This document shows, in pieces, positions 1 to 64,000 of a stretch of 64,000 bases of DNA. Location of the stretch: positions 276,404 to 340,403 of the forward strand of contig JAHDVK010000001.1 of assembly GCA_023384675.1 (NCBI GenBank). The letters are read 5' to 3'. Every line of letters begins with the position of its first letter. Position 1 is the first letter of the stretch. The notes under the pieces are model-generated. The model was not told the DNA's origin, made no database searches, and saw nothing but the letters and a program-made list of their open reading frames with translations. The translations under genes were made by a program, and so were the position numbers. This DNA comes from Bryobacteraceae bacterium (lineage in GTDB: Bacteria > Acidobacteriota > Terriglobia > Bryobacterales > Bryobacteraceae).

Positions 1-2
1 CC

Positions 3-170
3 GCCGCTTACATCGCCAAGCGCAACGGCAGTTTTGCCGCGATCTCTTTTCAAATCAAGATGTTCTTGGGGGCGCTCGCAGCCCTGCTGCGGCCTGCCGA
101 TGCATCCGTCGCGCGCAGAATCCTGCCCGGCATCTTCTCCGGTGTCAAGATCGATGGGTCACAGGACTGA
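3..170 (+). CDS. C-terminal fragment of a gene entering from the left edge
   Basis: An open frame runs from the first bases of the window to a TGA at 168-170 and encodes about 55 residues with no start inside the window. The tail is basic and hydrophobic, with the stretch FLGALAALLRP followed by ARRILPGIFSGVKIDGS. That style resembles C-termini of family 2 glycosyltransferases, but the fragment is too short to identify. It is co-directional with the next gene, which begins 75 bases later after a short A/T-rich leader and a GGAG-like ribosome site. Confidence 0.4.
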   Translation, partial: AAYIAKRNGSFAAISFQIKMFLGALAALLRPADASVARRILPGIFSGVKIDGSQD

Positions 171-245
171 TCTCTCGCGTAAGGTTTTTACCTCACCCTA
201 AAGGTTTGGACTACCGCAGCCGATCATTGCGTTCAGGAGACGGGA

Positions 246-746
246 ATGACTGCAATGCTCTGGATTCTGCTGCCGCTGTTCGTCGCGGCTGGCTCTGCCC
301 TGCTGGCCTTCTACATCATGCAGGCGAAACTGGAAGTGGCAGTGGCGCATGAACGCGAATCACTCGCCGAAGCGCGCGCGACAATCAAGAGCCAGGACAG
401 GCTCATCGACGAGAAAGTGGTGGCTGCCGAGGAATCTACACGGCGTAAGGCGTTAGACGAGTTTCTGGGCGACTTTCGGGTGGAAGAGCGCCATTACATG
501 CGGGAAAACAAGTCGATGTTCCTGAACCGCAAAGCGCTTGTGTTGCAGGAGCGGCTCTACTTCCGCAACATTCCTCTCTCAAACTGGGTGGAGCACGAGA
601 TGGTTGTGGAAGAAGGCAGCGACCTCAAGAACCTGGCCTCACAATGCTCAATCTTCAGCACCCGCTCGCTGTCGAGCGACGAAGTCCGCCAGAACGCCAA
701 ACTCCTGAAGGCGAAGGAGCACGCCGCTCAGGCACGCACCGCTTAA
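246..746 (+). CDS. Membrane-anchored coiled-coil hypothetical protein
   Basis: A 166-residue protein. Residues 5-25 form one hydrophobic segment (WILLPLFVAAGSALLAFYI). A charged helical stretch follows at about 28-70, rich in Glu, Ala and Arg and likely a coiled coil. The C-terminal part is soluble, with the sequence HYMRENKSMFLNRKALVLQERLYF. The layout implies an N-terminal membrane anchor with a cytoplasmic or periplasmic helical domain. I do not recognise a named family. The ATG follows CAGGAGACGGG, a good ribosome-binding site. Its end overlaps the 3' end of the opposite-strand gene by four bases, so the two converge. Confidence 0.7.
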   Translation: MTAMLWILLPLFVAAGSALLAFYIMQAKLEVAVAHERESLAEARATIKSQDRLIDEKVVAAEESTRRKALDEFLGDFRVEERHYMRENKSMFLNRKALVLQERLYFRNIPLSNWVEHEMVVEEGSDLKNLASQCSIFSTRSLSSDEVRQNAKLLKAKEHAAQARTA

Positions 747-1252
747 CTGGCCTCGGCTACACCCACCGCCCGAAAGAAAGCCGCCGCGAGCGCAGCGTTC
801 AGCAGGTGGACTGCCGGTCTCAGCTCTGGCCGTCCAGGCAACAGAAGGATGATCAGCCGGGGACCCTCTCCTCCCATCAGCTGGTCCCGTGCTTCCGGTT
901 CGATCGGCCCCAGAATCGGTCCCAGCACAGCCTGCTCGAACCCACTCAGCATGCCCGCATCGGCCTCATGCACGCGCCCCGAAAGCAGCACACCCAGCGA
1001 AAGCGGCTGCCCGCCTTCGTGAAACGACGCGAAAGCCGCACCCCCGGCCGCTGCGTTCCAATCCAGCTCCCATTCGCCCTGGTTCATGAAGGGCAATGGC
1101 TGACGAAACTGCGCCGGGCGGCCTCCCATGAACTGCCGCATCAGCCCGACAACCTGCGCGGCGTGATCGAGTTCCGGCTCCACGTCGAACGTGCCCGTCT
1201 CCACACTGCGGGATTCTGGTTCAATCACACGCACTTCGAATGAGCCGCTCAT
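743..1252 (-). CDS. Hypothetical protein translationally coupled to the M3 peptidase
   Basis: A 169-residue soluble protein without recognisable catalytic motifs or a signal peptide. The N-terminal half has alternating charged and hydrophobic residues (SFEVRVIEPESRSVETGTFDVEPELDHAAQVVGLMRQFM). The C-terminal half is Leu/Ala/Pro-rich. Its ATG overlaps the TGA of the upstream M3 oligopeptidase in an ATGA (1249-1252), so the two genes are probably co-transcribed and coupled. That context suggests a role linked to the peptidase but gives no function. Codon use matches its neighbours. Confidence 0.6.
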   Translation of the reverse strand: MSGSFEVRVIEPESRSVETGTFDVEPELDHAAQVVGLMRQFMGGRPAQFRQPLPFMNQGEWELDWNAAAGGAAFASFHEGGQPLSLGVLLSGRVHEADAGMLSGFEQAVLGPILGPIEPEARDQLMGGEGPRLIILLLPGRPELRPAVHLLNAALAAAFFRAVGVAEAS

Positions 1253-3255
1253 GCCGCGATCCCCAGGCGCCGCAGCAGCGCCTCCGGGTCGGGGCCGCGG
1301 CCCATGAAGCGGCGGAAGAGTTCAGCCGGCTCCTCGCTATTGCCCTTCGCCAGAATCTCGTCCCGGAAGGCGCGGCCCGTGTCCTTATCGAAGAGCCCTT
1401 CGCGCTGGAAACGGGTAAACGCGTCCGCATCGAGCACCTCCGCCCACTTGTAGCTGTAATACCCGGCGGCATAGCCCGTGGCATCGGCGAACAGATGAGT
1501 GAAGCCGCAGATCATGGCGTAATCGGCTGGCAGCGGCGCCGGTGTGAAGCGCTGGAGGATTTCGCGGGTAAAAGCGACGATGCCGCCGTCGCGCCCGGAG
1601 CCATAGTCGATGTGGAGTGCCAGGTCCACACTCCCGAACCCCAACTGCCTCATTTGCGCGTTGGCTCCGCGGAATGTGCGGGCACGCCGCATCTTCTGGA
1701 ATAAGTCCTCGGGGATGGGTGCGCCGGTCTGCCAATGGCGGGCGAATAAGTCGAGCGATTCGCGCTCCCAGCACCAGTTCTCCATGATCTGGCTGGGCAG
1801 TTCGACGAAATCCCACGCAACGTGGGTTCCGGCCAGCGACTTCACCTCCACGCGCGACAACAGATGGTGCAGCAGATGGCCAAACTCGTGGAAGATGGTC
1901 TCGGCTTCACGGTGCGTCAGCAGGGAGGGCTTCCCGCCGGCGGGCGGAGTCAGGTTGCCGCACATCAGGCCCACATGAGGCTCGAGACCGGGTGTGCCCG
2001 TCAGGAAGGCATCCATCCAAGCGCCGCCGCGCTTGGTGTCGCGCGGATGCCAGTCGGTGAAAAACGTGCCCAGCAGAATGCCGTCTGCGTCGCGCATCTC
2101 GTAGTGCTGGACGCCAGGATGCCACACCGGCACACCGGGCGCCTCCACCACCTTCACCTCAAACAGGCGCTCGACGAGTTCGAATAATCCCGCCACGACG
2201 CGATCCAGCGGCAGGTACGGGCGCAGGTCCTCTTCGTTGAAGTCGAACTCGGCCTGCCGCTGTTTCTCGGCCCAGTAGGCGATGTCCCACGGCTGCATTG
2301 CGCCTTCGCCGCCCTGCTTGCGGCGGAAGCCGGCAAGCGATTCATTCTCCCTCTCGAAGTGGAGGATGGTCTTCGCGGCGAGGTCATCGACAAACGCCCG
2401 CGCGGTGGCTCCGTTCCTGGCCATGCGGTCGGCAAGGACGAAGTCGGCGAAGTTGGAGAACCCGAGCAGGTTGGCCTTGGCGCGGCGCAGTTCCAGAATG
2501 CGGGGCAGGAGTCCCGCGTTCTCATTCGCGGCCCGGGCCATGTAGGCCCGCCAGCACTGTTCGCGGATGCCCGCGTCATCGAGGTAGGTCATCACCGCGA
2601 GATAGCTGGGCGCCTGCAGGGTGAAGCGCCAGCCTTCCGCGCCTTTCTCTTCGGCGGCCTGCCGGGCCGCCTCGCGGGCGGATTCGGGCAGCCCGGCCAA
2701 CTGAGCCCCGTCCGTGATCGTCAGATCCCAGGCGGCGGTGGCGTCCAGAACATTCTGGGCGAATTTCGTGGTCAGCGTCGCAAGTTCCACGTCCATCGCC
2801 TCGAGCCGCTTCTTCTCGCCGGGAGGCAGTGCGGCTCCGTGGCGTTCGAAGCTCTCGATGGTCTTCGTCAGAAAACGGCGGCGGACGCCGGTGAGCGCCC
2901 CGGCTTCTTCCGTCGACGCGAAGGTGCGCAGGGCCTGCCACAGCCCCTCGTGGAGGGGAATACTCGAATAGAAAGCCGCGACGGCCGGTTGGGCGGCATT
3001 CCAGGCTTCGCGCAGTTCGGGCGAACTCACCACGCTCTCCAGATGGCGCACCACGCTTACGGCTCTGTCGAGCGGTTCGGTGGCTGCATCGAGCGCCGCG
3101 AGCGTATTCGCATACGTCCTCTCGCCCGCTTCGGCGGCGAGCACTTCGATACGATCCCGCGCCTGGCTGATCAGCGTTTCGATAGCCGGGCCAATGTGTT
3201 CCGGCCTGACCTGGTCAAACGGCAGCGGCGGCGCAAGCGAGAATAACGGATTCAT
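1249..3255 (-). CDS. M3 family oligopeptidase (oligopeptidase A/Dcp-like), cytosolic
   Basis: A 668-residue zinc metallopeptidase of family M3, which cleaves short peptides during protein turnover. The zinc motif is seen as ETIFHEFGHLLHH near residue 456, followed about 28 residues on by the family's metal-ligand Glu region (VAWDFVELPSQIMENWCWE). The N-terminus MNPLFSLAPPLPFDQVRPEHI is typical of M3A enzymes and carries no signal peptide. I chose ATG 3255; a GTG at 3264 is possible but weaker. Length fits OpdA/Dcp (about 680). It is divergent from the histidine kinase, with only 28 bases between starts. A second, secreted M3 paralogue lies at 10746-12890. Confidence 0.93.
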   Translation of the reverse strand: MNPLFSLAPPLPFDQVRPEHIGPAIETLISQARDRIEVLAAEAGERTYANTLAALDAATEPLDRAVSVVRHLESVVSSPELREAWNAAQPAVAAFYSSIPLHEGLWQALRTFASTEEAGALTGVRRRFLTKTIESFERHGAALPPGEKKRLEAMDVELATLTTKFAQNVLDATAAWDLTITDGAQLAGLPESAREAARQAAEEKGAEGWRFTLQAPSYLAVMTYLDDAGIREQCWRAYMARAANENAGLLPRILELRRAKANLLGFSNFADFVLADRMARNGATARAFVDDLAAKTILHFERENESLAGFRRKQGGEGAMQPWDIAYWAEKQRQAEFDFNEEDLRPYLPLDRVVAGLFELVERLFEVKVVEAPGVPVWHPGVQHYEMRDADGILLGTFFTDWHPRDTKRGGAWMDAFLTGTPGLEPHVGLMCGNLTPPAGGKPSLLTHREAETIFHEFGHLLHHLLSRVEVKSLAGTHVAWDFVELPSQIMENWCWERESLDLFARHWQTGAPIPEDLFQKMRRARTFRGANAQMRQLGFGSVDLALHIDYGSGRDGGIVAFTREILQRFTPAPLPADYAMICGFTHLFADATGYAAGYYSYKWAEVLDADAFTRFQREGLFDKDTGRAFRDEILAKGNSEEPAELFRRFMGRGPDPEALLRRLGIAA

Positions 3256-3283
3256 ACCAGTCACTTCGCATAGGATAGCGAGT

Positions 3284-4606
3284 ATGCCCTCGCGCGCACC
3301 GGCGGCCCGTCAACTCGCCGGGCTTGGTGTCACCCTCGCCGCCGTCGTGATTTTCTCGGGGTATACGCAGTACCAGATTGAAGGACTGCGCCGCTTGCAG
3401 ACCGAAACCCTCGATCGCAACCGCCGCAGTACGCTGCTCCTGGTCAGTATTCAAAGCAACCTGAGCCAGATTGGGCTCGCCTTCCGCGACATGGAGCGCG
3501 CTGGCGATCCTTATCCGCTCTCGGCCTACCGGCCGCGTTTTGAACGGTTGAGAATCAGCCTCGAGGACGCCCTTGCGCGGGAGGCCGAGCTTGCGCCGCC
3601 CAGCCGCCTGGCCCGCGAGCAACAACTGCTTCACGACGCCTGTGCCCGGTTCTGGAACGAAACCGCCGCTCTCTGGCCGCTGGCGGCCGAGGACCGTGTT
3701 AACGAAGTCCGGACTTTGATCCGCACCCGCCTTGAGGCCGAGCGCGCGGCCATGACCACGCTCGCCGAGCAACTGCTGGTGCAAAACCAGGATGCCGAAC
3801 GCGCAGCCCAGGCGCGGATCGGGGCGATCTACACCCGGGTGGAACGGAATCTCTACCTCCTGCTGGGTGCGGTGCTGCTCGCGATCGCCGCCACGACACT
3901 CTACGTAATCCGCTCCAACCGGCGCGTTTTTCAGCAGTTGGAGACGTTGAGCGAACAGCGGCGCGCGCTCGCCGGGCAGGTCATCTCCGTGCAGGAGGAA
4001 CTGTTCCGGACACTGGCGCGCGAGCTGCACGATGAGTTCGGCCAGGTGCTGACAGCCATGGGCGTGATGCTGCAAAGGGCATCGAAGCGCCTGCCGGAGG
4101 ATAGTCCGGCACGGGAGGATCTGCGCGAAGTCCGCGAGATCGCCCACCAGACCCTCGAAAAGGTGCGAGGCATGTCCCAGATGCTGCATCCGCCGGTACT
4201 CGACGACTACGGACTGGAACGTAGCATTGAATGGTACACCGGAAAATACGCTAAACAGACCGGTTTGACCATTCATTATGAGAAAATCGGCATAGGGCCT
4301 TGGATCGGTGATCAAATCGCCATCCACATGTACCGCATCCTGCAGGAAGCCCTGAATAATGTGGTGCGGCACGCGGGCACGCGCGAGGCGTGGGTTCGCG
4401 TGCGGTACGAGCCGCACCGGATGGAGTTGGTTGTGGAAGACCATGGCGTGGGTATGTCCGTTCCGCCCTCATCCACAGGCATCGGCCTGATTGCCATGCG
4501 CGAACGCGCCGTCCTGTTGAATGGCTGCATCGAGTTTTCTACGCCCTCCGAGGGTGGCACGCGCATCACCGCGAGCGTGCCGTTGAACGTGGGAGTCACA
4601 CAATGA
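3284..4606 (+). CDS. Sensor histidine kinase, NarL-type (HisKA_3/HATPase_c)
   Basis: A 440-residue membrane kinase. A first TM lies near residues 12-28 and a second near 183-205; the roughly 150-residue loop between them is helical and charged, a four-helix-bundle type sensor. The HisKA_3 dimerisation region carries LARELHDEFGQVLTAMG, with phospho-acceptor His near residue 249. The ATP domain shows the N box (EALNNVVRHAG), G1 box (DHGVGM) and G2 (GIGLIAMRERA). The start is the ATG at 3284; the longer upstream frame is antisense to the peptidase. Its TGA overlaps the ATG of the response regulator (ATGA 4603-4606), so the two are a coupled two-component pair. Its signal is unknown. Confidence 0.93.
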   Translation: MPSRAPAARQLAGLGVTLAAVVIFSGYTQYQIEGLRRLQTETLDRNRRSTLLLVSIQSNLSQIGLAFRDMERAGDPYPLSAYRPRFERLRISLEDALAREAELAPPSRLAREQQLLHDACARFWNETAALWPLAAEDRVNEVRTLIRTRLEAERAAMTTLAEQLLVQNQDAERAAQARIGAIYTRVERNLYLLLGAVLLAIAATTLYVIRSNRRVFQQLETLSEQRRALAGQVISVQEELFRTLARELHDEFGQVLTAMGVMLQRASKRLPEDSPAREDLREVREIAHQTLEKVRGMSQMLHPPVLDDYGLERSIEWYTGKYAKQTGLTIHYEKIGIGPWIGDQIAIHMYRILQEALNNVVRHAGTREAWVRVRYEPHRMELVVEDHGVGMSVPPSSTGIGLIAMRERAVLLNGCIEFSTPSEGGTRITASVPLNVGVTQ

Positions 4607-5250
4607 GCGAACCGATCCGAGTGCTGCTGGCCGACGATCACAGTCTGGTGCGAAAGGGTTTCCGCCGCATGCTGGAAGACGACCCGGGCATCGAGGTCGT
4701 CGGCGAGGCGGCCAGCGGACTGGCCGCCGTGGAAGCCGCTCTCGAACTCCAGCCTCAGGTGATCGTCATGGATCTCGCCATGCCTGAACTCGACGGCATC
4801 CAGGCCGCCAGTGAGATCCTCAAGAAACTGCCCGCCACCGGCATTCTCATCCTCAGCATGTACAGCGAGGACACCTACGTCCGTAATGCCTTCGCGGCGG
4901 GCGTGCGCGGGTATCTCCTCAAGAATGCGCTCGAAGTGGACCTGCCCTATGCCATCAAAGAAGTGGCGGCCGGCCGGCGTGTTCTCGCGCCGGGCTTGAC
5001 GCTGCCCGCCCACGATCCCGGCAACGACTTCGACAAACTCACCCAGCGCGAACGTCAGGTTCTGCAGTTTATCGTCCAAGGCAAGTCGAACCGCGAAATC
5101 GCTTCGATCCTCGGCTTGAGCGTGAATACAATCAGTGTCCACCGCGCGAACCTGATGCAGGCTCTCGGCATCCACCGCACCGCCGATCTGGTCGTCTACG
5201 CCATCCAAAAAGGCCTCGTCACCCTGCCTGAACCGCCCCGTCAAACCTGA
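4603..5250 (+). CDS. LuxR/NarL-family response regulator
   Basis: A 215-residue regulator. The receiver domain (about 1-125) has the acidic pair D11/D12 and phospho-acceptor D57 (VIVMDLAMPELDG), with the conserved Lys in GYLLKNA. The C-terminal LuxR helix-turn-helix is visible in LTQRERQVLQFIVQGKSNREIASILGLSVNTISVHRANLMQALG. It is the partner of the overlapping histidine kinase and should bind DNA when phosphorylated. No target operon can be deduced; the next operon downstream (cobalt/nickel transport) is separated by a 303-base gap. Confidence 0.95.
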   Translation: MSEPIRVLLADDHSLVRKGFRRMLEDDPGIEVVGEAASGLAAVEAALELQPQVIVMDLAMPELDGIQAASEILKKLPATGILILSMYSEDTYVRNAFAAGVRGYLLKNALEVDLPYAIKEVAAGRRVLAPGLTLPAHDPGNDFDKLTQRERQVLQFIVQGKSNREIASILGLSVNTISVHRANLMQALGIHRTADLVVYAIQKGLVTLPEPPRQT

Positions 5251-5332
5251 AGCCAGCCGGACTCGGCGCGAATGTGCTTATGTCCCCGACGGGTGTGTGA
5301 AGAAATCCCCGATGGGAGCGCTTGCCTGCCGG

Positions 5333-5352
5333 CTGCCGGCGTCAACCGGCAG
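5333..5352 (+). terminator. Possible hairpin terminator after the two-component pair
   Basis: CTGCCGG (5333-5339) can pair with CCGGCAG (5346-5352) across a 6-base loop. An overlapping alternative uses CCTGCCGG at 5325-5332 with CCGGCAGG at 5346-5353. The following bases are only moderately T-rich, so this is a weak intrinsic terminator, or simply a stable hairpin. Confidence 0.35.
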
Positions 5353-5361
5353 GTCATCATT

Positions 5362-5397
5362 TGTAAGTAATTTATTTGCAATATCTTACAGTTGCAA
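5362..5397 (+). promoter_or_regulatory. Nested inverted repeats upstream of the Co/Ni transporter operon
   Basis: TGTAAG (5362-5367) is mirrored by CTTACA (5385-5390) with 17 bases between. TTGCAA, itself palindromic, occurs at 5376-5381 and again at 5392-5397. The block is A/T-rich in a G+C-rich genome and lies about 160 bases before cbiM. Spaced 6-base arms separated by 13-17 bases are the format of NikR-type operators in other bacteria, but the arm sequence does not match a consensus I can name. Regulation by a metal sensor is inference. Confidence 0.35.
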
Positions 5398-5553
5398 CCG
5401 CAAGGCGCGCCCTGCGTAAGTATTCCGTCCCGGACCCGATTTTTTCACACACTTTACGTTCGCGCGCTTGGTCCCACCGGGTAGATACGCTCACGCCGCA
5501 AGGCACGCCCATCCGCAATTCGTGATACGTTTTTATAGAAGAGTGCTACTGGC

Positions 5554-6132
5554 ATGCATATAGCGGATGGCATCCTCCCCGTTGGTTTCAGCGCGGCCGC
5601 GGGTGCGGTGTCGCTTGCCGGGACGGTATGGTGGGGCCGCGGCGTGCACAACGGCGAGGTGGCGCGCATGGGGCTGATGGCCTCGACGCTCTTCGCCGCT
5701 TCCCTCATCCACATCCCTCTGGCCGGTACGTCCGTCCACTTCAGTTTGCTGGGCCTGGCGGGGATTCTACTCGGCGCGCGCGCGTTCCCCGTGGTTTTTG
5801 CGACCCTTCTCATGCAGTCGCTGCTGTTCCAGCATGGGGGACTTCTGAGTCTGGGGGTCAACGCGTTGAACATGGGCGCCGGCGCGCTGGTGGCTGCTGC
5901 CTTGTGGCGGTGGACGCCTGGCGCCATGCGGCCCCGGGTGTTTCTGTGCTCTTTCAGCGCCACAATGACAGCCGCCATGCTGATGGCCGCCGAATTCGCC
6001 GCCGCCGGCTATGGCAAAGGGTTTTACTGGGTCGCGGGCGTGTATAGCCTGCTGGCGTTACTGGAAGCGGCGCTGACCGTGATGATCGTCGATATCGTTC
6101 GCCGCGTTCGGCCGGAGGTGGTCCCCGCATGA
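5554..6132 (+). CDS. cbiM: Cobalt/nickel ECF transporter substrate-binding subunit CbiM
   Basis: A 192-residue, mostly hydrophobic membrane protein with five to six predicted TM helices. It starts with MHIADG, matching the family's N-terminal MHIxDG, whose amino group and His2 bind Co2+ or Ni2+. The segment SLIHIPLAGTSVHFSLLGLAGILLG is also typical of CbiM/NikM. It forms the S component of an energy-coupling factor importer with CbiQ and CbiO downstream. Its stop overlaps the next start (ATGA 6129-6132). Whether cobalt or nickel is the substrate cannot be decided from sequence; no cobalamin synthesis, hydrogenase or urease genes lie in the window. Confidence 0.9.
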   Translation: MHIADGILPVGFSAAAGAVSLAGTVWWGRGVHNGEVARMGLMASTLFAASLIHIPLAGTSVHFSLLGLAGILLGARAFPVVFATLLMQSLLFQHGGLLSLGVNALNMGAGALVAAALWRWTPGAMRPRVFLCSFSATMTAAMLMAAEFAAAGYGKGFYWVAGVYSLLALLEAALTVMIVDIVRRVRPEVVPA

Positions 6133-6569
6133 TGTTTCGTACTCTCACATTCCTGGCGCTGCTGAGCGGTATGTTGTGCGCCCATGACATGGAACTCCAG
6201 GTCGAGAAGCAGCCCAACGCCGTCGCTGTCCGTTTCGGCTATGGCCCGGAGGATCCGGCGAAAGCCGCTCCGGTCACCGTGTTTTCGCCCGCGGATGCCA
6301 TGGCGCCCTTCCAGACCGGCCAGACCGACCAGCGCGGTGTCTTCGTTTTCGCGCCCGACCGCCCGGGCGTCTGGCGCGTCATCGCCGACGACGAGGAAGG
6401 GCACCGTGAGGAGGCGCGCGTCGAAGTCGCCGAAGATGGGGCCGTCCATTTCCACGCCCATAGCCATTCGCGGGGAGGCACGCTGCTGACGGGGCTTTCC
6501 GTCCTGTTCGGCGTCACCGGCATCGCGTTGTGGTGGTCCGGGCGCAGGCGGGGCGGCGTGTCCGTGTGA
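6129..6569 (+). CDS. CbiL/NikL-like accessory membrane protein of the Co/Ni transporter
   Basis: A 146-residue protein with an N-terminal signal-like segment (TLTFLALLSGMLCA), an extracytoplasmic beta-rich domain, a His-rich stretch (VHFHAHSHSRGG) and a C-terminal TM helix (LLTGLSVLFGVTGIALWW). The order signal, soluble domain, TM matches the additional component (CbiN/CbiL/NikL-like) found between CbiM and CbiQ in group I ECF importers. The His cluster could bind metal. Both ends overlap neighbours by four bases (ATGA with cbiM, GTGA with cbiQ), which is strong evidence for one operon. Confidence 0.75.
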   Translation: MMFRTLTFLALLSGMLCAHDMELQVEKQPNAVAVRFGYGPEDPAKAAPVTVFSPADAMAPFQTGQTDQRGVFVFAPDRPGVWRVIADDEEGHREEARVEVAEDGAVHFHAHSHSRGGTLLTGLSVLFGVTGIALWWSGRRRGGVSV

Positions 6570-7312
6570 TCGGTCTACGTGTGGAAAAGCTGGCGGAAGG
6601 CCACGGCTGGCTGCACCGGCGCGCGCCGGAGGCCAAAATCGCCGCTTTTGCCCTGATCACGCTCATCATCCTCAGCGAAATGAGCTTCTCTGTTGGGCGC
6701 ATGGCCGCCTACGCCGCCATCACCTTGCTGCTGATTCTGAGCGCGCGCCTTCCGCTGTCGCTCTTCGCCCGGCGCGCGCTGCTGACGGCGCCCATCCTGT
6801 TGCTCGCCGCCGCGCTGCCCTGGATTTCCAGGAAGCTCGGCGAAAGCGCCGCCGCCGGACCGGACCCGCGCCTGCTGCTCGCCAAGGGCCTTTTGGCCGT
6901 CTGTCTGCTGACGCTGCTTGCCGCGTCCACGCGCTTCCCGGATCTGATCGGCGGTCTTGAAAAGCTGCGAGCTCCGGCGGTGCTGCGCCTGCTGGCCGGC
7001 CTCATGTATCGATATGTGCCGCTCCTGCGCGATGAATGGGATCGGATGGAAGTCGCGCGCCGCAGCCGCACGCCCGGCGAGCCGCGCCGCCGCCCGCTCG
7101 CTCTCATTGCCCGTCAGCTCGCCAACCTCTTCCTGCGCGCCTGGCAGCGCGCCGACCGCGTTCAGGCCGCGATGGAGGCCCGCGCGTTCACCGGCCGCTG
7201 GCCGCGCGCGGCCGGCCGCGCGTTCACAGGCGGCGACGTTTTGTTTCTATGGAGTTCCGTGACTCTGGTGCTGCTCGTTCGCGCTTCGGAGGTCCTGCGG
7301 CATGGGGTCTGA
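6566..7312 (+). CDS. cbiQ: ECF transporter T component CbiQ
   Basis: A 248-residue membrane protein. It contains the coupling-helix motif of EcfT proteins in the form RRSRTPGEPRR, close to the usual Ala-Arg-Gly repeat, and the conserved LLAGLMYRYVPLLRDEWDRMEVARRSR region. Several hydrophobic helices occur at about residues 20-40, 45-62, 72-88 and 105-122, with one at the C-terminus. The start is taken as GTG 6566, which overlaps the previous TGA as GTGA; a GTG further upstream (6530) would overlap by 40 bases. It transmits ATPase movement from CbiO to CbiM. Confidence 0.88.
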   Translation: MIGLRVEKLAEGHGWLHRRAPEAKIAAFALITLIILSEMSFSVGRMAAYAAITLLLILSARLPLSLFARRALLTAPILLLAAALPWISRKLGESAAAGPDPRLLLAKGLLAVCLLTLLAASTRFPDLIGGLEKLRAPAVLRLLAGLMYRYVPLLRDEWDRMEVARRSRTPGEPRRRPLALIARQLANLFLRAWQRADRVQAAMEARAFTGRWPRAAGRAFTGGDVLFLWSSVTLVLLVRASEVLRHGV

Positions 7313-8072
7313 AGCCTGCGGACTGCCGGTGGAGATCGAGAATCTGACGTTCGCCTATCCGGGCCAGCCGGAGGCTCTGCGCGGACTCGACTGGAGGGTC
7401 CCGGCCGGAGCGCGAGTGGGTCTACTAGGCGCTTCCGGTGCGGGAAAATCGACGCTTTTACTGCATTTGAACGGCATTCTTCGTCAAAAAAGCGGCAAAA
7501 TTCGCATCGGAGAAACGCTGGTCGAAGAACGGACGCTGGCCACGATCCGCCGCGATGTCGGCCTGGTGTTTCAGAACCCGGACGATCAACTGTTTCATCT
7601 TTCCGTGGCCGAGGACATCGCCTTCGGCCCCCGCAACCTGGGCTGGTCTGAATCCCAAGTCCAACAAACCATTCAGGAAACCGCCACCGCGCTGAGGCTG
7701 GAAGGGCTGCTCGACAAGCACCCGCAGCAGCTTTCCTCCGGCGAAAAGAAGCGCGCCGCCCTGGCGACGGTTCTCGCCATGCGCCCGAGGGTAGTTGCGC
7801 TCGACGAACCGTTCGCGAATCTCGATCCAGCGCTGATCGAACAGCTGATCGGCTTGATTCACGGGCTTTCCGCCACGGTGATCCTGATTTCGCAGTCGAT
7901 TCTGCCGGCGCTGGCATGCTGTTCCACACTCGCGATCCTCGATCAGGGGCGGATCGCCGCGGAGGGCCCGGCGTACGAAATCGCGCGAGATCGCGCGCTT
8001 TTGGGGCGCTGCGGGCTTGATTTTCACTACTACCGCGACGTGTGGCGCCGGCTGGAAACGGCCGGGGGCTAG
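7302..8072 (+). CDS. cbiO: ECF transporter ATPase CbiO, with altered switch histidine
   Basis: A 256-residue ABC ATPase. Visible motifs are Walker A GASGAGKST, Q-loop VFQNPDDQLF (typical of CbiO), signature LSSGEKKR, Walker B VVALDEPF and D-loop ANLDPA. At the switch position the usual TH[DE] is replaced by S-Q-S (VILISQSILPAL; Gln198), so the catalytic histidine seems absent. All other motifs are intact. The start overlaps the end of cbiQ by 11 bases. The protein should power Co/Ni uptake, perhaps with reduced hydrolysis or with a different residue serving as switch. The operon has only one ATPase gene, so it would act as a homodimer. Confidence 0.92.
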   Translation: MGSEACGLPVEIENLTFAYPGQPEALRGLDWRVPAGARVGLLGASGAGKSTLLLHLNGILRQKSGKIRIGETLVEERTLATIRRDVGLVFQNPDDQLFHLSVAEDIAFGPRNLGWSESQVQQTIQETATALRLEGLLDKHPQQLSSGEKKRAALATVLAMRPRVVALDEPFANLDPALIEQLIGLIHGLSATVILISQSILPALACCSTLAILDQGRIAAEGPAYEIARDRALLGRCGLDFHYYRDVWRRLETAGG

Positions 8073-8305
8073 TACCTCCGGTTTCTTCTCAAATCATTGA
8101 TTCCATTTGCGGCCGCCTCCGCGCGCGCGAGTTGTCCCGCCATTCGTGGGGTCTCAGTACCAGCGCAGCGGTCCCATTACGACCAAGTATTTCAATAACT
8201 TACGGATACAGATACTCTGGGGATGAGGTGCGATGCCGCGCCGGGCCTTGGATTTTTCGGAGGATGGTCCGGCGCGGGTGAGCTAAGGGCTTTGCGGCAC
8301 GAACA

Positions 8306-9616
8306 ATGAGAACAACTACCAGCCAAACCGTGGCGCCGCCCGCCCGGCCGTCGCATAGGAAGACGGCGGTAATTGGACTGGTCTGCCTGCTCAGCGCGTG
8401 GGGCGCGGTGTTGAGTGTCAGGGAAACGCCTCTGGGGGCGGGGAGTCCGTTGGCGGGGACGCTGGCTGTGCCCGCGGGAGGTGAGGGCGAGCAAGAGCAG
8501 GGCGGGCCGCGTCTGGTGTACCCCTATAGTGTGATCCCTGGCGGGGTGACGAGCGCCGGTGAGCTTGAGGCCGCGGTGGAAAACGATCCCGTAGTCCGCG
8601 AGCACTACCGGGGGTTCAACTTGCGGAAGGTTCGGGTTAAAACCCTCGAAAATGACCGTTTTGCGTATGTTTCCTACCGCGTGAAGGGCAACGTTTACTG
8701 GACGAAGAACAAGCTCCGGCTGGCGCAGGGCGAAAAGGTACTCACGGATGGGGTGAATGTGGTGCGGGCGCGCTGCGGGAACCGGGTCTCGGACGCACCG
8801 ATGGCCGGGGTGAGCCTGCTGGAGCCCCCGGAGGCGGTTTTCGATTCGCCGGTGCTGCCGGCGCCGCTTCGGGCGATGAGCACGCCGCCGCCGCCGGTGG
8901 AAGTGGCGGAAGCGCCGCCCATCGAAGCGGCGCCAGTTCCGGCGGTGGTCCCTGTGCCGGGCGCGACGCCCGGTGGACCGGGAGCGTATCTGGCGTTCCT
9001 CGGCAATCCTTTGGGGCCGGGTGGCGCGCCGATTTCTCCGCCGGGCGCGGCGCCGCCGCCTGGAGGACCGGGCGCGCCGCCGCCGGTGACGCCGCCGGTG
9101 CAGCCGCCGCCACCCCCGGCGCCGCCGGGCACGCCGCCGGGCGGACCTCCTGGCACACCGCCGACGACACCTCCGGGCACGCCGCCGGGCGGGCCTCCGG
9201 GGACACCGCCATCGAGTCCGCCGGGAAGTCCTCCGGGGCCGCCACAAACGACGCCGCCGGGCACTCCTCCGGCGACGCCGCCGCCGACTCCTCCTGGCCT
9301 GCCACCGGGCACGCCGAGCGCGCCACCTCCGCTCGGCCCTCCGGGCGTGCCGCCATCCACACCTCCAACGACGCCACCGGTGGAGCCGCCTGCGCCGCCG
9401 CCCTCGATCTTCGAGCCGCCTTCGCCGGAGGGACCATTCCCGCCGGGACCGCCGCCGCCTTCGGACCCGCCGGGTGTGGATCCGCCGGATCCGCTTGCGC
9501 CGCCGGATATTCCGCCACCTCCGCCGACGCCCATTCCGGAGCCGTCGACTTACGCGATGATGGCGGCGGGATTGGCGGTGCTGGCCGCGGTGCACCAGCG
9601 GCGTCGAGCGCGGTAG
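8306..9616 (+). CDS. PEP-CTERM-type surface protein with long Pro/Gly-rich stalk
   Basis: A 436-residue secreted protein. An N-terminal signal anchor is seen at about 21-40 (TAVIGLVCLLSAWGAVLSV). A globular domain of about 120 residues (50-180) contains VYPYSVIPGGVTSAGELEAAVENDP. Residues about 195-405 are a low-complexity stalk built from PPG, GTPPG and PPTPPG units. The C-terminus is PIPEPSTYAMMAAGLAVLAAVHQRRRAR, a textbook PEP-CTERM signal: PEP motif, hydrophobic helix, basic tail. Exosortase would cleave and anchor it to the envelope; no exosortase gene is in the window. A Gly-rich open frame on the opposite strand is an artefact of the biased codons. Confidence 0.85.
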   Translation: MRTTTSQTVAPPARPSHRKTAVIGLVCLLSAWGAVLSVRETPLGAGSPLAGTLAVPAGGEGEQEQGGPRLVYPYSVIPGGVTSAGELEAAVENDPVVREHYRGFNLRKVRVKTLENDRFAYVSYRVKGNVYWTKNKLRLAQGEKVLTDGVNVVRARCGNRVSDAPMAGVSLLEPPEAVFDSPVLPAPLRAMSTPPPPVEVAEAPPIEAAPVPAVVPVPGATPGGPGAYLAFLGNPLGPGGAPISPPGAAPPPGGPGAPPPVTPPVQPPPPPAPPGTPPGGPPGTPPTTPPGTPPGGPPGTPPSSPPGSPPGPPQTTPPGTPPATPPPTPPGLPPGTPSAPPPLGPPGVPPSTPPTTPPVEPPAPPPSIFEPPSPEGPFPPGPPPPSDPPGVDPPDPLAPPDIPPPPPTPIPEPSTYAMMAAGLAVLAAVHQRRRAR

Positions 9617-9789
9617 CGCTCGGGGTCGAGAGCGGTCTGGGTTAGGCTCCGAGCACGGGCATAAAACAGGAGTCCCCCTCCCTTACGGTCGGGGCTTGTA
9701 CACCAGGCGGCCGTTCGGACAGGGGGGAGACACGACGCTGGTCTTTGCCTGACGGCGGATGCTGGCGGGTGGGTTACGCGGGGAGGGGA

Positions 9790-10641
9790 TCAGAAGCCTC
9801 CGGCCATTGAGGAGACCATGCGGAACCAGCCGAACATTTTCACGAAGCAGAAGGCTACCACCAGCAACAGTACGACCAGGATTGCGGACCAGGCGCGTTC
9901 GGCGGGGTGGGTGTCGAGGAGCTTCGGGGTGCCAGCGATCCAGGCGCTGACGAAGCCCGTTACCAGGCCGCCGATGTGGGCGGCGTTGTCGATTCGCAGC
10001 GGCAGCAGGCCGAAGAGCAGGCCGTAGATGGCCCAGCGGATATAGACCTGCTTGATCATCGCGGCTTCCGGGGTCTTGTGGATCACGCCGAGCGCGATCA
10101 TGGCGCCGATCAATCCGAACAGCCCCGCCGACGCGCCCACGGAAACGTTCTGCGTGAAGTAGGCCGAAGCCGTGAAGCCGCCGATCGTGGAGAGGATGTA
10201 GATGGAGGCCATGCGCTTCTGACCGTAGAGCATCTCGGAGTTCGCGCCCACGTCCATCAGCGCCCAGGTGTTGAACATGATGTGCATGAGCCCGCCGTGC
10301 AGGGCGCCGGCCGTAATCAGCCGCCACCATTCACCGCCCTGGAACATAGCGATCGGCCAGCTTGCGCCGAAACTGATGAGCGTCTTTACGTCCAGCCCGA
10401 GGAGCGCGCCGGTATTGCCCGCTTTCATGCTCGCGAGCACGGTCACCATGTACATGCCGAGATTGACGGTCAGAATCAAGGTGGTGACGAAGCGCGCGGC
10501 CGGAATCAGGCCGCCCAGCAGCGGCGCGGGGTCGCGGCGGTCCACCGCGCGCGGGCCGACGGGCGTTTCGCAGTAGGGACAGACTTTGTCCTTGGTGGTG
10601 ATAAAGGCCCGGCAATGCGGGCACATACGGCGGGTATCCAC
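9790..10641 (-). CDS. Rhomboid-family intramembrane serine protease with zinc ribbon
   Basis: A 283-residue protein. The N-terminus has a small zinc ribbon (CPHC at about residues 8-11 and CPYC at 22-25), followed by six or seven TM helices. The rhomboid catalytic pair is visible: the nucleophile Ser in SVGASAGLFGLIGA and His in DNAAHIGGLVTGF. The L1 loop region has GGEWWRLITAGALHGGLMHIMFN, matching the family's WRxxT/HxxxxHxxxN. It would cleave membrane proteins within the bilayer; the substrate is unknown. It is convergent with the PEP-CTERM gene and divergent from the secreted M3 peptidase. The 170 bases after its stop hold nothing I recognise. Confidence 0.92.
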   Translation of the reverse strand: MDTRRMCPHCRAFITTKDKVCPYCETPVGPRAVDRRDPAPLLGGLIPAARFVTTLILTVNLGMYMVTVLASMKAGNTGALLGLDVKTLISFGASWPIAMFQGGEWWRLITAGALHGGLMHIMFNTWALMDVGANSEMLYGQKRMASIYILSTIGGFTASAYFTQNVSVGASAGLFGLIGAMIALGVIHKTPEAAMIKQVYIRWAIYGLLFGLLPLRIDNAAHIGGLVTGFVSAWIAGTPKLLDTHPAERAWSAILVVLLLVVAFCFVKMFGWFRMVSSMAGGF

Positions 10642-10732
10642 TACCTTCCATTCTAACCGCCGCGTGGCCGGAGACAGGCTCCACCACCGTTGGGAGGTGC
10701 TAGGCTGACAAATGACGCACTACATACCCGAC

Positions 10733-10739
10733 AGGAGGT
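10733..10739 (+). promoter_or_regulatory. Strong Shine-Dalgarno site
   Basis: AGGAGGT lies six bases before the ATG at 10746 and fixes that start for the secreted M3 peptidase. Most genes in this window have weaker sites, so this one is probably well translated. Confidence 0.8.
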
Positions 10740-10745
10740 CAGGAA

Positions 10746-12890
10746 ATGAGGCATTCGCTTCGTTGCGCCCATAAATTCACGGTTCCGGCGATGCTTGCGG
10801 CCCTTTGCCTGTGGCCCGGCGCGCTGCCTGCGCAGACCCAAACCGCCATGAAAGAAAACATCCTATTGAAACCCTGGAGCGGCCCCTACGGCGGCGTTCC
10901 GCCGTTCGATCAGGTCCGGATCGCCGATTTCAAGCCGGCCCTCGAACAGGGCATGGCCGAAAGCCGGAGCGCGATGGAGGCGATCACAGCAAGCAAGGAG
11001 CCGCCCAGCTTCGAGAACACGATCGTGGCGATGGAGCGGATGGACGCCACGCTCGACCGCGTGCGGGCGATTTACAGTACCTGGGCCGGGACGATGTCCA
11101 GCGGCGAATTCCGCGCGGTGGAAACCGAGATGGCGCCGAAGCTGGCCGCGCACCGCGACCAAGTGCACCAGAATGCGGCGCTGTTCAAGCGGATCGAGGC
11201 CGTGTATCAATCGCCGGAGATGAAAAAGCTGACTCCGGAACAGCAGCGGCTGGTGTGGGATTACTACACCGATTTCGTGCGCGCCGGCGCGAAATTGAGG
11301 GAGGAACAGAAGAAGAAAATCGCAGAGATCAACCAGCGCCTTGCGACTTTGTACACGAAATTCAGCAATAACGTGCTGCGCGACGAGGAGCACTACGTTC
11401 ACTACCTGAGCAAGGATCAGTTGGGCGGGCTGCCGCAGGAGTTCGTCGCTTCGGCGGCGCAGGCGGCTTCTGAACGCGGCCGCAAGGGCGAGTATGCGGT
11501 GCTGAACACGCGCTCGTCGATGGATCCCTTCCTGACGTACAGCACGGAACGCGGTCTTCGCGAGAAAGTCTGGCGGACGTTTTATAGCCGCGGCGACAAC
11601 AACGACGAGTACGACAACAAGGCGATCATCAGCGAGATTCTGAAGCTGCGAGCCGAGCGGACGAAGCTGCAGGGCTACGATTCCTTCGCACACCGCGCGC
11701 TGGAAAAGCAGGTGGCCAAGACGCCCGAGGCGGCAATGAACCTGTTGATGCAGATGTGGCCCGCCGCCATCGCGCGAGTCAAGGAAGAGGTGGCCGACAT
11801 GCAGGCCATCGCCGTCAAAGAGGGCGCCCGGATCACGATTGAGCCTTGGGATTACCGTTTCTATGCCGAGAAGGTGCGTAAGGCGAAATACGATCTCGAT
11901 TCGAATGAGGTGAAGCAGTATCTGCAACTGGAGAAGCTGCGCGAGGGCATGTTCTGGGCCGCGACGAGGCTGTTCGGTTACGAATTCGCGGCGGTGACCG
12001 ATGTGCCGGTGTACCATCCCGATGTGCGCGTATGGCGCGCGAGCCAGGGGGGCAAGCACGTGGGGCTGTTCTATTTCGACCCCTACGCGCGCACCGGCAA
12101 GCGCTCAGGCGCTTGGATGAGCGCCTACCGGCCGCAGCAACGGCTCGCGGGCGAGATCTCGCCCATCGTGTCGAACAATTCGAACTTCGTGAAGGGCGCG
12201 CCGGGCCAGCCGGTATTGATCAGCTGGGACGACGCACGCACGCTGTTCCACGAGTTTGGCCACGCGCTGCACGGATTGAGTTCGAATGTCACCTATCCGG
12301 CGCAGGCCGGCACCTCGGTCGCGCGCGACTACGTGGAGTTGCCGTCGCAGATTTACGAGCGCTGGCTCGGCACCACGCAACTGCTGAACGAGTTCGCGCG
12401 CCACCACGAAACGGGCAAGGCGATGCCGAAGGAGTTGCTGGACAAGATCGAGCGTTCCGAGAAGTTCAATCAGGGCTTCCTGAGCACGGAGTTCCTCGCC
12501 AGCGCGCTGATCGACATGAAGCTGCACACGATGGGCGAGCCGGTCGAGATCGACGCCGCGAAGTATGAGCGGGAGACACTGGCCGCTCTCAACATGCCCA
12601 AGGAACTGCCCATGCGCCACCGCATGCCGCAGTTCGCGCATATCTTCTCGAGTGAAGGCTACGCGGCGGGCTACTACAGCTACCTGTGGGCCGACGCGCT
12701 CACCGCCGACGCGTGGGAGGCGTTCGAAGAGGGCAAAGGCCCCTACGACACCGAGGTGGCGAAGCGCTTCTTCGACCTGATTCTCAGCCGGGGCGACACC
12801 ATGGACCCGGCCGAGGCGTACCGCAAGTTCCGCGGGCGCGACGTGGACACCGGGGCGCTGATGCGCCATCGCGGGTTTGCGACGAAGTAG
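10746..12890 (+). CDS. Secreted M3 family peptidyl-dipeptidase (Dcp-like)
   Basis: A 714-residue zinc peptidase. The N-terminus is a signal peptide (KFTVPAMLAALCLWPGALPAQ), so it acts in the periplasm. The zinc site is HEFGH at residues 502-506 (ARTLFHEFGHALHGLSSN), followed by VARDYVELPSQIYERW, which carries the third-ligand Glu region. The C-terminal FSSEGYAAGYYSYLWADALTADAWEAF is typical of Dcp. It would release dipeptides from imported peptides. It is a paralogue of the cytosolic enzyme at 1249-3255 and convergent with the TonB receptor, with eight bases between stops. Confidence 0.94.
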   Translation: MRHSLRCAHKFTVPAMLAALCLWPGALPAQTQTAMKENILLKPWSGPYGGVPPFDQVRIADFKPALEQGMAESRSAMEAITASKEPPSFENTIVAMERMDATLDRVRAIYSTWAGTMSSGEFRAVETEMAPKLAAHRDQVHQNAALFKRIEAVYQSPEMKKLTPEQQRLVWDYYTDFVRAGAKLREEQKKKIAEINQRLATLYTKFSNNVLRDEEHYVHYLSKDQLGGLPQEFVASAAQAASERGRKGEYAVLNTRSSMDPFLTYSTERGLREKVWRTFYSRGDNNDEYDNKAIISEILKLRAERTKLQGYDSFAHRALEKQVAKTPEAAMNLLMQMWPAAIARVKEEVADMQAIAVKEGARITIEPWDYRFYAEKVRKAKYDLDSNEVKQYLQLEKLREGMFWAATRLFGYEFAAVTDVPVYHPDVRVWRASQGGKHVGLFYFDPYARTGKRSGAWMSAYRPQQRLAGEISPIVSNNSNFVKGAPGQPVLISWDDARTLFHEFGHALHGLSSNVTYPAQAGTSVARDYVELPSQIYERWLGTTQLLNEFARHHETGKAMPKELLDKIERSEKFNQGFLSTEFLASALIDMKLHTMGEPVEIDAAKYERETLAALNMPKELPMRHRMPQFAHIFSSEGYAAGYYSYLWADALTADAWEAFEEGKGPYDTEVAKRFFDLILSRGDTMDPAEAYRKFRGRDVDTGALMRHRGFATK

Positions 12891-12898
12891 GCCGCCGA

Positions 12899-15331
12899 TC
12901 AGAACTGCCAGCGCAGCGACGCCCAGGCGTTGAAGCCCGGGGCGTCGATGCCGGAGCCGTGGACGCGGTAGTTGCGGTCGGCGAGGTTATCGAGGGCGAA
13001 CTGCAGGCTCCATTGTTCTGAGAGCGGCACACCGCCGCGAAAACTCAGGCTGAGCCAGGCGGAGGTTGCCAGATAGAGGGGGATGCGTTGTCCTGCTGTC
13101 GTGATGCCGGGCAGCACGCGGGCCTGGATTTCGGCAAGCGTTTCGCCGGTGGGGGCGAAGCGCCGGTCCTGGGTGAGATACGGAGCTACGCGTGAGCCGT
13201 TGAATAAGGCGGCGATGTCATTCAGACTGCGTCCCGCGCCGATGCGTTCGTCGTCGCGGTCGCCGCCGCTGAGGCGGTTCTGGCGGCCCGCGGCGTCGGC
13301 GCGCAGTTCGAGCCAGGGCAGGCGACCGTGACCCAGCCACCGGACGGCGGCGAAGCCGGATTGCGGCGGAAGGCGGCGCATGGGGCGGTTTGGGTGCAAG
13401 TCGCGGCCTGCGATGAAGGCGTAGCCGGTTTCGAAGCGCCAGGCGCGCACGGGTTCGTAGCGGACATAGGATTCGAGACCGTAGTACCGCGCCTGTCCAT
13501 CGTTGACAAAGGCCTTCACGCCGCGTGGGTCAAACGATGTGGCCACGGTGGTGACGCCCGCGGCCTGCTGCGCGGCGGTGGGGGTGTTGGGAGTGACTGG
13601 CAGGCCCGCGAGCGCGGTGGGCAGCGCGTTCAAGGGAAAGAGGAGCGTGCGGCGGACGATGGGGTCGATGAGATCGGCATGAAAGCCGTGGGTGCGCGCG
13701 TAGATGCGCCGGGAGCGAAACGCCAGGCCCAGTTCGCCATTCCAGAGGCTCTCGGCGCGCAACCCATCGACGAGCCGGCCGATGGGCACGGCGCTCTCCG
13801 CGGCGTTGTTGCCGATGACGGCGCCGGGGGCTTCGGCGGCGGGGATTTCGTAGCCCAGGTCGTTTAAGCCCAGCGCGCCGAGGTCGTTCAGGTTGGGGGC
13901 GCGGAAGCCGCGGCCGCCGAGGGCGTGGATCTCGAAGGCGCGGGTCAGGCGGAAGGTGAGGCTGCCGTTCATCGTGACGTCGCGAAAGCTCTGCTGGGAG
14001 GCGGGCACGCCGAAGCGCGTGTCTTCGCGCGTGCGGAAGCCGATGCGGGTGAGGCGGACGCCGGCCAGCGCGCGCAAGCGGTTGTTGAATAATTCCTGCG
14101 AGCCCTGCGCATAGAGACCGCCGGTGGTGTAGCGGGAGCCATCGGGGTAGAGGGCGCGTGCGGGCGCAGCGTTGTTCCAGCGGCTGGCGGCGATGTGCTC
14201 GTCGTAGAGGTCGCCGCCGAAAGTGAGCAGCAGCCCACGGAGGAACTGCTTCGCGCCCTGCACGGAGTAGCCGTAGGTGTTGACGCGGTTTTCGTCGGTC
14301 ACGATGGTGTCGGAGACACGCATGCCCTGACGGACCGTGCCGTCGCGCATCGAGTTGAGCGAGACGTTGCCTGCCAGGCGGTCGAGACCGGCGAGCTGGA
14401 GGCGCTCATAGCGGGCGTAGGCGAAGTGAAGCCGTTGGGGTTCGAATTTCGACTGCATGCGCCCGAGCCCGCCCCAAAGATCTTTATAGCCGTCGGTGCT
14501 GGTTTGCTCGCTGTACTGATACCACGCAGTGAAGCTGTGCTTTTCCGACGGGCGGAGCGCGAGTTTGGTGTGCGCGCCGGTCTGGGAGAACGCGGTGTCG
14601 CGCATGCGGGAGCCGGTGAGCGAACGGATGAGATCGTTATCGAGGTTGAAGAGGCGGCGGAAGGTGTGGCGTGAGTCGAAGCCGCCGCCGGGGCGGAGGT
14701 CGTTGTGGCGCCGCGCCGTACCGCCGGCGAGCCAGGCCGCGCGGGCGCCGCCGAGACTGATGAGGGCGTTCGCACCGCCGGAGCGGTCGGCGGAGCCGGC
14801 GAAGAGGCCGAACTCGCCATGCCATTCGCGTGCGGTTCCATCGGCGAAGCGCGGGTCGATCGTCAGCACCTGAATGGAGCCGCCCATGGCGTCGCTGCCG
14901 TAGAGCGAGCCGGCGGGACCCAGGACGGCCTCCACCTGCCGGGCCTGTGTGGGTTCGATGAAGGCGAGGTACTGGTTCGGTCCCGAGCGGAAGGTGGAGT
15001 TATTGAAGCGGATGCCGTCGATGAGGTTGAGCACCTGATACCCGGTGAGGCCGCGGAGGAAGGGCGATACCTGCGAGGTGGAGGTCTGCTGCACCAGCAC
15101 GCCCGGTTCGCCTTCGAGCGCGTTGCCGATGGTGAGCAGCGGACGGGCGCGGAGGCCGTCTTCCTCGCGGATCAAGGCGAGGGCGGGGGATTCGGCTGCG
15201 GCTTCCTCGCGGCCAAGCGTGGCGGTGACGGTGATTGCCGTGTACACCGGTTCGGGTTTCGGGTCCTCGGGCGGCGGCGCCTGCGCGCACAGGAGCGCGG
15301 CGGGGAGCGACAGCCAGAGAACGCGAAACAT
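12899..15331 (-). CDS. TonB-dependent outer membrane receptor (heme/siderophore type)
   Basis: An 810-residue receptor with a signal peptide (MFRVLWLSLPAALLCAQ). The plug domain includes VTATLGREE near the N-terminus and RGLTGYQVLNLIDGIRFNNSTFRSGPNQYL, then VEAVLGPAGSLYGSDAMGGSIQVLT. A 22-strand-type beta barrel ends in LADRNYRVHGSGIDAPGFNAWASLRWQF, with the terminal Phe expected for outer membrane insertion. The plug sequence resembles the hemoglobin/transferrin receptor group more than the Oar-like receptors at 58.8-64 kb, and it lacks their regulatory domain. It begins 24 bases after motB on the same strand. The substrate is not identifiable from sequence. Confidence 0.9.
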   Translation of the reverse strand: MFRVLWLSLPAALLCAQAPPPEDPKPEPVYTAITVTATLGREEAAAESPALALIREEDGLRARPLLTIGNALEGEPGVLVQQTSTSQVSPFLRGLTGYQVLNLIDGIRFNNSTFRSGPNQYLAFIEPTQARQVEAVLGPAGSLYGSDAMGGSIQVLTIDPRFADGTAREWHGEFGLFAGSADRSGGANALISLGGARAAWLAGGTARRHNDLRPGGGFDSRHTFRRLFNLDNDLIRSLTGSRMRDTAFSQTGAHTKLALRPSEKHSFTAWYQYSEQTSTDGYKDLWGGLGRMQSKFEPQRLHFAYARYERLQLAGLDRLAGNVSLNSMRDGTVRQGMRVSDTIVTDENRVNTYGYSVQGAKQFLRGLLLTFGGDLYDEHIAASRWNNAAPARALYPDGSRYTTGGLYAQGSQELFNNRLRALAGVRLTRIGFRTREDTRFGVPASQQSFRDVTMNGSLTFRLTRAFEIHALGGRGFRAPNLNDLGALGLNDLGYEIPAAEAPGAVIGNNAAESAVPIGRLVDGLRAESLWNGELGLAFRSRRIYARTHGFHADLIDPIVRRTLLFPLNALPTALAGLPVTPNTPTAAQQAAGVTTVATSFDPRGVKAFVNDGQARYYGLESYVRYEPVRAWRFETGYAFIAGRDLHPNRPMRRLPPQSGFAAVRWLGHGRLPWLELRADAAGRQNRLSGGDRDDERIGAGRSLNDIAALFNGSRVAPYLTQDRRFAPTGETLAEIQARVLPGITTAGQRIPLYLATSAWLSLSFRGGVPLSEQWSLQFALDNLADRNYRVHGSGIDAPGFNAWASLRWQF

Positions 15332-15355
15332 TCTCTCTAAGCTATCAGCCCGATG

Positions 15356-16156
15356 CTACGTTCCGGTGACAGCCGCCGGCGCGGATTGCACAGGCTGGGA
15401 AAGCGAAGCTTCTTCGTTGAGGACGACTATATCGACGCGGCGGTTGCGGGCGCGGCCTTCTGGAGTTTCGTTCGGCGCCACAGGCGCGGTGTCGGCAAAG
15501 CCCGCGATGGCGAGCCGTTCGGCGGGGATGCCGAACCGGTTGGTGAACATGTCGAGCATGGCGATGCCGCGTGCCGCCGACAGGTCCCAATTGCTGCGGA
15601 AACGGGCGTTGTGGATGGGTATGGAATCGGTGTGGCCTTCGAGGCGGATGGGGTTGGGCGTGCGTTTGAGTTCGGCGGCGATCAGGGCGAGCGTGGGGAT
15701 GGTGGAGGGTTCCACCGTGTCGTTGCCCGAGGGAAAGAAGGTGGCTTCGCGCAGGCTGATGATGAGCCCGCGGCGTTCGAGCCTGACTTCGAGCCGGCCG
15801 GTTTCGATTTCTTTCTTCAGCTTCTCGTTGAGCTCCTGGAGGGACGGCAACAGTTCGATGACCTGCTGGTTGGGCGCCTTGGGCGTTTCGAGACCGAGCA
15901 GCATCGGTTTGTCCTCGGGACCGGGCGGGGGCGTTTCCTCGCGCCGGACGAGTTTTGCGATGGTCTGAGTGAGGCGGCCTTCGCTCATGGCCTGTTTGAA
16001 GGCTTCCGAGATGAGTTGCGCGCGTTCCTGATCGGTTTTCGAGTTGGCGTACATCATGACGAAGAAAGCGAAGAGGAGCGTGATGAAGTCGGCGTAGCTC
16101 ACGAGCCAGCGTTCGTGGTTCGGGTGATCGTCCTTGCGGCGGCGGCGGAGGCCCAT
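15356..16156 (-). CDS. motB: Flagellar stator protein MotB (OmpA-like domain)
   Basis: A 266-residue inner membrane protein. The N-terminus has a basic cytoplasmic leader, then WLVSYADFITLLFAFFVMMYA, the MotB TM helix with its essential proton-carrying Asp (YADFITLL). The C-terminal OmpA/MotB peptidoglycan-binding domain shows IRLEGHTDSIPIHNARFRSNWDLSAARG and ends with ARNRRVDIVV. It anchors the stator to peptidoglycan and forms the ion channel with MotA. The gene begins one base after the motA stop. No other flagellar structural genes are in the window. Confidence 0.93.
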   Translation of the reverse strand: MGLRRRRKDDHPNHERWLVSYADFITLLFAFFVMMYANSKTDQERAQLISEAFKQAMSEGRLTQTIAKLVRREETPPPGPEDKPMLLGLETPKAPNQQVIELLPSLQELNEKLKKEIETGRLEVRLERRGLIISLREATFFPSGNDTVEPSTIPTLALIAAELKRTPNPIRLEGHTDSIPIHNARFRSNWDLSAARGIAMLDMFTNRFGIPAERLAIAGFADTAPVAPNETPEGRARNRRVDIVVLNEEASLSQPVQSAPAAVTGT

Positions 16157-16157
16157 G

Positions 16158-16961
16158 TCACTTGCCCCGCGGTTTCTGGGCCGGGCGGTCCTGCTCGTCG
16201 AGAAAAGCTTCGAGTTTGAGCCGGATCAGCTTGGGATTCATGCCCTCGACGATGCCGGTGACCCCTTCGAGCATCAGCTCGCGGCGTTCGCGTTCGCTTT
16301 GCGCGCGGATCTTGATCTTGTGGGCGGCGGGAAGGAAGAACAGATTCGCGATGCCCACGCCGTAAATAGTGGCGACAAAGGCAGCGGCAATGCCGTGACC
16401 CACTTTGTTGATGTCCTTGATGTCCTCCATCACCAGGATCAGGCCCAGAACGGCGCCGATGATGCCGATGGTGGGCGCGAATCCGCCGGCGGATTCATAG
16501 ACTTTCGCCTCGCGCTCGGTCTGTTGCTCGGCGATGTCGATCTCGAGTTCCATCATGGTTCGCAGTTCCTGGAGGTCGGCCCCGTCCACGGCCAGCATCA
16601 GCGATTTGCGGAGGAACGGATCGGCGATGGCGCTGGCTTCGGCCTCGAGCGAAACGATGCCGTTCTTGCGTGCGAGGGTGGCGTAGCCGACGATGGACTC
16701 GATCGTCGCGGCGTGGCCCGCCGCCGGTTGGAAGAAGACGTCGCGCAGCCGGGCGAGAGCGCCGCGGAGCAGTTCCGGCGAATTGGCCACCATGGTGGCG
16801 CCGAACGTGCCGCCGAAGACGATCAACGCGGCGGAGATGCCGACCATCTGGTGCGGACGGCCGTTCTCGAGCCAGAAGCCGCCGAGGATCCCGGCCGCCG
16901 CGAGAAACAGCCCGGCGGCGCTGCCCAGGTCGAGGCGCTCGCCTCCGCGCGGTTTCGCCAT
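16158..16961 (-). CDS. motA: Flagellar stator protein MotA
   Basis: A 267-residue protein with four TM helices. Visible family features are GGTFGATMVANSPELL, the cytoplasmic loop with basic and acidic residues (ARLRDVF...), and the conserved ESAGGFAPTIGIIGAVLGLILVMEDI with HGIAAAFVATIYGVGIANLFFLP. The start MAKPRGGERLDLGSAAG at 16961 avoids overlap with flbD; a longer frame reading into flbD is unlikely. It forms the ion channel with MotB, immediately downstream. The operon order is flbD-motA-motB. Confidence 0.93.
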   Translation of the reverse strand: MAKPRGGERLDLGSAAGLFLAAAGILGGFWLENGRPHQMVGISAALIVFGGTFGATMVANSPELLRGALARLRDVFFQPAAGHAATIESIVGYATLARKNGIVSLEAEASAIADPFLRKSLMLAVDGADLQELRTMMELEIDIAEQQTEREAKVYESAGGFAPTIGIIGAVLGLILVMEDIKDINKVGHGIAAAFVATIYGVGIANLFFLPAAHKIKIRAQSERERRELMLEGVTGIVEGMNPKLIRLKLEAFLDEQDRPAQKPRGK

Positions 16962-16971
16962 TACGCAAACC

Positions 16972-17196
16972 TCATTGCGGTCCCGCCGCGGGATGACGAA
17001 CCGCCAGCAGGACGCCCTCATAGATCCGCTGCCTCAGGGCAACAATGCGTTCGAGCACCTCCTCGGCCGTTTCGAGCACCATGAATTTCTGCCCGCTGGT
17101 CAGAGAAATCAGCGTGTCCGGAGTGGTCTCGACGTGTTCGATCAGATCCGGATTCAGATAGAACGGGATGTTATTGAGCCGTGTCAGCCGGATCAT
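16972..17196 (-). CDS. flbD: Small flagellar protein FlbD
   Basis: A 74-residue protein matching the FlbD/FlbEr family: MIRLTRLNNIPFYLNPDLIEHVETTPDTLISLTSGQKFMVLETAEEV. The family is typically encoded next to motA/motB and flagellar genes; its exact role is poorly defined. It lies ten bases upstream of motA on the same strand and is probably the first gene of this short operon. Confidence 0.85.
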   Translation of the reverse strand: MIRLTRLNNIPFYLNPDLIEHVETTPDTLISLTSGQKFMVLETAEEVLERIVALRQRIYEGVLLAVRHPAAGPQ

Positions 17197-17253
17197 GGAG
17201 GGCCTCGACGAACATATCGGTTCCCGACAGCTGGGTGTGAATGAATGACGGCC

Positions 17254-17895
17254 TCAGGAGAGGCTCTTGAGCCAGGCGGCGCGGGCGGACAGGTCCTCCG
17301 CCGCACAGATCAGCGACCCGGGCACGATGCCGTCCGCCCCGGCTTCGCGCAGCAGGGGAACGGTGTGCTCGCGAATTCCGCCGTCGGCGAAGATCCGCAC
17401 GGGCGCGCCCAAGCCTTTCAAGGCACGGATCTTATCGAGGGCGCGCGGGTCGAGGCCGAGGCCTTTCTCGCCCATCACCGTACCCATCACGAGGACCGTA
17501 TCGATGCGCGGCAGTTCGTCTTTCACCATCATCCAGGGCGTCTCGATGTCTATCGACAGCCCCGCCGCGACGCCTCGCGCCTCGAGCCGGTCGAGGACGT
17601 GCCTGAGGCGCTTGCCCGTCTCCACCGGCAGCGTGACGCGGTTGACGCCCGCGTCCAGAAACGCGTCGAGCAGGTCCAGGGGCCGGGTCGCCATCAGGTG
17701 CAGATGGAAGGGTACGACGGTCAACGGCCGCAGCCGCGCGATCAGGTCGGGAAAGAACAGAAGAGTGGGGACGAAATGGCCGTCGGCGGCGTCAAAATGG
17801 AAGGAGTCCGCCACCGGTTCCAGCCGCCGGATCTCGCTCTCCAGGTTGGCCAAATCGGCCGACCAAAGGGAAACATCCAGCAGCAGTTCCGGCAT
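17254..17895 (-). CDS. Ribulose-phosphate 3-epimerase family protein, divergent active site
   Basis: A 213-residue TIM-barrel protein. Family signatures remain: DSFHFDAADGHFVPTLLF (usual HxDxMDGxFVPN), PFHLHLMATRPLDLLDAF (usual HLM) and VRIFADGGIREHTVPLLREAGADGIVPGSLI (usual VDGG and phosphate loop). The middle motif, normally MSVxPGFGGQ, is VLVMGTVMGEKGLGLD and so is degenerate. It may epimerise a sugar phosphate other than ribulose-5-phosphate, like the allulose- or xylulose-phosphate enzymes. It is divergent from the PpiC gene with 31 bases between starts. Confidence 0.8.
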   Translation of the reverse strand: MPELLLDVSLWSADLANLESEIRRLEPVADSFHFDAADGHFVPTLLFFPDLIARLRPLTVVPFHLHLMATRPLDLLDAFLDAGVNRVTLPVETGKRLRHVLDRLEARGVAAGLSIDIETPWMMVKDELPRIDTVLVMGTVMGEKGLGLDPRALDKIRALKGLGAPVRIFADGGIREHTVPLLREAGADGIVPGSLICAAEDLSARAAWLKSLS

Positions 17896-17926
17896 CTACC
17901 GCATGGTACCATTCGAGAGTAAACCA

Positions 17927-18772
17927 ATGAAACTGATGATTCTATTGACCTTGGCCGCCGCCGGAGCCATCGCGGCCGACCCCGTCGCGGTGACCGTCAA
18001 TGGCCGGGATTACACCCGCGCCGAATTCGAACAGATGATCCGCTATGTGGGGGGCGCCATTCCGGCGCAGTTCAACTCCAACCGCAAGGCCTTTCTCGAG
18101 ATGTTCGCACTCACGCAGCGATTTGCCGAGGAAGCACGCAAAGCCAAGGTCCACGAAATCGAACCCTACGCCTCGCGGCTGAAGTATGCCGAGATGATGC
18201 AGTTGGCGCAGTACGTCCTTGATGTGAAGAACCGGGAAGCGAAGATCATGCCGGAAGACCAGCGCGCGTACTATGAAAAGAACAGGCAGCGCTACACGTC
18301 GGCCAAAATCAAGGTTCTGTATCTTTCCTTCGTCACCACTGCGGTGCTCGGCGCCGGCGCCGCGCGCGATGAAGCGGCCGCGAAGGAGTTGGCGGGCAAG
18401 TTGAAGGCGCGGATCGATGGCGGGGCCGATTTCGTCGCGCTGGTGCGCGAGTACTCCGACGATTCCGACTCCAAGAGCAAGGACGGAGACTTTCCCGAAA
18501 TCAAGCCCACCGACACAAGCCTCCCGACCAACATCACCCAGGCCGTGTTCGGGCTCAAGCCCGGCCAGGTGAGCGAGCCGGTCCGCCAGCCCAACGGCTA
18601 TTACCTGTTCCGCCTCGAGAAGCTTGTGGAACAGCCTTTCGACGAAGTGCGCGACAGCATTTACATCGAGTTGCAGAAGGAGTTTCTCGACAAATGGGTG
18701 GACAGCGTGCGGGCCTCGGCCACGGTGGAAGTGAAAGACGAGAGCTTTTTGCAGGGGCCGGTGAAGCCCTGA
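17927..18772 (+). CDS. Periplasmic PpiC-type peptidyl-prolyl cis-trans isomerase
   Basis: A 281-residue secreted foldase. The signal peptide is MKLMILLTLAAAGAIAAD. A SurA/PrsA-like N-terminal helical region is followed by the parvulin domain (about 135-255): IKVLYLSFVTTAV, DFVALVREYSDDSDSKSKDGDFPEI, AVFGLKPGQVSEPVRQPNGYYLFRLEKL. Parvulins help fold secreted and outer membrane proteins. The ATG at 17927 is chosen because it opens the signal peptide; the upstream frame is antisense to the epimerase. Confidence 0.9.
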   Translation: MKLMILLTLAAAGAIAADPVAVTVNGRDYTRAEFEQMIRYVGGAIPAQFNSNRKAFLEMFALTQRFAEEARKAKVHEIEPYASRLKYAEMMQLAQYVLDVKNREAKIMPEDQRAYYEKNRQRYTSAKIKVLYLSFVTTAVLGAGAARDEAAAKELAGKLKARIDGGADFVALVREYSDDSDSKSKDGDFPEIKPTDTSLPTNITQAVFGLKPGQVSEPVRQPNGYYLFRLEKLVEQPFDEVRDSIYIELQKEFLDKWVDSVRASATVEVKDESFLQGPVKP

Positions 18773-19311
18773 ATCGCCTGGCGGCCGCGCTGCCGCGCCT
18801 GCGCGGCGAACCTGTTCGCGTGGAATGGGGGAGGGGCTTGCGCGCGCACAAATCGAGGCTGGAAGCCGGCCCCGGTCCGGGCCAGCCCGTTCATGCCGCC
18901 AGCTACCCGCGCCAGCGGCGATTGGTGCTGGATTCGGCGCTGCGCCGCCAGCCTGCCGAACGGGCCCGTATCTTTGTCCACGAAGTCTTCCACTTCGTGT
19001 GGGTGCGGCTGGGCAACTCGAGCCGCCGCGCCTGGGAGGCGCTGCTCGAAGCGGAGATCGCCGCCGGCGCCCCTGGCGAACTCGGCTGGTCCGCCGAATG
19101 GCGAAAAGACGCTTTGCGGCCCGGCGACCGCCGTAACCGGACCCGCCGCTGGCGCGAATATGCCTGTGAGAGCTTTTGCGACACGGCCGCGTGGCTGTGG
19201 GCCGGCCTTGAGCGTCATGAGGAGTTTACTCTCCCGCGCAAGGAGCGTTCCGCGCGCCGGCGGTGGTGGATGGACCTCCGGCGTCACCATCCGGAAGGCT
19301 GGCGCATCTAA
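18694..19311 (+). CDS. Putative HExxH metalloprotease-like protein, start uncertain
   Basis: The credible coding part begins around EALNRLAAALPRLRGEPVRVEWG (from about 18763), where the frame separates from the PpiC stop. It contains ARIFVHEVFHFVWVRLGN, an HExxH zinc motif, and downstream YACESFCDTAAWLW, where the Glu could be the third ligand (gluzincin pattern). It has no signal peptide. The listed ATG overlaps PpiC by 79 bases; a GTG at 18820 is the alternative, and a non-standard CTG at 18769 would give a CTGA overlap with the PpiC stop. Function beyond a possible peptidase fold is unknown. Confidence 0.6.
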   Translation: MGGQRAGLGHGGSERRELFAGAGEALNRLAAALPRLRGEPVRVEWGRGLRAHKSRLEAGPGPGQPVHAASYPRQRRLVLDSALRRQPAERARIFVHEVFHFVWVRLGNSSRRAWEALLEAEIAAGAPGELGWSAEWRKDALRPGDRRNRTRRWREYACESFCDTAAWLWAGLERHEEFTLPRKERSARRRWWMDLRRHHPEGWRI

Positions 19312-19347
19312 TTGGTTGATAGAATCAGTCTAAAGAGCACACCCCGC

Positions 19348-19887
19348 ATGAAAACTCATCTCCTTCGCGGCTTGCTGGCCGCCGTATTGGTGGTCACGGC
19401 CGCCTGTTCCCAGCCTGGTGGCGATGCCGCTCGCGTCGATGCCGCCGAAGCCGGGCTGAAGCCCGCCGCGCAGCGCAATCCCGCGCCCGATTTCGTCTTG
19501 AAGGATGCCGGTGGACGCGACGTAAAGCTCTCCGATCTCAAGGGCAAGGTGGTGCTGTTGAACTTCTGGGCCACCTGGTGCGGACCTTGCAAGTTCGAGA
19601 TCCCCTGGTTTATCGAGTTCGAGAAGCAGTACAAGGATCAGGGTTTCGCGGTGGTGGGCGTGTCGCTGGACGACGAGGGCTGGGAGGTGGTGAAGCCCTA
19701 TATCGAGGACAAGAAGGTGAACTACCGGGTCGTGGTGGGGACTGAAGAGGTGTCGATGAAATATGGCGGCGTCGAATCACTGCCTTCCACCTTCATGATC
19801 GACCGCGAAGGCCGCATCGCCTCGGTGCACATCGGTCTTCAGGCCAAGAGCGCGTTTGAAGATGACATCAAGACTCTTCTTCAGTAG
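19348..19887 (+). CDS. TlpA-like periplasmic thiol-disulfide oxidoreductase
   Basis: A 179-residue thioredoxin-fold protein. The signal segment LLRGLLAAVLVVTAACSQ ends in a weak lipobox (TAAC), so it may be a lipoprotein. The domain opens with NPAPDFVLKDAGGRDVKLSDLKGKVVLLNFWATWCGPCKFEIP; the active site is WCGPC. The cis-Pro region is ESLPSTFMIDREGRI. TlpA/ResA proteins reduce periplasmic cysteines, for example in cytochrome c maturation. It overlaps the DsbD-N gene by 26 bases, which supports a shared redox role. Confidence 0.92.
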   Translation: MKTHLLRGLLAAVLVVTAACSQPGGDAARVDAAEAGLKPAAQRNPAPDFVLKDAGGRDVKLSDLKGKVVLLNFWATWCGPCKFEIPWFIEFEKQYKDQGFAVVGVSLDDEGWEVVKPYIEDKKVNYRVVVGTEEVSMKYGGVESLPSTFMIDREGRIASVHIGLQAKSAFEDDIKTLLQ

Positions 19888-20332
19888 CGCCGCGGCGCTT
19901 GCGCTGCTCGCCGTGCCGGCCGCCGCGCAGCCCGGCTGCGCGCTGACGGCCGAACCCGCGCGCATCACGGTGAAGCGCACGGAGAATCCCGAATACCGGC
20001 TCCGTCTCAAGCTGCCTCCGGGCTGCCACACGAATTCGCATCAGCCGAACGATCCGGACCTGATCCCGCTGCGGCTTACCTGGAACCCTGGCCCGCTCGA
20101 AGCCGGCGCGATCACGTTCCCCAAGCCCACGCTCGAAAAGTACAGCTTCTCCGAGAAGCCTCTTTCGGTGTTCAGCGGCGAATTTGAGATCGTCACCCAG
20201 TTCACGCGCAAGCCCACCGCGATGCCCGGCCCGGCGGTGCTCGGCGGTAAGCTCCGCTATCAGGCCTGCAACGACCGGATGTGTTTTCCGCCACGGACGA
20301 TCGAGATCAAGGCGCCGGTCATGCTGCAATAG
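19862..20332 (+). CDS. Secreted DsbD N-terminal (alpha) domain protein
   Basis: A 156-residue protein with signal peptide (MTSRLFFSSAAALALLAVPAAAQ). The remainder is a single DsbD alpha-like domain ending LRYQACNDRMCFPPRTIEIKAPV, where the family's Y-Q-A-C-x-x-x-x-C-x-x-P motif holds the redox cysteine pair. Normally this domain is fused to the TM domain of DsbD; here it stands alone and no DsbD TM gene follows. It probably takes electrons from a partner elsewhere or serves the TlpA protein encoded upstream. The start ATG lies inside the end of tlpA. Confidence 0.85.
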   Translation: MTSRLFFSSAAALALLAVPAAAQPGCALTAEPARITVKRTENPEYRLRLKLPPGCHTNSHQPNDPDLIPLRLTWNPGPLEAGAITFPKPTLEKYSFSEKPLSVFSGEFEIVTQFTRKPTAMPGPAVLGGKLRYQACNDRMCFPPRTIEIKAPVMLQ

Positions 20333-21111
20333 TGCGCCGCCTGTTGATCCGTCCCGGCGCCATCGGCGACACGGTGGTTTGGCTGCCCGCCGCTGAAACG
20401 CTGAAGCCCGCCGAGATCTGGCTCCCCGAGCAGAACCTGCCATTGGTGCGCCACATTGCGCCGGCGCGTTCTATCGCTTCCACCGGTCTCGAAATGACGG
20501 GACTCCCTGGCGCGGAGCCGCCTGCGGCCTTGCGCGAGTTCGACGAGATCTGGAGCTGGTACGGCTCGAATCGCGAGGAGTTCCGGGAGGCCGTCGCCGC
20601 GCTTCCCTTCCGCTTTTTCCCCGCGCTGCCCGAAATGTGGGGCGAGGAGCACGCCGTGGACTTCTTCCTGCGTCACGCCGGCGCGCCGCCGGGCGCGGCG
20701 CCGGCGCTACCGGTGGGGCGTTTGGGCGGCGGCCCCATCATCATCCACCCCTTTTCCGGGTCGAAAAAGAAGAACTGGCCGGTGGCTCAGTTCATGCAGG
20801 TGGCGGCGCGGCTTCGCTCCAAGGGCCAAGAGGTCCAATACATCTGCGGGCCCGAGGAAGGGCTGCCCGGCGCACGGCGTTTTACGGATCTCGACACGCT
20901 GATCGAATTCCTCGCGCAGGGCAGGGCCTATCTCGGCAACGATTCGGGTCCTACGCATATCGCGGCAGCCCTCGGCTTGCCCACGCTCGCTTTGTTTGGC
21001 TCCACGAACCCGAAAGTCTGGGCGCCACGCGGCCGGCGCGTCCGTGTGATGGACCAGCGTAGCGGCCCGCGCGCCGCCTTTGAAGCCCTCTATCCGCTGA
21101 TCCACGGTTGA
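20332..21111 (+). CDS. Glycosyltransferase family 9 (heptosyltransferase-like)
   Basis: A 259-residue enzyme. It opens with RRLLIRPGAIGDTVVWLPAAETL, the GT9 N-terminal motif (RxxxxGDxxxxxP). The donor-binding half has IIIHPFSGSKKKNWPVAQF and AYLGNDSGPTHIAAALGLPTLALFGSTNPKVWAPRG, the family hallmark GNDSGxxHxAA. It is shorter than the typical 320-350 residues. GT9 enzymes add heptose or related sugars to lipopolysaccharide. GTG start 20332 overlaps the previous TAG by one base. Confidence 0.88.
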   Translation: MRRLLIRPGAIGDTVVWLPAAETLKPAEIWLPEQNLPLVRHIAPARSIASTGLEMTGLPGAEPPAALREFDEIWSWYGSNREEFREAVAALPFRFFPALPEMWGEEHAVDFFLRHAGAPPGAAPALPVGRLGGGPIIIHPFSGSKKKNWPVAQFMQVAARLRSKGQEVQYICGPEEGLPGARRFTDLDTLIEFLAQGRAYLGNDSGPTHIAAALGLPTLALFGSTNPKVWAPRGRRVRVMDQRSGPRAAFEALYPLIHG

Positions 21112-21151
21112 TCCCGCGCGCCTCGTTGTGTCAGGGTGTGGCAAGGTCCCC

Positions 21152-22609
21152 ATGATGAACCGGCGTCATTTTCTGACTACCGCGGCAGGCCTGCCCATCG
21201 CCGCCTGCTCACAGTTCCAGTCGAAAACGGGCAAGCCCCCGAATGTCCTCTATATCCTGACCGACGACCAGCGCTGGGATTGCCTCAGCGTCGCGGGCCA
21301 TCCGTTTCTGAAAACCCCGCATCTCGACCGCATCGCCAATGAGGGCGCGCGCTTCGCCAACGCCTTCGTCACCACATCGATCTGCTCGCCCAGCCGCGCC
21401 AGCTTTCTCAGCGGCAAATACGCTCATCAGCATGGTGTGCAGAACAACTTCACCGACTACCCCCGCGCTCTGCCAAGCTGGCCCGTGAATCTCAAGCGCG
21501 CAGGTTACGACACGGCCTACGTCGGGAAATGGCACATGGGCGAAGAGGACGATTCCGCCCGCCCCGGCTTCGATCACTGGATCTCGCACAAAGGCCAGGG
21601 CAAGTATTGGGACACCGAGTTCAACATCAACGGCCAGCGCCAGACGGTGAAGGGCTACTACACCCACACCGTCACTGAGATGACGCTCGACTGGCTCAAG
21701 GCGCGCCCCGGCAACAAGCCCTTCGCGATGTGCCTGGGACACAAGGCCCCGCACGGCATCTGGATTCCCGAGCCGAAGTACGAGCACGTGTATGACGATC
21801 TGGAGGTCAAGAAGCCCGAAACCGCCTACCATTTCGGACCGAACGTACCCAGCTTCGTGAAGGAGCGCGTTCGCACCTGGCATGGCATCGATGGCAACCT
21901 GTATGGCCACAAGAGTTTCGAAGAGTTCATCCGCTGCTATCACGCCACGATCCTTTCGGTGGACGACTCGGTGGGCGCCATTTACGACGCACTGCGGCAG
22001 TCCGGCGAACTCGACAATACCTTCATCGTCTTTGCCGGTGACAATGGTTTTCTGCTGGGCGAGCACGCCTCCATCGACAAGCGCACCATGTGGGAGGAGA
22101 GCATTCGCATTCCGCTGCTGATGCGTTATCCCGCCGCGATTCCGAAACCGGTTGTCGTCAACGAAATGGTTCTGAACCAGGACGTTGCGCCCACCGTGCT
22201 TGATGTCTGTGGCGCGGAACCGTTGCCGGACATCCCTGCGCGCTCCTGTCGCCGTCTGCTCGCCGGAGAGCCTGATCCGGAATGGCGCAAGTCGTTTTAC
22301 TACTCCTACAACTACGAGGCGGAATTCCCATACACGCCGAACGTTCGTGGTGTGCGCACGGATGATTGGAAGTTCACCCACTACCCGAACGGCGATGAAT
22401 CTCCGGACAAATACCTTGCCGAGTTGTACGACCTGCGCAACGACCCGCTCGAGAAGAGCAATCTGATCAACGAGCCCGGTGCGCAGGAACAAGTCACGCA
22501 GCTCAAGGCCGAACTGCGCCGCCTGCAGGAATCGCTCGGCGCCTGGCCCGATGCGATGCCCGTGAATCCTCAGCTCAAGATGGAGTTGCCCGAGGAGTCG
22601 ATCCGCTAG
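21152..22609 (+). CDS. Secreted formylglycine-dependent sulfatase
   Basis: A 485-residue arylsulfatase-family enzyme. The N-terminus has a Tat-like leader (NRRHFLTTAAGLPIAACSQ), then NVLYILTDDQRWD with the metal-binding Asp pair. The sulfatase signature is ICSPSRASFLSGKYAHQHG: Cys78 in C-x-P-x-R would be converted to formylglycine. Further metal and active-site motifs include AYVGKWHMGEE, HKAPHGIW and FAGDNGFLLGEHASIDKRTMWEES. It probably desulfates polysaccharides in the periplasm. Neither a sulfatase-maturing enzyme nor a SusC/D pair lies beside it. Confidence 0.94.
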   Translation: MMNRRHFLTTAAGLPIAACSQFQSKTGKPPNVLYILTDDQRWDCLSVAGHPFLKTPHLDRIANEGARFANAFVTTSICSPSRASFLSGKYAHQHGVQNNFTDYPRALPSWPVNLKRAGYDTAYVGKWHMGEEDDSARPGFDHWISHKGQGKYWDTEFNINGQRQTVKGYYTHTVTEMTLDWLKARPGNKPFAMCLGHKAPHGIWIPEPKYEHVYDDLEVKKPETAYHFGPNVPSFVKERVRTWHGIDGNLYGHKSFEEFIRCYHATILSVDDSVGAIYDALRQSGELDNTFIVFAGDNGFLLGEHASIDKRTMWEESIRIPLLMRYPAAIPKPVVVNEMVLNQDVAPTVLDVCGAEPLPDIPARSCRRLLAGEPDPEWRKSFYYSYNYEAEFPYTPNVRGVRTDDWKFTHYPNGDESPDKYLAELYDLRNDPLEKSNLINEPGAQEQVTQLKAELRRLQESLGAWPDAMPVNPQLKMELPEESIR

Positions 22610-23115
22610 CCGCCGCTGCGCTGGCGCGTGACGCGCTCGGCGACGAACTCGTAGCCCGCCTTGCCGTAGGGGCTTTCGGCGACCGAGATCATGAGGATGC
22701 CCTCGACCCGGAACATCTGAAACAGCGCGGCGGGGACGCGCGCGCCGGCGCGGGTCTTCACCCAGATCAGTTGGTTGGGCGGCGGCGGTGGCGTGTGAAT
22801 GCACGCGCCGGGCCAAGGCACCAGCAGGAACTGCGTCACTTCAAAGGCGTCGTCGTCCAGCGGGACCATGAAGCCGGACACGCGCACGCGGCGCCCGTGC
22901 GCGGATTGCAGCCGGGGCGAGGCCGCGCCGGTTTCCACGTTCAGTTCGCGCAGGTCGTTCCAGGTGATCACCGGGGCGGTGGAAGCGCTCTCCTCCGCCT
23001 CGTCCGGCAGCTGCGAATGCCACATATGCCACAGCTTGCCCATGCCGAACAGCAACAACAGAAGCAGGGCGAAGTAACTCCGCCGCCAGCGGAAATGGGA
23101 AGTGGCTGTACTCAC
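22606..23115 (-). CDS. DUF3299 membrane-anchored protein
   Basis: A 169-residue protein with one N-terminal TM helix (SYFALLLLLLFGMGKLW) and an extracytoplasmic domain containing VRVSGFMVPLDDDAFEVTQFLLVPWPGACIHTPPPPPNQLIWV. The FLLVPxxGACIHxPPPPPNQ block is the hallmark of DUF3299. Family members are often near metal-transport or lipoprotein genes; the function is unassigned. The gene converges on the sulfatase and their ends overlap by four bases. Confidence 0.85.
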   Translation of the reverse strand: MSTATSHFRWRRSYFALLLLLLFGMGKLWHMWHSQLPDEAEESASTAPVITWNDLRELNVETGAASPRLQSAHGRRVRVSGFMVPLDDDAFEVTQFLLVPWPGACIHTPPPPPNQLIWVKTRAGARVPAALFQMFRVEGILMISVAESPYGKAGYEFVAERVTRQRSGG

Positions 23116-23189
23116 CGGAGATTGACCGGCCCAGGATGAAGGATCAGGTCCACAACAATCATCTTACGCTCCGCCCTCGAGTAGGCCGT

Positions 23190-24488
23190 TCATGCGCAAA
23201 TCACAAACGGCGACGCTTCGCGTAAACCTTGCGCGGTGAGCGCTCCCGCCGTCACGGTTACCCATTCGTTCGCCGGGCGGGGCTGAGCCAGTTCCACTTG
23301 CAGGTAGTTCTCTGTCAGCGCGGTCCCGTTATCCAGCGTCACCGCGCGCAGCGGCCGTCCCAGCATCCGGTTGCGGAACCTGAGATTCTTTGCCGCGCCC
23401 AATTCGCGCAGACGCCGGGTCCGCTCCTTGCGGAGTTGCCAGGGGATTTGCGCGTGGCCCGCCGCCGCGGTGCCCGGCCGCTCGCTGTAGGTAAAGACGT
23501 GGAGATACGTGAAGGGCAGCCTTTCGACGAAGGCCAGGGTTTCGGCGAACTCCGCTTCCGTCTCGCCGGGGAAGCCTGTCATGACATCCGCGCCGAAGGC
23601 GGCATCGGGCATCAGGGCGCGGGCGCGCAGCAGGCGGTCCTCGTAGTGGCGCGTGCGGTACTTGCGCTTCATCCGCTTCAGCACGGCGTCCGAACCCGAC
23701 TGCAGCGGGGCATGGACGTGTTTGGCGATGCGTGGTTCGGCGGCCATCAGGGCGAGCATTTCGTCCGACAGGTCCATCGGCTCCACGGAACTCAGGCGCA
23801 GCAGTTCGACGCCGGTCTCGTCCAGCAGAATGCGCAGCAGCCCCGCCAGCCGCAGTGGACCGCGGCCGCTGTCGAAGCCGCGTTCGCGCCCCCAGCGGCC
23901 GAGATTGATGCCTGTCAGCACCACTTCGCGATAGTTCGCCGCCAGCCCTCTGACCTGGGAGATCACTTCGCCCAGCGCCATCGACCGGCTCTTCCCGCGC
24001 ACCGAGGGAATCACGCAGAACGAACAGACGTTCGAGCATCCCTCCTGGATCTTGAGATTGGGCCGGGTGCGCCCGCCCAGCGCTTCGGTGACGGGCGCCG
24101 CCAGAAATTCGTCCTGCGCGCCGATTTCGCCGACGTGAATCTGCGAATGGTATTCCGCGCCCAAAACAATATCGGCGATCTGCGTTTTGTGCGAGTTGCC
24201 GACCACCCAGGTGACGCCGTCGAGCGCCGCGATCTCGCCGGGGGCCCGCTGGGCGTAGCAGCCGGTGACCAGAATGCGCGCGGCCGGATTTTCCCGCCGC
24301 AGCCGGTTGACGGACTTCTTGAGATCCTCATCGGCCGCCGCCGTCACCGTGCACGTATTCAGAACGACCAATTCGGCTTCAGCGGCCGTTCCCGGCTTGA
24401 GCCCGCGCGCCTGCAGCAGCCCTTCAAGGGCCGCGCCGTCGGCCTGAGTCGCCCGGCAACCGAAATTCTGGATGTGAAACCGCCTCAC
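23190..24488 (-). CDS. mtaB: tRNA t6A37 methylthiotransferase MtaB
   Basis: A 432-residue radical SAM enzyme that adds a methylthio group to N6-threonylcarbamoyladenosine at position 37 of ANN-decoding tRNAs. The N-terminal domain has the three cluster cysteines C11 (NFGCRATQADG), C46 (NTCTVT) and C77 (VTGCYAQR). The radical SAM cluster motif is EGCSNVCSFCVIPSVRGKSRS (C151, C155, C158). The C-terminal TRAM-like region is present but short. The N-terminal NFGCR rather than TLGC, and the overall length, fit MtaB better than MiaB or RimO. The 160 bases upstream hold no gene. Confidence 0.9.
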   Translation of the reverse strand: MRRFHIQNFGCRATQADGAALEGLLQARGLKPGTAAEAELVVLNTCTVTAAADEDLKKSVNRLRRENPAARILVTGCYAQRAPGEIAALDGVTWVVGNSHKTQIADIVLGAEYHSQIHVGEIGAQDEFLAAPVTEALGGRTRPNLKIQEGCSNVCSFCVIPSVRGKSRSMALGEVISQVRGLAANYREVVLTGINLGRWGRERGFDSGRGPLRLAGLLRILLDETGVELLRLSSVEPMDLSDEMLALMAAEPRIAKHVHAPLQSGSDAVLKRMKRKYRTRHYEDRLLRARALMPDAAFGADVMTGFPGETEAEFAETLAFVERLPFTYLHVFTYSERPGTAAAGHAQIPWQLRKERTRRLRELGAAKNLRFRNRMLGRPLRAVTLDNGTALTENYLQVELAQPRPANEWVTVTAGALTAQGLREASPFVICA

Positions 24489-24656
24489 TGCCTCCAGTTT
24501 ACCGTCCTGCCTGCGAAGCGGAAACCCGACCGCAACACTGCCGCGCGGTCATGCAAGCGAAGCCGAACGTGAAGGGCGAACGCCCGCACGCTGGGCTCAC
24601 ATGTGCGTAAAGCTTTCTTGAGTGAAGTGCCGGATGATGAACTGCGGCCCGCCGGC

Positions 24657-25013
24657 TCAGCCCAGCGAAAATAGACGCAGTGCCCACTTCGGCAGAATGG
24701 GCGACGCGTCAGGCCGGGAGGCCTCTACCCGCTTCACAGGCTTCGGCTCGGGAGGCGGCTCGGTGGATAGGCGGAAGTGTTCCAGGATTTCCCCGGCATC
24801 CGCACCGGTCGCCTCTGCATACTGGCGTATGTAGCTGGTTGTGAAGAGCCCGCCCGGCAATACGCCGTAGTCTCCCTGCTCGATGGCCACGAGGAAGCGC
24901 TTACTGATCTTAGACGAGTCCGAGATCTGCTCTAGCGTTACGCCCGCGCGCCGCCGATGCTCTTCAAGCCCCAACGCTGGGCGTTGGTTGAACCGATGTC
25001 CTTTACCTGGCAC
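24657..25013 (-). CDS. RodZ-like helix-turn-helix protein without membrane domain
   Basis: A 118-residue soluble protein. Residues 15-80 form the RodZ/HTH_25 domain: LGLEEHRRRAGVTLEQISDSSKISKRFLVAIEQGDYGVLPGGLFTTSYIRQYAEATG. The conserved P-G-G-x-F-x-x-S-Y-I-R-x-Y is present. RodZ normally continues with a TM helix and a periplasmic domain; here the chain ends after a short Pro/Arg-rich tail, so it may be a DNA-binding regulator or a truncated cytoskeletal factor. A promoter-like pair and a 9-base inverted repeat lie just upstream. Confidence 0.82.
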   Translation of the reverse strand: MPGKGHRFNQRPALGLEEHRRRAGVTLEQISDSSKISKRFLVAIEQGDYGVLPGGLFTTSYIRQYAEATGADAGEILEHFRLSTEPPPEPKPVKRVEASRPDASPILPKWALRLFSLG

Positions 25014-25073
25014 TCGAATCCGTCCATCCTCTTTGAATCCCGGATGCTTCTGGCGGCATCCTAGCGAAACTAC

Positions 25074-25101
25074 AGCATATCACTCTTCTCTCTTGCGTCA
25101 A
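25074..25101 (-). promoter_or_regulatory. Candidate sigma-70 promoter for the RodZ-like gene
   Basis: On the minus strand TTGACG (25101-25096) and TATGCT (25079-25074) are separated by 16 bases, about 60 bases before the ATG at 25013. The -35 match is good and the -10 fair. Confidence 0.4.
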
Positions 25102-25107
25102 CTGGGG

Positions 25108-25132
25108 GTTCCATCCATTTGGGGGATGGAAC
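25108..25132. repeat. Perfect 9-base inverted repeat
   Basis: GTTCCATCC (25108-25116) is mirrored by GGATGGAAC (25124-25132) with a 7-base spacer. It sits directly upstream of the putative -35 of the RodZ-like gene and before the decayed gene on the other strand, a suitable place for a repressor operator. It could equally form an RNA hairpin in a plus-strand transcript. No T-run follows on either strand. Confidence 0.5.
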
Positions 25133-25694
25133 GAACCTCAGTTCTGCGCTTAAACTAGAGGTGGCAGTAGAGTTTACGGGCAACATGGGCCGGCCGACCG
25201 TGGCTTACCGTGCATCGGCCGCTGTCCACAGCCCCGAGGTGAATGCTCCCGTGAAATCACGAATCGACGCGGTCGCACTCATAGCTATCCCCGCTATCTC
25301 CGCGCCCGGTGCGACCCTCATTTTTTACAGAAGTATCCTACCCATCCCGCCGGAATACTGCCAAGTCTGCCATAGCGAGCCCGAAACCGGCCCCATGGTG
25401 TTCCTCCATGACTACAGAAAACTCCGCCCCTGGGCTAAGGCGATTCGCCTATCTGTCGTCACCAAACGGATGTCTTCCCGGCTCGCCGGCCCCGGCAATG
25501 AGATCCTCACACTCGACACGCCGTGCGGCCCCGGGCGGATTCGGGATGGCTCGGATCCGCTGCTCCGAATGCACTACACATCCAGCGGCGAGCAGGTGGT
25601 GGGCCAGATCCGCCAGGGCTCCTTCGATCCGCTGGCCGGCGTGCGGCACAATGAACGAAGCTGGTCCTCCGGCCGGCCGGCCGCGCAGCGATGA
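25119..25694 (+). pseudogene. Internally deleted c-type heme/copper monooxygenase-like gene
   Basis: The frame encodes 191 residues. Residues about 68-120 (IFYRSILPIPPEYCQVCHSEPETGPMVFLHDYRKLRPWAKAIRLSVVTKRM) match the N-terminal heme domain, with its CxxCH, of proteins fused to copper type II ascorbate-dependent monooxygenases. About 20 residues later it reads DGSDPLLRMHYTSSGEQVVGQI, which resembles the 'GSDxxxxxHYTxxGxxxxD' segment found hundreds of residues further on in such proteins. The catalytic core between them is missing. It looks like an in-frame remnant after a large deletion. Its stop still overlaps the next start as ATGA. Confidence 0.6.
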
Positions 25695-26371
25695 CGAAGC
25701 TGTCCACGGTGCTGCTGCTGCTGGCCACCCCGCTGGCCGCCCACGATACCATTACCACGAAGCTCACCTGGACGCGCGAAATCCAGCGCATCTTCATCCG
25801 GCGTTGCCTGAGCTGCCATCAGGCCGGCGGACCCGCCCCCTTCCTACTCAGTTCGTGGAAGGAGGCGCGCCCCTGGGCGGTGGCGATCCGCGAGGAGGTC
25901 ACCTCGCGCCGCATGCCGCCCGTCAGCCACGTCAAAGGCTTCGGTGAGTTCCGCGACGATCCAGCCCTGACCCAGGAAGAAATTCAACTCATCACCGACT
26001 GGGCCAACGGCGGCGCGCCCGAGGGCGATCCACGCCTGGAAAGCGACGAACTACCCCGGCTTTGGCCGTCTGGCACGCCACCCAGCGGAGCGCCGCTGAA
26101 GCTTGCCGGGGAGTTGCACATCGGGGAGGCGCAGCGGCTGACCGGTCTGCAATTCGGCGAACTCGCCGCCGGTGTTTCGCTGCAAGCCATTCTCGAGCGC
26201 CCCGACGGAAGCATCGAGCCGCTCGCCTGGATTCGCGATTTCCGCCCGCAATGGTCGAGGCCGCTCGTCTTTCTGAAACCCGTGGAAGCGCCCGCGGGCT
26301 CACGCGTACGCTTGCTGGGGCCTGACGGCGTAACGGCGGTGATCTTCGGCGAGCGAGAGCCCGCGCCGTAG
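25691..26371 (+). CDS. Secreted c-type heme-binding protein
   Basis: A 226-residue protein with signal peptide (MTKLSTVLLLLATPLAAH). One heme motif CLSCH (C39-H43) sits in IQRIFIRRCLSCHQAGGPAPFLLSSWKEARPWAVAIREEVTSRRMPPVSHVKGFGEF, and LTQEEIQLITDWANGGAPEGDP follows. This is the heme domain typical of acidobacterial and planctomycete proteins linked to DUF1592-like or monooxygenase systems. The C-terminal 100 residues form a beta-rich domain of unknown role. It shares the heme region with the decayed gene just upstream, so the two are probably paralogues. Likely a periplasmic electron carrier. Confidence 0.75.
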   Translation: MTKLSTVLLLLATPLAAHDTITTKLTWTREIQRIFIRRCLSCHQAGGPAPFLLSSWKEARPWAVAIREEVTSRRMPPVSHVKGFGEFRDDPALTQEEIQLITDWANGGAPEGDPRLESDELPRLWPSGTPPSGAPLKLAGELHIGEAQRLTGLQFGELAAGVSLQAILERPDGSIEPLAWIRDFRPQWSRPLVFLKPVEAPAGSRVRLLGPDGVTAVIFGEREPAP

Positions 26372-26373
26372 GC

Positions 26374-27453
26374 TTACGGCTTGATCTTCTCCTCGGTCGT
26401 CGCCTCTTCCGGCAGTTCGTCGGGGATGTCGAAGGTGATTGTGGCGTCCGCGCCGAACTTGCGGTAGCTGCGGAACTCGGTGAGGTTCTTCACCAGCAGG
26501 CGGCCTTCGCGCATGCGCATCTCCGAGCGTAGCGGCAACAGAAACTCCTGGCCTGAGATGTCGATGTGGTCGTAATCCAGCATCGTCCGCGCTTCCTGAA
26601 TCGGGAACGACGGCGGCAGCGTGTCCGCCTCCAGGGTCACGCGCATCACCACCGGAACATCGCGATCCACGTAGATCAGTCCCTTGTAGCCGGGCACGAA
26701 ATTCAGTTCCCGCTGCCAGCTGATCATCCACTTCGACCGCGACTGCGCCACGCGATAGCCGAACACATGCACCACGCGCCCGCGCAGCCTGGCCCAGCGT
26801 TCCCACCAGAAATCGGCCTGGGTGTCCTTCTCGAAGATCTGCTTCAGCATGGTGCCGAACTCGCCCGAACTGGTGGCGCCGCCCAGCCGGTCGAAGCTGG
26901 CGTCGGTCCACTGGTTGTTCACCGAGACGAGTTTGTAGTCTTCCTTCTGTTCGAAGTAGCTAAGGCGCGCAGCCACGGTGTCGGCGAGACGAAAGAAATC
27001 CAGCCCGGCCGGGTCGAAGTATCTGCGGGTCACCTGCAGGCAGATGAAGTCGGGCAGGCGCTGGGTATAGTTGAGCGCGATTTCGCGCGCCTCGCTGATG
27101 ATGCGCCGCTGTTCTTCCTTGGATGGAATGGGCAGCGTAGGCTCCGCCGCCTTCACGGCAGCGTCCGAGGCCGGTTTTCCCAGTTCGCCCGTGGTGGCCA
27201 CGTGCGCGCGCAGCGCTTCGGCCGTGCGCATGCCCAGCCCTTCGCCCACCAGTTCCTCGATGTCGCGCTCGAGCAGCCGCTCAGTGAGAGTGATCTTGCG
27301 GACGTAGTCGGCCACCTGCTTGTCGGGGTGTTTGAGCTGAATCGATGAACGCAGGAACGTGCGCAACTGTCCAACGGTCATCTTGGGACCCTGAGCTGCC
27401 GCCAAACCCAGCAGCACCAACAGGACCAGCCCCACTCGGGCAAGGCGCTTCAT
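26374..27453 (-). CDS. Secreted hypothetical protein with 'RxFGAxxTITF' C-terminus
   Basis: A 359-residue secreted protein with signal peptide (RLARVGLVLLVLLGLAAAQ); ATG 27453 is chosen because it starts this signal. A helical N-terminal region (30-110) is followed by a beta-rich domain similar to LolA-type lipoprotein-sorting folds: GLIYVDRDVPVVMRVTLEA and LTEFRSYRKFGADATITFDIP. The C-terminal motif recurs in the protein at 53196-53942, so both belong to one paralogous family. Function unknown; probably periplasmic. It sits five bases after the SGNH esterase stop, in the same direction. Confidence 0.75.
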   Translation of the reverse strand: MKRLARVGLVLLVLLGLAAAQGPKMTVGQLRTFLRSSIQLKHPDKQVADYVRKITLTERLLERDIEELVGEGLGMRTAEALRAHVATTGELGKPASDAAVKAAEPTLPIPSKEEQRRIISEAREIALNYTQRLPDFICLQVTRRYFDPAGLDFFRLADTVAARLSYFEQKEDYKLVSVNNQWTDASFDRLGGATSSGEFGTMLKQIFEKDTQADFWWERWARLRGRVVHVFGYRVAQSRSKWMISWQRELNFVPGYKGLIYVDRDVPVVMRVTLEADTLPPSFPIQEARTMLDYDHIDISGQEFLLPLRSEMRMREGRLLVKNLTEFRSYRKFGADATITFDIPDELPEEATTEEKIKP

Positions 27454-27458
27454 ACCTA

Positions 27459-28559
27459 CTAGAATAGACGCCGCCGGCGCCGTTCCGGTTGTCGCGGTTT
27501 GAGCGCTTCTTCGATTCCGGCCAGCGCCAGCGGCGCCATCACTCGATAACCCTTTGCGTTCGGATGCAGCCCGTCGTCGGCCAAATCGATCGTCAGAAGC
27601 CCTTCGGCGTTCTTCATCGCGTCGAAGTAGTTCACCAGCGCGTAGCCGCGCTCTTCGCAAAACCGCTTCAGCCAGGCGTTCATCTCATTGATCGCCTGCG
27701 GAGGGCGCATGCGGGTGCGCTCATTTGCTGGGTTCTTGTCCTTGTGATAATCGGACACCGGCAGAATCGTTGCAATCGCCATCTTGATTCCGTGATGGTC
27801 GGCCAGATCGCCCATCATCATGAAATTCGCCTGGATGGATGCCGGGGAAACTCCGCGCGCGATGTCGTTCGTCCCGGCCAGGATCAGCACCGCGGCGGGC
27901 TTCAGGGCCACCACGTCGCTCTGGAAACGGCCCAGCATCTGGCCCGTGATCTGGCCCGAAATGCCCCGGTTCACAAAGTCCCGGTCCGGATAATATTCGT
28001 TCAGCCGCCAGCCATCGGTGATCGAGTCGCCATAGAACACCACGCGCGGCTTGTCCTTCGCCGGCGCGGGCAGGGTTTGGTTCGCTTCGGCGTACCGGCG
28101 CAGGTTGTCGCGGTCCGGATCGCGCAACTGCCTCTGCAACTGCTCCACCAGCGCCTGAAAATACACCTCCAGCAGTAGCTGATTGTCGCGCAGTTCAGCC
28201 AACTGCCGCCGCGACGCCTCGGGGAAGGGCATGGGCTTCGGCACCGCGTCGGAGATCAACAGAAAGGCGCGCACGTTGGTCAACATCTTGAAGTGCAGCG
28301 TGGGATTGCGCCAGCCCAGGAATTCCAGGCTTTCGAGCGTCTGTTTCATGTTCTCGATCAGCGGCGCGCCCGCGCGCGCGAGTTCGGGAACGGTGAAACC
28401 GCCCGCTTCCATCAACTGAACCGTGCGCGTGTACAGTTCACGCGCCTCGCGGTCGGGCAGCAGCGGTGCGGGCGCGATGGCCGGCGGCGCCTGCGCGCCG
28501 GCGGCGGCCGCAAGCAGACAAAGAGGCAGTATGCGTTTCAGAAAATCCGTTCTTCTCAT
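27459..28559 (-). CDS. Secreted SGNH/GDSL-family esterase
   Basis: A 366-residue protein with signal peptide (LKRILPLCLLAAAAGAQ). A helical N-terminal domain of about 150 residues precedes the SGNH hydrolase: block I VVFYGDSITDGW (nucleophile Ser), block II NRGISGQITGQML (Gly), block III ILAGTNDIARG (Asn) and block V DDGLHPNAKGY (Asp and His). All four catalytic blocks are intact. It would deacetylate or hydrolyse esters on carbohydrate or lipid substrates in the periplasm. It is followed by the secreted protein at 26374 on the same strand, with five bases between. Confidence 0.92.
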   Translation of the reverse strand: MRRTDFLKRILPLCLLAAAAGAQAPPAIAPAPLLPDREARELYTRTVQLMEAGGFTVPELARAGAPLIENMKQTLESLEFLGWRNPTLHFKMLTNVRAFLLISDAVPKPMPFPEASRRQLAELRDNQLLLEVYFQALVEQLQRQLRDPDRDNLRRYAEANQTLPAPAKDKPRVVFYGDSITDGWRLNEYYPDRDFVNRGISGQITGQMLGRFQSDVVALKPAAVLILAGTNDIARGVSPASIQANFMMMGDLADHHGIKMAIATILPVSDYHKDKNPANERTRMRPPQAINEMNAWLKRFCEERGYALVNYFDAMKNAEGLLTIDLADDGLHPNAKGYRVMAPLALAGIEEALKPRQPERRRRRLF

Positions 28560-28614
28560 GATCGGGGTGCTATCGCGAATCTATCATGCCAGGACCAGGA
28601 CGGGCGCATCCGCA

Positions 28615-29805
28615 TCAACCCAACCTCAGCCCCCCGTCAGGCTCAAGCGTGAAGCGCGTGCCCAACAGCCGCCCCTCGCGGTTGAACATTTCGCGCAGCC
28701 ATTCGCGGTCCCGCGGTGCCGCACGCCGGAGCCGGAATTGCCGGACTTGCATCACCTCCATCCGAAGCCCCGCCAGCTTGCCGGAGGGCGCCGCCAACTC
28801 CGGAAAATACATCACCCCGAGATCGCCGCGAAACTGCTCGTAGCCTTCGATTCCTTCGTAATCGCTGAGGAAATCGCCGCACCCATAGAGAATGAGCTTC
28901 TCCCGGTAAAGCTCCATGCCCTTCGCGTGATGCGACGAGTGGCCATGCACCAGGTCCGCGCCGCCCCCATCGATCAGCAGCCGCGCAAACTCCTGATGCG
29001 CCCCCGGAATGCGATACCCCCAATTCGCACCCCAGTGGATCGACATGATGGCAAGATCGCCGGGGCGCTTCTCCTGCAGGATCCGCTCTGTGATTGACGT
29101 CGCGCTGGCTGTTGTGTAGCCGTCGATGTAGTTTACCCCCGGGGTGTCCTCCCCGGCCGCCCACGCGGGCGGGATTCCGCAATCGGGTCCCCCTACCGCA
29201 TAGACCAACACCCGCCCCCCGCGCACATCCATCGCCGCCGGCAGCCGCGCCTCATCCAGTCCGGCGCCCGCGCCCGCCGTCTGGATCTTCGCATCACGCA
29301 ACACGCGCAGCGTGTCGGTTAACCCCGCGCGGCCCCAATCCAAAACGTGATTGTTCGCCAGCACGCAGCAATCGATGCCCGCCGCGGTCAGGCAAGTCAC
29401 GTTGGCGGGATGCATGCGATAGTTGATTCCCTTCGCTTCGGCCGCCGCACTGGTGGTGATCGAGGTCTCGAGGTTGATGATGCGCAGATCCGGCTGCGCG
29501 CGATCGAGCTCGGCCAACGCTTCCCCCCAGATGTAGGAAGGCTCCGCGCGCCTGGGGATCGGACCGTTGCGTTGCTCGGCGAAGCGCACGTAATCGCGCG
29601 CGGACTTTACGTAGTCCTCATAGATCCCCGGCTCCGAAGGCTGCCCGAGAATCTGGTCGATGCCGCGGCCCGTCATCACATCGCCGCACAGAAACAGCTT
29701 CACGCTCTGCGTTTTACCTGCCGGCCCGGAACCGCAAGCCCACCCGGCCGCTACATGCACGCCGGCCGCGCCCATCTGCTGCAGGAACACTCTCCGCCTG
29801 CGCAT
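28615..29805 (-). CDS. CapA-like (poly-gamma-glutamate synthesis) secreted protein
   Basis: A 396-residue protein of the CapA/PGA_cap metallophosphatase-like family. The leader MRRRRVFLQQMGAAGVHVAAGWACG is Tat- or lipoprotein-like; ATG 29805 opens it. Family motifs are KLFLCGDVMTGRGID, RIINLETSITTSAA, VLANNHVLDWG and IMSIHWGANWGYRI, with DLVHGHSSHHAKGMELY. CapA proteins take part in capsule (poly-gamma-glutamate) handling, but no CapB/CapC genes are nearby, so the substrate is uncertain. Confidence 0.88.
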   Translation of the reverse strand: MRRRRVFLQQMGAAGVHVAAGWACGSGPAGKTQSVKLFLCGDVMTGRGIDQILGQPSEPGIYEDYVKSARDYVRFAEQRNGPIPRRAEPSYIWGEALAELDRAQPDLRIINLETSITTSAAAEAKGINYRMHPANVTCLTAAGIDCCVLANNHVLDWGRAGLTDTLRVLRDAKIQTAGAGAGLDEARLPAAMDVRGGRVLVYAVGGPDCGIPPAWAAGEDTPGVNYIDGYTTASATSITERILQEKRPGDLAIMSIHWGANWGYRIPGAHQEFARLLIDGGGADLVHGHSSHHAKGMELYREKLILYGCGDFLSDYEGIEGYEQFRGDLGVMYFPELAAPSGKLAGLRMEVMQVRQFRLRRAAPRDREWLREMFNREGRLLGTRFTLEPDGGLRLG

Positions 29806-29902
29806 CGAAAGGCCGCCTTTCAATTACCAGCGTACTGCTTCGCCCGCGAATGCGCCCCGTCACTTGACCGCCGGACCATGGGGCGTGGGTTAAGCCCCCT
29901 GC

Positions 29903-29930
29903 GGAACTTTCCCGGAACATTCGGGTCATC
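29903..29930 (+). promoter_or_regulatory. Possible ECF-sigma promoter before the alpha/beta hydrolase
   Basis: GGAACTT (29903-29909) is followed after 15 bases by GTCATC (29925-29930). GGAACTT with a GTC-containing -10 is the format of promoters read by ECF sigma factors such as RpoE. It lies 42 bases before the ATG at 29972. The spacing is one or two bases short of the usual value. Confidence 0.3.
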
Positions 29931-29971
29931 CCAATTCTTGCAGCACGCGTCTGGATAGACGGAGCGCCACA

Positions 29972-30955
29972 ATGTGCCCACTTGCCCAAATCTCAGCCGC
30001 CTTCACCACACTCGCCCTCGCCGCCGGTCAGCCGCCGCCCGCCTATGACCCGCTGCGGCTGCCACCGGGTGTGCTTTCACGACCACTCGACTTCACGGTG
30101 CGCGACTCCGCGCGCAGCCGGGATATCCCCGTCCGCGTCTTCCTCCCCGCCGCTCCGGCTGCCGCGCCGGTCGTCCTGTTCAGCCACGGGCTGGGCGGCT
30201 CCAACCAGGGCAACGATCACTTGAGCGGCCATTGGTCCGGACGCGGCTATGCCGTGGTTTTCGTCCAGCACACTGGCAGCGACAACAGCGTGTGGAAGGA
30301 CAAACCTCTGAGGCGGCGGCGCGCCGGCATGGAACAGGCGGCTTCGGCGCAGAATTTGCTCTTGCGGCTCGCAGACATCCCCGCCGTGCTGAATCAGCTT
30401 TCGGCCTGGAACAAGGAGTCCCGCCATCCGCTTGCGCACAGGCTGGACCTCTCCCGCATCGGCATGAGCGGCCACTCCTTCGGGGCGCTGACCACACAAG
30501 GAGTCAGCGGCCAGAGTTACGGACGCCAGGGGCCCCGCTTCACCGATCGACGCATCCGTGCCGCCGTGATGTTCAGCCCCAGTACGCCCCGTCAGGGCGA
30601 ACCCGCCGCCGCCTTCGGCTCCGTCCAAATCCCCTGGATGCTGATGACGGGCACAAGCGACACCGCCGCCATCGGAGGCGCCACCATCGAGGACCGGTTG
30701 AATGTCTATCCGCACCTCCCGCCGGGCGGCAAGTATGAACTCGTGCTCGATGGCGCGGAGCATTCCGCCTTCACGGACCGCCGCCTGCCCGGCGACAAAC
30801 TGCCGCGCAACCCGAACCATCACCGGGCGATTCAGGCCCTCACCACCGCCTTCTGGGACGCGCACCTGCGCGGAGACACCGCCGCCCGCGCCTGGCTTGA
30901 AAGCGGCTCCGTCCGTGGCGTCCTCGAAGCCAAGGACCGCTGGCAACACAAATGA
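29972..30955 (+). CDS. Secreted alpha/beta hydrolase (dienelactone hydrolase-like)
   Basis: A 327-residue hydrolase with a short hydrophobic leader (LAQISAAFTTLALAAGQ). Motifs are PVVLFSHGLGGSNQGNDHLSGHWSGRGYAVVFVQHTG (oxyanion-hole region), the nucleophile elbow IGMSGHSFGALTTQ, the later acid region IPWMLMTGTSDTAAIGG and a His in LDGAEHSAFTDRR. It resembles acidobacterial 'predicted dienelactone hydrolases'. The substrate is unknown. It is divergent from the CapA-like gene. Confidence 0.85.
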   Translation: MCPLAQISAAFTTLALAAGQPPPAYDPLRLPPGVLSRPLDFTVRDSARSRDIPVRVFLPAAPAAAPVVLFSHGLGGSNQGNDHLSGHWSGRGYAVVFVQHTGSDNSVWKDKPLRRRRAGMEQAASAQNLLLRLADIPAVLNQLSAWNKESRHPLAHRLDLSRIGMSGHSFGALTTQGVSGQSYGRQGPRFTDRRIRAAVMFSPSTPRQGEPAAAFGSVQIPWMLMTGTSDTAAIGGATIEDRLNVYPHLPPGGKYELVLDGAEHSAFTDRRLPGDKLPRNPNHHRAIQALTTAFWDAHLRGDTAARAWLESGSVRGVLEAKDRWQHK

Positions 30956-30968
30956 TTGGCGTTCGCGC

Positions 30969-31724
30969 CTACTGGAAATTCACCACGCCAGCAAAGTCTT
31001 CGGGCTTAAGTGAAGCCCCGCCTACCAGCGCCCCGTCGATATCCGGCTGCGCCATCAGGCCCGCCACATTGTCGGGCTTCACCGAGCCGCCATACAAGAT
31101 GAGGACCGCCGCTGCGGCCTCCGCGCCGAACTTCTCCCCGGCCAGCGACCGGATGACGCGGTGTGCATCCTGGGCGATTTCCGGCGTCGCCACCTTGCCC
31201 GTGCCAATCGCCCACACGGGTTCATACGCGATCACGACTTGAGCGAACTGCTCCGGCGTGAGAGGAGCGATGCCACCCATAAACTGCGTCTTCAGAACCT
31301 CGTTGGTCTGGCCGGATTCGCGCTCGGCCAGTAGTTCGCCCACGCAAACGATCGGCTTTATTCCCGCCTCGAGCGCGGCCGTGGTCCGCTGGAACACGGT
31401 GGCGTCCGTCTCGCCGAAGAACTGCCGGCGCTCGCTGTGGCCGATGATCACCCAGGTGCAGCCGGCAGCCTTCAGCATGGGGGCGTTGACTTCGCCGGTG
31501 AACGCACCCTCCTTGTTCACCCAGTAGCAGTTCTGGCCGCCAATCGTGACCTTCGAACCCTTGGCCCCGGCCACCGCCGCGGGGATGTTAATAAACGGCG
31601 GGCAGATGGCGATCTCGGCATGATCGGCCTTCGCAACAAGAGGAACGAACTTTTCAAAGAATTCCGTGGTTTCCGCCGGCGTCTTGAACATCTTCCAATT
31701 GCCGGCCATGAGAGGAGTGCGCAT
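30969..31724 (-). CDS. tpiA: Triosephosphate isomerase
   Basis: A 251-residue glycolytic enzyme that interconverts dihydroxyacetone phosphate and glyceraldehyde-3-phosphate. Active-site residues are visible: Lys in MAGNWKMFKT, the electrophile His in VIIGHSERRQFFGET, the catalytic Glu in VIAYEPVWAIGTGKVATPE (mobile loop next), and LYGGSVKPDN for phosphate binding. ATG 31724 gives the family N-terminus MRTPLMAGNWKM; the longer frame is unlikely. Length is normal. Confidence 0.97.
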   Translation of the reverse strand: MRTPLMAGNWKMFKTPAETTEFFEKFVPLVAKADHAEIAICPPFINIPAAVAGAKGSKVTIGGQNCYWVNKEGAFTGEVNAPMLKAAGCTWVIIGHSERRQFFGETDATVFQRTTAALEAGIKPIVCVGELLAERESGQTNEVLKTQFMGGIAPLTPEQFAQVVIAYEPVWAIGTGKVATPEIAQDAHRVIRSLAGEKFGAEAAAAVLILYGGSVKPDNVAGLMAQPDIDGALVGGASLKPEDFAGVVNFQ

Positions 31725-31808
31725 GGTCCTATGGTAGCGCGAGGCGGAGATTGGGGTCTGATTCGGCGCGCCGCAAACCAGCAAGGTAGCCCCGCCCGCC
31801 ATCGTAGG

Positions 31809-31824
31809 GCGGGCTTCAGCCCGC
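31809..31824. repeat. REP-like palindrome GCGGGC-TTCA-GCCCGC
   Basis: A perfect 6-base stem with a TTCA loop, embedded in GTAGGGCGGGCTTCAGCCCGC. It lies in the 200-base gap between the Gfo/Idh/MocA gene and tpiA. Such short GC palindromes with this loop often recur between genes of G+C-rich bacteria, so it is a candidate dispersed repeat; no second copy was noticed in this window. The rest of the gap shows nothing clear. Confidence 0.4.
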
Positions 31825-31924
31825 GCTTCAGTCCCCCCCAGCCGGCTGCTCATCCACACTGCGGCCACCGTCGAACCCGCGCAAATCCCAAGGCATCTCA
31901 AATCAAGAACGAACTCCCCTCACC

Positions 31925-33094
31925 TTACCCCTCCATCCTCCGGGCCGCCGCATTCCACCGGATGCGCCGTCCCTTCCGGATCGACTCCATCGTCATCGCC
32001 AGGGCGATCGCCGTCTTAAGCCCTTCTTCCACCGGCGCCGTCGGGTCCCGGCGCGTCCGGACGCATTCCAGGAAGTTGCGGATGTGGTCGCGCGTGGCCG
32101 GCCCGAAACTCCCGGGCTGGTTCACCGCCACCGACGGCTTCAATTCCATCTCTTTCGGATTCTGCTCATACAACTCGTAGTGCTCGCGGCCCACGTCAAA
32201 ACGGGCCTTCGAGCCGTGATATTGCGCCAGTTGATCGCTGTGGAAGTGATAGCGCATCGCCTTGTAGCCCAGCGTGAACGTCAGGATGAAATTGTTCGCG
32301 TATTCCAGGGTCGCCGTCGCCGTGTCGGGCACTTGCGCCCCTTCCAGGTTCACCTGCCCGCCCGCGCAGGTCACCGCCACGGGCGCGTCCGCGCGCATGA
32401 ACCACTGGATCACGTCGAACATGTGCGCCGCCTGGCCCACCAGCAATCCGCCCGAATAATCCCAGAAGTAATACCAATTGAAGAACACCAGATCCTCGAC
32501 GGGCCGCGCCGGAGCCGGGCCCAGCCATTGCTTCCAGTCGAGCTTTCCTTCGATCTTCCGCGCCGACAGCGAAGCCTGATGGTTCAGCCACCACGAGGTC
32601 ACCAGCCGGATATCCCCCAACCGCTCGGGCGTGACGAACTTCGCCGCCTCCTGGAACAGCGGCGAACTGCGCCGCTGCGTGCCCACCGTCACTATGCGCT
32701 TCGTGCGCCGCACCGCCTCCACCATCCGGAAACCCTCCTCGATGGTGTGGCACATCGGTTTCTCGACATACACATCCTTGCCCGCTTCCACGGCGTCGAT
32801 CACCATCTGCGCGTGCCAGTGATCGGGCGTGGCGACCAGAACCGCGTCGATCTCTTTGTCCTCCAACAGGCGGCGGTAGTCCGTATAGGCGCGCGCGCCG
32901 GTATTGGCCGCGGCCAGCCCGGCTTTGAGGTTTGGCTCGTACACGTCGCACACGGCGTCCATCTGGGCGCCGATCTCCTTGAACTCGCCGGTCATAAAAC
33001 GCCCCCGGCCGCCCGCGCCGATCACACCCACGCGGACGCGCTCCTGCGCCGCCAGCATTGCCGTTGAAGTCATGAGAAATGATCTGCGCACCAT
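31925..33094 (-). CDS. Gfo/Idh/MocA-family oxidoreductase, secreted type
   Basis: A 389-residue NAD(P)-dependent oxidoreductase. A short leader (MVRRSFLMTSTAMLAAQ) suggests Tat export. The Rossmann motif is VRVGVIGAGGRGRFM, followed by VLVATPDHWHAQMVIDAVEAGKDVYVEKPMCHTIEE with the catalytic Lys in EKP. The C-terminal GFO domain has SGGLLVGQAAHMFDVIQWFM. The group usually acts on sugars or cyclitols, and the exported types include glycosidase-like members. The substrate cannot be assigned. The 91-base gap to gnd is divergent. Confidence 0.9.
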   Translation of the reverse strand: MVRRSFLMTSTAMLAAQERVRVGVIGAGGRGRFMTGEFKEIGAQMDAVCDVYEPNLKAGLAAANTGARAYTDYRRLLEDKEIDAVLVATPDHWHAQMVIDAVEAGKDVYVEKPMCHTIEEGFRMVEAVRRTKRIVTVGTQRRSSPLFQEAAKFVTPERLGDIRLVTSWWLNHQASLSARKIEGKLDWKQWLGPAPARPVEDLVFFNWYYFWDYSGGLLVGQAAHMFDVIQWFMRADAPVAVTCAGGQVNLEGAQVPDTATATLEYANNFILTFTLGYKAMRYHFHSDQLAQYHGSKARFDVGREHYELYEQNPKEMELKPSVAVNQPGSFGPATRDHIRNFLECVRTRRDPTAPVEEGLKTAIALAMTMESIRKGRRIRWNAAARRMEG

Positions 33095-33185
33095 GCTGGG
33101 ATTCTATCGGGTTCCTCCGCCGGATGCCCGCATCTGGCCAAACCTGTCCTTCTCCGGATAGAATAGAAACGGATTTAAGACTCCT

Positions 33186-34688
33186 ATGCCCCAAGCACAA
33201 TCTGACATCGGCCTCATTGGCCTGGCCGTGATGGGCCAGAATCTTGCACTGAATATCGCCGACCACGGCTTCCAGATCTCGGTGTTCAACCGCACCACCG
33301 CCACGATGGAGAAATTCGTGGCGGAGAACCCCTCCACGCCCGGCGGGCTGGTGGGCTGCGCCACGCTTGAGGAGTTTGTCCAGTCGCTCAAGCGCCCGCG
33401 CCGCTTCATCATTCTCGTGAAAGCGGGCAAGCCGACCGACGCCGTCATCGACCAGATCGTCCCCTTGCTCGAAAAGGACGACATCATCATCGACGGCGGC
33501 AACGCCAATTGGAACGACACCATCCGCCGCGAACGCGATCTCAAGGCCAAGGGCCTGCGCTTCATCGGCTCGGGCGTGTCCGGCGGCGAGGAAGGCGCGC
33601 GCTTCGGCCCGTCGCTGATGCCTGGCGGAGATGCCGCGGCATACAAGGAAATCGAAGCCATCTGGAACGCGATCGCCGCGAAAGTGGACGCCGAAACCGG
33701 CAAGCCCATCCTCAATGCCGAACCCGGCAAGCCCGTTGTCGGCGGCGTGCCCTGCGCGGCCTACATCGGTCCCGACGGCGCGGGCCACTACGTGAAGATG
33801 GTCCACAACGGCATCGAGTACGGCGACATGCAGATGATCTGCGAAGCCTTCTGGCTCATGAAGAACCTTCTCGGCATGAGTTCGCCCGAGTGCGGCAAGG
33901 TCTTCGAGGAATGGAACAAGGGCCTGCTCGACAGCTTCCTCATCGAAATCACCGCCGATATCCTGCAGCAGAAGGACCCCATGACCGGCAATCCGATTGT
34001 CGACATGATCCTCGATACCGCCGGCCAGAAAGGCACCGGCAAATGGACCAGCGTTTCGGCCCTCGATATGGGCATCCCCGCGCCCACAGTCGCCGAAGCT
34101 GTCTTCGCGCGCTGCCTGTCGGCCATCAAGGATGAGCGCGTGGCGGCCTCCAACCTCCTCACCGGACCCGCCCCCGCGTTCAGCGGCGACAAGCAGGCTT
34201 TCATTCAGGCTATTCACGACGCGCTCTATTGCTCGAAGATCTGCTCTTACGCGCAAGGTTTCCAGCTGATGCGCGAAGCGCAGAAAGAATACAACTGGAC
34301 GCTGAACTTCGGCGAAATCTCGATGATCTGGCGCGGCGGCTGCATCATCCGCGCACGCTTCCTGCAGAAGATCAAGGAAGCCTTCGACCGCAACGCCACG
34401 CTCGCCAACCTGCTGCTCGATCCCTATTTCAAGGGCGAAATCGACCGCGCGCAGGCTAACTGGCGCCTCGTCGTCGCCGAAGCCGCCAAGAACGGCATCG
34501 CCGCCCCGGCGTTCTTCAGCGCCCTGGCCTACTACGACGGCTACCGCAGCGAGCGCCTGCCCGCCAACCTGCTCCAGGGGCAGCGCGACTTCTTCGGCGC
34601 CCACACCTACGAACGCACCGACCAGCCCCGCGGCAAGTTCTTCCACATCGACTGGCCCGAACCCGGCCGCCCACAGTTGGAAGCCTGA
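33186..34688 (+). CDS. gnd: 6-phosphogluconate dehydrogenase, decarboxylating
   Basis: A 500-residue pentose-phosphate enzyme that converts 6-phosphogluconate to ribulose-5-phosphate. The coenzyme motif is [30 protein letters not shown], where the NRT favours NADP. The substrate site has [23 protein letters not shown] and the catalytic Lys in [21 protein letters not shown]. The C-terminal part includes RGGCIIRA. Length matches the long homodimeric form. A strong bidirectional terminator follows. Confidence 0.96.
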
Positions 34689-34707
34689 AAACCACGCAAA
34701 AAAGCAC

Positions 34708-34734
34708 AAAAAAGCCGCCTCTGGGCGGCTTTTT
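34708..34734. terminator. Bidirectional intrinsic terminator between gnd and the PAAR gene
   Basis: AGCCGCC (34713-34719) pairs with GGCGGCT (34724-34730) over a 4-base loop, flanked by an A-run on the left and a T-run (34730-34734) on the right. The arrangement works for both convergent genes. Confidence 0.9.
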
Positions 34735-34755
34735 CGCTTAATTTTTGAAGTTCTT

Positions 34756-35256
34756 TCAGCCGCCGATGATGACGGTCGCCTCGCCCATCGTGATCGAATT
34801 TGGCGGGCCCAGCGCTTCCAGAATCGTGTCGCCCAGGCGGCAGGCAGGCATATTGTTGATCATCACCGTGGCGCTGCCCGTGATCACCACGCCGGGGCCG
34901 TGCGGCGGCACCGGAAGCGGAGTGGTGCAGGCGTGGATGTCCGACATGCCCGCCGCGGCGCTGATGGCGCTGGACATAGCCGCCAGCGCGGCCGCCTTCG
35001 CGGCTTCCTCGGCAGCTTTCGCGGCCGGCGCGCCGGGCGTACCCATCGCGGCGGCGCTGGCAACTTCCGCAGCTTTCACCGTGGCGTCCGAAGCGGTCTT
35101 GGCCGCCTGCAAAGCGCCTACGGCAGCCAGCGGAATGCCGCGCCAAGCGGGCTTCATGCCAATCAGAACGTTCAAGCTTCCGGGGCTTCCGGTGAGGACC
35201 GGAGGCAGCGGGTGAGCAACGGGATCGGCGACTCTTGCAGCGGGCCCAGTCGGCAT
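34756..35256 (-). CDS. PAAR-domain protein with Ala-rich insertion
   Basis: A 166-residue protein. It starts MPTGPAARVADPVAH with GSPGSLNVLIGMKPAWRG and ends with SDIHACTTPLPVPPHGPGVVITGSATVMINNMPACRLGDTILEALGPPNSITMGEATVIIGG. These are the two halves of a PAAR-type spike-tip fold. Between them lies about 75 residues of Ala-rich helix (AAKTASDATVKAAEVASAAA...). PAAR proteins cap VgrG spikes of type VI or contractile injection systems; no such genes are nearby. A GTG at 35274 overlapping the upstream TGA is an alternative start. Confidence 0.82.
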   Translation of the reverse strand: MPTGPAARVADPVAHPLPPVLTGSPGSLNVLIGMKPAWRGIPLAAVGALQAAKTASDATVKAAEVASAAAMGTPGAPAAKAAEEAAKAAALAAMSSAISAAAGMSDIHACTTPLPVPPHGPGVVITGSATVMINNMPACRLGDTILEALGPPNSITMGEATVIIGG

Positions 35257-35270
35257 ATGCCTGAAATATA

Positions 35271-36227
35271 TCACTCTTCGAACTTGAGTTCACGCGTGGG
35301 GCGTTCGTCGCCGGTGCGTTCGATCAACCGCCCATAGAGTTCCGGGCGGCGCGACCGGCGCCAGCGGCGCCCGGTAGCCTGTTGGAGCAGCGAGAGATCG
35401 AGATCCGCCACGACGATCTCCTCGGCGGCGCGCCGCGATTCAGCCAGGATGCGCCCGTAGGGGTCCAGGATCATCGCATTGCCCGTGCGGATCTCGTCGT
35501 CGTCCACGCCGATTCCGTTCGAAAACACGAGAAAAATGCCGTTGTCGTGCGCGCGCGACGGCAGCCAGCGCATCAGCCAGCCCCGGCCCTTCTCGCCCAG
35601 AATCTCGCGTTCGATGGCCTCGGGATCGTTGTGCCGATTATGCCAGAGGGCGGCCTCGATCACCCCCATCTGGTGCGGGTTCGAGCCGCGGCAACCGCCG
35701 GTTTGATGCGGCGCCAGCAATACCTGTGCCCCCATCAGCGCCGTGATTCGCACGTTCTCCACCAGGTTGCAGTCGTAGCAGATCAGGATGCCCGCCTTGA
35801 CGCCTTCAGGCAGGTCGAACACCGTGTAGCTGTCGCCGCAGGTCAGGCTCGGGTGGACGAAGGCGTGGAGCTTGCGGTGCGCGGCCCAACGGCCGTCGGG
35901 CATCGCGACGACATACGGCTTGAAGAGCCGCCCATCGGCGGCCACTTCGATGAAGCCCGCGCCAATCGAGATGCCGTGGCGCTTCGCCATCGCCAGCAGC
36001 GCCTGCGTGGTGGGCCCCTCGGGTACGGGTTCGGCGAGCGCGGCGAATTCGTCGTGCGGCAAGTTCCGCAGCCACCAATAGCCGGTCACCGAACACTCGG
36101 GCGCAAGCAGCAAGCGAGCGCCCGCCCGGGCGGCTTCGCCCGCGAATTGATCGATCCTGGCCAGGTTGGCGGCTTTATCGCCGGGCACGGATTCCATTTG
36201 CAGACTGGCAACGCGAAGGAGGTCCAT
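35271..36227 (-). CDS. Nitrilase-superfamily carbon-nitrogen hydrolase
   Basis: A 318-residue amidohydrolase. The Glu-Lys-Cys triad is visible: Glu in LLLAPECSVTGYW, Lys in RWAAHRKLHAFVHP and Cys in GILICYDCNLVENVRITALMGAQVLLAPHQTGG. ATG 36227 gives the family start MDLLRVASLQMES; the longer frame would enter the divergent gene. It would hydrolyse a linear amide or carbamoyl compound. The divergent gene starts only 15 bases away, so promoters must lie inside coding sequence or be shared. Confidence 0.9.
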   Translation of the reverse strand: MDLLRVASLQMESVPGDKAANLARIDQFAGEAARAGARLLLAPECSVTGYWWLRNLPHDEFAALAEPVPEGPTTQALLAMAKRHGISIGAGFIEVAADGRLFKPYVVAMPDGRWAAHRKLHAFVHPSLTCGDSYTVFDLPEGVKAGILICYDCNLVENVRITALMGAQVLLAPHQTGGCRGSNPHQMGVIEAALWHNRHNDPEAIEREILGEKGRGWLMRWLPSRAHDNGIFLVFSNGIGVDDDEIRTGNAMILDPYGRILAESRRAAEEIVVADLDLSLLQQATGRRWRRSRRPELYGRLIERTGDERPTRELKFEE

Positions 36228-36242
36228 ATCTGCTTTGGTACC

Positions 36243-37271
36243 ATGTCCACAGCTATGCGTATCGGTGTTGTTGGACTCGGATTCATGGGCCTCACCCATC
36301 TGAAGGCTTACAAAAACATACCCGGAGTGGAGATCGCGGCGGTCGCCTCCGACGATCCCAAGGCTCTTTCAGGCGATCTTTCCGGCATTCAAGGCAACCT
36401 CGGCACGGGCGGCGAGAAGTTCGACTTCGGCTCCGCGCGCAAGTTCAACGAATCGATGGACTGCGTGCGCGCCGAGGGGATCGACGCTGTAGATCTGTGC
36501 CTGCCCACACACCTGCACGCCCCCGTCGCCATCGAAGCCCTGAAACACGGCAAGCACGTGCTGGTGGAAAAGCCGATGGCGCTCGACGGCGTGCAAACGC
36601 GGGAGATGATCGAGGCCGCCAAGGCCTCCGGCAAGGTGCTGATGTCGGCGCAGGTGCTGCGCTTTTTCCCGGCCTACATGGCGTTGATCGACGCCGTGGA
36701 ATCGGGCAAGCTGGGCCGCGTGCATCATGCCACGTTTCGGCGGCGCTGCGCCGCGCCGGGCTGGTCGGCTTGGCTGACGAACAAGACCCTGTCGGGCGGG
36801 GGCGTCTTCGACCTGCTGATCCACGACATCGACATGATGCTGGTGTGTTTCGGCAAGCCGGACGCGGTGATGGCGTGGGGCGAAGAGAACCTCGAACGCG
36901 GCATCGACGTCATCACGGCGCAGTTCCTTTACCCCGGCCTCGGCTCGGTGACGGTCACCGGCGGCTGGCACCACCCGAAGGCGTATCCGTTTTCGATGGA
37001 ATACACGGTGGTGGGGGAGCACGGCGTGATGGATTATTCCTCGGAGGGCCGCCCGCCGAAGTGGTACGGCAACGACGGCTCGGCCGAAGAGCGTGTCCTG
37101 AGCGAAAAGGACGGCTACGAGGCCGAAATCGAATACTTTGTGGAATGCTGCCGGACCGGCCAGGCGCCCGCGCGCTGCACGCCCGAGTCCTCGGCCGCCG
37201 CGGTGGAGCTGGCGCGTATCGCCGCCGCCGCCCGAGAGAAGAAAGGAGAACCCGTGCCATGCCGGCTATAA
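36243..37271 (+). CDS. Gfo/Idh/MocA-family oxidoreductase, cytosolic
   Basis: A 342-residue enzyme without a leader. The Rossmann motif is MRIGVVGLGFMGLTHLKAY; the catalytic region is AVDLCLPTHLHAPVAIEALKHGKHVLVEKPMALDG with the Lys of EKP; the GFO C-terminal domain contains GGGVFDLLIHDIDMMLVCFG. It likely oxidises a sugar or inositol derivative. It overlaps the next gene, a sugar phosphate isomerase-like protein, by 13 bases, so the two probably act in one carbohydrate pathway. Confidence 0.92.
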   Translation: MSTAMRIGVVGLGFMGLTHLKAYKNIPGVEIAAVASDDPKALSGDLSGIQGNLGTGGEKFDFGSARKFNESMDCVRAEGIDAVDLCLPTHLHAPVAIEALKHGKHVLVEKPMALDGVQTREMIEAAKASGKVLMSAQVLRFFPAYMALIDAVESGKLGRVHHATFRRRCAAPGWSAWLTNKTLSGGGVFDLLIHDIDMMLVCFGKPDAVMAWGEENLERGIDVITAQFLYPGLGSVTVTGGWHHPKAYPFSMEYTVVGEHGVMDYSSEGRPPKWYGNDGSAEERVLSEKDGYEAEIEYFVECCRTGQAPARCTPESSAAAVELARIAAAAREKKGEPVPCRL

Positions 37272-38101
37272 GTGATCTCGAGATCGGACTGTTTTTCTGG
37301 GCGGAACCCGACGCCCGCGCCACGCTGGTGAACGTATTGAGCACCGGCGTTACCAGCGGCCAGCTCGCCATCGACGGGACCGTGAAGCTGACCCCTGAAA
37401 CCGCGGCCGAGTGGAAAGCCGCGCTCGCGGAAGCGGATTTTCACTTGTTCACCGTCTTCGCCGCCTATGAGGGCGAGAACTACGCCGACATCCCGACCGT
37501 CGAGCGGACCGTGGGCTTCATTCCGAAGGCCACGCGCGCTGAGCGCGAAGTGCGCACGCGCGAAGTCATCGATCTTGCGGCGGCGCTGGGCGTAAAGAGC
37601 TTCGGCTGCCACGTCGGCTACATTCCGCACGACAAGAGCCACCCGGACTACATCGACGTGCGCGACATGGTGCGGCGCATCGCCGACTACGCCGCCACGC
37701 ACGGTATGAGCTATTGCCTGGAGACCGGCCAGGAGCCCGCCGGGCAGTTGCTTGAGTTCTTCAAGGACGTGGACCGCTCGAACGTGAAGATCAACTTCGA
37801 CCCCGCGAACATGATCCTCTACGGCTCGGGCGAACCGATCGAAGCCTTCAAGCTGCTGCGCCCGCACGTGATCAGCGTGCACGGCAAGGACGGCGACTGG
37901 CCCGACCCGGCGAAGCCCGGCTCGCTCGGCACCGAGCGCCCGCTCGGCGAGGGTTCAGTGAACATCGCGAAGTTTTTCGCCACGCTGCGGGAGACCGGCT
38001 ACACGGGCCCGGTCTGCATCGAATCGGGCGTCCACGGCGAAGCGCAGCGCTGGGAGGCGCTGAAGCGCGACGTGGAGCTGCTGAAGTCGGTTCGGGGGTA
38101 G
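37259..38101 (+). CDS. Sugar phosphate isomerase/epimerase (AP endonuclease 2 fold)
   Basis: A 280-residue TIM-barrel protein. Metal-binding residues are seen in SFGCHVGYIPHD, YCLETGQEPAGQLLEFF (Glu), VKINFDPANMILYG (Asp), VISVHGKDGDW (His) and GYTGPVCIESGVHGE (Glu). This is the xylose isomerase-like family (IolE/IolI/Hyi relatives). The ATG overlaps the end of the upstream Gfo/Idh/MocA gene, which it probably follows in a catabolic pathway. The exact substrate is unknown. Confidence 0.9.
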   Translation: MPAISDLEIGLFFWAEPDARATLVNVLSTGVTSGQLAIDGTVKLTPETAAEWKAALAEADFHLFTVFAAYEGENYADIPTVERTVGFIPKATRAEREVRTREVIDLAAALGVKSFGCHVGYIPHDKSHPDYIDVRDMVRRIADYAATHGMSYCLETGQEPAGQLLEFFKDVDRSNVKINFDPANMILYGSGEPIEAFKLLRPHVISVHGKDGDWPDPAKPGSLGTERPLGEGSVNIAKFFATLRETGYTGPVCIESGVHGEAQRWEALKRDVELLKSVRG

Positions 38102-38129
38102 CTCTCCGGTGTAAACTTCACAGGGAGAG
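38102..38129 (+). promoter_or_regulatory. Possible ribosome-site hairpin before the AAA ATPase gene
   Basis: CTCTCC (38102-38107) can pair with GGAGAG (38124-38129), the presumed Shine-Dalgarno of the AAA gene (ATG 38136). If formed, the hairpin would hide the ribosome site. The loop is 16 bases, so stability is modest. Confidence 0.3.
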
Positions 38130-38135
38130 AGTGCC

Positions 38136-39605
38136 ATGCTAACTCGCCTGCAAGTGGAGGGGTTCAAGAACCTTGTGGATGTAGACATCCGCTTTGGCCC
38201 TTTCACTTGCCTTGCGGGGCCGAACGGCGTGGGCAAGTCGAATCTCTTCGACGCCATTACCTTCCTGAGCGACCTGGCGGACAAGCCGCTTCTGGAAGCG
38301 GCGCAGGGTGTGCGGGATCCAAAGGGCCGGGCGGGGAATGTAGATCACCTCTTTCACCGGACCGGCGGGAGAGTGGAGAGTCGGATCTCGCTAACTGCGG
38401 AGATGCTTATCGCCCAACATGGGAAAGACGACCTGGGACAGGCGATCAAAGCGACCACCACTTTTGTTCGTTACGAACTCGAGCTTGAGCGGCAAGAAGC
38501 GAAGTTCAATGGCGGGCGGCCTCCGCTGCGGATCGTCAGCGAATCGCTGGAGCCACTGGGCAAGAGCAATGCCAAAGGGAATTTGCTGTTCCCCCACAAG
38601 CGGGCTTGGCGAGACCATGTGATTGTCAACAAACAGACTTTTGGCCGCAGCGCGCCTTTCATTTCCACCGAGCAAGAAAAGATTAGGGTCCATCAGGATG
38701 GAGGCAAGAGCGGCAAGCCGATGGGCTATCTGGCGGAGACGCTGCCTCGAACCATGCTCTCCTCTCTTACCGGGGAGGCTCCGACTGCCGCCCTCGTCCG
38801 CAACGAAATGCGTTCGTGGCGTCTGCTGCAACTGGAGCCCACCTCGCTGCGCCGCCCGGATACGTATCGAGCGCCTGTTCACATTTCGCCGGACGGCTCA
38901 CACCTGCCCGCCACGCTCTTCGCTCTCGCTGGAGTGGCTGGCCGGAGTGGGGATGGGCAGGAAGCCATCTACGCCGGAATCGCCAATCGTCTTGCGCTGC
39001 TAATCGAGGACGTGCGGCAGGTCCGCGTGGACGACGATGAGAAGCGGGAACTCCTCACGCTGATGGTCCAGCAGGCGGACGGTTCGGAGTTCCAGGGCAG
39101 TTCTCTTTCCGATGGGACGCTCCGCTTCCTTGCCCTCTCCGTGATCGAGGCGGACCGGGAGCATGGGGGTGTGATCTGCCTGGAAGAGCCTGAGAACGGG
39201 ATTCACCCCAAGCGAGTACAACCGATGATCGATCTGCTGAGCGACATTTCTACCGACGCGGAAACGGACGAACCCGAGGACCAGCCGTTGCGGCAGGTCA
39301 TCATCAACACACACTCACCGGCGGTCGTCGCCACCGTCCAGGAAGAGGACATCCTCTTTGCCCGCGAGATTGAGAGCGTGGATCAGGCCTCTGGCAGCCG
39401 ATACACCCATCTCGGCTTCTGGTGCATGCCCGGTACCTGGCGTGCGCAATCGGCGGGTGTTCCGGCGGTGCCCCCGGCCCATGCGCTGAGTTACCTGCAG
39501 CCCGCGTTGCTGGCTGCCCGGTCCCGCCAGGCAGAGGCCCGCCAGCGGCGGACCGTTGCGCAGAGCGAAAGTCTCCAGCCCTACCTTCCTCACCTTGGCG
39601 AATGA
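38136..39605 (+). CDS. AAA ATPase (AAA_21/ABC-like), partner of TOPRIM-like protein
   Basis: A 489-residue ABC/SMC-type ATPase of the AAA_21 group. Walker A is GPNGVGKS (28-35) directly after the domain start TRLQVEGFKNLVDVDIRFGPFTCLA; the signature-like segment is SSLSDGTLRFLAL; Walker B is VICLEEP (346-352), with E350/E351, then ENGIHP; the switch is NTHSP (H393). Between them is a large unassigned insertion. The tail contains CMPGTWRAQSAGVPAV and a Pro/Ala/Arg-rich end. The stop overlaps the next start (ATGA 39602-39605). ATPases of this type plus a small TOPRIM-like gene recur as candidate defence modules. It looks less G+C-rich than its neighbours, perhaps acquired. Confidence 0.88.
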   Translation: MLTRLQVEGFKNLVDVDIRFGPFTCLAGPNGVGKSNLFDAITFLSDLADKPLLEAAQGVRDPKGRAGNVDHLFHRTGGRVESRISLTAEMLIAQHGKDDLGQAIKATTTFVRYELELERQEAKFNGGRPPLRIVSESLEPLGKSNAKGNLLFPHKRAWRDHVIVNKQTFGRSAPFISTEQEKIRVHQDGGKSGKPMGYLAETLPRTMLSSLTGEAPTAALVRNEMRSWRLLQLEPTSLRRPDTYRAPVHISPDGSHLPATLFALAGVAGRSGDGQEAIYAGIANRLALLIEDVRQVRVDDDEKRELLTLMVQQADGSEFQGSSLSDGTLRFLALSVIEADREHGGVICLEEPENGIHPKRVQPMIDLLSDISTDAETDEPEDQPLRQVIINTHSPAVVATVQEEDILFAREIESVDQASGSRYTHLGFWCMPGTWRAQSAGVPAVPPAHALSYLQPALLAARSRQAEARQRRTVAQSESLQPYLPHLGE

Positions 39606-40231
39606 ACCCCCTGCGCTTCACCCTTGTCAGCGATGGATCGAGCCACCAGGCTCTGATCCCGGTGCTGCGATGGCTGCTGGCCCGGCACGCGGCGGGCATC
39701 GGATTGGAACCGCAATGGGCCGACCTGCGAATCCTTCCTCGTCGCCCGGCCGGTCTGGCGGAGCGCATCCGCAAAGCGCTGGATTTATATCCCGCCGATC
39801 TTCTGTTTGTCCACCGCGACGCCGAAGGACAAACGCCCGATCTCCGCTATCGGCAAATCAGAGAAGCACTCGTTGAGATCCCGAACCCACCCGCGGTGTG
39901 CGTTGTCCCGATCCGGATGACGGAGGCCTGGTTGCTGATCAATGAGCGCGCCATCCGGCAGGCGGCTGATAATCCGAATGGGCGCGTCGCTCTGGAGCTT
40001 CCTCCTCTGCAAACCCTTGAGTCATTGCGCAACCCGAAGACCGTTCTGCAGGCGGCGTTGAGGGAAGCCAGCCAATTGCAGGGACGAAGGGCGAGACGAT
40101 TCCGTATTGAAGATCGCGTCCACCGGGTGGCTCAACTCATTGATGACTACACGCCGCTTTTCGATCTTCCCGCTTTTCAGGCGCTTGAACGTGATCTTCG
40201 TAACGCGCTGCCCGGCATCATTGCCGGTTGA
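39602..40231 (+). CDS. TOPRIM-like small protein (DUF4276-type), coupled to AAA ATPase
   Basis: A 209-residue soluble protein. It opens with RFTLVSDGSSHQALIPVLRWLLA, where D11 occupies the place of the TOPRIM Glu. Then come YPADLLFVHRDAEGQT (D73, the acidic turn of TOPRIM folds) and VCVVPIRMTEAWLLIN (E108), a block typical of DUF4276 proteins. The C-terminal region is helical and basic. It is translationally coupled to the AAA ATPase. By analogy with ATPase/TOPRIM pairs it may be a nuclease or effector, but this is inference from fold-level resemblance. Confidence 0.7.
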   Translation: MNPLRFTLVSDGSSHQALIPVLRWLLARHAAGIGLEPQWADLRILPRRPAGLAERIRKALDLYPADLLFVHRDAEGQTPDLRYRQIREALVEIPNPPAVCVVPIRMTEAWLLINERAIRQAADNPNGRVALELPPLQTLESLRNPKTVLQAALREASQLQGRRARRFRIEDRVHRVAQLIDDYTPLFDLPAFQALERDLRNALPGIIAG

Positions 40232-40255
40232 CCGGGTCTGGCAGCCCCGGCTCGT

Positions 40256-41713
40256 TCAAACCAGCCTCTCGCTCGCCGCATCGAACAGCATCACGCGGTC
40301 CTCGCGCCACGAACGCACCGCCATCACGATCGCCACCTGCGTGATGTAGCCGAGTTCCCCATCAAACACCGGCTTGCCGCGCGTCCGCACAGCTTCCAGA
40401 AACCGTTCAAGGAAACTTGGAGCAGGCTGCGCATCCACACGAAATCGCGGCCGCGCCCGGCTCGACCGCTGGCGTCCATCATAGATCCGGCCAAACCACG
40501 CCGTGCGCGCCGCCCGGTCCGTTTCGAGCGCGGGCTGCTTACTGACCGCCGCGTCGAAATCGGCGCGGACCTGCGCCTCGCCCAGCACTCCGGCCATCCA
40601 GGCATCCTGGCGCGCCGGACTCAACTCCGCGAACTTCGCCGCGCTCGCGCCTTCCTCCTGCAGCCAGCGCCCTTCGAGACCGGCTTTCTTGATCTTGTCG
40701 CCAAACGTCGAAACGTAGGGGCCTTCGGGCTCGAGAATGAACCAGTCCGGGCGGCGGTGGTCGGGCCCGAAGAAGAAAATGTTGGCTTCGTGGCCGCGCA
40801 TGACAATCGGCAACTCCACCGAGTTCGCCAGCGAACCGGCGCACAGCAGCGTGTGCTTCGAGGGAAAGTCGAACACGGTCACCATCGTGTCTGGTGTTTC
40901 GAGCCGCCCGTCCAGCGGAAAATGCCACGCGCCGCCGGAGGTCGCGGCCCTGCGCGGAAACTCCGGCCCGGCCACGATCAGCAGCGGCGTGATGTGGTGG
41001 ATAAACAGGTCCGTGATCAGCCCGCCCGAGTATTCCCAATAGCGCCGCCAGCGGAAGAAACGCTCAGCGTCGAAAGGCCGCTTCGGCGCGGGTCCCAGGA
41101 ACGCGTTCCAATCGAGATTGTCCGGCGACGCGCCTTTGTCGATGGGATAGGCCCAAGGCGGTTCGCGGTCGTTGCGCGAGCGCGAAGTCTGCGACCACAG
41201 CAACTTGCCGAGCACGCCCGCCTTCACCGCCTGCGCGGCGGGGGGCCAGATGCCGTGCGCGGTGTGTTCGGAATCCACGGCCAGCACGCGTCCGGTTTCG
41301 CGCGCGGTGCGGACCATCGCTTGCGCCTCCTCGATGGTCAGCGCCATCGGCTTCTCCACGTCCACGTCCTTACCGGCCCGCATTGCGTCGATGGCCATCT
41401 GCGCGTGCCAGTGGTCGGGCGTCAGCACGAGCACCGCATCCACGTTCGGATCGGCGATCAGGTCGCGGTAATCGCGATAGCCCTTCGCGCCGGTGGCCGT
41501 GATGCCGGCGTCGAGCCGCGGCGCGTAGATGTCGCACACGGCGGTGACGCGCGCCCGGTCCGTGAGTGTAGCCAGTTCGCGCAGATGCGCGCGGCTGATG
41601 CCGCCCAAGCCGATGATCCCGATCCGGATCACGTCATGGGCGCGGTTCTGGCTGCGCAGCAAGCCGGGCGCAAGCGCGGCGGCACGCAGGACTTTGCGGC
41701 GAGTCGTGGACAT
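40256..41713 (-). CDS. Gfo/Idh/MocA-family oxidoreductase, Tat-exported
   Basis: A 485-residue protein. The leader MSTTRRKVLRAAALAPGLL contains a twin-Arg motif. The Rossmann part is IRIGIIGLGGISRAHLREL, followed by VLVLTPDHWHAQMAIDAMRAGKDVDVEKPMALTIEEAQ with the catalytic Lys. The C-terminal half contains SGGLITDLFIHHITPLL. It is longer than the other two family members here because of an extra C-terminal region. ATG 41713 begins the leader. It separates the AAA/TOPRIM pair from the toxin-antitoxin pair. Confidence 0.9.
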   Translation of the reverse strand: MSTTRRKVLRAAALAPGLLRSQNRAHDVIRIGIIGLGGISRAHLRELATLTDRARVTAVCDIYAPRLDAGITATGAKGYRDYRDLIADPNVDAVLVLTPDHWHAQMAIDAMRAGKDVDVEKPMALTIEEAQAMVRTARETGRVLAVDSEHTAHGIWPPAAQAVKAGVLGKLLWSQTSRSRNDREPPWAYPIDKGASPDNLDWNAFLGPAPKRPFDAERFFRWRRYWEYSGGLITDLFIHHITPLLIVAGPEFPRRAATSGGAWHFPLDGRLETPDTMVTVFDFPSKHTLLCAGSLANSVELPIVMRGHEANIFFFGPDHRRPDWFILEPEGPYVSTFGDKIKKAGLEGRWLQEEGASAAKFAELSPARQDAWMAGVLGEAQVRADFDAAVSKQPALETDRAARTAWFGRIYDGRQRSSRARPRFRVDAQPAPSFLERFLEAVRTRGKPVFDGELGYITQVAIVMAVRSWREDRVMLFDAASERLV

Positions 41714-41764
41714 AGCGCTTGTCAGTGTTTCAAGATTCCGGCGCGCGGGCAAGCGCTGCGAGGT

Positions 41765-42232
41765 CTATTCGCCCACGGCGGACAAGAACTTTGCCTGGAT
41801 CTCTTTGCCGATCCAGAATCCGGCGCGGGTTCTTAACTCGTCAATGGCGTCCGCACAACGCGCAATCAGTCCGCGCCGCTTGGCCTCGGCGAGAACCCCA
41901 AGCAAGCCGGTCACCTGAAGTCCACGGGCGGTGGCGATTCGCCGGCCCTTTCGCTCGTCCATGAGCAACAAGTCCGCACCTTGTTCGATGGCCACGACGA
42001 TGGCTTCGGCTTCGCCAGGGTCCAGTTCGGTGAGCAACTCGCGAACCGTAGAGAGATCGCACGCTGAAGTGATCTGGAGCCAAGGATGCGGTGCGGTCTG
42101 GAAACCGTTGCGCTCCAATTCAGCCGCTACGCTGGCAGGGATGCGGATGGTTTCATAAAGCGCCGGCAGCAGGTCGAGCTTATCAATGGCGCCAAGGTTC
42201 AGCAGGGGCGAGGTGTCGGAAACGACAATCAA
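41765..42232 (-). CDS. DUF3368 PIN-like toxin
   Basis: A 155-residue protein with PIN-fold acidic positions: VVSDTSPLLNLGAIDKL (Asp near the N-terminus), LDPGEAEAIVVAIEQGADLLLMDERKGRRIA (Glu and Asp clusters) and GLLGVLAEAKRRGLI. This is the DUF3368 family, found with UPF0175 antitoxins and thought to be ribonuclease toxins. The ATG overlaps the upstream antitoxin stop (ATGA 42229-42232). Confidence 0.9.
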   Translation of the reverse strand: MIVVSDTSPLLNLGAIDKLDLLPALYETIRIPASVAAELERNGFQTAPHPWLQITSACDLSTVRELLTELDPGEAEAIVVAIEQGADLLLMDERKGRRIATARGLQVTGLLGVLAEAKRRGLIARCADAIDELRTRAGFWIGKEIQAKFLSAVGE

Positions 42233-42474
42233 CGGGAATCCAATCCCGAAACACGTTCAAGATCCTGGCGCAACTCTTCCTCGCCATAATGGATGGGAAT
42301 CCGGCGGTCGCGAAGCGCACGTTGAAAGCCGAGCAACGAAAGGCCGGCCAGTCGGGATGCCTGTGCCAGCGTCAGGCGCTCCTGGTGGAAGAGCAGGGCA
42401 GCCAGTTCGATCCGGACTTCCTGTTCTGTCAGTCCAGCCGGCCGGATCAGTTCATCTGGTATGGTGAACGGCAC
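42229..42474 (-). CDS. UPF0175 antitoxin
   Basis: An 81-residue protein: PDELIRPAGLTEQEVRIELAALLFHQERLTLAQASRLAGLSLLGFQRALRDRRIPIHYGEEELRQDL. This matches UPF0175 closely (helix-turn-helix followed by the I-P-x-x-Y-x-E-x-x-L motif). It starts at GTG 42474. It is the presumed antitoxin and repressor for the DUF3368 toxin, with which it overlaps by four bases. Confidence 0.9.
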   Translation of the reverse strand: MPFTIPDELIRPAGLTEQEVRIELAALLFHQERLTLAQASRLAGLSLLGFQRALRDRRIPIHYGEEELRQDLERVSGLDSR

Positions 42475-42490
42475 GTTCGATCTCTCATCC

Positions 42491-42511
42491 TGATTCTAGC
42501 CCGATTCCGGG
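42491..42511 (-). promoter_or_regulatory. Promoter -10 and palindromic operator of the toxin-antitoxin pair
   Basis: On the minus strand a -10 like TAGAAT (42496-42491) lies about 17 bases before the antitoxin GTG. Immediately upstream and touching it is the palindrome AGCCCG-ATTC-CGGGCT (42496-42511). This position is where an autorepressing antitoxin would bind. No good -35 is visible. Confidence 0.45.
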
Positions 42512-42600
42512 CTGGTCCCACGGCCAGCGCCCGGCGCTTACAACAGCGCTCCCGCCGAAAGTGAATCCCCACGGGTTGCTACACTGGCCTTTACCCCGCC

Positions 42601-44972
<2,372 letters not shown>

Positions 44973-44976
<4 letters not shown>

Positions 44977-45413
44977 GGTGGCTGACCGCCGCCGCCGCGC
45001 TCTGCCTGCTCGGCTGTGCCGCGCCTCGCGACGATGTGGCCGCCATCCAAGCCGTCAGCGACGCCCGCGCGGAAGCCTTCCGGCGGGGAGACGCGGCGGC
45101 CATCGCGGCGCGGTTCACTAATGACGGCCTGTTGATGGCTCCCGGCGTGCCCGCCGCTCGCGGCCGCGAAGCCGTACGGGCCTATTATCAGAAGCTGTTC
45201 GACGAATTCGAGGCGGATCTTGAAAGCGGCTACGACGAAGTCGAAGTCTCTGGCGATCTCGCCTTCGGCCGCGGCTTCGCGAAAGTGACGGTCCGCCCGA
45301 GGCACGGCGGCGAGGCGCAGTCTTCGACGGCGAAATACATCAATATTCTGCGCCGCCAGCCCAACGGCGAATGGCTCACCACCCACGACATCTGGAACGG
45401 GAACGAGCCGTAG
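44973..45413 (+). CDS. SnoaL/DUF4440-like (NTF2 fold) lipoprotein
   Basis: A 146-residue protein. The N-terminus WLTAAAALCLLGCAAP is a lipoprotein signal with a clear lipobox LLGC. The rest is an NTF2-like fold: AIQAVSDARAEAFRRGDAAAIAARFTNDGLLMAPGVPAARGREAVRAYYQKLF and ending YINILRRQPNGEWLTTHDIWNGN. This is the DUF4440/ketosteroid isomerase-like group. The GTG start at 44973 overlaps the peptidase TGA. Confidence 0.85.
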
Positions 45414-46160
45414 GGGCGCTTCACGTGCGGGTGGCGGTGATTTCGAAGTTGCTGCCCCATTTCGCGAGCGGGGGACAGCGGAGCAGAAGGTCGTCGGCGA
45501 AGCGCGCGAGACGGTAGCCGGCGGCGAAGCCGGGCATCAGGCCGGCGAGCGGTGTCGAGCCGAAATCGTAGTAGCCTCCGTTCACAAGAAACCCTTCTTT
45601 TTCAAATAGCTGGACCACCCGCGGCAGGTCGAGCTCACGCTCGTCGTCGGTCTGGTATTTCGCCATCAGCCTCGGAAACAACAGCCGGCCCACCTTGCCG
45701 GACAGGCGGTTGACGGAGGGGTCGAGAGCGTAAACGCGGCCGCCGGGCTTGAGCAGGCGCGCGAGGAGCGCGGGCATGGCTTCCAGTTCCGGGTCGGGCA
45801 GATGGTGCAGGAAAAACACCGCCAAAATCGCGTCAAAAACGGCCTCCGGGGACAGTTTTTCGGCCGTTTTGACGTCAAAAAACGCGTTCTTCACGCCTTG
45901 CCGCGCCGCCGAGGCCCGGGCCTCGGCGATTCCGGCCTCCGAGATGTCGATCCCCGTCAGATGAGCAACCCGAGGCGCCAGCAGAAGCTCAGTGTCCCCC
46001 AACCCGCAACCGATTGAAAGCACGCGAGATTCCGGCGTCAGCGCACAGGCTGCAACTATGCGCGCGACAAGATGCCGCCGGAACGCCACCACGGCGGGCC
46101 GCGCGAAGTGTTCCGGCCCGTAGGTGGAGTAAAGGCGGTTGTGGTACTCGATTTCGCGTT

Positions 46161-49025
<2,865 letters not shown>

Positions 49026-49140
49026 GCCTGTGATTATACGACCGGCGGGCGACCCGGGCGGATTTCCATCACGGAGGCGTTTGTCCTCATCTGATAGGCT
49101 GGAATCTGTCAGTTTTTCATCACACTGAAACGGTCGTTCC

Positions 49141-50436
49141 ATGCCCAGCGAAACTCTTACCATCACCGACAACCGAACTGGAAAACAGTATGAAGTCCCG
49201 ATCGAGCACGGGACCATCCGCGCGATCGATCTGAGGAAGATCAAGACGGATGCAGAAGATTTTGGCCTGATGACTTACGATCCGGGCTATACGAACACGG
49301 CGGCGTGCAAGAGCACGATCACGTTTATCGACGGCGACAAAGGCATTCTGCGCTACCGCGGCTACCCGATCGAACAACTGGCCGAAAAGGCGGACTTCCT
49401 GGAAGTCGCCTACCTGCTTTACTTCGGTGAACTGCCCACGAAGCGGCAGCATGACGAGTTCACGCGGATGGTGATGAGCCATACGTTCATCCACGAACAG
49501 GCCAAGAAGTTCATCGACGGCTTCCGGCACGACGCGCACCCAATGGGGATGTTTCTGTCCACGGTGGCGGCGCTTTCCACATTCTTCAAGGAAGGCAAGG
49601 ATATTTTCGACGAACGCAACCGGCTGATTCAGTTCCACCGGATGGTGGCGAAGATGCCGACGATCGCGGCGTTCTGCTACCGGCACTCGATCGGCATGCC
49701 GTTCGCGTACCCGGACAACGACCTCAGCTATTCCGGCAACTTCCTGAACATGATGTTCAAGAAGACAGAGATGAAGTACAAGCCGAACCCGGTGCTGGAG
49801 CGCGCTCTGGATGTGCTCTTCATCCTGCACGCGGACCACGAACAGAACTGTTCGACCACGTCGATGCGGGCGATCGGCAGTTCGCACTGCGATCCGTTCA
49901 CGGCGCTCGCCGGGGCGGCGGCGGCGCTTTACGGGCCGCTGCACGGCGGAGCGAACGAAGCCGTGCTGCGGATGCTTGTGGAGATCGGCTCCAAGGACAG
50001 CGTGCCGGAGTTCATCCGCCAGGTGAAGGCGGGCGAAGGCAAGCGGCTGATGGGTTTCGGCCACCGCGTGTACAAGAACTACGATCCGCGGGCGAAGATC
50101 ATCAAACAAATCGCCTTTGAAGTGTTCGAGGTGACCGGGCGGAATCCGCTGCTGGATCTGGCGCTGGAACTGGAGCGAATCGCCCTGGAAGACGATTACT
50201 TCGTGAAGCGCAAGCTCTACCCGAACGTGGATTTCTATTCGGGGCTGATCTATCAGGCGATGAATTTCCCTACTGCGATGTTCCCGGTGCTGTTCGCGAT
50301 TCCGCGCACGCCGGGCTGGCTGTCGCAGTGGGAAGAGCAGATTCTGGATCCGGATCAGAAGATCGCGCGTCCGCGGCAAGTGTATTTGGGGGAGGGCGAG
50401 CGGGCGTATGTGCCGATGGATGAGCGTTCGGCGTAG
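49141..50436 (+). CDS. gltA: Citrate synthase
   Basis: A 431-residue TCA-cycle enzyme that condenses oxaloacetate with acetyl-CoA. Active-site residues are visible: His in GPLHGGANEAVLRML, His and Arg in MGFGHRVYKNYDPRAKII, and Asp in LYPNVDFYSGLIYQAM. The N-terminal beta-rich part (TDNRTGKQYEVPIEHGTIRAIDL) indicates the Gram-negative hexameric type, usually NADH-sensitive. Length is normal. Confidence 0.97.
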   Translation: MPSETLTITDNRTGKQYEVPIEHGTIRAIDLRKIKTDAEDFGLMTYDPGYTNTAACKSTITFIDGDKGILRYRGYPIEQLAEKADFLEVAYLLYFGELPTKRQHDEFTRMVMSHTFIHEQAKKFIDGFRHDAHPMGMFLSTVAALSTFFKEGKDIFDERNRLIQFHRMVAKMPTIAAFCYRHSIGMPFAYPDNDLSYSGNFLNMMFKKTEMKYKPNPVLERALDVLFILHADHEQNCSTTSMRAIGSSHCDPFTALAGAAAALYGPLHGGANEAVLRMLVEIGSKDSVPEFIRQVKAGEGKRLMGFGHRVYKNYDPRAKIIKQIAFEVFEVTGRNPLLDLALELERIALEDDYFVKRKLYPNVDFYSGLIYQAMNFPTAMFPVLFAIPRTPGWLSQWEEQILDPDQKIARPRQVYLGEGERAYVPMDERSA

Positions 50437-50571
50437 GCGGCGGCAGGGGGCGGGTGCGCTTCCTCCTCGCTGACGCTCGGGGCTGTGGATGTTTACGCGA
50501 ATGTGAAGGGGCAGTGCGCGAATTAGCCTGCGCGGCGGAACTCGCCGTTTTGGCGAGAATAGAAGTAAGCC

Positions 50572-51729
50572 ATGACTTGCTGTCTGCTGCTGGCGCTGGC
50601 ACTGACGGATCTGCACTCGGCGGCGCGCGCCGGGGATGTGATGAGTGTGCGCACGCTGGTGGAACGCGGCGCGGACGTGAACGAATACGACCGGCTGGGC
50701 GGTACGCCGCTGCATGACGCGGCCTGGAATGGGGCGGCGGAGATTGTCGAGTTGCTGCTGGCGCGCGGCGCGAATCCGAATGCGCGGCACAAAGAGGCGG
50801 GCTCCACGCCGTTGCACTATGCCGTGTTGATGGACCGGCAAGACGCGGTGCGGGCGTTGTTGAAGGGTGGCGCGGAGGTGAACGCCCGGTACACGAACGG
50901 CTCCTCGGCGCTGCATCTGGCGGCGAACCGCGGGCACGGAGCGATCATCGAACTGCTGCTGGCGGCGGGCATGGATGTCAACGTCAAGGACAACGCGGGC
51001 GGCACGCCGCTGGACGAAGCGGCCTGGAAGGGGCAGGCCGAGGCCGCGAAACTGCTGATTGAGCGCGGCGCGGAAGTGATGGTCCGCAACAAGAATACGG
51101 GCGCGACGCCGCTGCACGAAGCGGCGGTGAAGGGCCATGCGGCGGTGGCGGCGGTTTTGCTGGACGCGGGCGCGGACTTGCAGGCGAAGGACGCGGCGGG
51201 CTCGACGCCGCTCGATGAGGCGCTGCGCTACCGGCACACGCGCGTGGTCGAGCTGCTGATGGAGCGGGGCGCGAAGATGGAAGCGCCGGAGCAATTGAAG
51301 CAGGCGGTGATGCGCGGTCAGGCCGACCTCGTGGGGTTACTGCTGGCCAAAGGCGGAAGTCCGAAAGGCCTGCTGCACGACGCCGCGTTGAAGGGGCACG
51401 CGCGGGTGGCGGATCTGCTGCTGCAGCATGGCGCGGATGTGAACGAACGCAATGCCGCGGGCGCGACGCCGCTGCACGACGCGGCGCTGGCCGGGCAGCG
51501 GGCGATGTGCGAACTGCTGCTCGATAAGGGCGCGGATATCGACGCCACGGAGACCGAGAACGGCTCGACGCCGCTGCATTACGCGGCGAGTTGGGGGCGC
51601 GCGGCGGTGGCGGACCTGCTGGTAACGCGCGGCGCGGACCGCCGCAAGCAGACCCTGAGCGGCAAGACCGCGGCGGTGCTGGCGCACGAAGGCGGATTCG
51701 ACGAACTGGCCGGGCGGCTGCGGCCCTGA
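50572..51729 (+). CDS. Ankyrin-repeat protein
   Basis: A 385-residue protein made almost wholly of about eleven ankyrin repeats of 31-33 residues: GxTPLHDAAxxGxxxxVxLLLxxGADVNxxx. One repeat near 230-260 (APEQLKQAVMRGQADLVGLLLAKGG) is degenerate. The N-terminus (MTCCLLLALALTDLHSAARAGD) is hydrophobic and may be a short signal peptide, which would put it in the periplasm. It acts by protein binding; the partner is unknown. Confidence 0.9.
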   Translation: MTCCLLLALALTDLHSAARAGDVMSVRTLVERGADVNEYDRLGGTPLHDAAWNGAAEIVELLLARGANPNARHKEAGSTPLHYAVLMDRQDAVRALLKGGAEVNARYTNGSSALHLAANRGHGAIIELLLAAGMDVNVKDNAGGTPLDEAAWKGQAEAAKLLIERGAEVMVRNKNTGATPLHEAAVKGHAAVAAVLLDAGADLQAKDAAGSTPLDEALRYRHTRVVELLMERGAKMEAPEQLKQAVMRGQADLVGLLLAKGGSPKGLLHDAALKGHARVADLLLQHGADVNERNAAGATPLHDAALAGQRAMCELLLDKGADIDATETENGSTPLHYAASWGRAAVADLLVTRGADRRKQTLSGKTAAVLAHEGGFDELAGRLRP

Positions 51730-51788
51730 TCCGCTTTCAGGATCGAATTCTCCGTTTTCCGGTAAGCTGGAAGAACGAGGAACCGATC

Positions 51789-53186
51789 ATGATCAATCGA
51801 CGCAAGATTCTCTCCGTTCTGGGCGCGCTGCCGGCAGCCGGCCTCGCCTATCAATCGCCAACTCCCGCTAAGGCGCATGGTCACTTGCCGCAGCGCGTGC
51901 TGGGCCGCACGGGCCGGTGGGTGGTGCCGTATGCTTTCGGCGGTCAGGCTTCGGTGCAGCGGACGCCGGAAGGGATCGACCCGGTGGACATCGTCGTGCG
52001 CGTGGTCGAGCAGGGCGTGAACTATCTCGACACCGCGAACGGCTATGGTCCCAGCCAGGTGAACATGGGCGAGGCCTTCAAGCGTCTGAAGCTGCGCCCG
52101 CATGAGCCGGGCTACGATGCGGCGCTGCGTGAGCGGCTGTTCATCGCCACGAAGACCGGGCGGCGCTTTGCACACGCTCCGGGCGTGGAAGGGCCGACGG
52201 CGGTGGAGGAGTTGCGCCGGTCGCTGACGCAGATGTTCGGCGACGGAGCGGGCTTCATTCCCGAAGGGGCTTATCTGGATTCGATTCAGATCCACAACCT
52301 GTCGCAGATGGAGCAGGTGGAACAGGTGTACCTGGGCTACAACGAGCGCGGCGGCAAGATGCCGGAGCGCATCGGCGCGCTGACGGCGTTGATCGATTAC
52401 CGGGACGGGACGAACTATACGGGCCTGAATCCGGAGCGGAAGAAGTGGGTGCGGCATCTGGGCATCACGGGGCACCTGAGTTCGGCGGTGCTGATGAATG
52501 CGATTCACCGCGACACGGGTGATCATCTGGACACGATGCTGATCGCACTGAATGCCAACGACCGCGCGTACGGCGCGCATCAGTACAACGCGATCCCGGT
52601 TGCGCGCGCGAAGGGGATGGGCATCATCGCGATGAAGATCTTCTCCGACGGGACGTTTTACGGCAAGGAGGCGCGGTTCTCGCGCAACGCGGCGGACACG
52701 TATCTGGAAGTGGGCAAGCCGGGCATGGTTGCGCCCGCCGATCTGGTGCGTTATCCGCTCGGCGTGGCGGGGGTGAGCTGCGCGATTGTGGGCATCGGCA
52801 AGGTTGACCGCGCGAACGCCGAGAAGGATCAGTTGGTGACCAACATGACGGCGGCGCTGGATGGCACGGTGGGCGAGGCCGAGATGCTGGCGATTGAGAA
52901 GCGCGTGCGGGCAAGGCACGGGCTGGACACGAACTACTTCCAGGACCGGCACGGATTGAAGCAGCCTACCGATGTGAAGGCGGTGAAGGACGGCGATCGC
53001 GTGCGGGTGACGTGGCAGACGGCGTTCGCGGGAGCGGAGCCGGTGAAGACGTACGACATCATGGCGGGGTCGAAACGGCTGGCTTCGGTGCCGTTCCGTC
53101 CGCAGTTGACGCTGGATCCGCTGGAGTTTTTCGTGCCGGCGGCGGAGGTTGGCGGCGGCGAGGTGCGCGTGGTGGCGGTGGCGTAG
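51789..53186 (+). CDS. Tat-exported aldo/keto reductase
   Basis: A 465-residue protein. The leader is MINRRKILSVLGALPAAGLA. The AKR fold shows the catalytic set: Asp/Tyr in YLDTANGYGPSQ, Lys in FIATKTGRR and His in SIQIHNLSQ. The last 70 residues form an added domain (VRVTWQTAFAGAEPVKTYDIMAGSKRLASVPF), fibronectin-like. ATG 51789 opens the leader. It is one of several exported oxidoreductases in this window; substrate unknown. Confidence 0.85.
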   Translation: MINRRKILSVLGALPAAGLAYQSPTPAKAHGHLPQRVLGRTGRWVVPYAFGGQASVQRTPEGIDPVDIVVRVVEQGVNYLDTANGYGPSQVNMGEAFKRLKLRPHEPGYDAALRERLFIATKTGRRFAHAPGVEGPTAVEELRRSLTQMFGDGAGFIPEGAYLDSIQIHNLSQMEQVEQVYLGYNERGGKMPERIGALTALIDYRDGTNYTGLNPERKKWVRHLGITGHLSSAVLMNAIHRDTGDHLDTMLIALNANDRAYGAHQYNAIPVARAKGMGIIAMKIFSDGTFYGKEARFSRNAADTYLEVGKPGMVAPADLVRYPLGVAGVSCAIVGIGKVDRANAEKDQLVTNMTAALDGTVGEAEMLAIEKRVRARHGLDTNYFQDRHGLKQPTDVKAVKDGDRVRVTWQTAFAGAEPVKTYDIMAGSKRLASVPFRPQLTLDPLEFFVPAAEVGGGEVRVVAVA

Positions 53187-53195
53187 GGGCGGGAT

Positions 53196-53942
53196 TTACC
53201 GGGGCGGATCCTCGAAGGTGATGGTGGATTCCGCCCCGAAGCGTTTGTATTGGGTATAGCGGATGTTGAGCTTCATCCGGACGGGGCCGGTGCGGAAGTC
53301 CAGCAGGTCGTCGGCGACGGTGAGGGCAGGGAACCAGTGTTCGCCGTCGATGGGTTCGCGCAGGGTGGTGAAGCGGGGAAAGAGGTTTTCGTTCGTGCGG
53401 GTGCGGAGTTCCGGGACGGCGCGGCCGTAGGTGCGGACGATGGAGAGGGACCCCTTTTCGGCCCAGATGAGGCCGTCGAACATGCGAAAGCCGTGAAAGA
53501 GCTGGCGGGGGGTGAGTTCGAGGACCCAGCAGTCGCGGCCGTCCACATCCTCGTCGCCCTTGAAGCGGACGATGTAGCGGGGCAGGAGTTCGGGGGTGAT
53601 CAGCAGGGGTTGGATGTCGCGGATGTCGGCGAAGTCCTCGGGGGTGAGGATCAGACGCTTGAGCGTGTTGGAGGGGGCGCGGACGAGCTGTTCGGTGCGA
53701 TCGCCGGTTGGGGAGAAGATGATGTCGCGGGTTTCGCGGTACTGACCGCCGCGCGGACCGCCTTCCTCGATCACGACCTGCTGGCGGTAGGTGTATTGGG
53801 CGCGGGCCTGCTGCGCGGCGAGTTCGCGTTCGGCGATGCGGCGGGCAAGATCGGGCGGGGGATCGGCGGCGAACAGGGGGGCGGATGTTAGGATGAAGGC
53901 GGCATAAACCATGAGCCGCCGGTATCTGATCACACTCTGCAT
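53196..53942 (-). CDS. Secreted hypothetical protein, paralogue of 26374-27453
   Basis: A 248-residue protein. The chosen ATG gives a normal signal peptide with basic n-region (MQSVIRYRRLMVYAAFILTSAPLFA). A second ATG at 53912 lacks positive charges. The mature part is helix then beta-rich, with VDGRDCWVLEL, FDGLIWAEKGSLSIVRTYG and the end MKLNIRYTQYKRFGAESTITFEDPPR. The last block matches the C-terminus of the protein at 26374-27453. Function unknown, perhaps a LolA-like carrier fold. Its 5' end overlaps the start of the CPBP protease gene on the other strand. Confidence 0.75.
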   Translation of the reverse strand: MQSVIRYRRLMVYAAFILTSAPLFAADPPPDLARRIAERELAAQQARAQYTYRQQVVIEEGGPRGGQYRETRDIIFSPTGDRTEQLVRAPSNTLKRLILTPEDFADIRDIQPLLITPELLPRYIVRFKGDEDVDGRDCWVLELTPRQLFHGFRMFDGLIWAEKGSLSIVRTYGRAVPELRTRTNENLFPRFTTLREPIDGEHWFPALTVADDLLDFRTGPVRMKLNIRYTQYKRFGAESTITFEDPPR

Positions 53943-54861
53943 CTTGTGGACGGCGGGCTTCATTGGGGCGGCGGTCTATTCTCAACAACAGGGTATCCCG
54001 GCGAGGCTGGCGGCGTGGGCGGCGCTAGCGGTGCTGGTGGAGTTGTCGTGGTACATCACGCTGGCTTTTGAGGAGGTGCGTGCGAGGTGGGGGGTCGGCG
54101 CGCTGGTAGCGCTGGCGCCGGCTCCATATTTAATCTACAGCGCGCCGGCGGGCGTGTTCCGGGTGGAGTCGATGGTGGCGATTTGGGTAGGGGCGGCGGT
54201 GGTCTGCGGCTGGTTCCGGTGGTTCGGGCGGCGGCAGGTGACGGATCTGCTCTTTTTGCTGGTGATGGCGGCGCCGCTGCTGTTCAAGGGGTTTGCGCTG
54301 GTGTATGACCGGCCGCTGCCGGGGTTGCGGCTGGAGTTTTTAGGTCAATTGTTGTGGATCCGGCTGGGCGTGCTGGCGGTGCTGCAGCAGCGGCCCGAAC
54401 GCGGGATTCACTTCGGATTCTGGCCGAAGGCCGCGGAGTGGCGGACGGGCCTGTTGTATGGGGCGGCGGGCGCGCTGGCGGCGCTGCCGGTGGCATGGTG
54501 GATCGGGTTCATCCAGGCGGCGCCGTGGCGAGGCTGGGAAATGACGGCAGGGTTAGCCGCGGGCACGTTTCTGGGGGTGCTGTGGGTGGTGGCGCTGAGC
54601 GAGGAGTTCTTCTTCCGGGGTTTGTTGCAGCAATGGCTGGAACAGATGACCGGGCGGCCCGGCGTGGCGCTGGCGGTGGCGTCGGCTCTGTTCGGCGCGG
54701 CGCATCTGGGGTTCCGGGCGTTTCCGAACTGGGAGTTCGCGGGACTGGCGGGCGCGATGGGCGTGGTGTACGGGCTGGCATTCCGCGCGGGCGGCGGCAT
54801 CCGGGCGGCAATGGTGGCGCACGCGCTGGTGGTGACGGTGTGGCGGGTGGGATTCCGGTAG
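53911..54861 (+). CDS. CPBP (CAAX/Abi) family intramembrane metalloprotease
   Basis: A 316-residue membrane protein with about eight TM helices. The metal-binding motifs are ALSEEFFFRGLLQQWLEQ (EExxxR), FGAAHLGFRAFPNWEF (His) and AAMVAHALVVTVW (His). Members process prenylated or bacteriocin-type proteins. The ATG at 53911 begins MSRRYLITLCILWTAGFIGAAVYS, a first TM helix. It starts opposite, and overlapping, the secreted hypothetical gene. Confidence 0.88.
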   Translation: MSRRYLITLCILWTAGFIGAAVYSQQQGIPARLAAWAALAVLVELSWYITLAFEEVRARWGVGALVALAPAPYLIYSAPAGVFRVESMVAIWVGAAVVCGWFRWFGRRQVTDLLFLLVMAAPLLFKGFALVYDRPLPGLRLEFLGQLLWIRLGVLAVLQQRPERGIHFGFWPKAAEWRTGLLYGAAGALAALPVAWWIGFIQAAPWRGWEMTAGLAAGTFLGVLWVVALSEEFFFRGLLQQWLEQMTGRPGVALAVASALFGAAHLGFRAFPNWEFAGLAGAMGVVYGLAFRAGGGIRAAMVAHALVVTVWRVGFR

Positions 54862-54880
54862 GCGGCTACAATAAGGGGTT

Positions 54881-56365
54881 ATGGCAACCAGCGCGGCTCC
54901 GCCGTTGGCGAATTCCGGACAACTTGCGAAGTTCGAGCCTGTGATCGGGCTGGAGGTGCATGTCCAGCTCGGCACGCGGACGAAGATCTTTTGCGCGTGT
55001 CCGAACGAATTCGGATCGGCGCCGAACACGAATGTCTGTCCGGTGTGTCTGGGAATGCCGGGGGCGCTGCCGGTATTGAACAAAGAGGCGGTGGAGCGGG
55101 CGATCGAGGCTTCGCTGGCGCTGAATTGCCGCGTGAACCCACGGTCGGTCTTCGCACGCAAGAACTACTTCTATCCGGATCTGCCCAAGGGCTATCAGAT
55201 CTCGCAATACGATCAGCCGCTGGCCGAGCATGGCTGGGTGGAGATCGAAGTCGAGGGCGGAACGAAGCGGATTGGCGTGACGCGCGTGCACATGGAGGAT
55301 GATGCGGGCAAGAGCTCACACGAAGGGTTTCGCGACAGCGGCCTTTACTCGTACGTGGACCTGAACCGCTGCGGATCGCCGCTGATTGAGATTGTCTCCG
55401 AACCGGATATGCGGTCGGCCGACGAGGCGTATGCGTTCGTCACCGAGCTGAAGCAGGCGCTGGAGTACACGGGCGTGTCGAGCTGCGACATGGAAAAGGG
55501 CCACCTGCGCTGCGACGCGAACGTGAGCGTGCGCTTGCGCGGGGCGGAGAAGTTCGGCACGAAGGCCGAGGTGAAGAACCTGAATTCGTTCCGGTTCCTG
55601 AAGCAGGCGATCGAGTATGAGATCGCGCGGCAGGTGGGCTTGATCGAATCGGGCGGCGCGGTGAAGCAGGAGACGCGGCTTTGGAACGTCGAACTCGGCG
55701 AGACGGTGGGGATGCGGAGCAAGGAGGAGGCGCACGACTACCGCTACTTCCCCGAGCCGGATCTGGCTCCGCTGGTGGTGCCCGCGGAGTGGCTGGAATC
55801 GATCCGGGCGAGGATGGGCGAGTTGCCATCGGCGAAGCGCAGGCGTTATGCCGAGGAGCTGGGGTTAAAGTCCTACGATGCTGAAGTGTTGACGGCGGAC
55901 AAGGCGATGGCCGAGTACTTCGAATCCGCCGCTGCCGCCGCCGGCGATGCGAAACTCGCGGCGAATTGGGTGATGGGCGACCTGGCGGGCCTGCTGAAAG
56001 CGGAAGGCAGGACGGTGGCGGAATCGCCGGTGCCGGCCGGGGCGCTCGGCGAACTGGTGGCGCTGGTGGCGAAGGGTGAGCTGACCGGCAAGCTGGCGAA
56101 GGAAGTGCTGGCGAAGATGGCGGCCACGGGCGACCGCGCGGCGGTGATTGTAGAGCGCGAAGGGCTGAAGTCGATCTCCGATACCGGCGAACTGGAGCGG
56201 ATCATTGATGAGGCGATCGCGAATAACCCGAAGCAGGTGGAGCAGTACAGGGCGGGGAAGACCACGCTCGCGCAGTTCTTCATCGGCCAGGTGATGAAGG
56301 CCACCAAGGGGCAGGCCGACCCGGCGGTGGCGAAAGAGATTGTCGAGAAGAAACTTTCGGCCTGA
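54881..56365 (+). CDS. gatB: Aspartyl/glutamyl-tRNA amidotransferase subunit B
   Basis: A 494-residue subunit of the GatCAB complex that converts Glu-tRNA(Gln) or Asp-tRNA(Asn) to the amide. Signatures are [28 protein letters not shown] with zinc cysteines (CACP and CPVCLGMPG), [52 protein letters not shown] and [13 protein letters not shown]. The C-terminal Yqey-like helical tail is complete. GatA and GatC are not in the window. Confidence 0.97.
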
Positions 56366-56434
56366 ACCGGTCGTCGTAGCGACAGAAGGAGCCCCGCTTG
56401 GCCGCCATGGCCGCGGTGTGATTTACTGAGACAA

Positions 56435-57379
56435 ATGAAAAACGCTTTCCTGGTCCTAATTCTGGCCGCCGCGCCCCTGGCCGCGCAGGTCAACATGACG
56501 AAAGAAGAGGGGCGGATCGCGGTCAGCATTGACGGCAAGCCTTTCACGACGTTCTACTACAGCGGCGAGGATGTTCCGAAGCCGTTCCTGCATCCGCTGC
56601 TGACGGCGAGCGGCAAGCGCATTACGCGCCTGTATCCGATGGAGAGCGTGGATGGGGAGACGAAGGACCATCCGCACCACCGCGGCCTCTGGTTCACGCA
56701 CGGCGAGATCAACGAGTGGGACTTCTGGGCGAATGAGAAACAGATGGCCGCGAAGCGGAAGCACCAGGGGACGATTGAACTGGTAAAACTGGAGAAGGCG
56801 CAGGGCGGCAAGAAGCAGGGTGAAATCGTCAGCAGGCACATCTGGAAGGCGCCGGACGGCACGCCGCTGATTGAAGAACACCGGAAGATGACGTTCCATG
56901 CCGGCGCCAAGCATCGCGTCGTGGACTTCGACGTGACATTCAAGGCGCTCAGCCCCATCAAGTTCCGCGACACCAAAGAGGGTACGTTCGCCATACGGCT
57001 GCGCGATGAACTGATGGAGCGCAAAGGCGGCACGCTGGTGAATGCCGAAGGCGGCAAGGGCATGCGCGAGGTGTGGGGCAAGCCAAGCCCGTGGAACGAC
57101 TATTACGGTTCGCTGGAAGGCGAGAATGTGGGCGTGGCGATTCTCGACCACCCGGGCAACTACCGGCACCCGACGCACTGGCACTCGCGCGATTACGGCC
57201 TGTTCGCGGCTAACCCCTTCGGCGAGCACGACTACTACCGCGACAAGACGCGCGATGCGGGGCTGTCGCTCGACACCGGCAAGTCGGCGCGCTGGCGGTA
57301 CCGCGTGGTCGTCCACTCCGGGACCACCGAAGAGGCGGGCATCGCGCAGATGTTCGCCGAGTACGCGAAGACGAAGTGA
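56435..57379 (+). CDS. Secreted DUF6807 (PmoA-like) protein
   Basis: A 314-residue secreted protein with signal peptide (MKNAFLVLILAAAPLAAQ). Recognisable sequence of the PmoA-annotated DUF6807 family: FTTFYYSGEDVPKPFLHPLLTASGKRITRLYPM and DHPHHRGLWFTHGEINEWDFW, with FAIRLRDELMERKGG and ILDHPGNYRHPTHWHSRDYGLFAANPFGEHDYY later. The His-rich motifs suggest metal or sugar binding. Despite the name it is not a methane monooxygenase subunit. It overlaps a small cytochrome c gene (GTGA 57376-57379). Confidence 0.85.
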   Translation: MKNAFLVLILAAAPLAAQVNMTKEEGRIAVSIDGKPFTTFYYSGEDVPKPFLHPLLTASGKRITRLYPMESVDGETKDHPHHRGLWFTHGEINEWDFWANEKQMAAKRKHQGTIELVKLEKAQGGKKQGEIVSRHIWKAPDGTPLIEEHRKMTFHAGAKHRVVDFDVTFKALSPIKFRDTKEGTFAIRLRDELMERKGGTLVNAEGGKGMREVWGKPSPWNDYYGSLEGENVGVAILDHPGNYRHPTHWHSRDYGLFAANPFGEHDYYRDKTRDAGLSLDTGKSARWRYRVVVHSGTTEEAGIAQMFAEYAKTK

Positions 57380-57819
57380 AACCAGCTTTGATACTTGCGG
57401 CGGCGCTTGGGCTGATGGCTCAGGCGCCACCGGTGCGTTTGGGAGATCCGCTGCCGGGCCGGGGCGGGGATCCTTCGAAGGCGTTTGCGGCCCTGGAAGT
57501 CGTGGAGCACGATCAGCGGAAAGTGCTGGTGGATGGCGCGGGGATTGTGCGCCGGGTATTCGCGCGCGGGGCTGAGGTGGATGATGAGGTCCGCCTGTAC
57601 CGGCAAGGCAGGGCGCTCTGGCGGGACGTCTGCACGCGCTGTCATGGCGAAGATGGGCAGGATACGCGCTATCCGGGCACGCCTTCGCTGAAAGGCTATG
57701 GCAATGGCCGAGAAACGTCGAAAATCAAGCAGAAGATCGAGCAAAGCAGTACGGTGAACATCTCGCATTACAAGCCCGAGGAGCGCCAGGCGCTGGCGGT
57801 GTTCGTGGGCGGGTTGTAG
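57376..57819 (+). CDS. Secreted small cytochrome c
   Basis: A 147-residue protein with signal peptide (MKPALILAAALGLMAQ). The heme motif is CTRCH (C86-H90) in LWRDVCTRCHGEDGQDTRYPGTPSLKGYGNG. A Met ligand is not obvious in the C-terminal half. The 70-residue linker before the heme domain is polar. GTG start overlapping the DUF6807 stop suggests the two function together, possibly as an electron donor to a periplasmic oxidoreductase. Confidence 0.85.
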   Translation: MKPALILAAALGLMAQAPPVRLGDPLPGRGGDPSKAFAALEVVEHDQRKVLVDGAGIVRRVFARGAEVDDEVRLYRQGRALWRDVCTRCHGEDGQDTRYPGTPSLKGYGNGRETSKIKQKIEQSSTVNISHYKPEERQALAVFVGGL

Positions 57820-57826
57820 TTCTCGG

Positions 57827-58552
57827 TCAAACCATATTCAACCCGCCGCAAGCCTGGATGTTCTGTCCCGTGATCCAGCCCGCTTCCGGGGTGCAGAGCC
57901 AGGCGACGACGTCGGCGATCTCTTCGGGCTTGCCGGCGCGGCCCAGGGGCGTGAGGCGCGGGGCGAGCTCAGCCAGATGGGGCAGGGCGCGGTACATATC
58001 GGTGTCGGTGAAACCAGGCGACACGGTGTTGACGGTGATGTTGCGGGATGCGACTTCGCGGGCGAGGATGCGCGTAAACTGCTCGAGAGCGGCCTTCGAG
58101 CCGCAATAAATTCCGAAGCCGGGCGGCGAAGTCACCGTGGCCCCCGTGGAGATATTCACGATCCGTCCGCCGTCGGGCAGCGCCCTGGCCGCTTCCTGCA
58201 GGCAGAAGAATGCGCCACGCGTATTCACTGCGAACACGCGGTCGAAATCATCGAGAGATGTCTCCGCGATGGGCCGCGCGATCCCGATGGCAGCGTTGTT
58301 GATCAGGATGTCGAGCTTCTCGAACTCGCGATTCAACCGGTTGAACATCGCCTCGATCGCCGCCAGATCGCCCAGGTCGGCCTGCACCGCGAAGCCGTTG
58401 CATTCGCGCGCCACGGCCTCGGCCGCCTCGCGGGACTGGGCGTAGTTCACCGCCACCTGCGCTCCGAGCCCGGCCAGCTTGAGAGCGATGGCGCGGCCGA
58501 TGCCGCGGGAGGCGCCGGTAACGAGCGCGGTCTTCCCAATCAGGATGGACAT
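57827..58552 (-). CDS. Short-chain dehydrogenase/reductase (FabG-like)
   Basis: A 241-residue NAD(P)-dependent SDR. The coenzyme motif is TALVTGASRGIGRAIALKLAG. The NNAAIG motif is in LDILINNAAIGIA; the catalytic Ser is in RIVNISTGATVT; Tyr and Lys are in YCGSKAALEQF. The C-terminal VSPGFTDTDMYRALPHL and GWITGQNIQACGGLNMV are typical of the 3-oxoacyl-ACP reductase type. The substrate is unknown. Confidence 0.92.
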   Translation of the reverse strand: MSILIGKTALVTGASRGIGRAIALKLAGLGAQVAVNYAQSREAAEAVARECNGFAVQADLGDLAAIEAMFNRLNREFEKLDILINNAAIGIARPIAETSLDDFDRVFAVNTRGAFFCLQEAARALPDGGRIVNISTGATVTSPPGFGIYCGSKAALEQFTRILAREVASRNITVNTVSPGFTDTDMYRALPHLAELAPRLTPLGRAGKPEEIADVVAWLCTPEAGWITGQNIQACGGLNMV

Positions 58553-58609
58553 TGCCCAAGGATACCCCAAATGCCTCAGGGCGGAGAGGGGTGGATTTTC
58601 CGGGAAAAA

Positions 58610-58624
58610 CCTATCGAGACTATC
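58610..58624 (+). promoter_or_regulatory. Sequence block shared upstream of both Oar-like receptors (copy 1)
   Basis: CCTATCGAGACTATC is identical to 62337-62351. It contains CTATC twice at a 9-base step. Two further shared blocks follow in the same order: ATCTAAAGAT (58661-58670) and TGCTTTCGCGG (58707-58717). The rest of this 282-base gap holds nothing clear. It could be a common regulatory site or a relic of the duplication. Confidence 0.5.
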
Positions 58625-58834
58625 CAGCGATAAGCGCGTACGAAAGAAAGTAAATCGCACATCTAAAGATATTGCCATGCGGACTGAATTCACATTGACC
58701 GTCTCGTGCTTTCGCGGATATCCTGTTGCCACTGCAGCTTCAGATTGACCAGGGATGCCCGAGCCGTGGAAGGACAGAGATTTCCTTGCGCGGGTTGGGT
58801 TCGCGCTGCAGATTCTAGCTTTTTTGAGGTTTCC

Positions 58835-61800
58835 ATGATCGAATCTCAGTTTGCTCACAAGCACCGGCAGTGCTTCGCCATTGCCTTGTTGCTTGTCCTG
58901 TTTTTCAGCGCCGGCATCCAGGAGGCTCCGGCGCAAATTCTGTACGGAACAGTTGTCGGCAACGTGACTGACCCCAGCGGCGCGGCGGTTCCCGGCGCCA
59001 CAGTGGTCCTGACCAACCGGCAAACGAATTGGACCCGCACGGTGCAGACGGGTCCCGACGGGACCTTTACTGTGCCTACCGTTCCGGGCGGCACATATGA
59101 AGTCCGTGTGAGCCTGGAAGGCTTTCGCACATACGTGCAATCGGGTCTGGATGTGGCCACGAACGCGGTGACTCGTACGAACGTCACGATGCAGATTGGC
59201 CAGGTGAGTGAACAGATCGAGGTTTCGGCTCAGGCGCTGGTCCTGCAGACCGACCGGGCGGAAGTTCGCTCGGAAATGACCCGCACCACCCTTGAAAACG
59301 TTCCGGTGCCTCCGGGGCGCAACTATCAGCAGCTTTTTGTCACCCTGCCCGGCTTTTCGCAGCCGCGCAATGCGCACTCGATTCCGTCGAATCCGTCGCG
59401 CGCGCTGCAGTTTGAGGTGAATGGGACAGTGGCGGCGTCGAACAACATCCGTCTGGACGGCGCGACGCAGTTCAACGTGTGGCTGCCGCACGTGACGGCG
59501 TATGTGCCGGCGCTGGAATCGATTGAAGCGGTGAACGTGGTGTCGGGCTCGTTCGACGCGGAGCAGGGCCTGGCCGGCGGCGCGGCGATCAACGTGCAGA
59601 TCAAGAGCGGCACAAACGAAATTCGCGGCTCTGCCTTCGAGTACCACAACAACAACAAGATGAAAGCGAAGCCGTTCTTCCTGCCGCAGGGCGAGCGGAA
59701 TCCGAAGCAGATCTTCAACCAGTTCGGCGGCACGGTCGGCGGCCCGATCAAGCGGGACAAGGCTTTTTACTTCGTGAGCTACGAAGGCACGCTGGACCGG
59801 CAGTTCGCGGGCGGCTTGTACACGTTGCCGACGCCCGAAATCAAGGCGGGGAATATGGCGGCATCGGACCGCGTGATTCACGACCCGCTGACGGGCGACG
59901 TCAACGGCCGCGGACGGACGCCGCTGCCGGGCAACCTGGTTCCTTTGGCGCGCCAGAGCGCGGTGGCGCGGAAGCTGGTGGACCTGCTGCCGAACCCGAC
60001 TGTGCCCGGTGCGCTGCAAGGCAACTTCTTCGCGCAGGGGGCCTACGCCTTCGACCGGCACACACTCGATGCCAAAACCAACTTCAACCTGACCGAAAAG
60101 ATGACGTCGTATGTCCGCTACAGCTTCCTGGACTATACGGCGAACATGCCGACGGCGTTCGGGGATCTCGGCGGCCCGGTCATCCGCGGCGGCAATCCCG
60201 GCTTCGGCTACGGCAAGACGCACGGCCTGACCGGCGCCGTGACTTATACCTTCTCGCCGAACTTCATCATCGACTCGAACTTCGGCTACACGCTGATGAA
60301 CACGAACGTCGAACAGCCACGCCTTGACGAGAACCTGGGCACCGATTTCCTAGGCTTGCCAAACACCAACAGCGGCCGGCGTATCGATGGCGGCTGGCCG
60401 GGCTTTGCCGTCACGAACTACACCGTGTTCGGAAACACCGAGACGTACATGCCCTACTTCCGCAGCGACCCGCAATACCAGTGGATCGTCAACGGCAACC
60501 TGACCAAGGGCAAGCACAATCTCCGGTTCGGCATGGAGTTGGGCTGGCAGCAACTGAACCACTCGCAGCCGGAATTTTATGGCGGCTCCGGCGGCGCTTC
60601 GGGCCGCTTTAACTTCGCGGGCGGCACCACCGCTTTGAACGGCGGTCCGGCGCCGAACCAGTTCCACAGCTTCTCGGGCTTCCTGTTTGGCCTGCCGACG
60701 CAGTTGGGCAAGATCTACCAGTGGCCGGAGGAGTACAACACGCGCACCTCGATGCAGAGCCTGTACTTCCGCGACCAGTGGCAGGTGAACCGCCGCTTGA
60801 CGCTGAACATCGGCACGCGCTGGAACTACTTCCCGATGCCAACCCGCGCCGACCGCGGCATGGAACGCTACTTCTTCCCCGGCGCCGGCAGCGAGTTCGA
60901 CAACCAGGTGATGGTGTGCGGTGTGGGTTCCCAGCCCCGCGACTGCGGCGTGGCGCAGAGCAAGCGGCTGTTCGCGCCGACCGTTGGACTCGCCTGGCGT
61001 GTGGACGATCGCACAGTCCTCCGCATGGGCTACGGTCTGAACACCGATCCCTGGAACATTGCCCGCGCGATGCGCACCAACCACCCTCTGCTCACCGCGC
61101 AGACTGTGAACGCAGTGAACACCTGGCAGCCCACCAGCCGGTTCGAAGAGGGGATCGTCCCGATTCTGACCGAGCCGAGCGTGGGGAACGGCATTATCCC
61201 GATGCCCAACACGGTTGTGTTCAACACGATGGACTCGGAGTTTAAGCGCGGCTATGTGCAGAGCTGGAACCTGACCTTGCAGCGCCAGATCTTTGGCGGC
61301 TGGGTGGCGCAGGCCGGTTACGTGGCCACGCGCCAGACCGGGATGCTGGGCTACGAAGAGCGCAACTACGGTCTGCCGGGCGGCGGCGCGGCGAGCCGCA
61401 TCTACTTCCCGTCCACCGGACGCAACGTTTCCACGGCGGTGGTGAACCGGATCGGCAACAGTACATACGATTCGCTCCAGACCTCCCTGGAGCGACGCTA
61501 TGCCAACGGCTTCCAGATGAACTTCATGTACACGTTCTCGAAGTGTATCTCGATCGCCGGCTTCGGCAACTCGGGCGACCGGCCCTCGATCAAGATCCCG
61601 GATGCCTTCTTCCTGAACCGGAGCCAGTGCGGGATCCACCAACCGCACAACTTTAGCTCGACGGGTATCTGGGAGCTTCCCTTTGGCAAGGGTAAGAACT
61701 GGGCAACTTCCGGCGCGGCTGCCGCGATTCTGGGCGGCTGGCAGCTCAACGGCCTGATGAACATGTACTCGGGCAACCCGTTTACGGTTGGCACGTCGGG

Positions 61801-62230
61801 CGCTTCGCTCAATGCGCCTGAGAGCGGCCAGCGCGCCGACTTTGTCGGCGTGGGCAAGCCGCGCAAACTCGGCAATGTGGGCCGCGGCATGGCGTTCTAT
61901 GATTGGACCCAGTGGGCCCCGGTCACCACCGCCCGCTTTGGCACGGCCGGCTTCAACACCCTGCTCGGCCCCGGCCTGATCAATGTGGACTTCGGCCTGT
62001 TCCGCCACTTCCAAATCACCGAGCGGATGCGGTTGACGTTCCGTGGCGAAGCGTTCAACCTGACCAATACGCCGCACTTCTCGAACCCGAGCAGCACGAT
62101 CTCGAACCTGAGCCTGAACCCGGACGGCACGTTCCGAACCGGCGTCTTCGAGGTGACCGGTGTGCGCAACACCGGGCGCGAGGGCATCGACGAACGCGTG
62201 TTCCGGCTGGGCTTGCGCCTGCAGTTCTAG
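58835..62230 (+). CDS. Oar-like TonB-dependent receptor with carboxypeptidase-regulatory domain
   Basis: A 1131-residue outer membrane protein. The signal peptide ends at AGIQEAPAQ. A beta-sandwich carboxypeptidase regulatory-like domain follows (QILYGTVVGNVTDPSGAAVPGATVVLTNRQTNW...). The plug region has ENVPVPPGRNYQQLFVTLPGFSQPRNAHSIPSNP and SFDAEQGLAGGAAINVQIKSGTNEIRGSAFEYHNN. The barrel ends in the terminal Phe (RVFRLGLRLQF). This type is abundant in Acidobacteriota and is thought to import glycans or other large nutrients. It is the first of a tandem pair and is followed by a clear terminator. ATG 58835 starts the signal peptide. Confidence 0.93.
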   Translation: MIESQFAHKHRQCFAIALLLVLFFSAGIQEAPAQILYGTVVGNVTDPSGAAVPGATVVLTNRQTNWTRTVQTGPDGTFTVPTVPGGTYEVRVSLEGFRTYVQSGLDVATNAVTRTNVTMQIGQVSEQIEVSAQALVLQTDRAEVRSEMTRTTLENVPVPPGRNYQQLFVTLPGFSQPRNAHSIPSNPSRALQFEVNGTVAASNNIRLDGATQFNVWLPHVTAYVPALESIEAVNVVSGSFDAEQGLAGGAAINVQIKSGTNEIRGSAFEYHNNNKMKAKPFFLPQGERNPKQIFNQFGGTVGGPIKRDKAFYFVSYEGTLDRQFAGGLYTLPTPEIKAGNMAASDRVIHDPLTGDVNGRGRTPLPGNLVPLARQSAVARKLVDLLPNPTVPGALQGNFFAQGAYAFDRHTLDAKTNFNLTEKMTSYVRYSFLDYTANMPTAFGDLGGPVIRGGNPGFGYGKTHGLTGAVTYTFSPNFIIDSNFGYTLMNTNVEQPRLDENLGTDFLGLPNTNSGRRIDGGWPGFAVTNYTVFGNTETYMPYFRSDPQYQWIVNGNLTKGKHNLRFGMELGWQQLNHSQPEFYGGSGGASGRFNFAGGTTALNGGPAPNQFHSFSGFLFGLPTQLGKIYQWPEEYNTRTSMQSLYFRDQWQVNRRLTLNIGTRWNYFPMPTRADRGMERYFFPGAGSEFDNQVMVCGVGSQPRDCGVAQSKRLFAPTVGLAWRVDDRTVLRMGYGLNTDPWNIARAMRTNHPLLTAQTVNAVNTWQPTSRFEEGIVPILTEPSVGNGIIPMPNTVVFNTMDSEFKRGYVQSWNLTLQRQIFGGWVAQAGYVATRQTGMLGYEERNYGLPGGGAASRIYFPSTGRNVSTAVVNRIGNSTYDSLQTSLERRYANGFQMNFMYTFSKCISIAGFGNSGDRPSIKIPDAFFLNRSQCGIHQPHNFSSTGIWELPFGKGKNWATSGAAAAILGGWQLNGLMNMYSGNPFTVGTSGASLNAPESGQRADFVGVGKPRKLGNVGRGMAFYDWTQWAPVTTARFGTAGFNTLLGPGLINVDFGLFRHFQITERMRLTFRGEAFNLTNTPHFSNPSSTISNLSLNPDGTFRTGVFEVTGVRNTGREGIDERVFRLGLRLQF

Positions 62231-62257
62231 CTAAAGCGCTAAATGTGAATCACTTAG

Positions 62258-62287
62258 GGGCCGCCCCTGGCAGGGCGGCCCTTTCTC
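62258..62287 (+). terminator. Intrinsic terminator after the first Oar-like receptor
   Basis: GGGCCGCCC (62258-62266) pairs perfectly with GGGCGGCCC (62273-62281) across a 6-base loop and is followed by TTTCTCT. It separates the two receptor genes, so the second needs its own promoter. Confidence 0.88.
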
Positions 62288-62336
62288 TGTTGTGCAGGCA
62301 GAAGCAAAAATTCAGGCCGCCTATCCTTTCACCCTT

Positions 62337-62351
62337 CCTATCGAGACTATC
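62337..62351 (+). promoter_or_regulatory. Sequence block shared upstream of both Oar-like receptors (copy 2)
   Basis: CCTATCGAGACTATC, identical to 58610-58624. ATCTAAAGAT (62349-62358) and TGCTTTCGCGG (62400-62410) also recur here in the same order but closer together. This copy lies just upstream of the -35 of the second receptor promoter, a position suited to an activator site. Confidence 0.5.
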
Positions 62352-62357
62352 TAAAGA

Positions 62358-62386
62358 TTGCACTTTTCACTTTTCCGCTGTAGAAT
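62358..62386 (+). promoter_or_regulatory. Sigma-70-type promoter of the second Oar-like receptor
   Basis: TTGCAC (62358-62363) and TAGAAT (62381-62386) are spaced by exactly 17 bases, about 110 bases before the ATG at 62497. It lies downstream of the terminator of the first receptor, so the second gene can be transcribed separately. Confidence 0.6.
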
Positions 62387-62496
62387 CACTCCATGCGATT
62401 GCTTTCGCGGTAACTCTGACACAGGCCAGGGACTGGCCCTCCGGATCGCTTCGAGAGTCTCGCAAATCCGCAAGAAGATAGTAAGGACCTTCCAGG

Positions 62497-64000
62497 ATGA
62501 AGAGAACGAATGCTCACCGAAGAGGGCTGCCACTGTTTCTGGCAGCTCTACTGGTATTGGGGTTGTTAAGCGCCGCTCCTGCTGCGGCGCAAATTCTTTA
62601 TGGAACCGTGGTCGGCAACGTCTCTGACCCAAGCGGCGCGGCGATTCCGGGCGCGACCGTGGTAATCACCAACCGGCAAACGAACTGGACACGCACCGTA
62701 TCGACCGGCCCGGCGGGCGGCTACACCGTCCCGACCGTCCCCGGCGGCACATATGAAGTGCGCGTTGCCCTCGAAGGTTTCCGCACGTATGTGCAGAGCA
62801 ACCTGAATGTGGCCACCAACACGGTCACCCGCGCCGACGTGGTTATGCAACTCGGCCAGGTGACCGAACAGATCGAGGTGTCTGCGGCTGCCATGGTCCT
62901 GCAGACGGACCGGGCGGAGGTCCGCTCGGAGGTGACGCGGACGACGCTGGAAAACGTGCCGGTGCCTCCGGGGCGGAACTATCAGCAGTTGTTTGTCACT
63001 TTGCCGGGCTTCTCTCAGCCGCGCAATGCGCACTCGATTCCGTCGAATCCGTCGCGCGCCCTGCAGTTTGAGGTGAACGGAACGGTGGCGGCGTCGAACA
63101 ATGTGCGTTTGGACGGGGCGACGCAGTTCAACGTGTGGCTACCGCACGTGACCGCATACGTGCCCGCCCTCGAATCCATCGAAGCCGTCAATGTCGTCAC
63201 CGGCTCCTTTGACGCCGAACAGGGTCTCGCCGGCGGAGCGGCGATCAATGTCCAGATCAAGAGCGGCACGAACGAGGTACACGGCTCGGCATTCCACTAT
63301 CACAACAACAATCAGACGAAGGCGAAGCCGTTCTTCCTGCCCCAGGGCGAACGGAATCCGCGCGCCACGTTCAACCAGTTTGGCGGCACGGTGGGCGGTC
63401 CGATCAAAAGGGACCGGATCTTCTACTTTGGGAGCTACGAAGGCACCACCGACCGGCAGTTCGCGGGCGGTCTGTACACGGTGCCGACGGTGCTGAGCCG
63501 GCAAGGCATCATGACCGAGTCGAACCTGCCGATTTACGACTGGCTCACGGGAGACAGCCGGGGCAGCAATCGGACGCCGTTCGCGAACCAGACGGTACCG
63601 CGGAACCGGATGAGCCGGCCTTCCCTTCTGCTCAACGACCTGTTGCCGATGCCGACGGTTCCCGACGCGTTCCAAGGCAACATGTTCGCGCAGGGCATCT
63701 ATGCCTTCGACCGCCACACGGTGGATGCGAAGACCAACTTCAACATCACCGACAAGCTGACGTCGTATGTCCGCTACAGCTTCCTGGATTACACGGCTAA
63801 CATGCCGCTTTCGCACGGCGATCTCGGCGGCTCGGTGATTCGCGGCGGCAACCCCGGCCAGGGCTTTGGCAACACGCACAGCCTGACCGCCGCCATGACC
63901 TACACCTTCTCCCCGAACTTCATCATCGACTCGAACTTCGGCTACACCTTGATGGACACGAACGTCGAGCAGCCGAGACTGGACGAAAACCTCGGCCGTG
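62497..64000 (+). CDS. Second Oar-like TonB-dependent receptor, truncated by the window end
   Basis: About 501 codons are present with no stop before the edge. The signal peptide is LPLFLAALLVLGLLSAAPAAAQ, preceded by CCAGG at the ATG. The mature start ILYGTVVGNVSDPSGAAIPGATVVITNRQTNWTRTV and the plug block RNYQQLFVTLPGFSQPRNAHSIPSNP nearly repeat the first receptor. Nucleotide identity is very high locally: a 44-base block at 63016-63059 is identical to 59360-59403. The region around residues 330-390 differs more. It is a tandem paralogue that continues beyond the window. Confidence 0.92.
   Translation, partial: MKRTNAHRRGLPLFLAALLVLGLLSAAPAAAQILYGTVVGNVSDPSGAAIPGATVVITNRQTNWTRTVSTGPAGGYTVPTVPGGTYEVRVALEGFRTYVQSNLNVATNTVTRADVVMQLGQVTEQIEVSAAAMVLQTDRAEVRSEVTRTTLENVPVPPGRNYQQLFVTLPGFSQPRNAHSIPSNPSRALQFEVNGTVAASNNVRLDGATQFNVWLPHVTAYVPALESIEAVNVVTGSFDAEQGLAGGAAINVQIKSGTNEVHGSAFHYHNNNQTKAKPFFLPQGERNPRATFNQFGGTVGGPIKRDRIFYFGSYEGTTDRQFAGGLYTVPTVLSRQGIMTESNLPIYDWLTGDSRGSNRTPFANQTVPRNRMSRPSLLLNDLLPMPTVPDAFQGNMFAQGIYAFDRHTVDAKTNFNITDKLTSYVRYSFLDYTANMPLSHGDLGGSVIRGGNPGQGFGNTHSLTAAMTYTFSPNFIIDSNFGYTLMDTNVEQPRLDENLGR

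Follow-up and report, generated by a model that had tools for sequence, protein, structure and literature searches.

A CbiO-type ATPase encoded in a Bryobacteraceae genome carries glutamine, Gln198, in place of the switch (H-loop) histidine, the residue that contacts the gamma-phosphate of ATP, and it belongs to a clade of CbiO proteins that have a glutamine switch and are the only ATPases of their operons. From comparison of the sequences in this clade, Gln198 probably serves as a working gamma-phosphate sensor in a motor that would be hydrolytically active. The gene lies in the window, by which we mean the whole 64,000-nucleotide stretch of DNA analyzed here. In those portions of the literature that were searched, no description of glutamine at the CbiO switch was found, although a published account may exist elsewhere.

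The ATPase gene is part of a compact cbiM-nikL-cbiQ-cbiO operon on the forward strand of the window, in which successive genes overlap by a few bases. The substrate-binding membrane component, cbiM/nikM (5554..6132; Pfam CbiM, E 1.6e-40), is overlapped by a nikL-like accessory component at 6129..6569, for which the only NCBIfam family matched was the NikL family NF058648 (E 5.7e-19; 68.8 bits against a cut-off of 100) and no Pfam match was found. The T component, cbiQ/nikQ, is encoded at 6566..7312 with a GTG start overlapping the nikL stop (Pfam CbiQ, E 1.3e-27; NCBIfam TIGR02454, 92.3 bits against a cut-off of 111.8). The 256-residue cbiO/nikO ATPase at 7302..8072, assigned from its ORF, motifs, families, and structural match to 5X40, is the only ATPase gene of the operon. 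It scored 186.9 bits with the NCBIfam cbiO model TIGR01166, under the curated cut-off of 211.8, and was also under the ECF_ATPase_1 and ECF_ATPase_2 cut-offs. Since NikL, CbiQ, and CbiO all score below the NCBIfam cut-offs, the system is a divergent one. Nevertheless, an S component (CbiM) and a T component (CbiQ) stand beside the ATPase, as in ECF-type operons, and the M, Q, and O genes, with the nikL-like gene as a tentative L, correspond to those of the NikKMLQO nickel systems described in part of PMC2667541, from which the window operon differs in the NikL and CbiQ scores and in that no nikK was identified in it. The operon most likely encodes a NikL-containing ECF importer, with nickel or cobalt as the predicted metal. 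No Rfam match of any kind was present at gathering score in the window, and thus no riboswitch evidence for cobalt, and 12 related loci (of 40 fetched) gave four tRNAs and nothing else. An inverted repeat, TGTAAG...CTTACA, at 5362-5390, about 165 bases 5′ of cbiM, is a candidate operator for a metal regulator. Directly downstream, at 8306-9616, is a proline-rich ORF whose C-terminus resembles a PEP-CTERM sorting signal.

Apart from the switch, the window CbiO has the motifs of an ABC ATPase, as the first-pass annotation had reported. Sequence and alignment place Walker A (GASGAGKST) at residues 43-51 (7428..7454), the Q-loop glutamine, Gln91, at 7572..7574, the signature (LSSGE) at residues 144-148 (7731..7745), and Walker B with the D-loop, VVALDEPFANLD, at residues 164-175 (7791..7826), this last stretch containing D168 and E169, the D-loop NLD, and Phe171, a marker of the clade. 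The Q-loop is followed at residues 92-97 by NPDDQL, which fits the X-P-D/E-X-Q-hydrophobic motif given for the ECF Q-helix in a passage of PMC6828968. The switch motif reads S197-Q198-S199 (7890..7898), with Q198 encoded by CAG at 7893-7895 and no histidine on either side, and phmmer alignments set it opposite the T-H-D of Rhodobacter capsulatus CbiO (5X3X, 5X40). In an AlphaFold2 model made from a 26-row alignment (mean pLDDT 93.7), Q198 comes directly after strand 192-197 and before helix 200-206, and in this model it is in the place of the H-loop. Sequence, alignment, and model agree on the S-Q-S for T-H-D that had been read from the DNA initially. The best structural match found by Foldseek was the R. 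capsulatus CbiO dimer with bound ATP analogue, 5X40 (VIA: Z 33.4, 249 aligned, rmsd 3.2, 41% identity). The CbiO of R. capsulatus CbiMQO (5X3X, 5X40, 5X41), the single ATPase type of a cobalt ECF importer, shares the fold, the motifs, and the ECF Q-helix with the window protein, whereas its switch is T-H-D and threonine rather than phenylalanine follows DEP. Because the window protein sits inside the CbiO tree despite the missing histidine, it is filed as a CbiO/NikO variant and not as a canonical member.

The alignment of homologues that the first-pass annotation had proposed was assembled from the window genome and 40 relatives, 237 genomes from its family (among them its own), 396 from the phylum, 142 from the class to which an Aminicenantes genome belongs, and the best 80 matches among GTDB contigs, a survey that covers Acidobacteriota densely and other groups sparsely; with the best 80 contig matches kept, other glutamine lineages may be missed. 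Among the matches listed, the switch residue of 170 aligned CbiO sequences was glutamine in 38 and histidine in 132, with no other residue. The 38 glutamine sequences come from 38 genomes, all read S-Q at the switch, and use CAG (33) or CAA (5) for the glutamine, and the position that follows it varies (E 14, D 11, Q 8, S 4, A 1). Sequences left out of the 170 were duplicates (L084, L085, L168, L206, L208, L164, L165, and L194-L199), other ABC types (L201-L203), L200 (His), L049 (His, partial with an internal stop), L076 (Gln, truncated just past the switch), and L179, which looked degenerate; adding L200, L049, L076, and L179 gives 134 His, 39 Gln, and 1 Tyr. The tyrosine belongs to L179, a CbiO homologue that also has glycine for the catalytic glutamate and a seemingly dead site. 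One row, L097, had threonine by pairwise alignment and histidine by MAFFT, and the MAFFT reading was used. In the window genome, the switch residue of 45 other ABC ATPase matches was His in 41 and Gln, Ala, Arg, and Ser in one each, indicating that a glutamine switch is unusual there and not unique. The further glutamine is in an exporter-like ABC domain (L261, G000:C17:8432-9028) with T-S-Q-N at the switch, LSPGQ, and DECLDHLD.

The operon context is shared by most of the glutamine loci. In 25 of the 37 loci examined, cbiM, nikL, cbiQ, and cbiO occur together, and among the remaining 12, 11 stop at a contig edge. The twelfth, L230 (G113:C1:777900-790600), is on a 6.2-Mb contig and had no cbiM, nikL, or cbiQ within 6 kb of its glutamine cbiO. 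Gene order differs from the M-L-Q-O of the window in L222, L225, L227, L229, L232, L238, and L239, where nikL is antisense between cbiO and cbiM-cbiQ.

A CbiO tree was built from all 38 glutamine rows and 50 of the 132 histidine rows, picked by hand, with the switch columns removed. A single clade of 40 rows with 100/99 support took in all 38 glutamine rows together with two histidine rows, L033 and L034, whose genomes are of the same genus as that of the window. Two changes would suffice for this pattern, a single gain of glutamine from histidine and a single return. The CbiM+CbiQ tree likewise nests the L033 and L034 operons, and the arrangement of genes in them (cbiO, antisense nikL, cbiM, cbiQ), common to the glutamine operons L222, L225, L227, L229, and L232, favors nesting within the glutamine clade. 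The two histidine members also keep all four marks of the clade. The first of these, Phe171 after DEP, was present in 38/38 glutamine sequences and in none of 130 histidine sequences outside the clade, and Asn173, Ser197, and Asp240, each likewise present in all 38, were found in 21, 16, and 5 of the 130, respectively. When the glutamine rows were constrained to group together, CbiO by itself gave no rejection (p = 0.31) and four genes gave a borderline result (p = 0.0545), and for this reason the reversal to histidine in L033 and L034 is graded as probable despite the nesting. One operon of the clade, L089, is on a 5-kb contig labeled Bacteroidetes; a sample of 148 other genomes from its class, which is larger, gave no match at E <= 1e-80, and L089 may be a transfer or a misbinning.

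The residues on which catalysis depends are kept along with the glutamine. Lys49 of Walker A, Asp168 and the catalytic Glu169, and Ser145 and Gly147 of the signature were unchanged in all 38 glutamine sequences. Close pairs are under purifying selection, with dN/dS of 0.06-0.26 in all seven glutamine pairs for which dS could be estimated (an eighth was saturated) and 0.11 in the histidine pair L033/L034. Taken together, the intact motifs and low dN/dS make the glutamine cbiO genes look like functional, working genes. The highest value, 0.26, belonged to the pair from the L213-L215 subgroup, a branch (families f45 and f90; operons L252, L253, and L254) that has the Q-loop glutamine changed to glutamate and the D-loop aspartate changed to asparagine or histidine, extra changes that could reflect relaxation.

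The cases of LivF and TAP1 mean that a glutamine switch is already known, beside a partner with histidine. LivF of E. coli and the LivF-like T. maritima 1JI0 resemble the window CbiO in pairing a glutamine switch with a catalytic glutamate (Q196 and E164 in 1JI0, from a table of PMC1885854). E. coli LivF differs in having glutamate in the Q-loop and alanine in the D-loop, and is encoded beside LivG, which has a histidine switch and asparagine in the D-loop. LivF and LivG form a heterodimer. The window protein is not a LivF, given its 29% identity to the E. coli protein, its neighbors CbiM and CbiQ rather than a LivGHM operon, and its best families and structures, which are ECF/CbiO ATPases. 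A Q-loop glutamate and a non-Asp D-loop are shared with LivF by L213-L215 and not by the window protein, a parallel that is suggestive only, since L213-L215 are one branch and a Q-loop glutamate is also found in one histidine row, L188. TAP1, among the degenerate-site exporters, similarly has glutamine at the switch (Q701, in the same table of PMC1885854) and differs from the window protein, which keeps Glu169, in having D668 for the catalytic glutamate; its partner is TAP2, and an excerpt of PMC12422388 identifies the TAP2 site as the active one of the two.

Glutamine can hydrogen-bond and cannot relay protons. As a working sensor in a CbiO homodimer, Gln198 would replace the switch histidine in both sites, where it could hydrogen-bond the gamma-phosphate of ATP and hold Glu169 and the D-loop of the partner in place, and Glu169 would position the attacking water so that hydrolysis is retained. 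This reading is favored by the exception known from MRP1, in which His-to-Gln and His-to-Asn changes in NBD2 left transport wild-type-like while other changes nearly abolished it (Yang and Chang 2007, as given in part of the review PMC7756269), and by the likening of the H-loop histidine to the conserved glutamine of RecA in sections of PMC6222333, where the results for Pdr5 are also noted as departing from the usual loss of activity. LivF, an ordinary importer subunit with a glutamine switch and the catalytic glutamate in place, speaks for it as well. Retention of the swap by a whole branch also makes a working alternative likelier than either faulty sequencing or a defective protein. Counting against it are the losses seen with His-to-Ala at the switch, to <0.1% activity in HlyB (Zaitseva 2005, second-hand from those sections of PMC6222333) and to abolished hydrolysis in NsrF (a passage of PMC7494861), as well as computation on HlyB that assigns the histidine a role in proton transfer and favors a relay (PMC6222333, same sections). 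The motif changes of L213-L215 and the lack of cbiM, nikL, and cbiQ near the L230 gene also count against a working sensor, and the probable return in one lineage suggests that histidine may be favored in some settings. The first-pass annotation had implied that the glutamine is an oddity or a defect, an implication that is not supported, given the fixation of the residue across a broad clade, purifying selection, and the MRP1 exception.

A stronger version of the working-sensor reading, possible but somewhat doubtful, is that the clade has an alternative ABC active site. The homodimer would hydrolyze ATP with no switch histidine in either site, proton relay would not be essential, and L213-L215 would be further altered in the manner of LivF; as the three positions that differ in LivF are changed in them too, a histidine-free route would on this reading have evolved at least twice.

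The main rival to a working sensor is a slow or timer ATPase, in which glutamine binds ATP and the dimer closes but hydrolysis is much slower than in a histidine enzyme, as might suit low-flux import of a trace metal. We regard this as unlikely, although substitutions of the histidine mostly cut hydrolysis in the cited parts of PMC6222333 and PMC7494861 and the branch of L213-L215 has accumulated further motif changes. The MRP1 exception in PMC7756269 argues in the other direction, while conservation and purifying selection suit an efficient enzyme equally and are not decisive.

The first-pass annotation had also held that ABC ATPases with a substituted switch are usually slow or act as heterodimers. 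The heterodimer rule fits LivF with its histidine-bearing LivG, and the glutamine clade looks like an exception to it. For the clade, a heterodimer would pair glutamine CbiO with a histidine-bearing ABC ATPase encoded elsewhere, which may be an unrelated one; LivF and TAP1, which have such partners, speak for this, as do 9 of the 38 glutamine-bearing genomes (among 40 scanned) with further matches at E <= 1e-45 elsewhere, most of them far weaker and one, in G659, of full-CbiO grade (261.6 bits). We nonetheless consider it highly improbable. No second CbiO gene was found in the window operon or in the other glutamine operons examined; the ABC gene that adjoins cbiO in L221, L222, and L229 has a T-H-H switch and is of a different sequence type, and L243/L086 has a partial ABC match about 4 kb away. 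In 29 of the 38 genomes there was a single match at E <= 1e-45, although several genomes are incomplete and some second copies may be missed. The window genome is among the 29, its next best match having 35% identity and E 2.6e-25, so that the early statement of a lone operon ATPase extends to the absence of a second CbiO-grade match in the genome, and neither operon nor genome gave a canonical partner at that threshold. With a sole operon ATPase and no second match in 29 of 38 genomes, the glutamine CbiO is likely a homodimer with glutamine in both sites, by analogy with the solved CbiMQO.

We give scarcely any credence to the catalytic work having moved elsewhere, for example to Ser197 or residue 199: Ser197 is fixed in the 38 glutamine sequences, but serine also precedes histidine in 16 of the 130 histidine sequences outside the clade, and residue 199 is variable. 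A sequencing error at 7893-7895 or a decaying gene has a negligible chance and is rejected on the recurrence of glutamine in 38 of 170 sequences and 38 genomes, the use of both CAG and CAA, and dN/dS well below 1. A nearby histidine taking over the switch role, the other objection anticipated at first pass, is likewise rejected, as the window protein has none at either flank and the residue after the glutamine is never histidine in the 38.

For annotation, these results warn that glutamine at the switch should not be taken as the mark of a dead ATPase. Mutants mostly test the loss of the residue, whereas this clade is a natural and long-lasting replacement of the histidine, one that seems to affect each site of a homodimer. 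The sections of PMC6222333 cited here present the role of the histidine, as proton shuttle or as hydrogen-bonding linchpin, as disputed, and a part of PMC6703430 calls the switch histidine of LptB essential. Since histidine-bearing members are probably nested within the clade, comparison of the glutamine enzymes with these natural histidine relatives would bear on that dispute.
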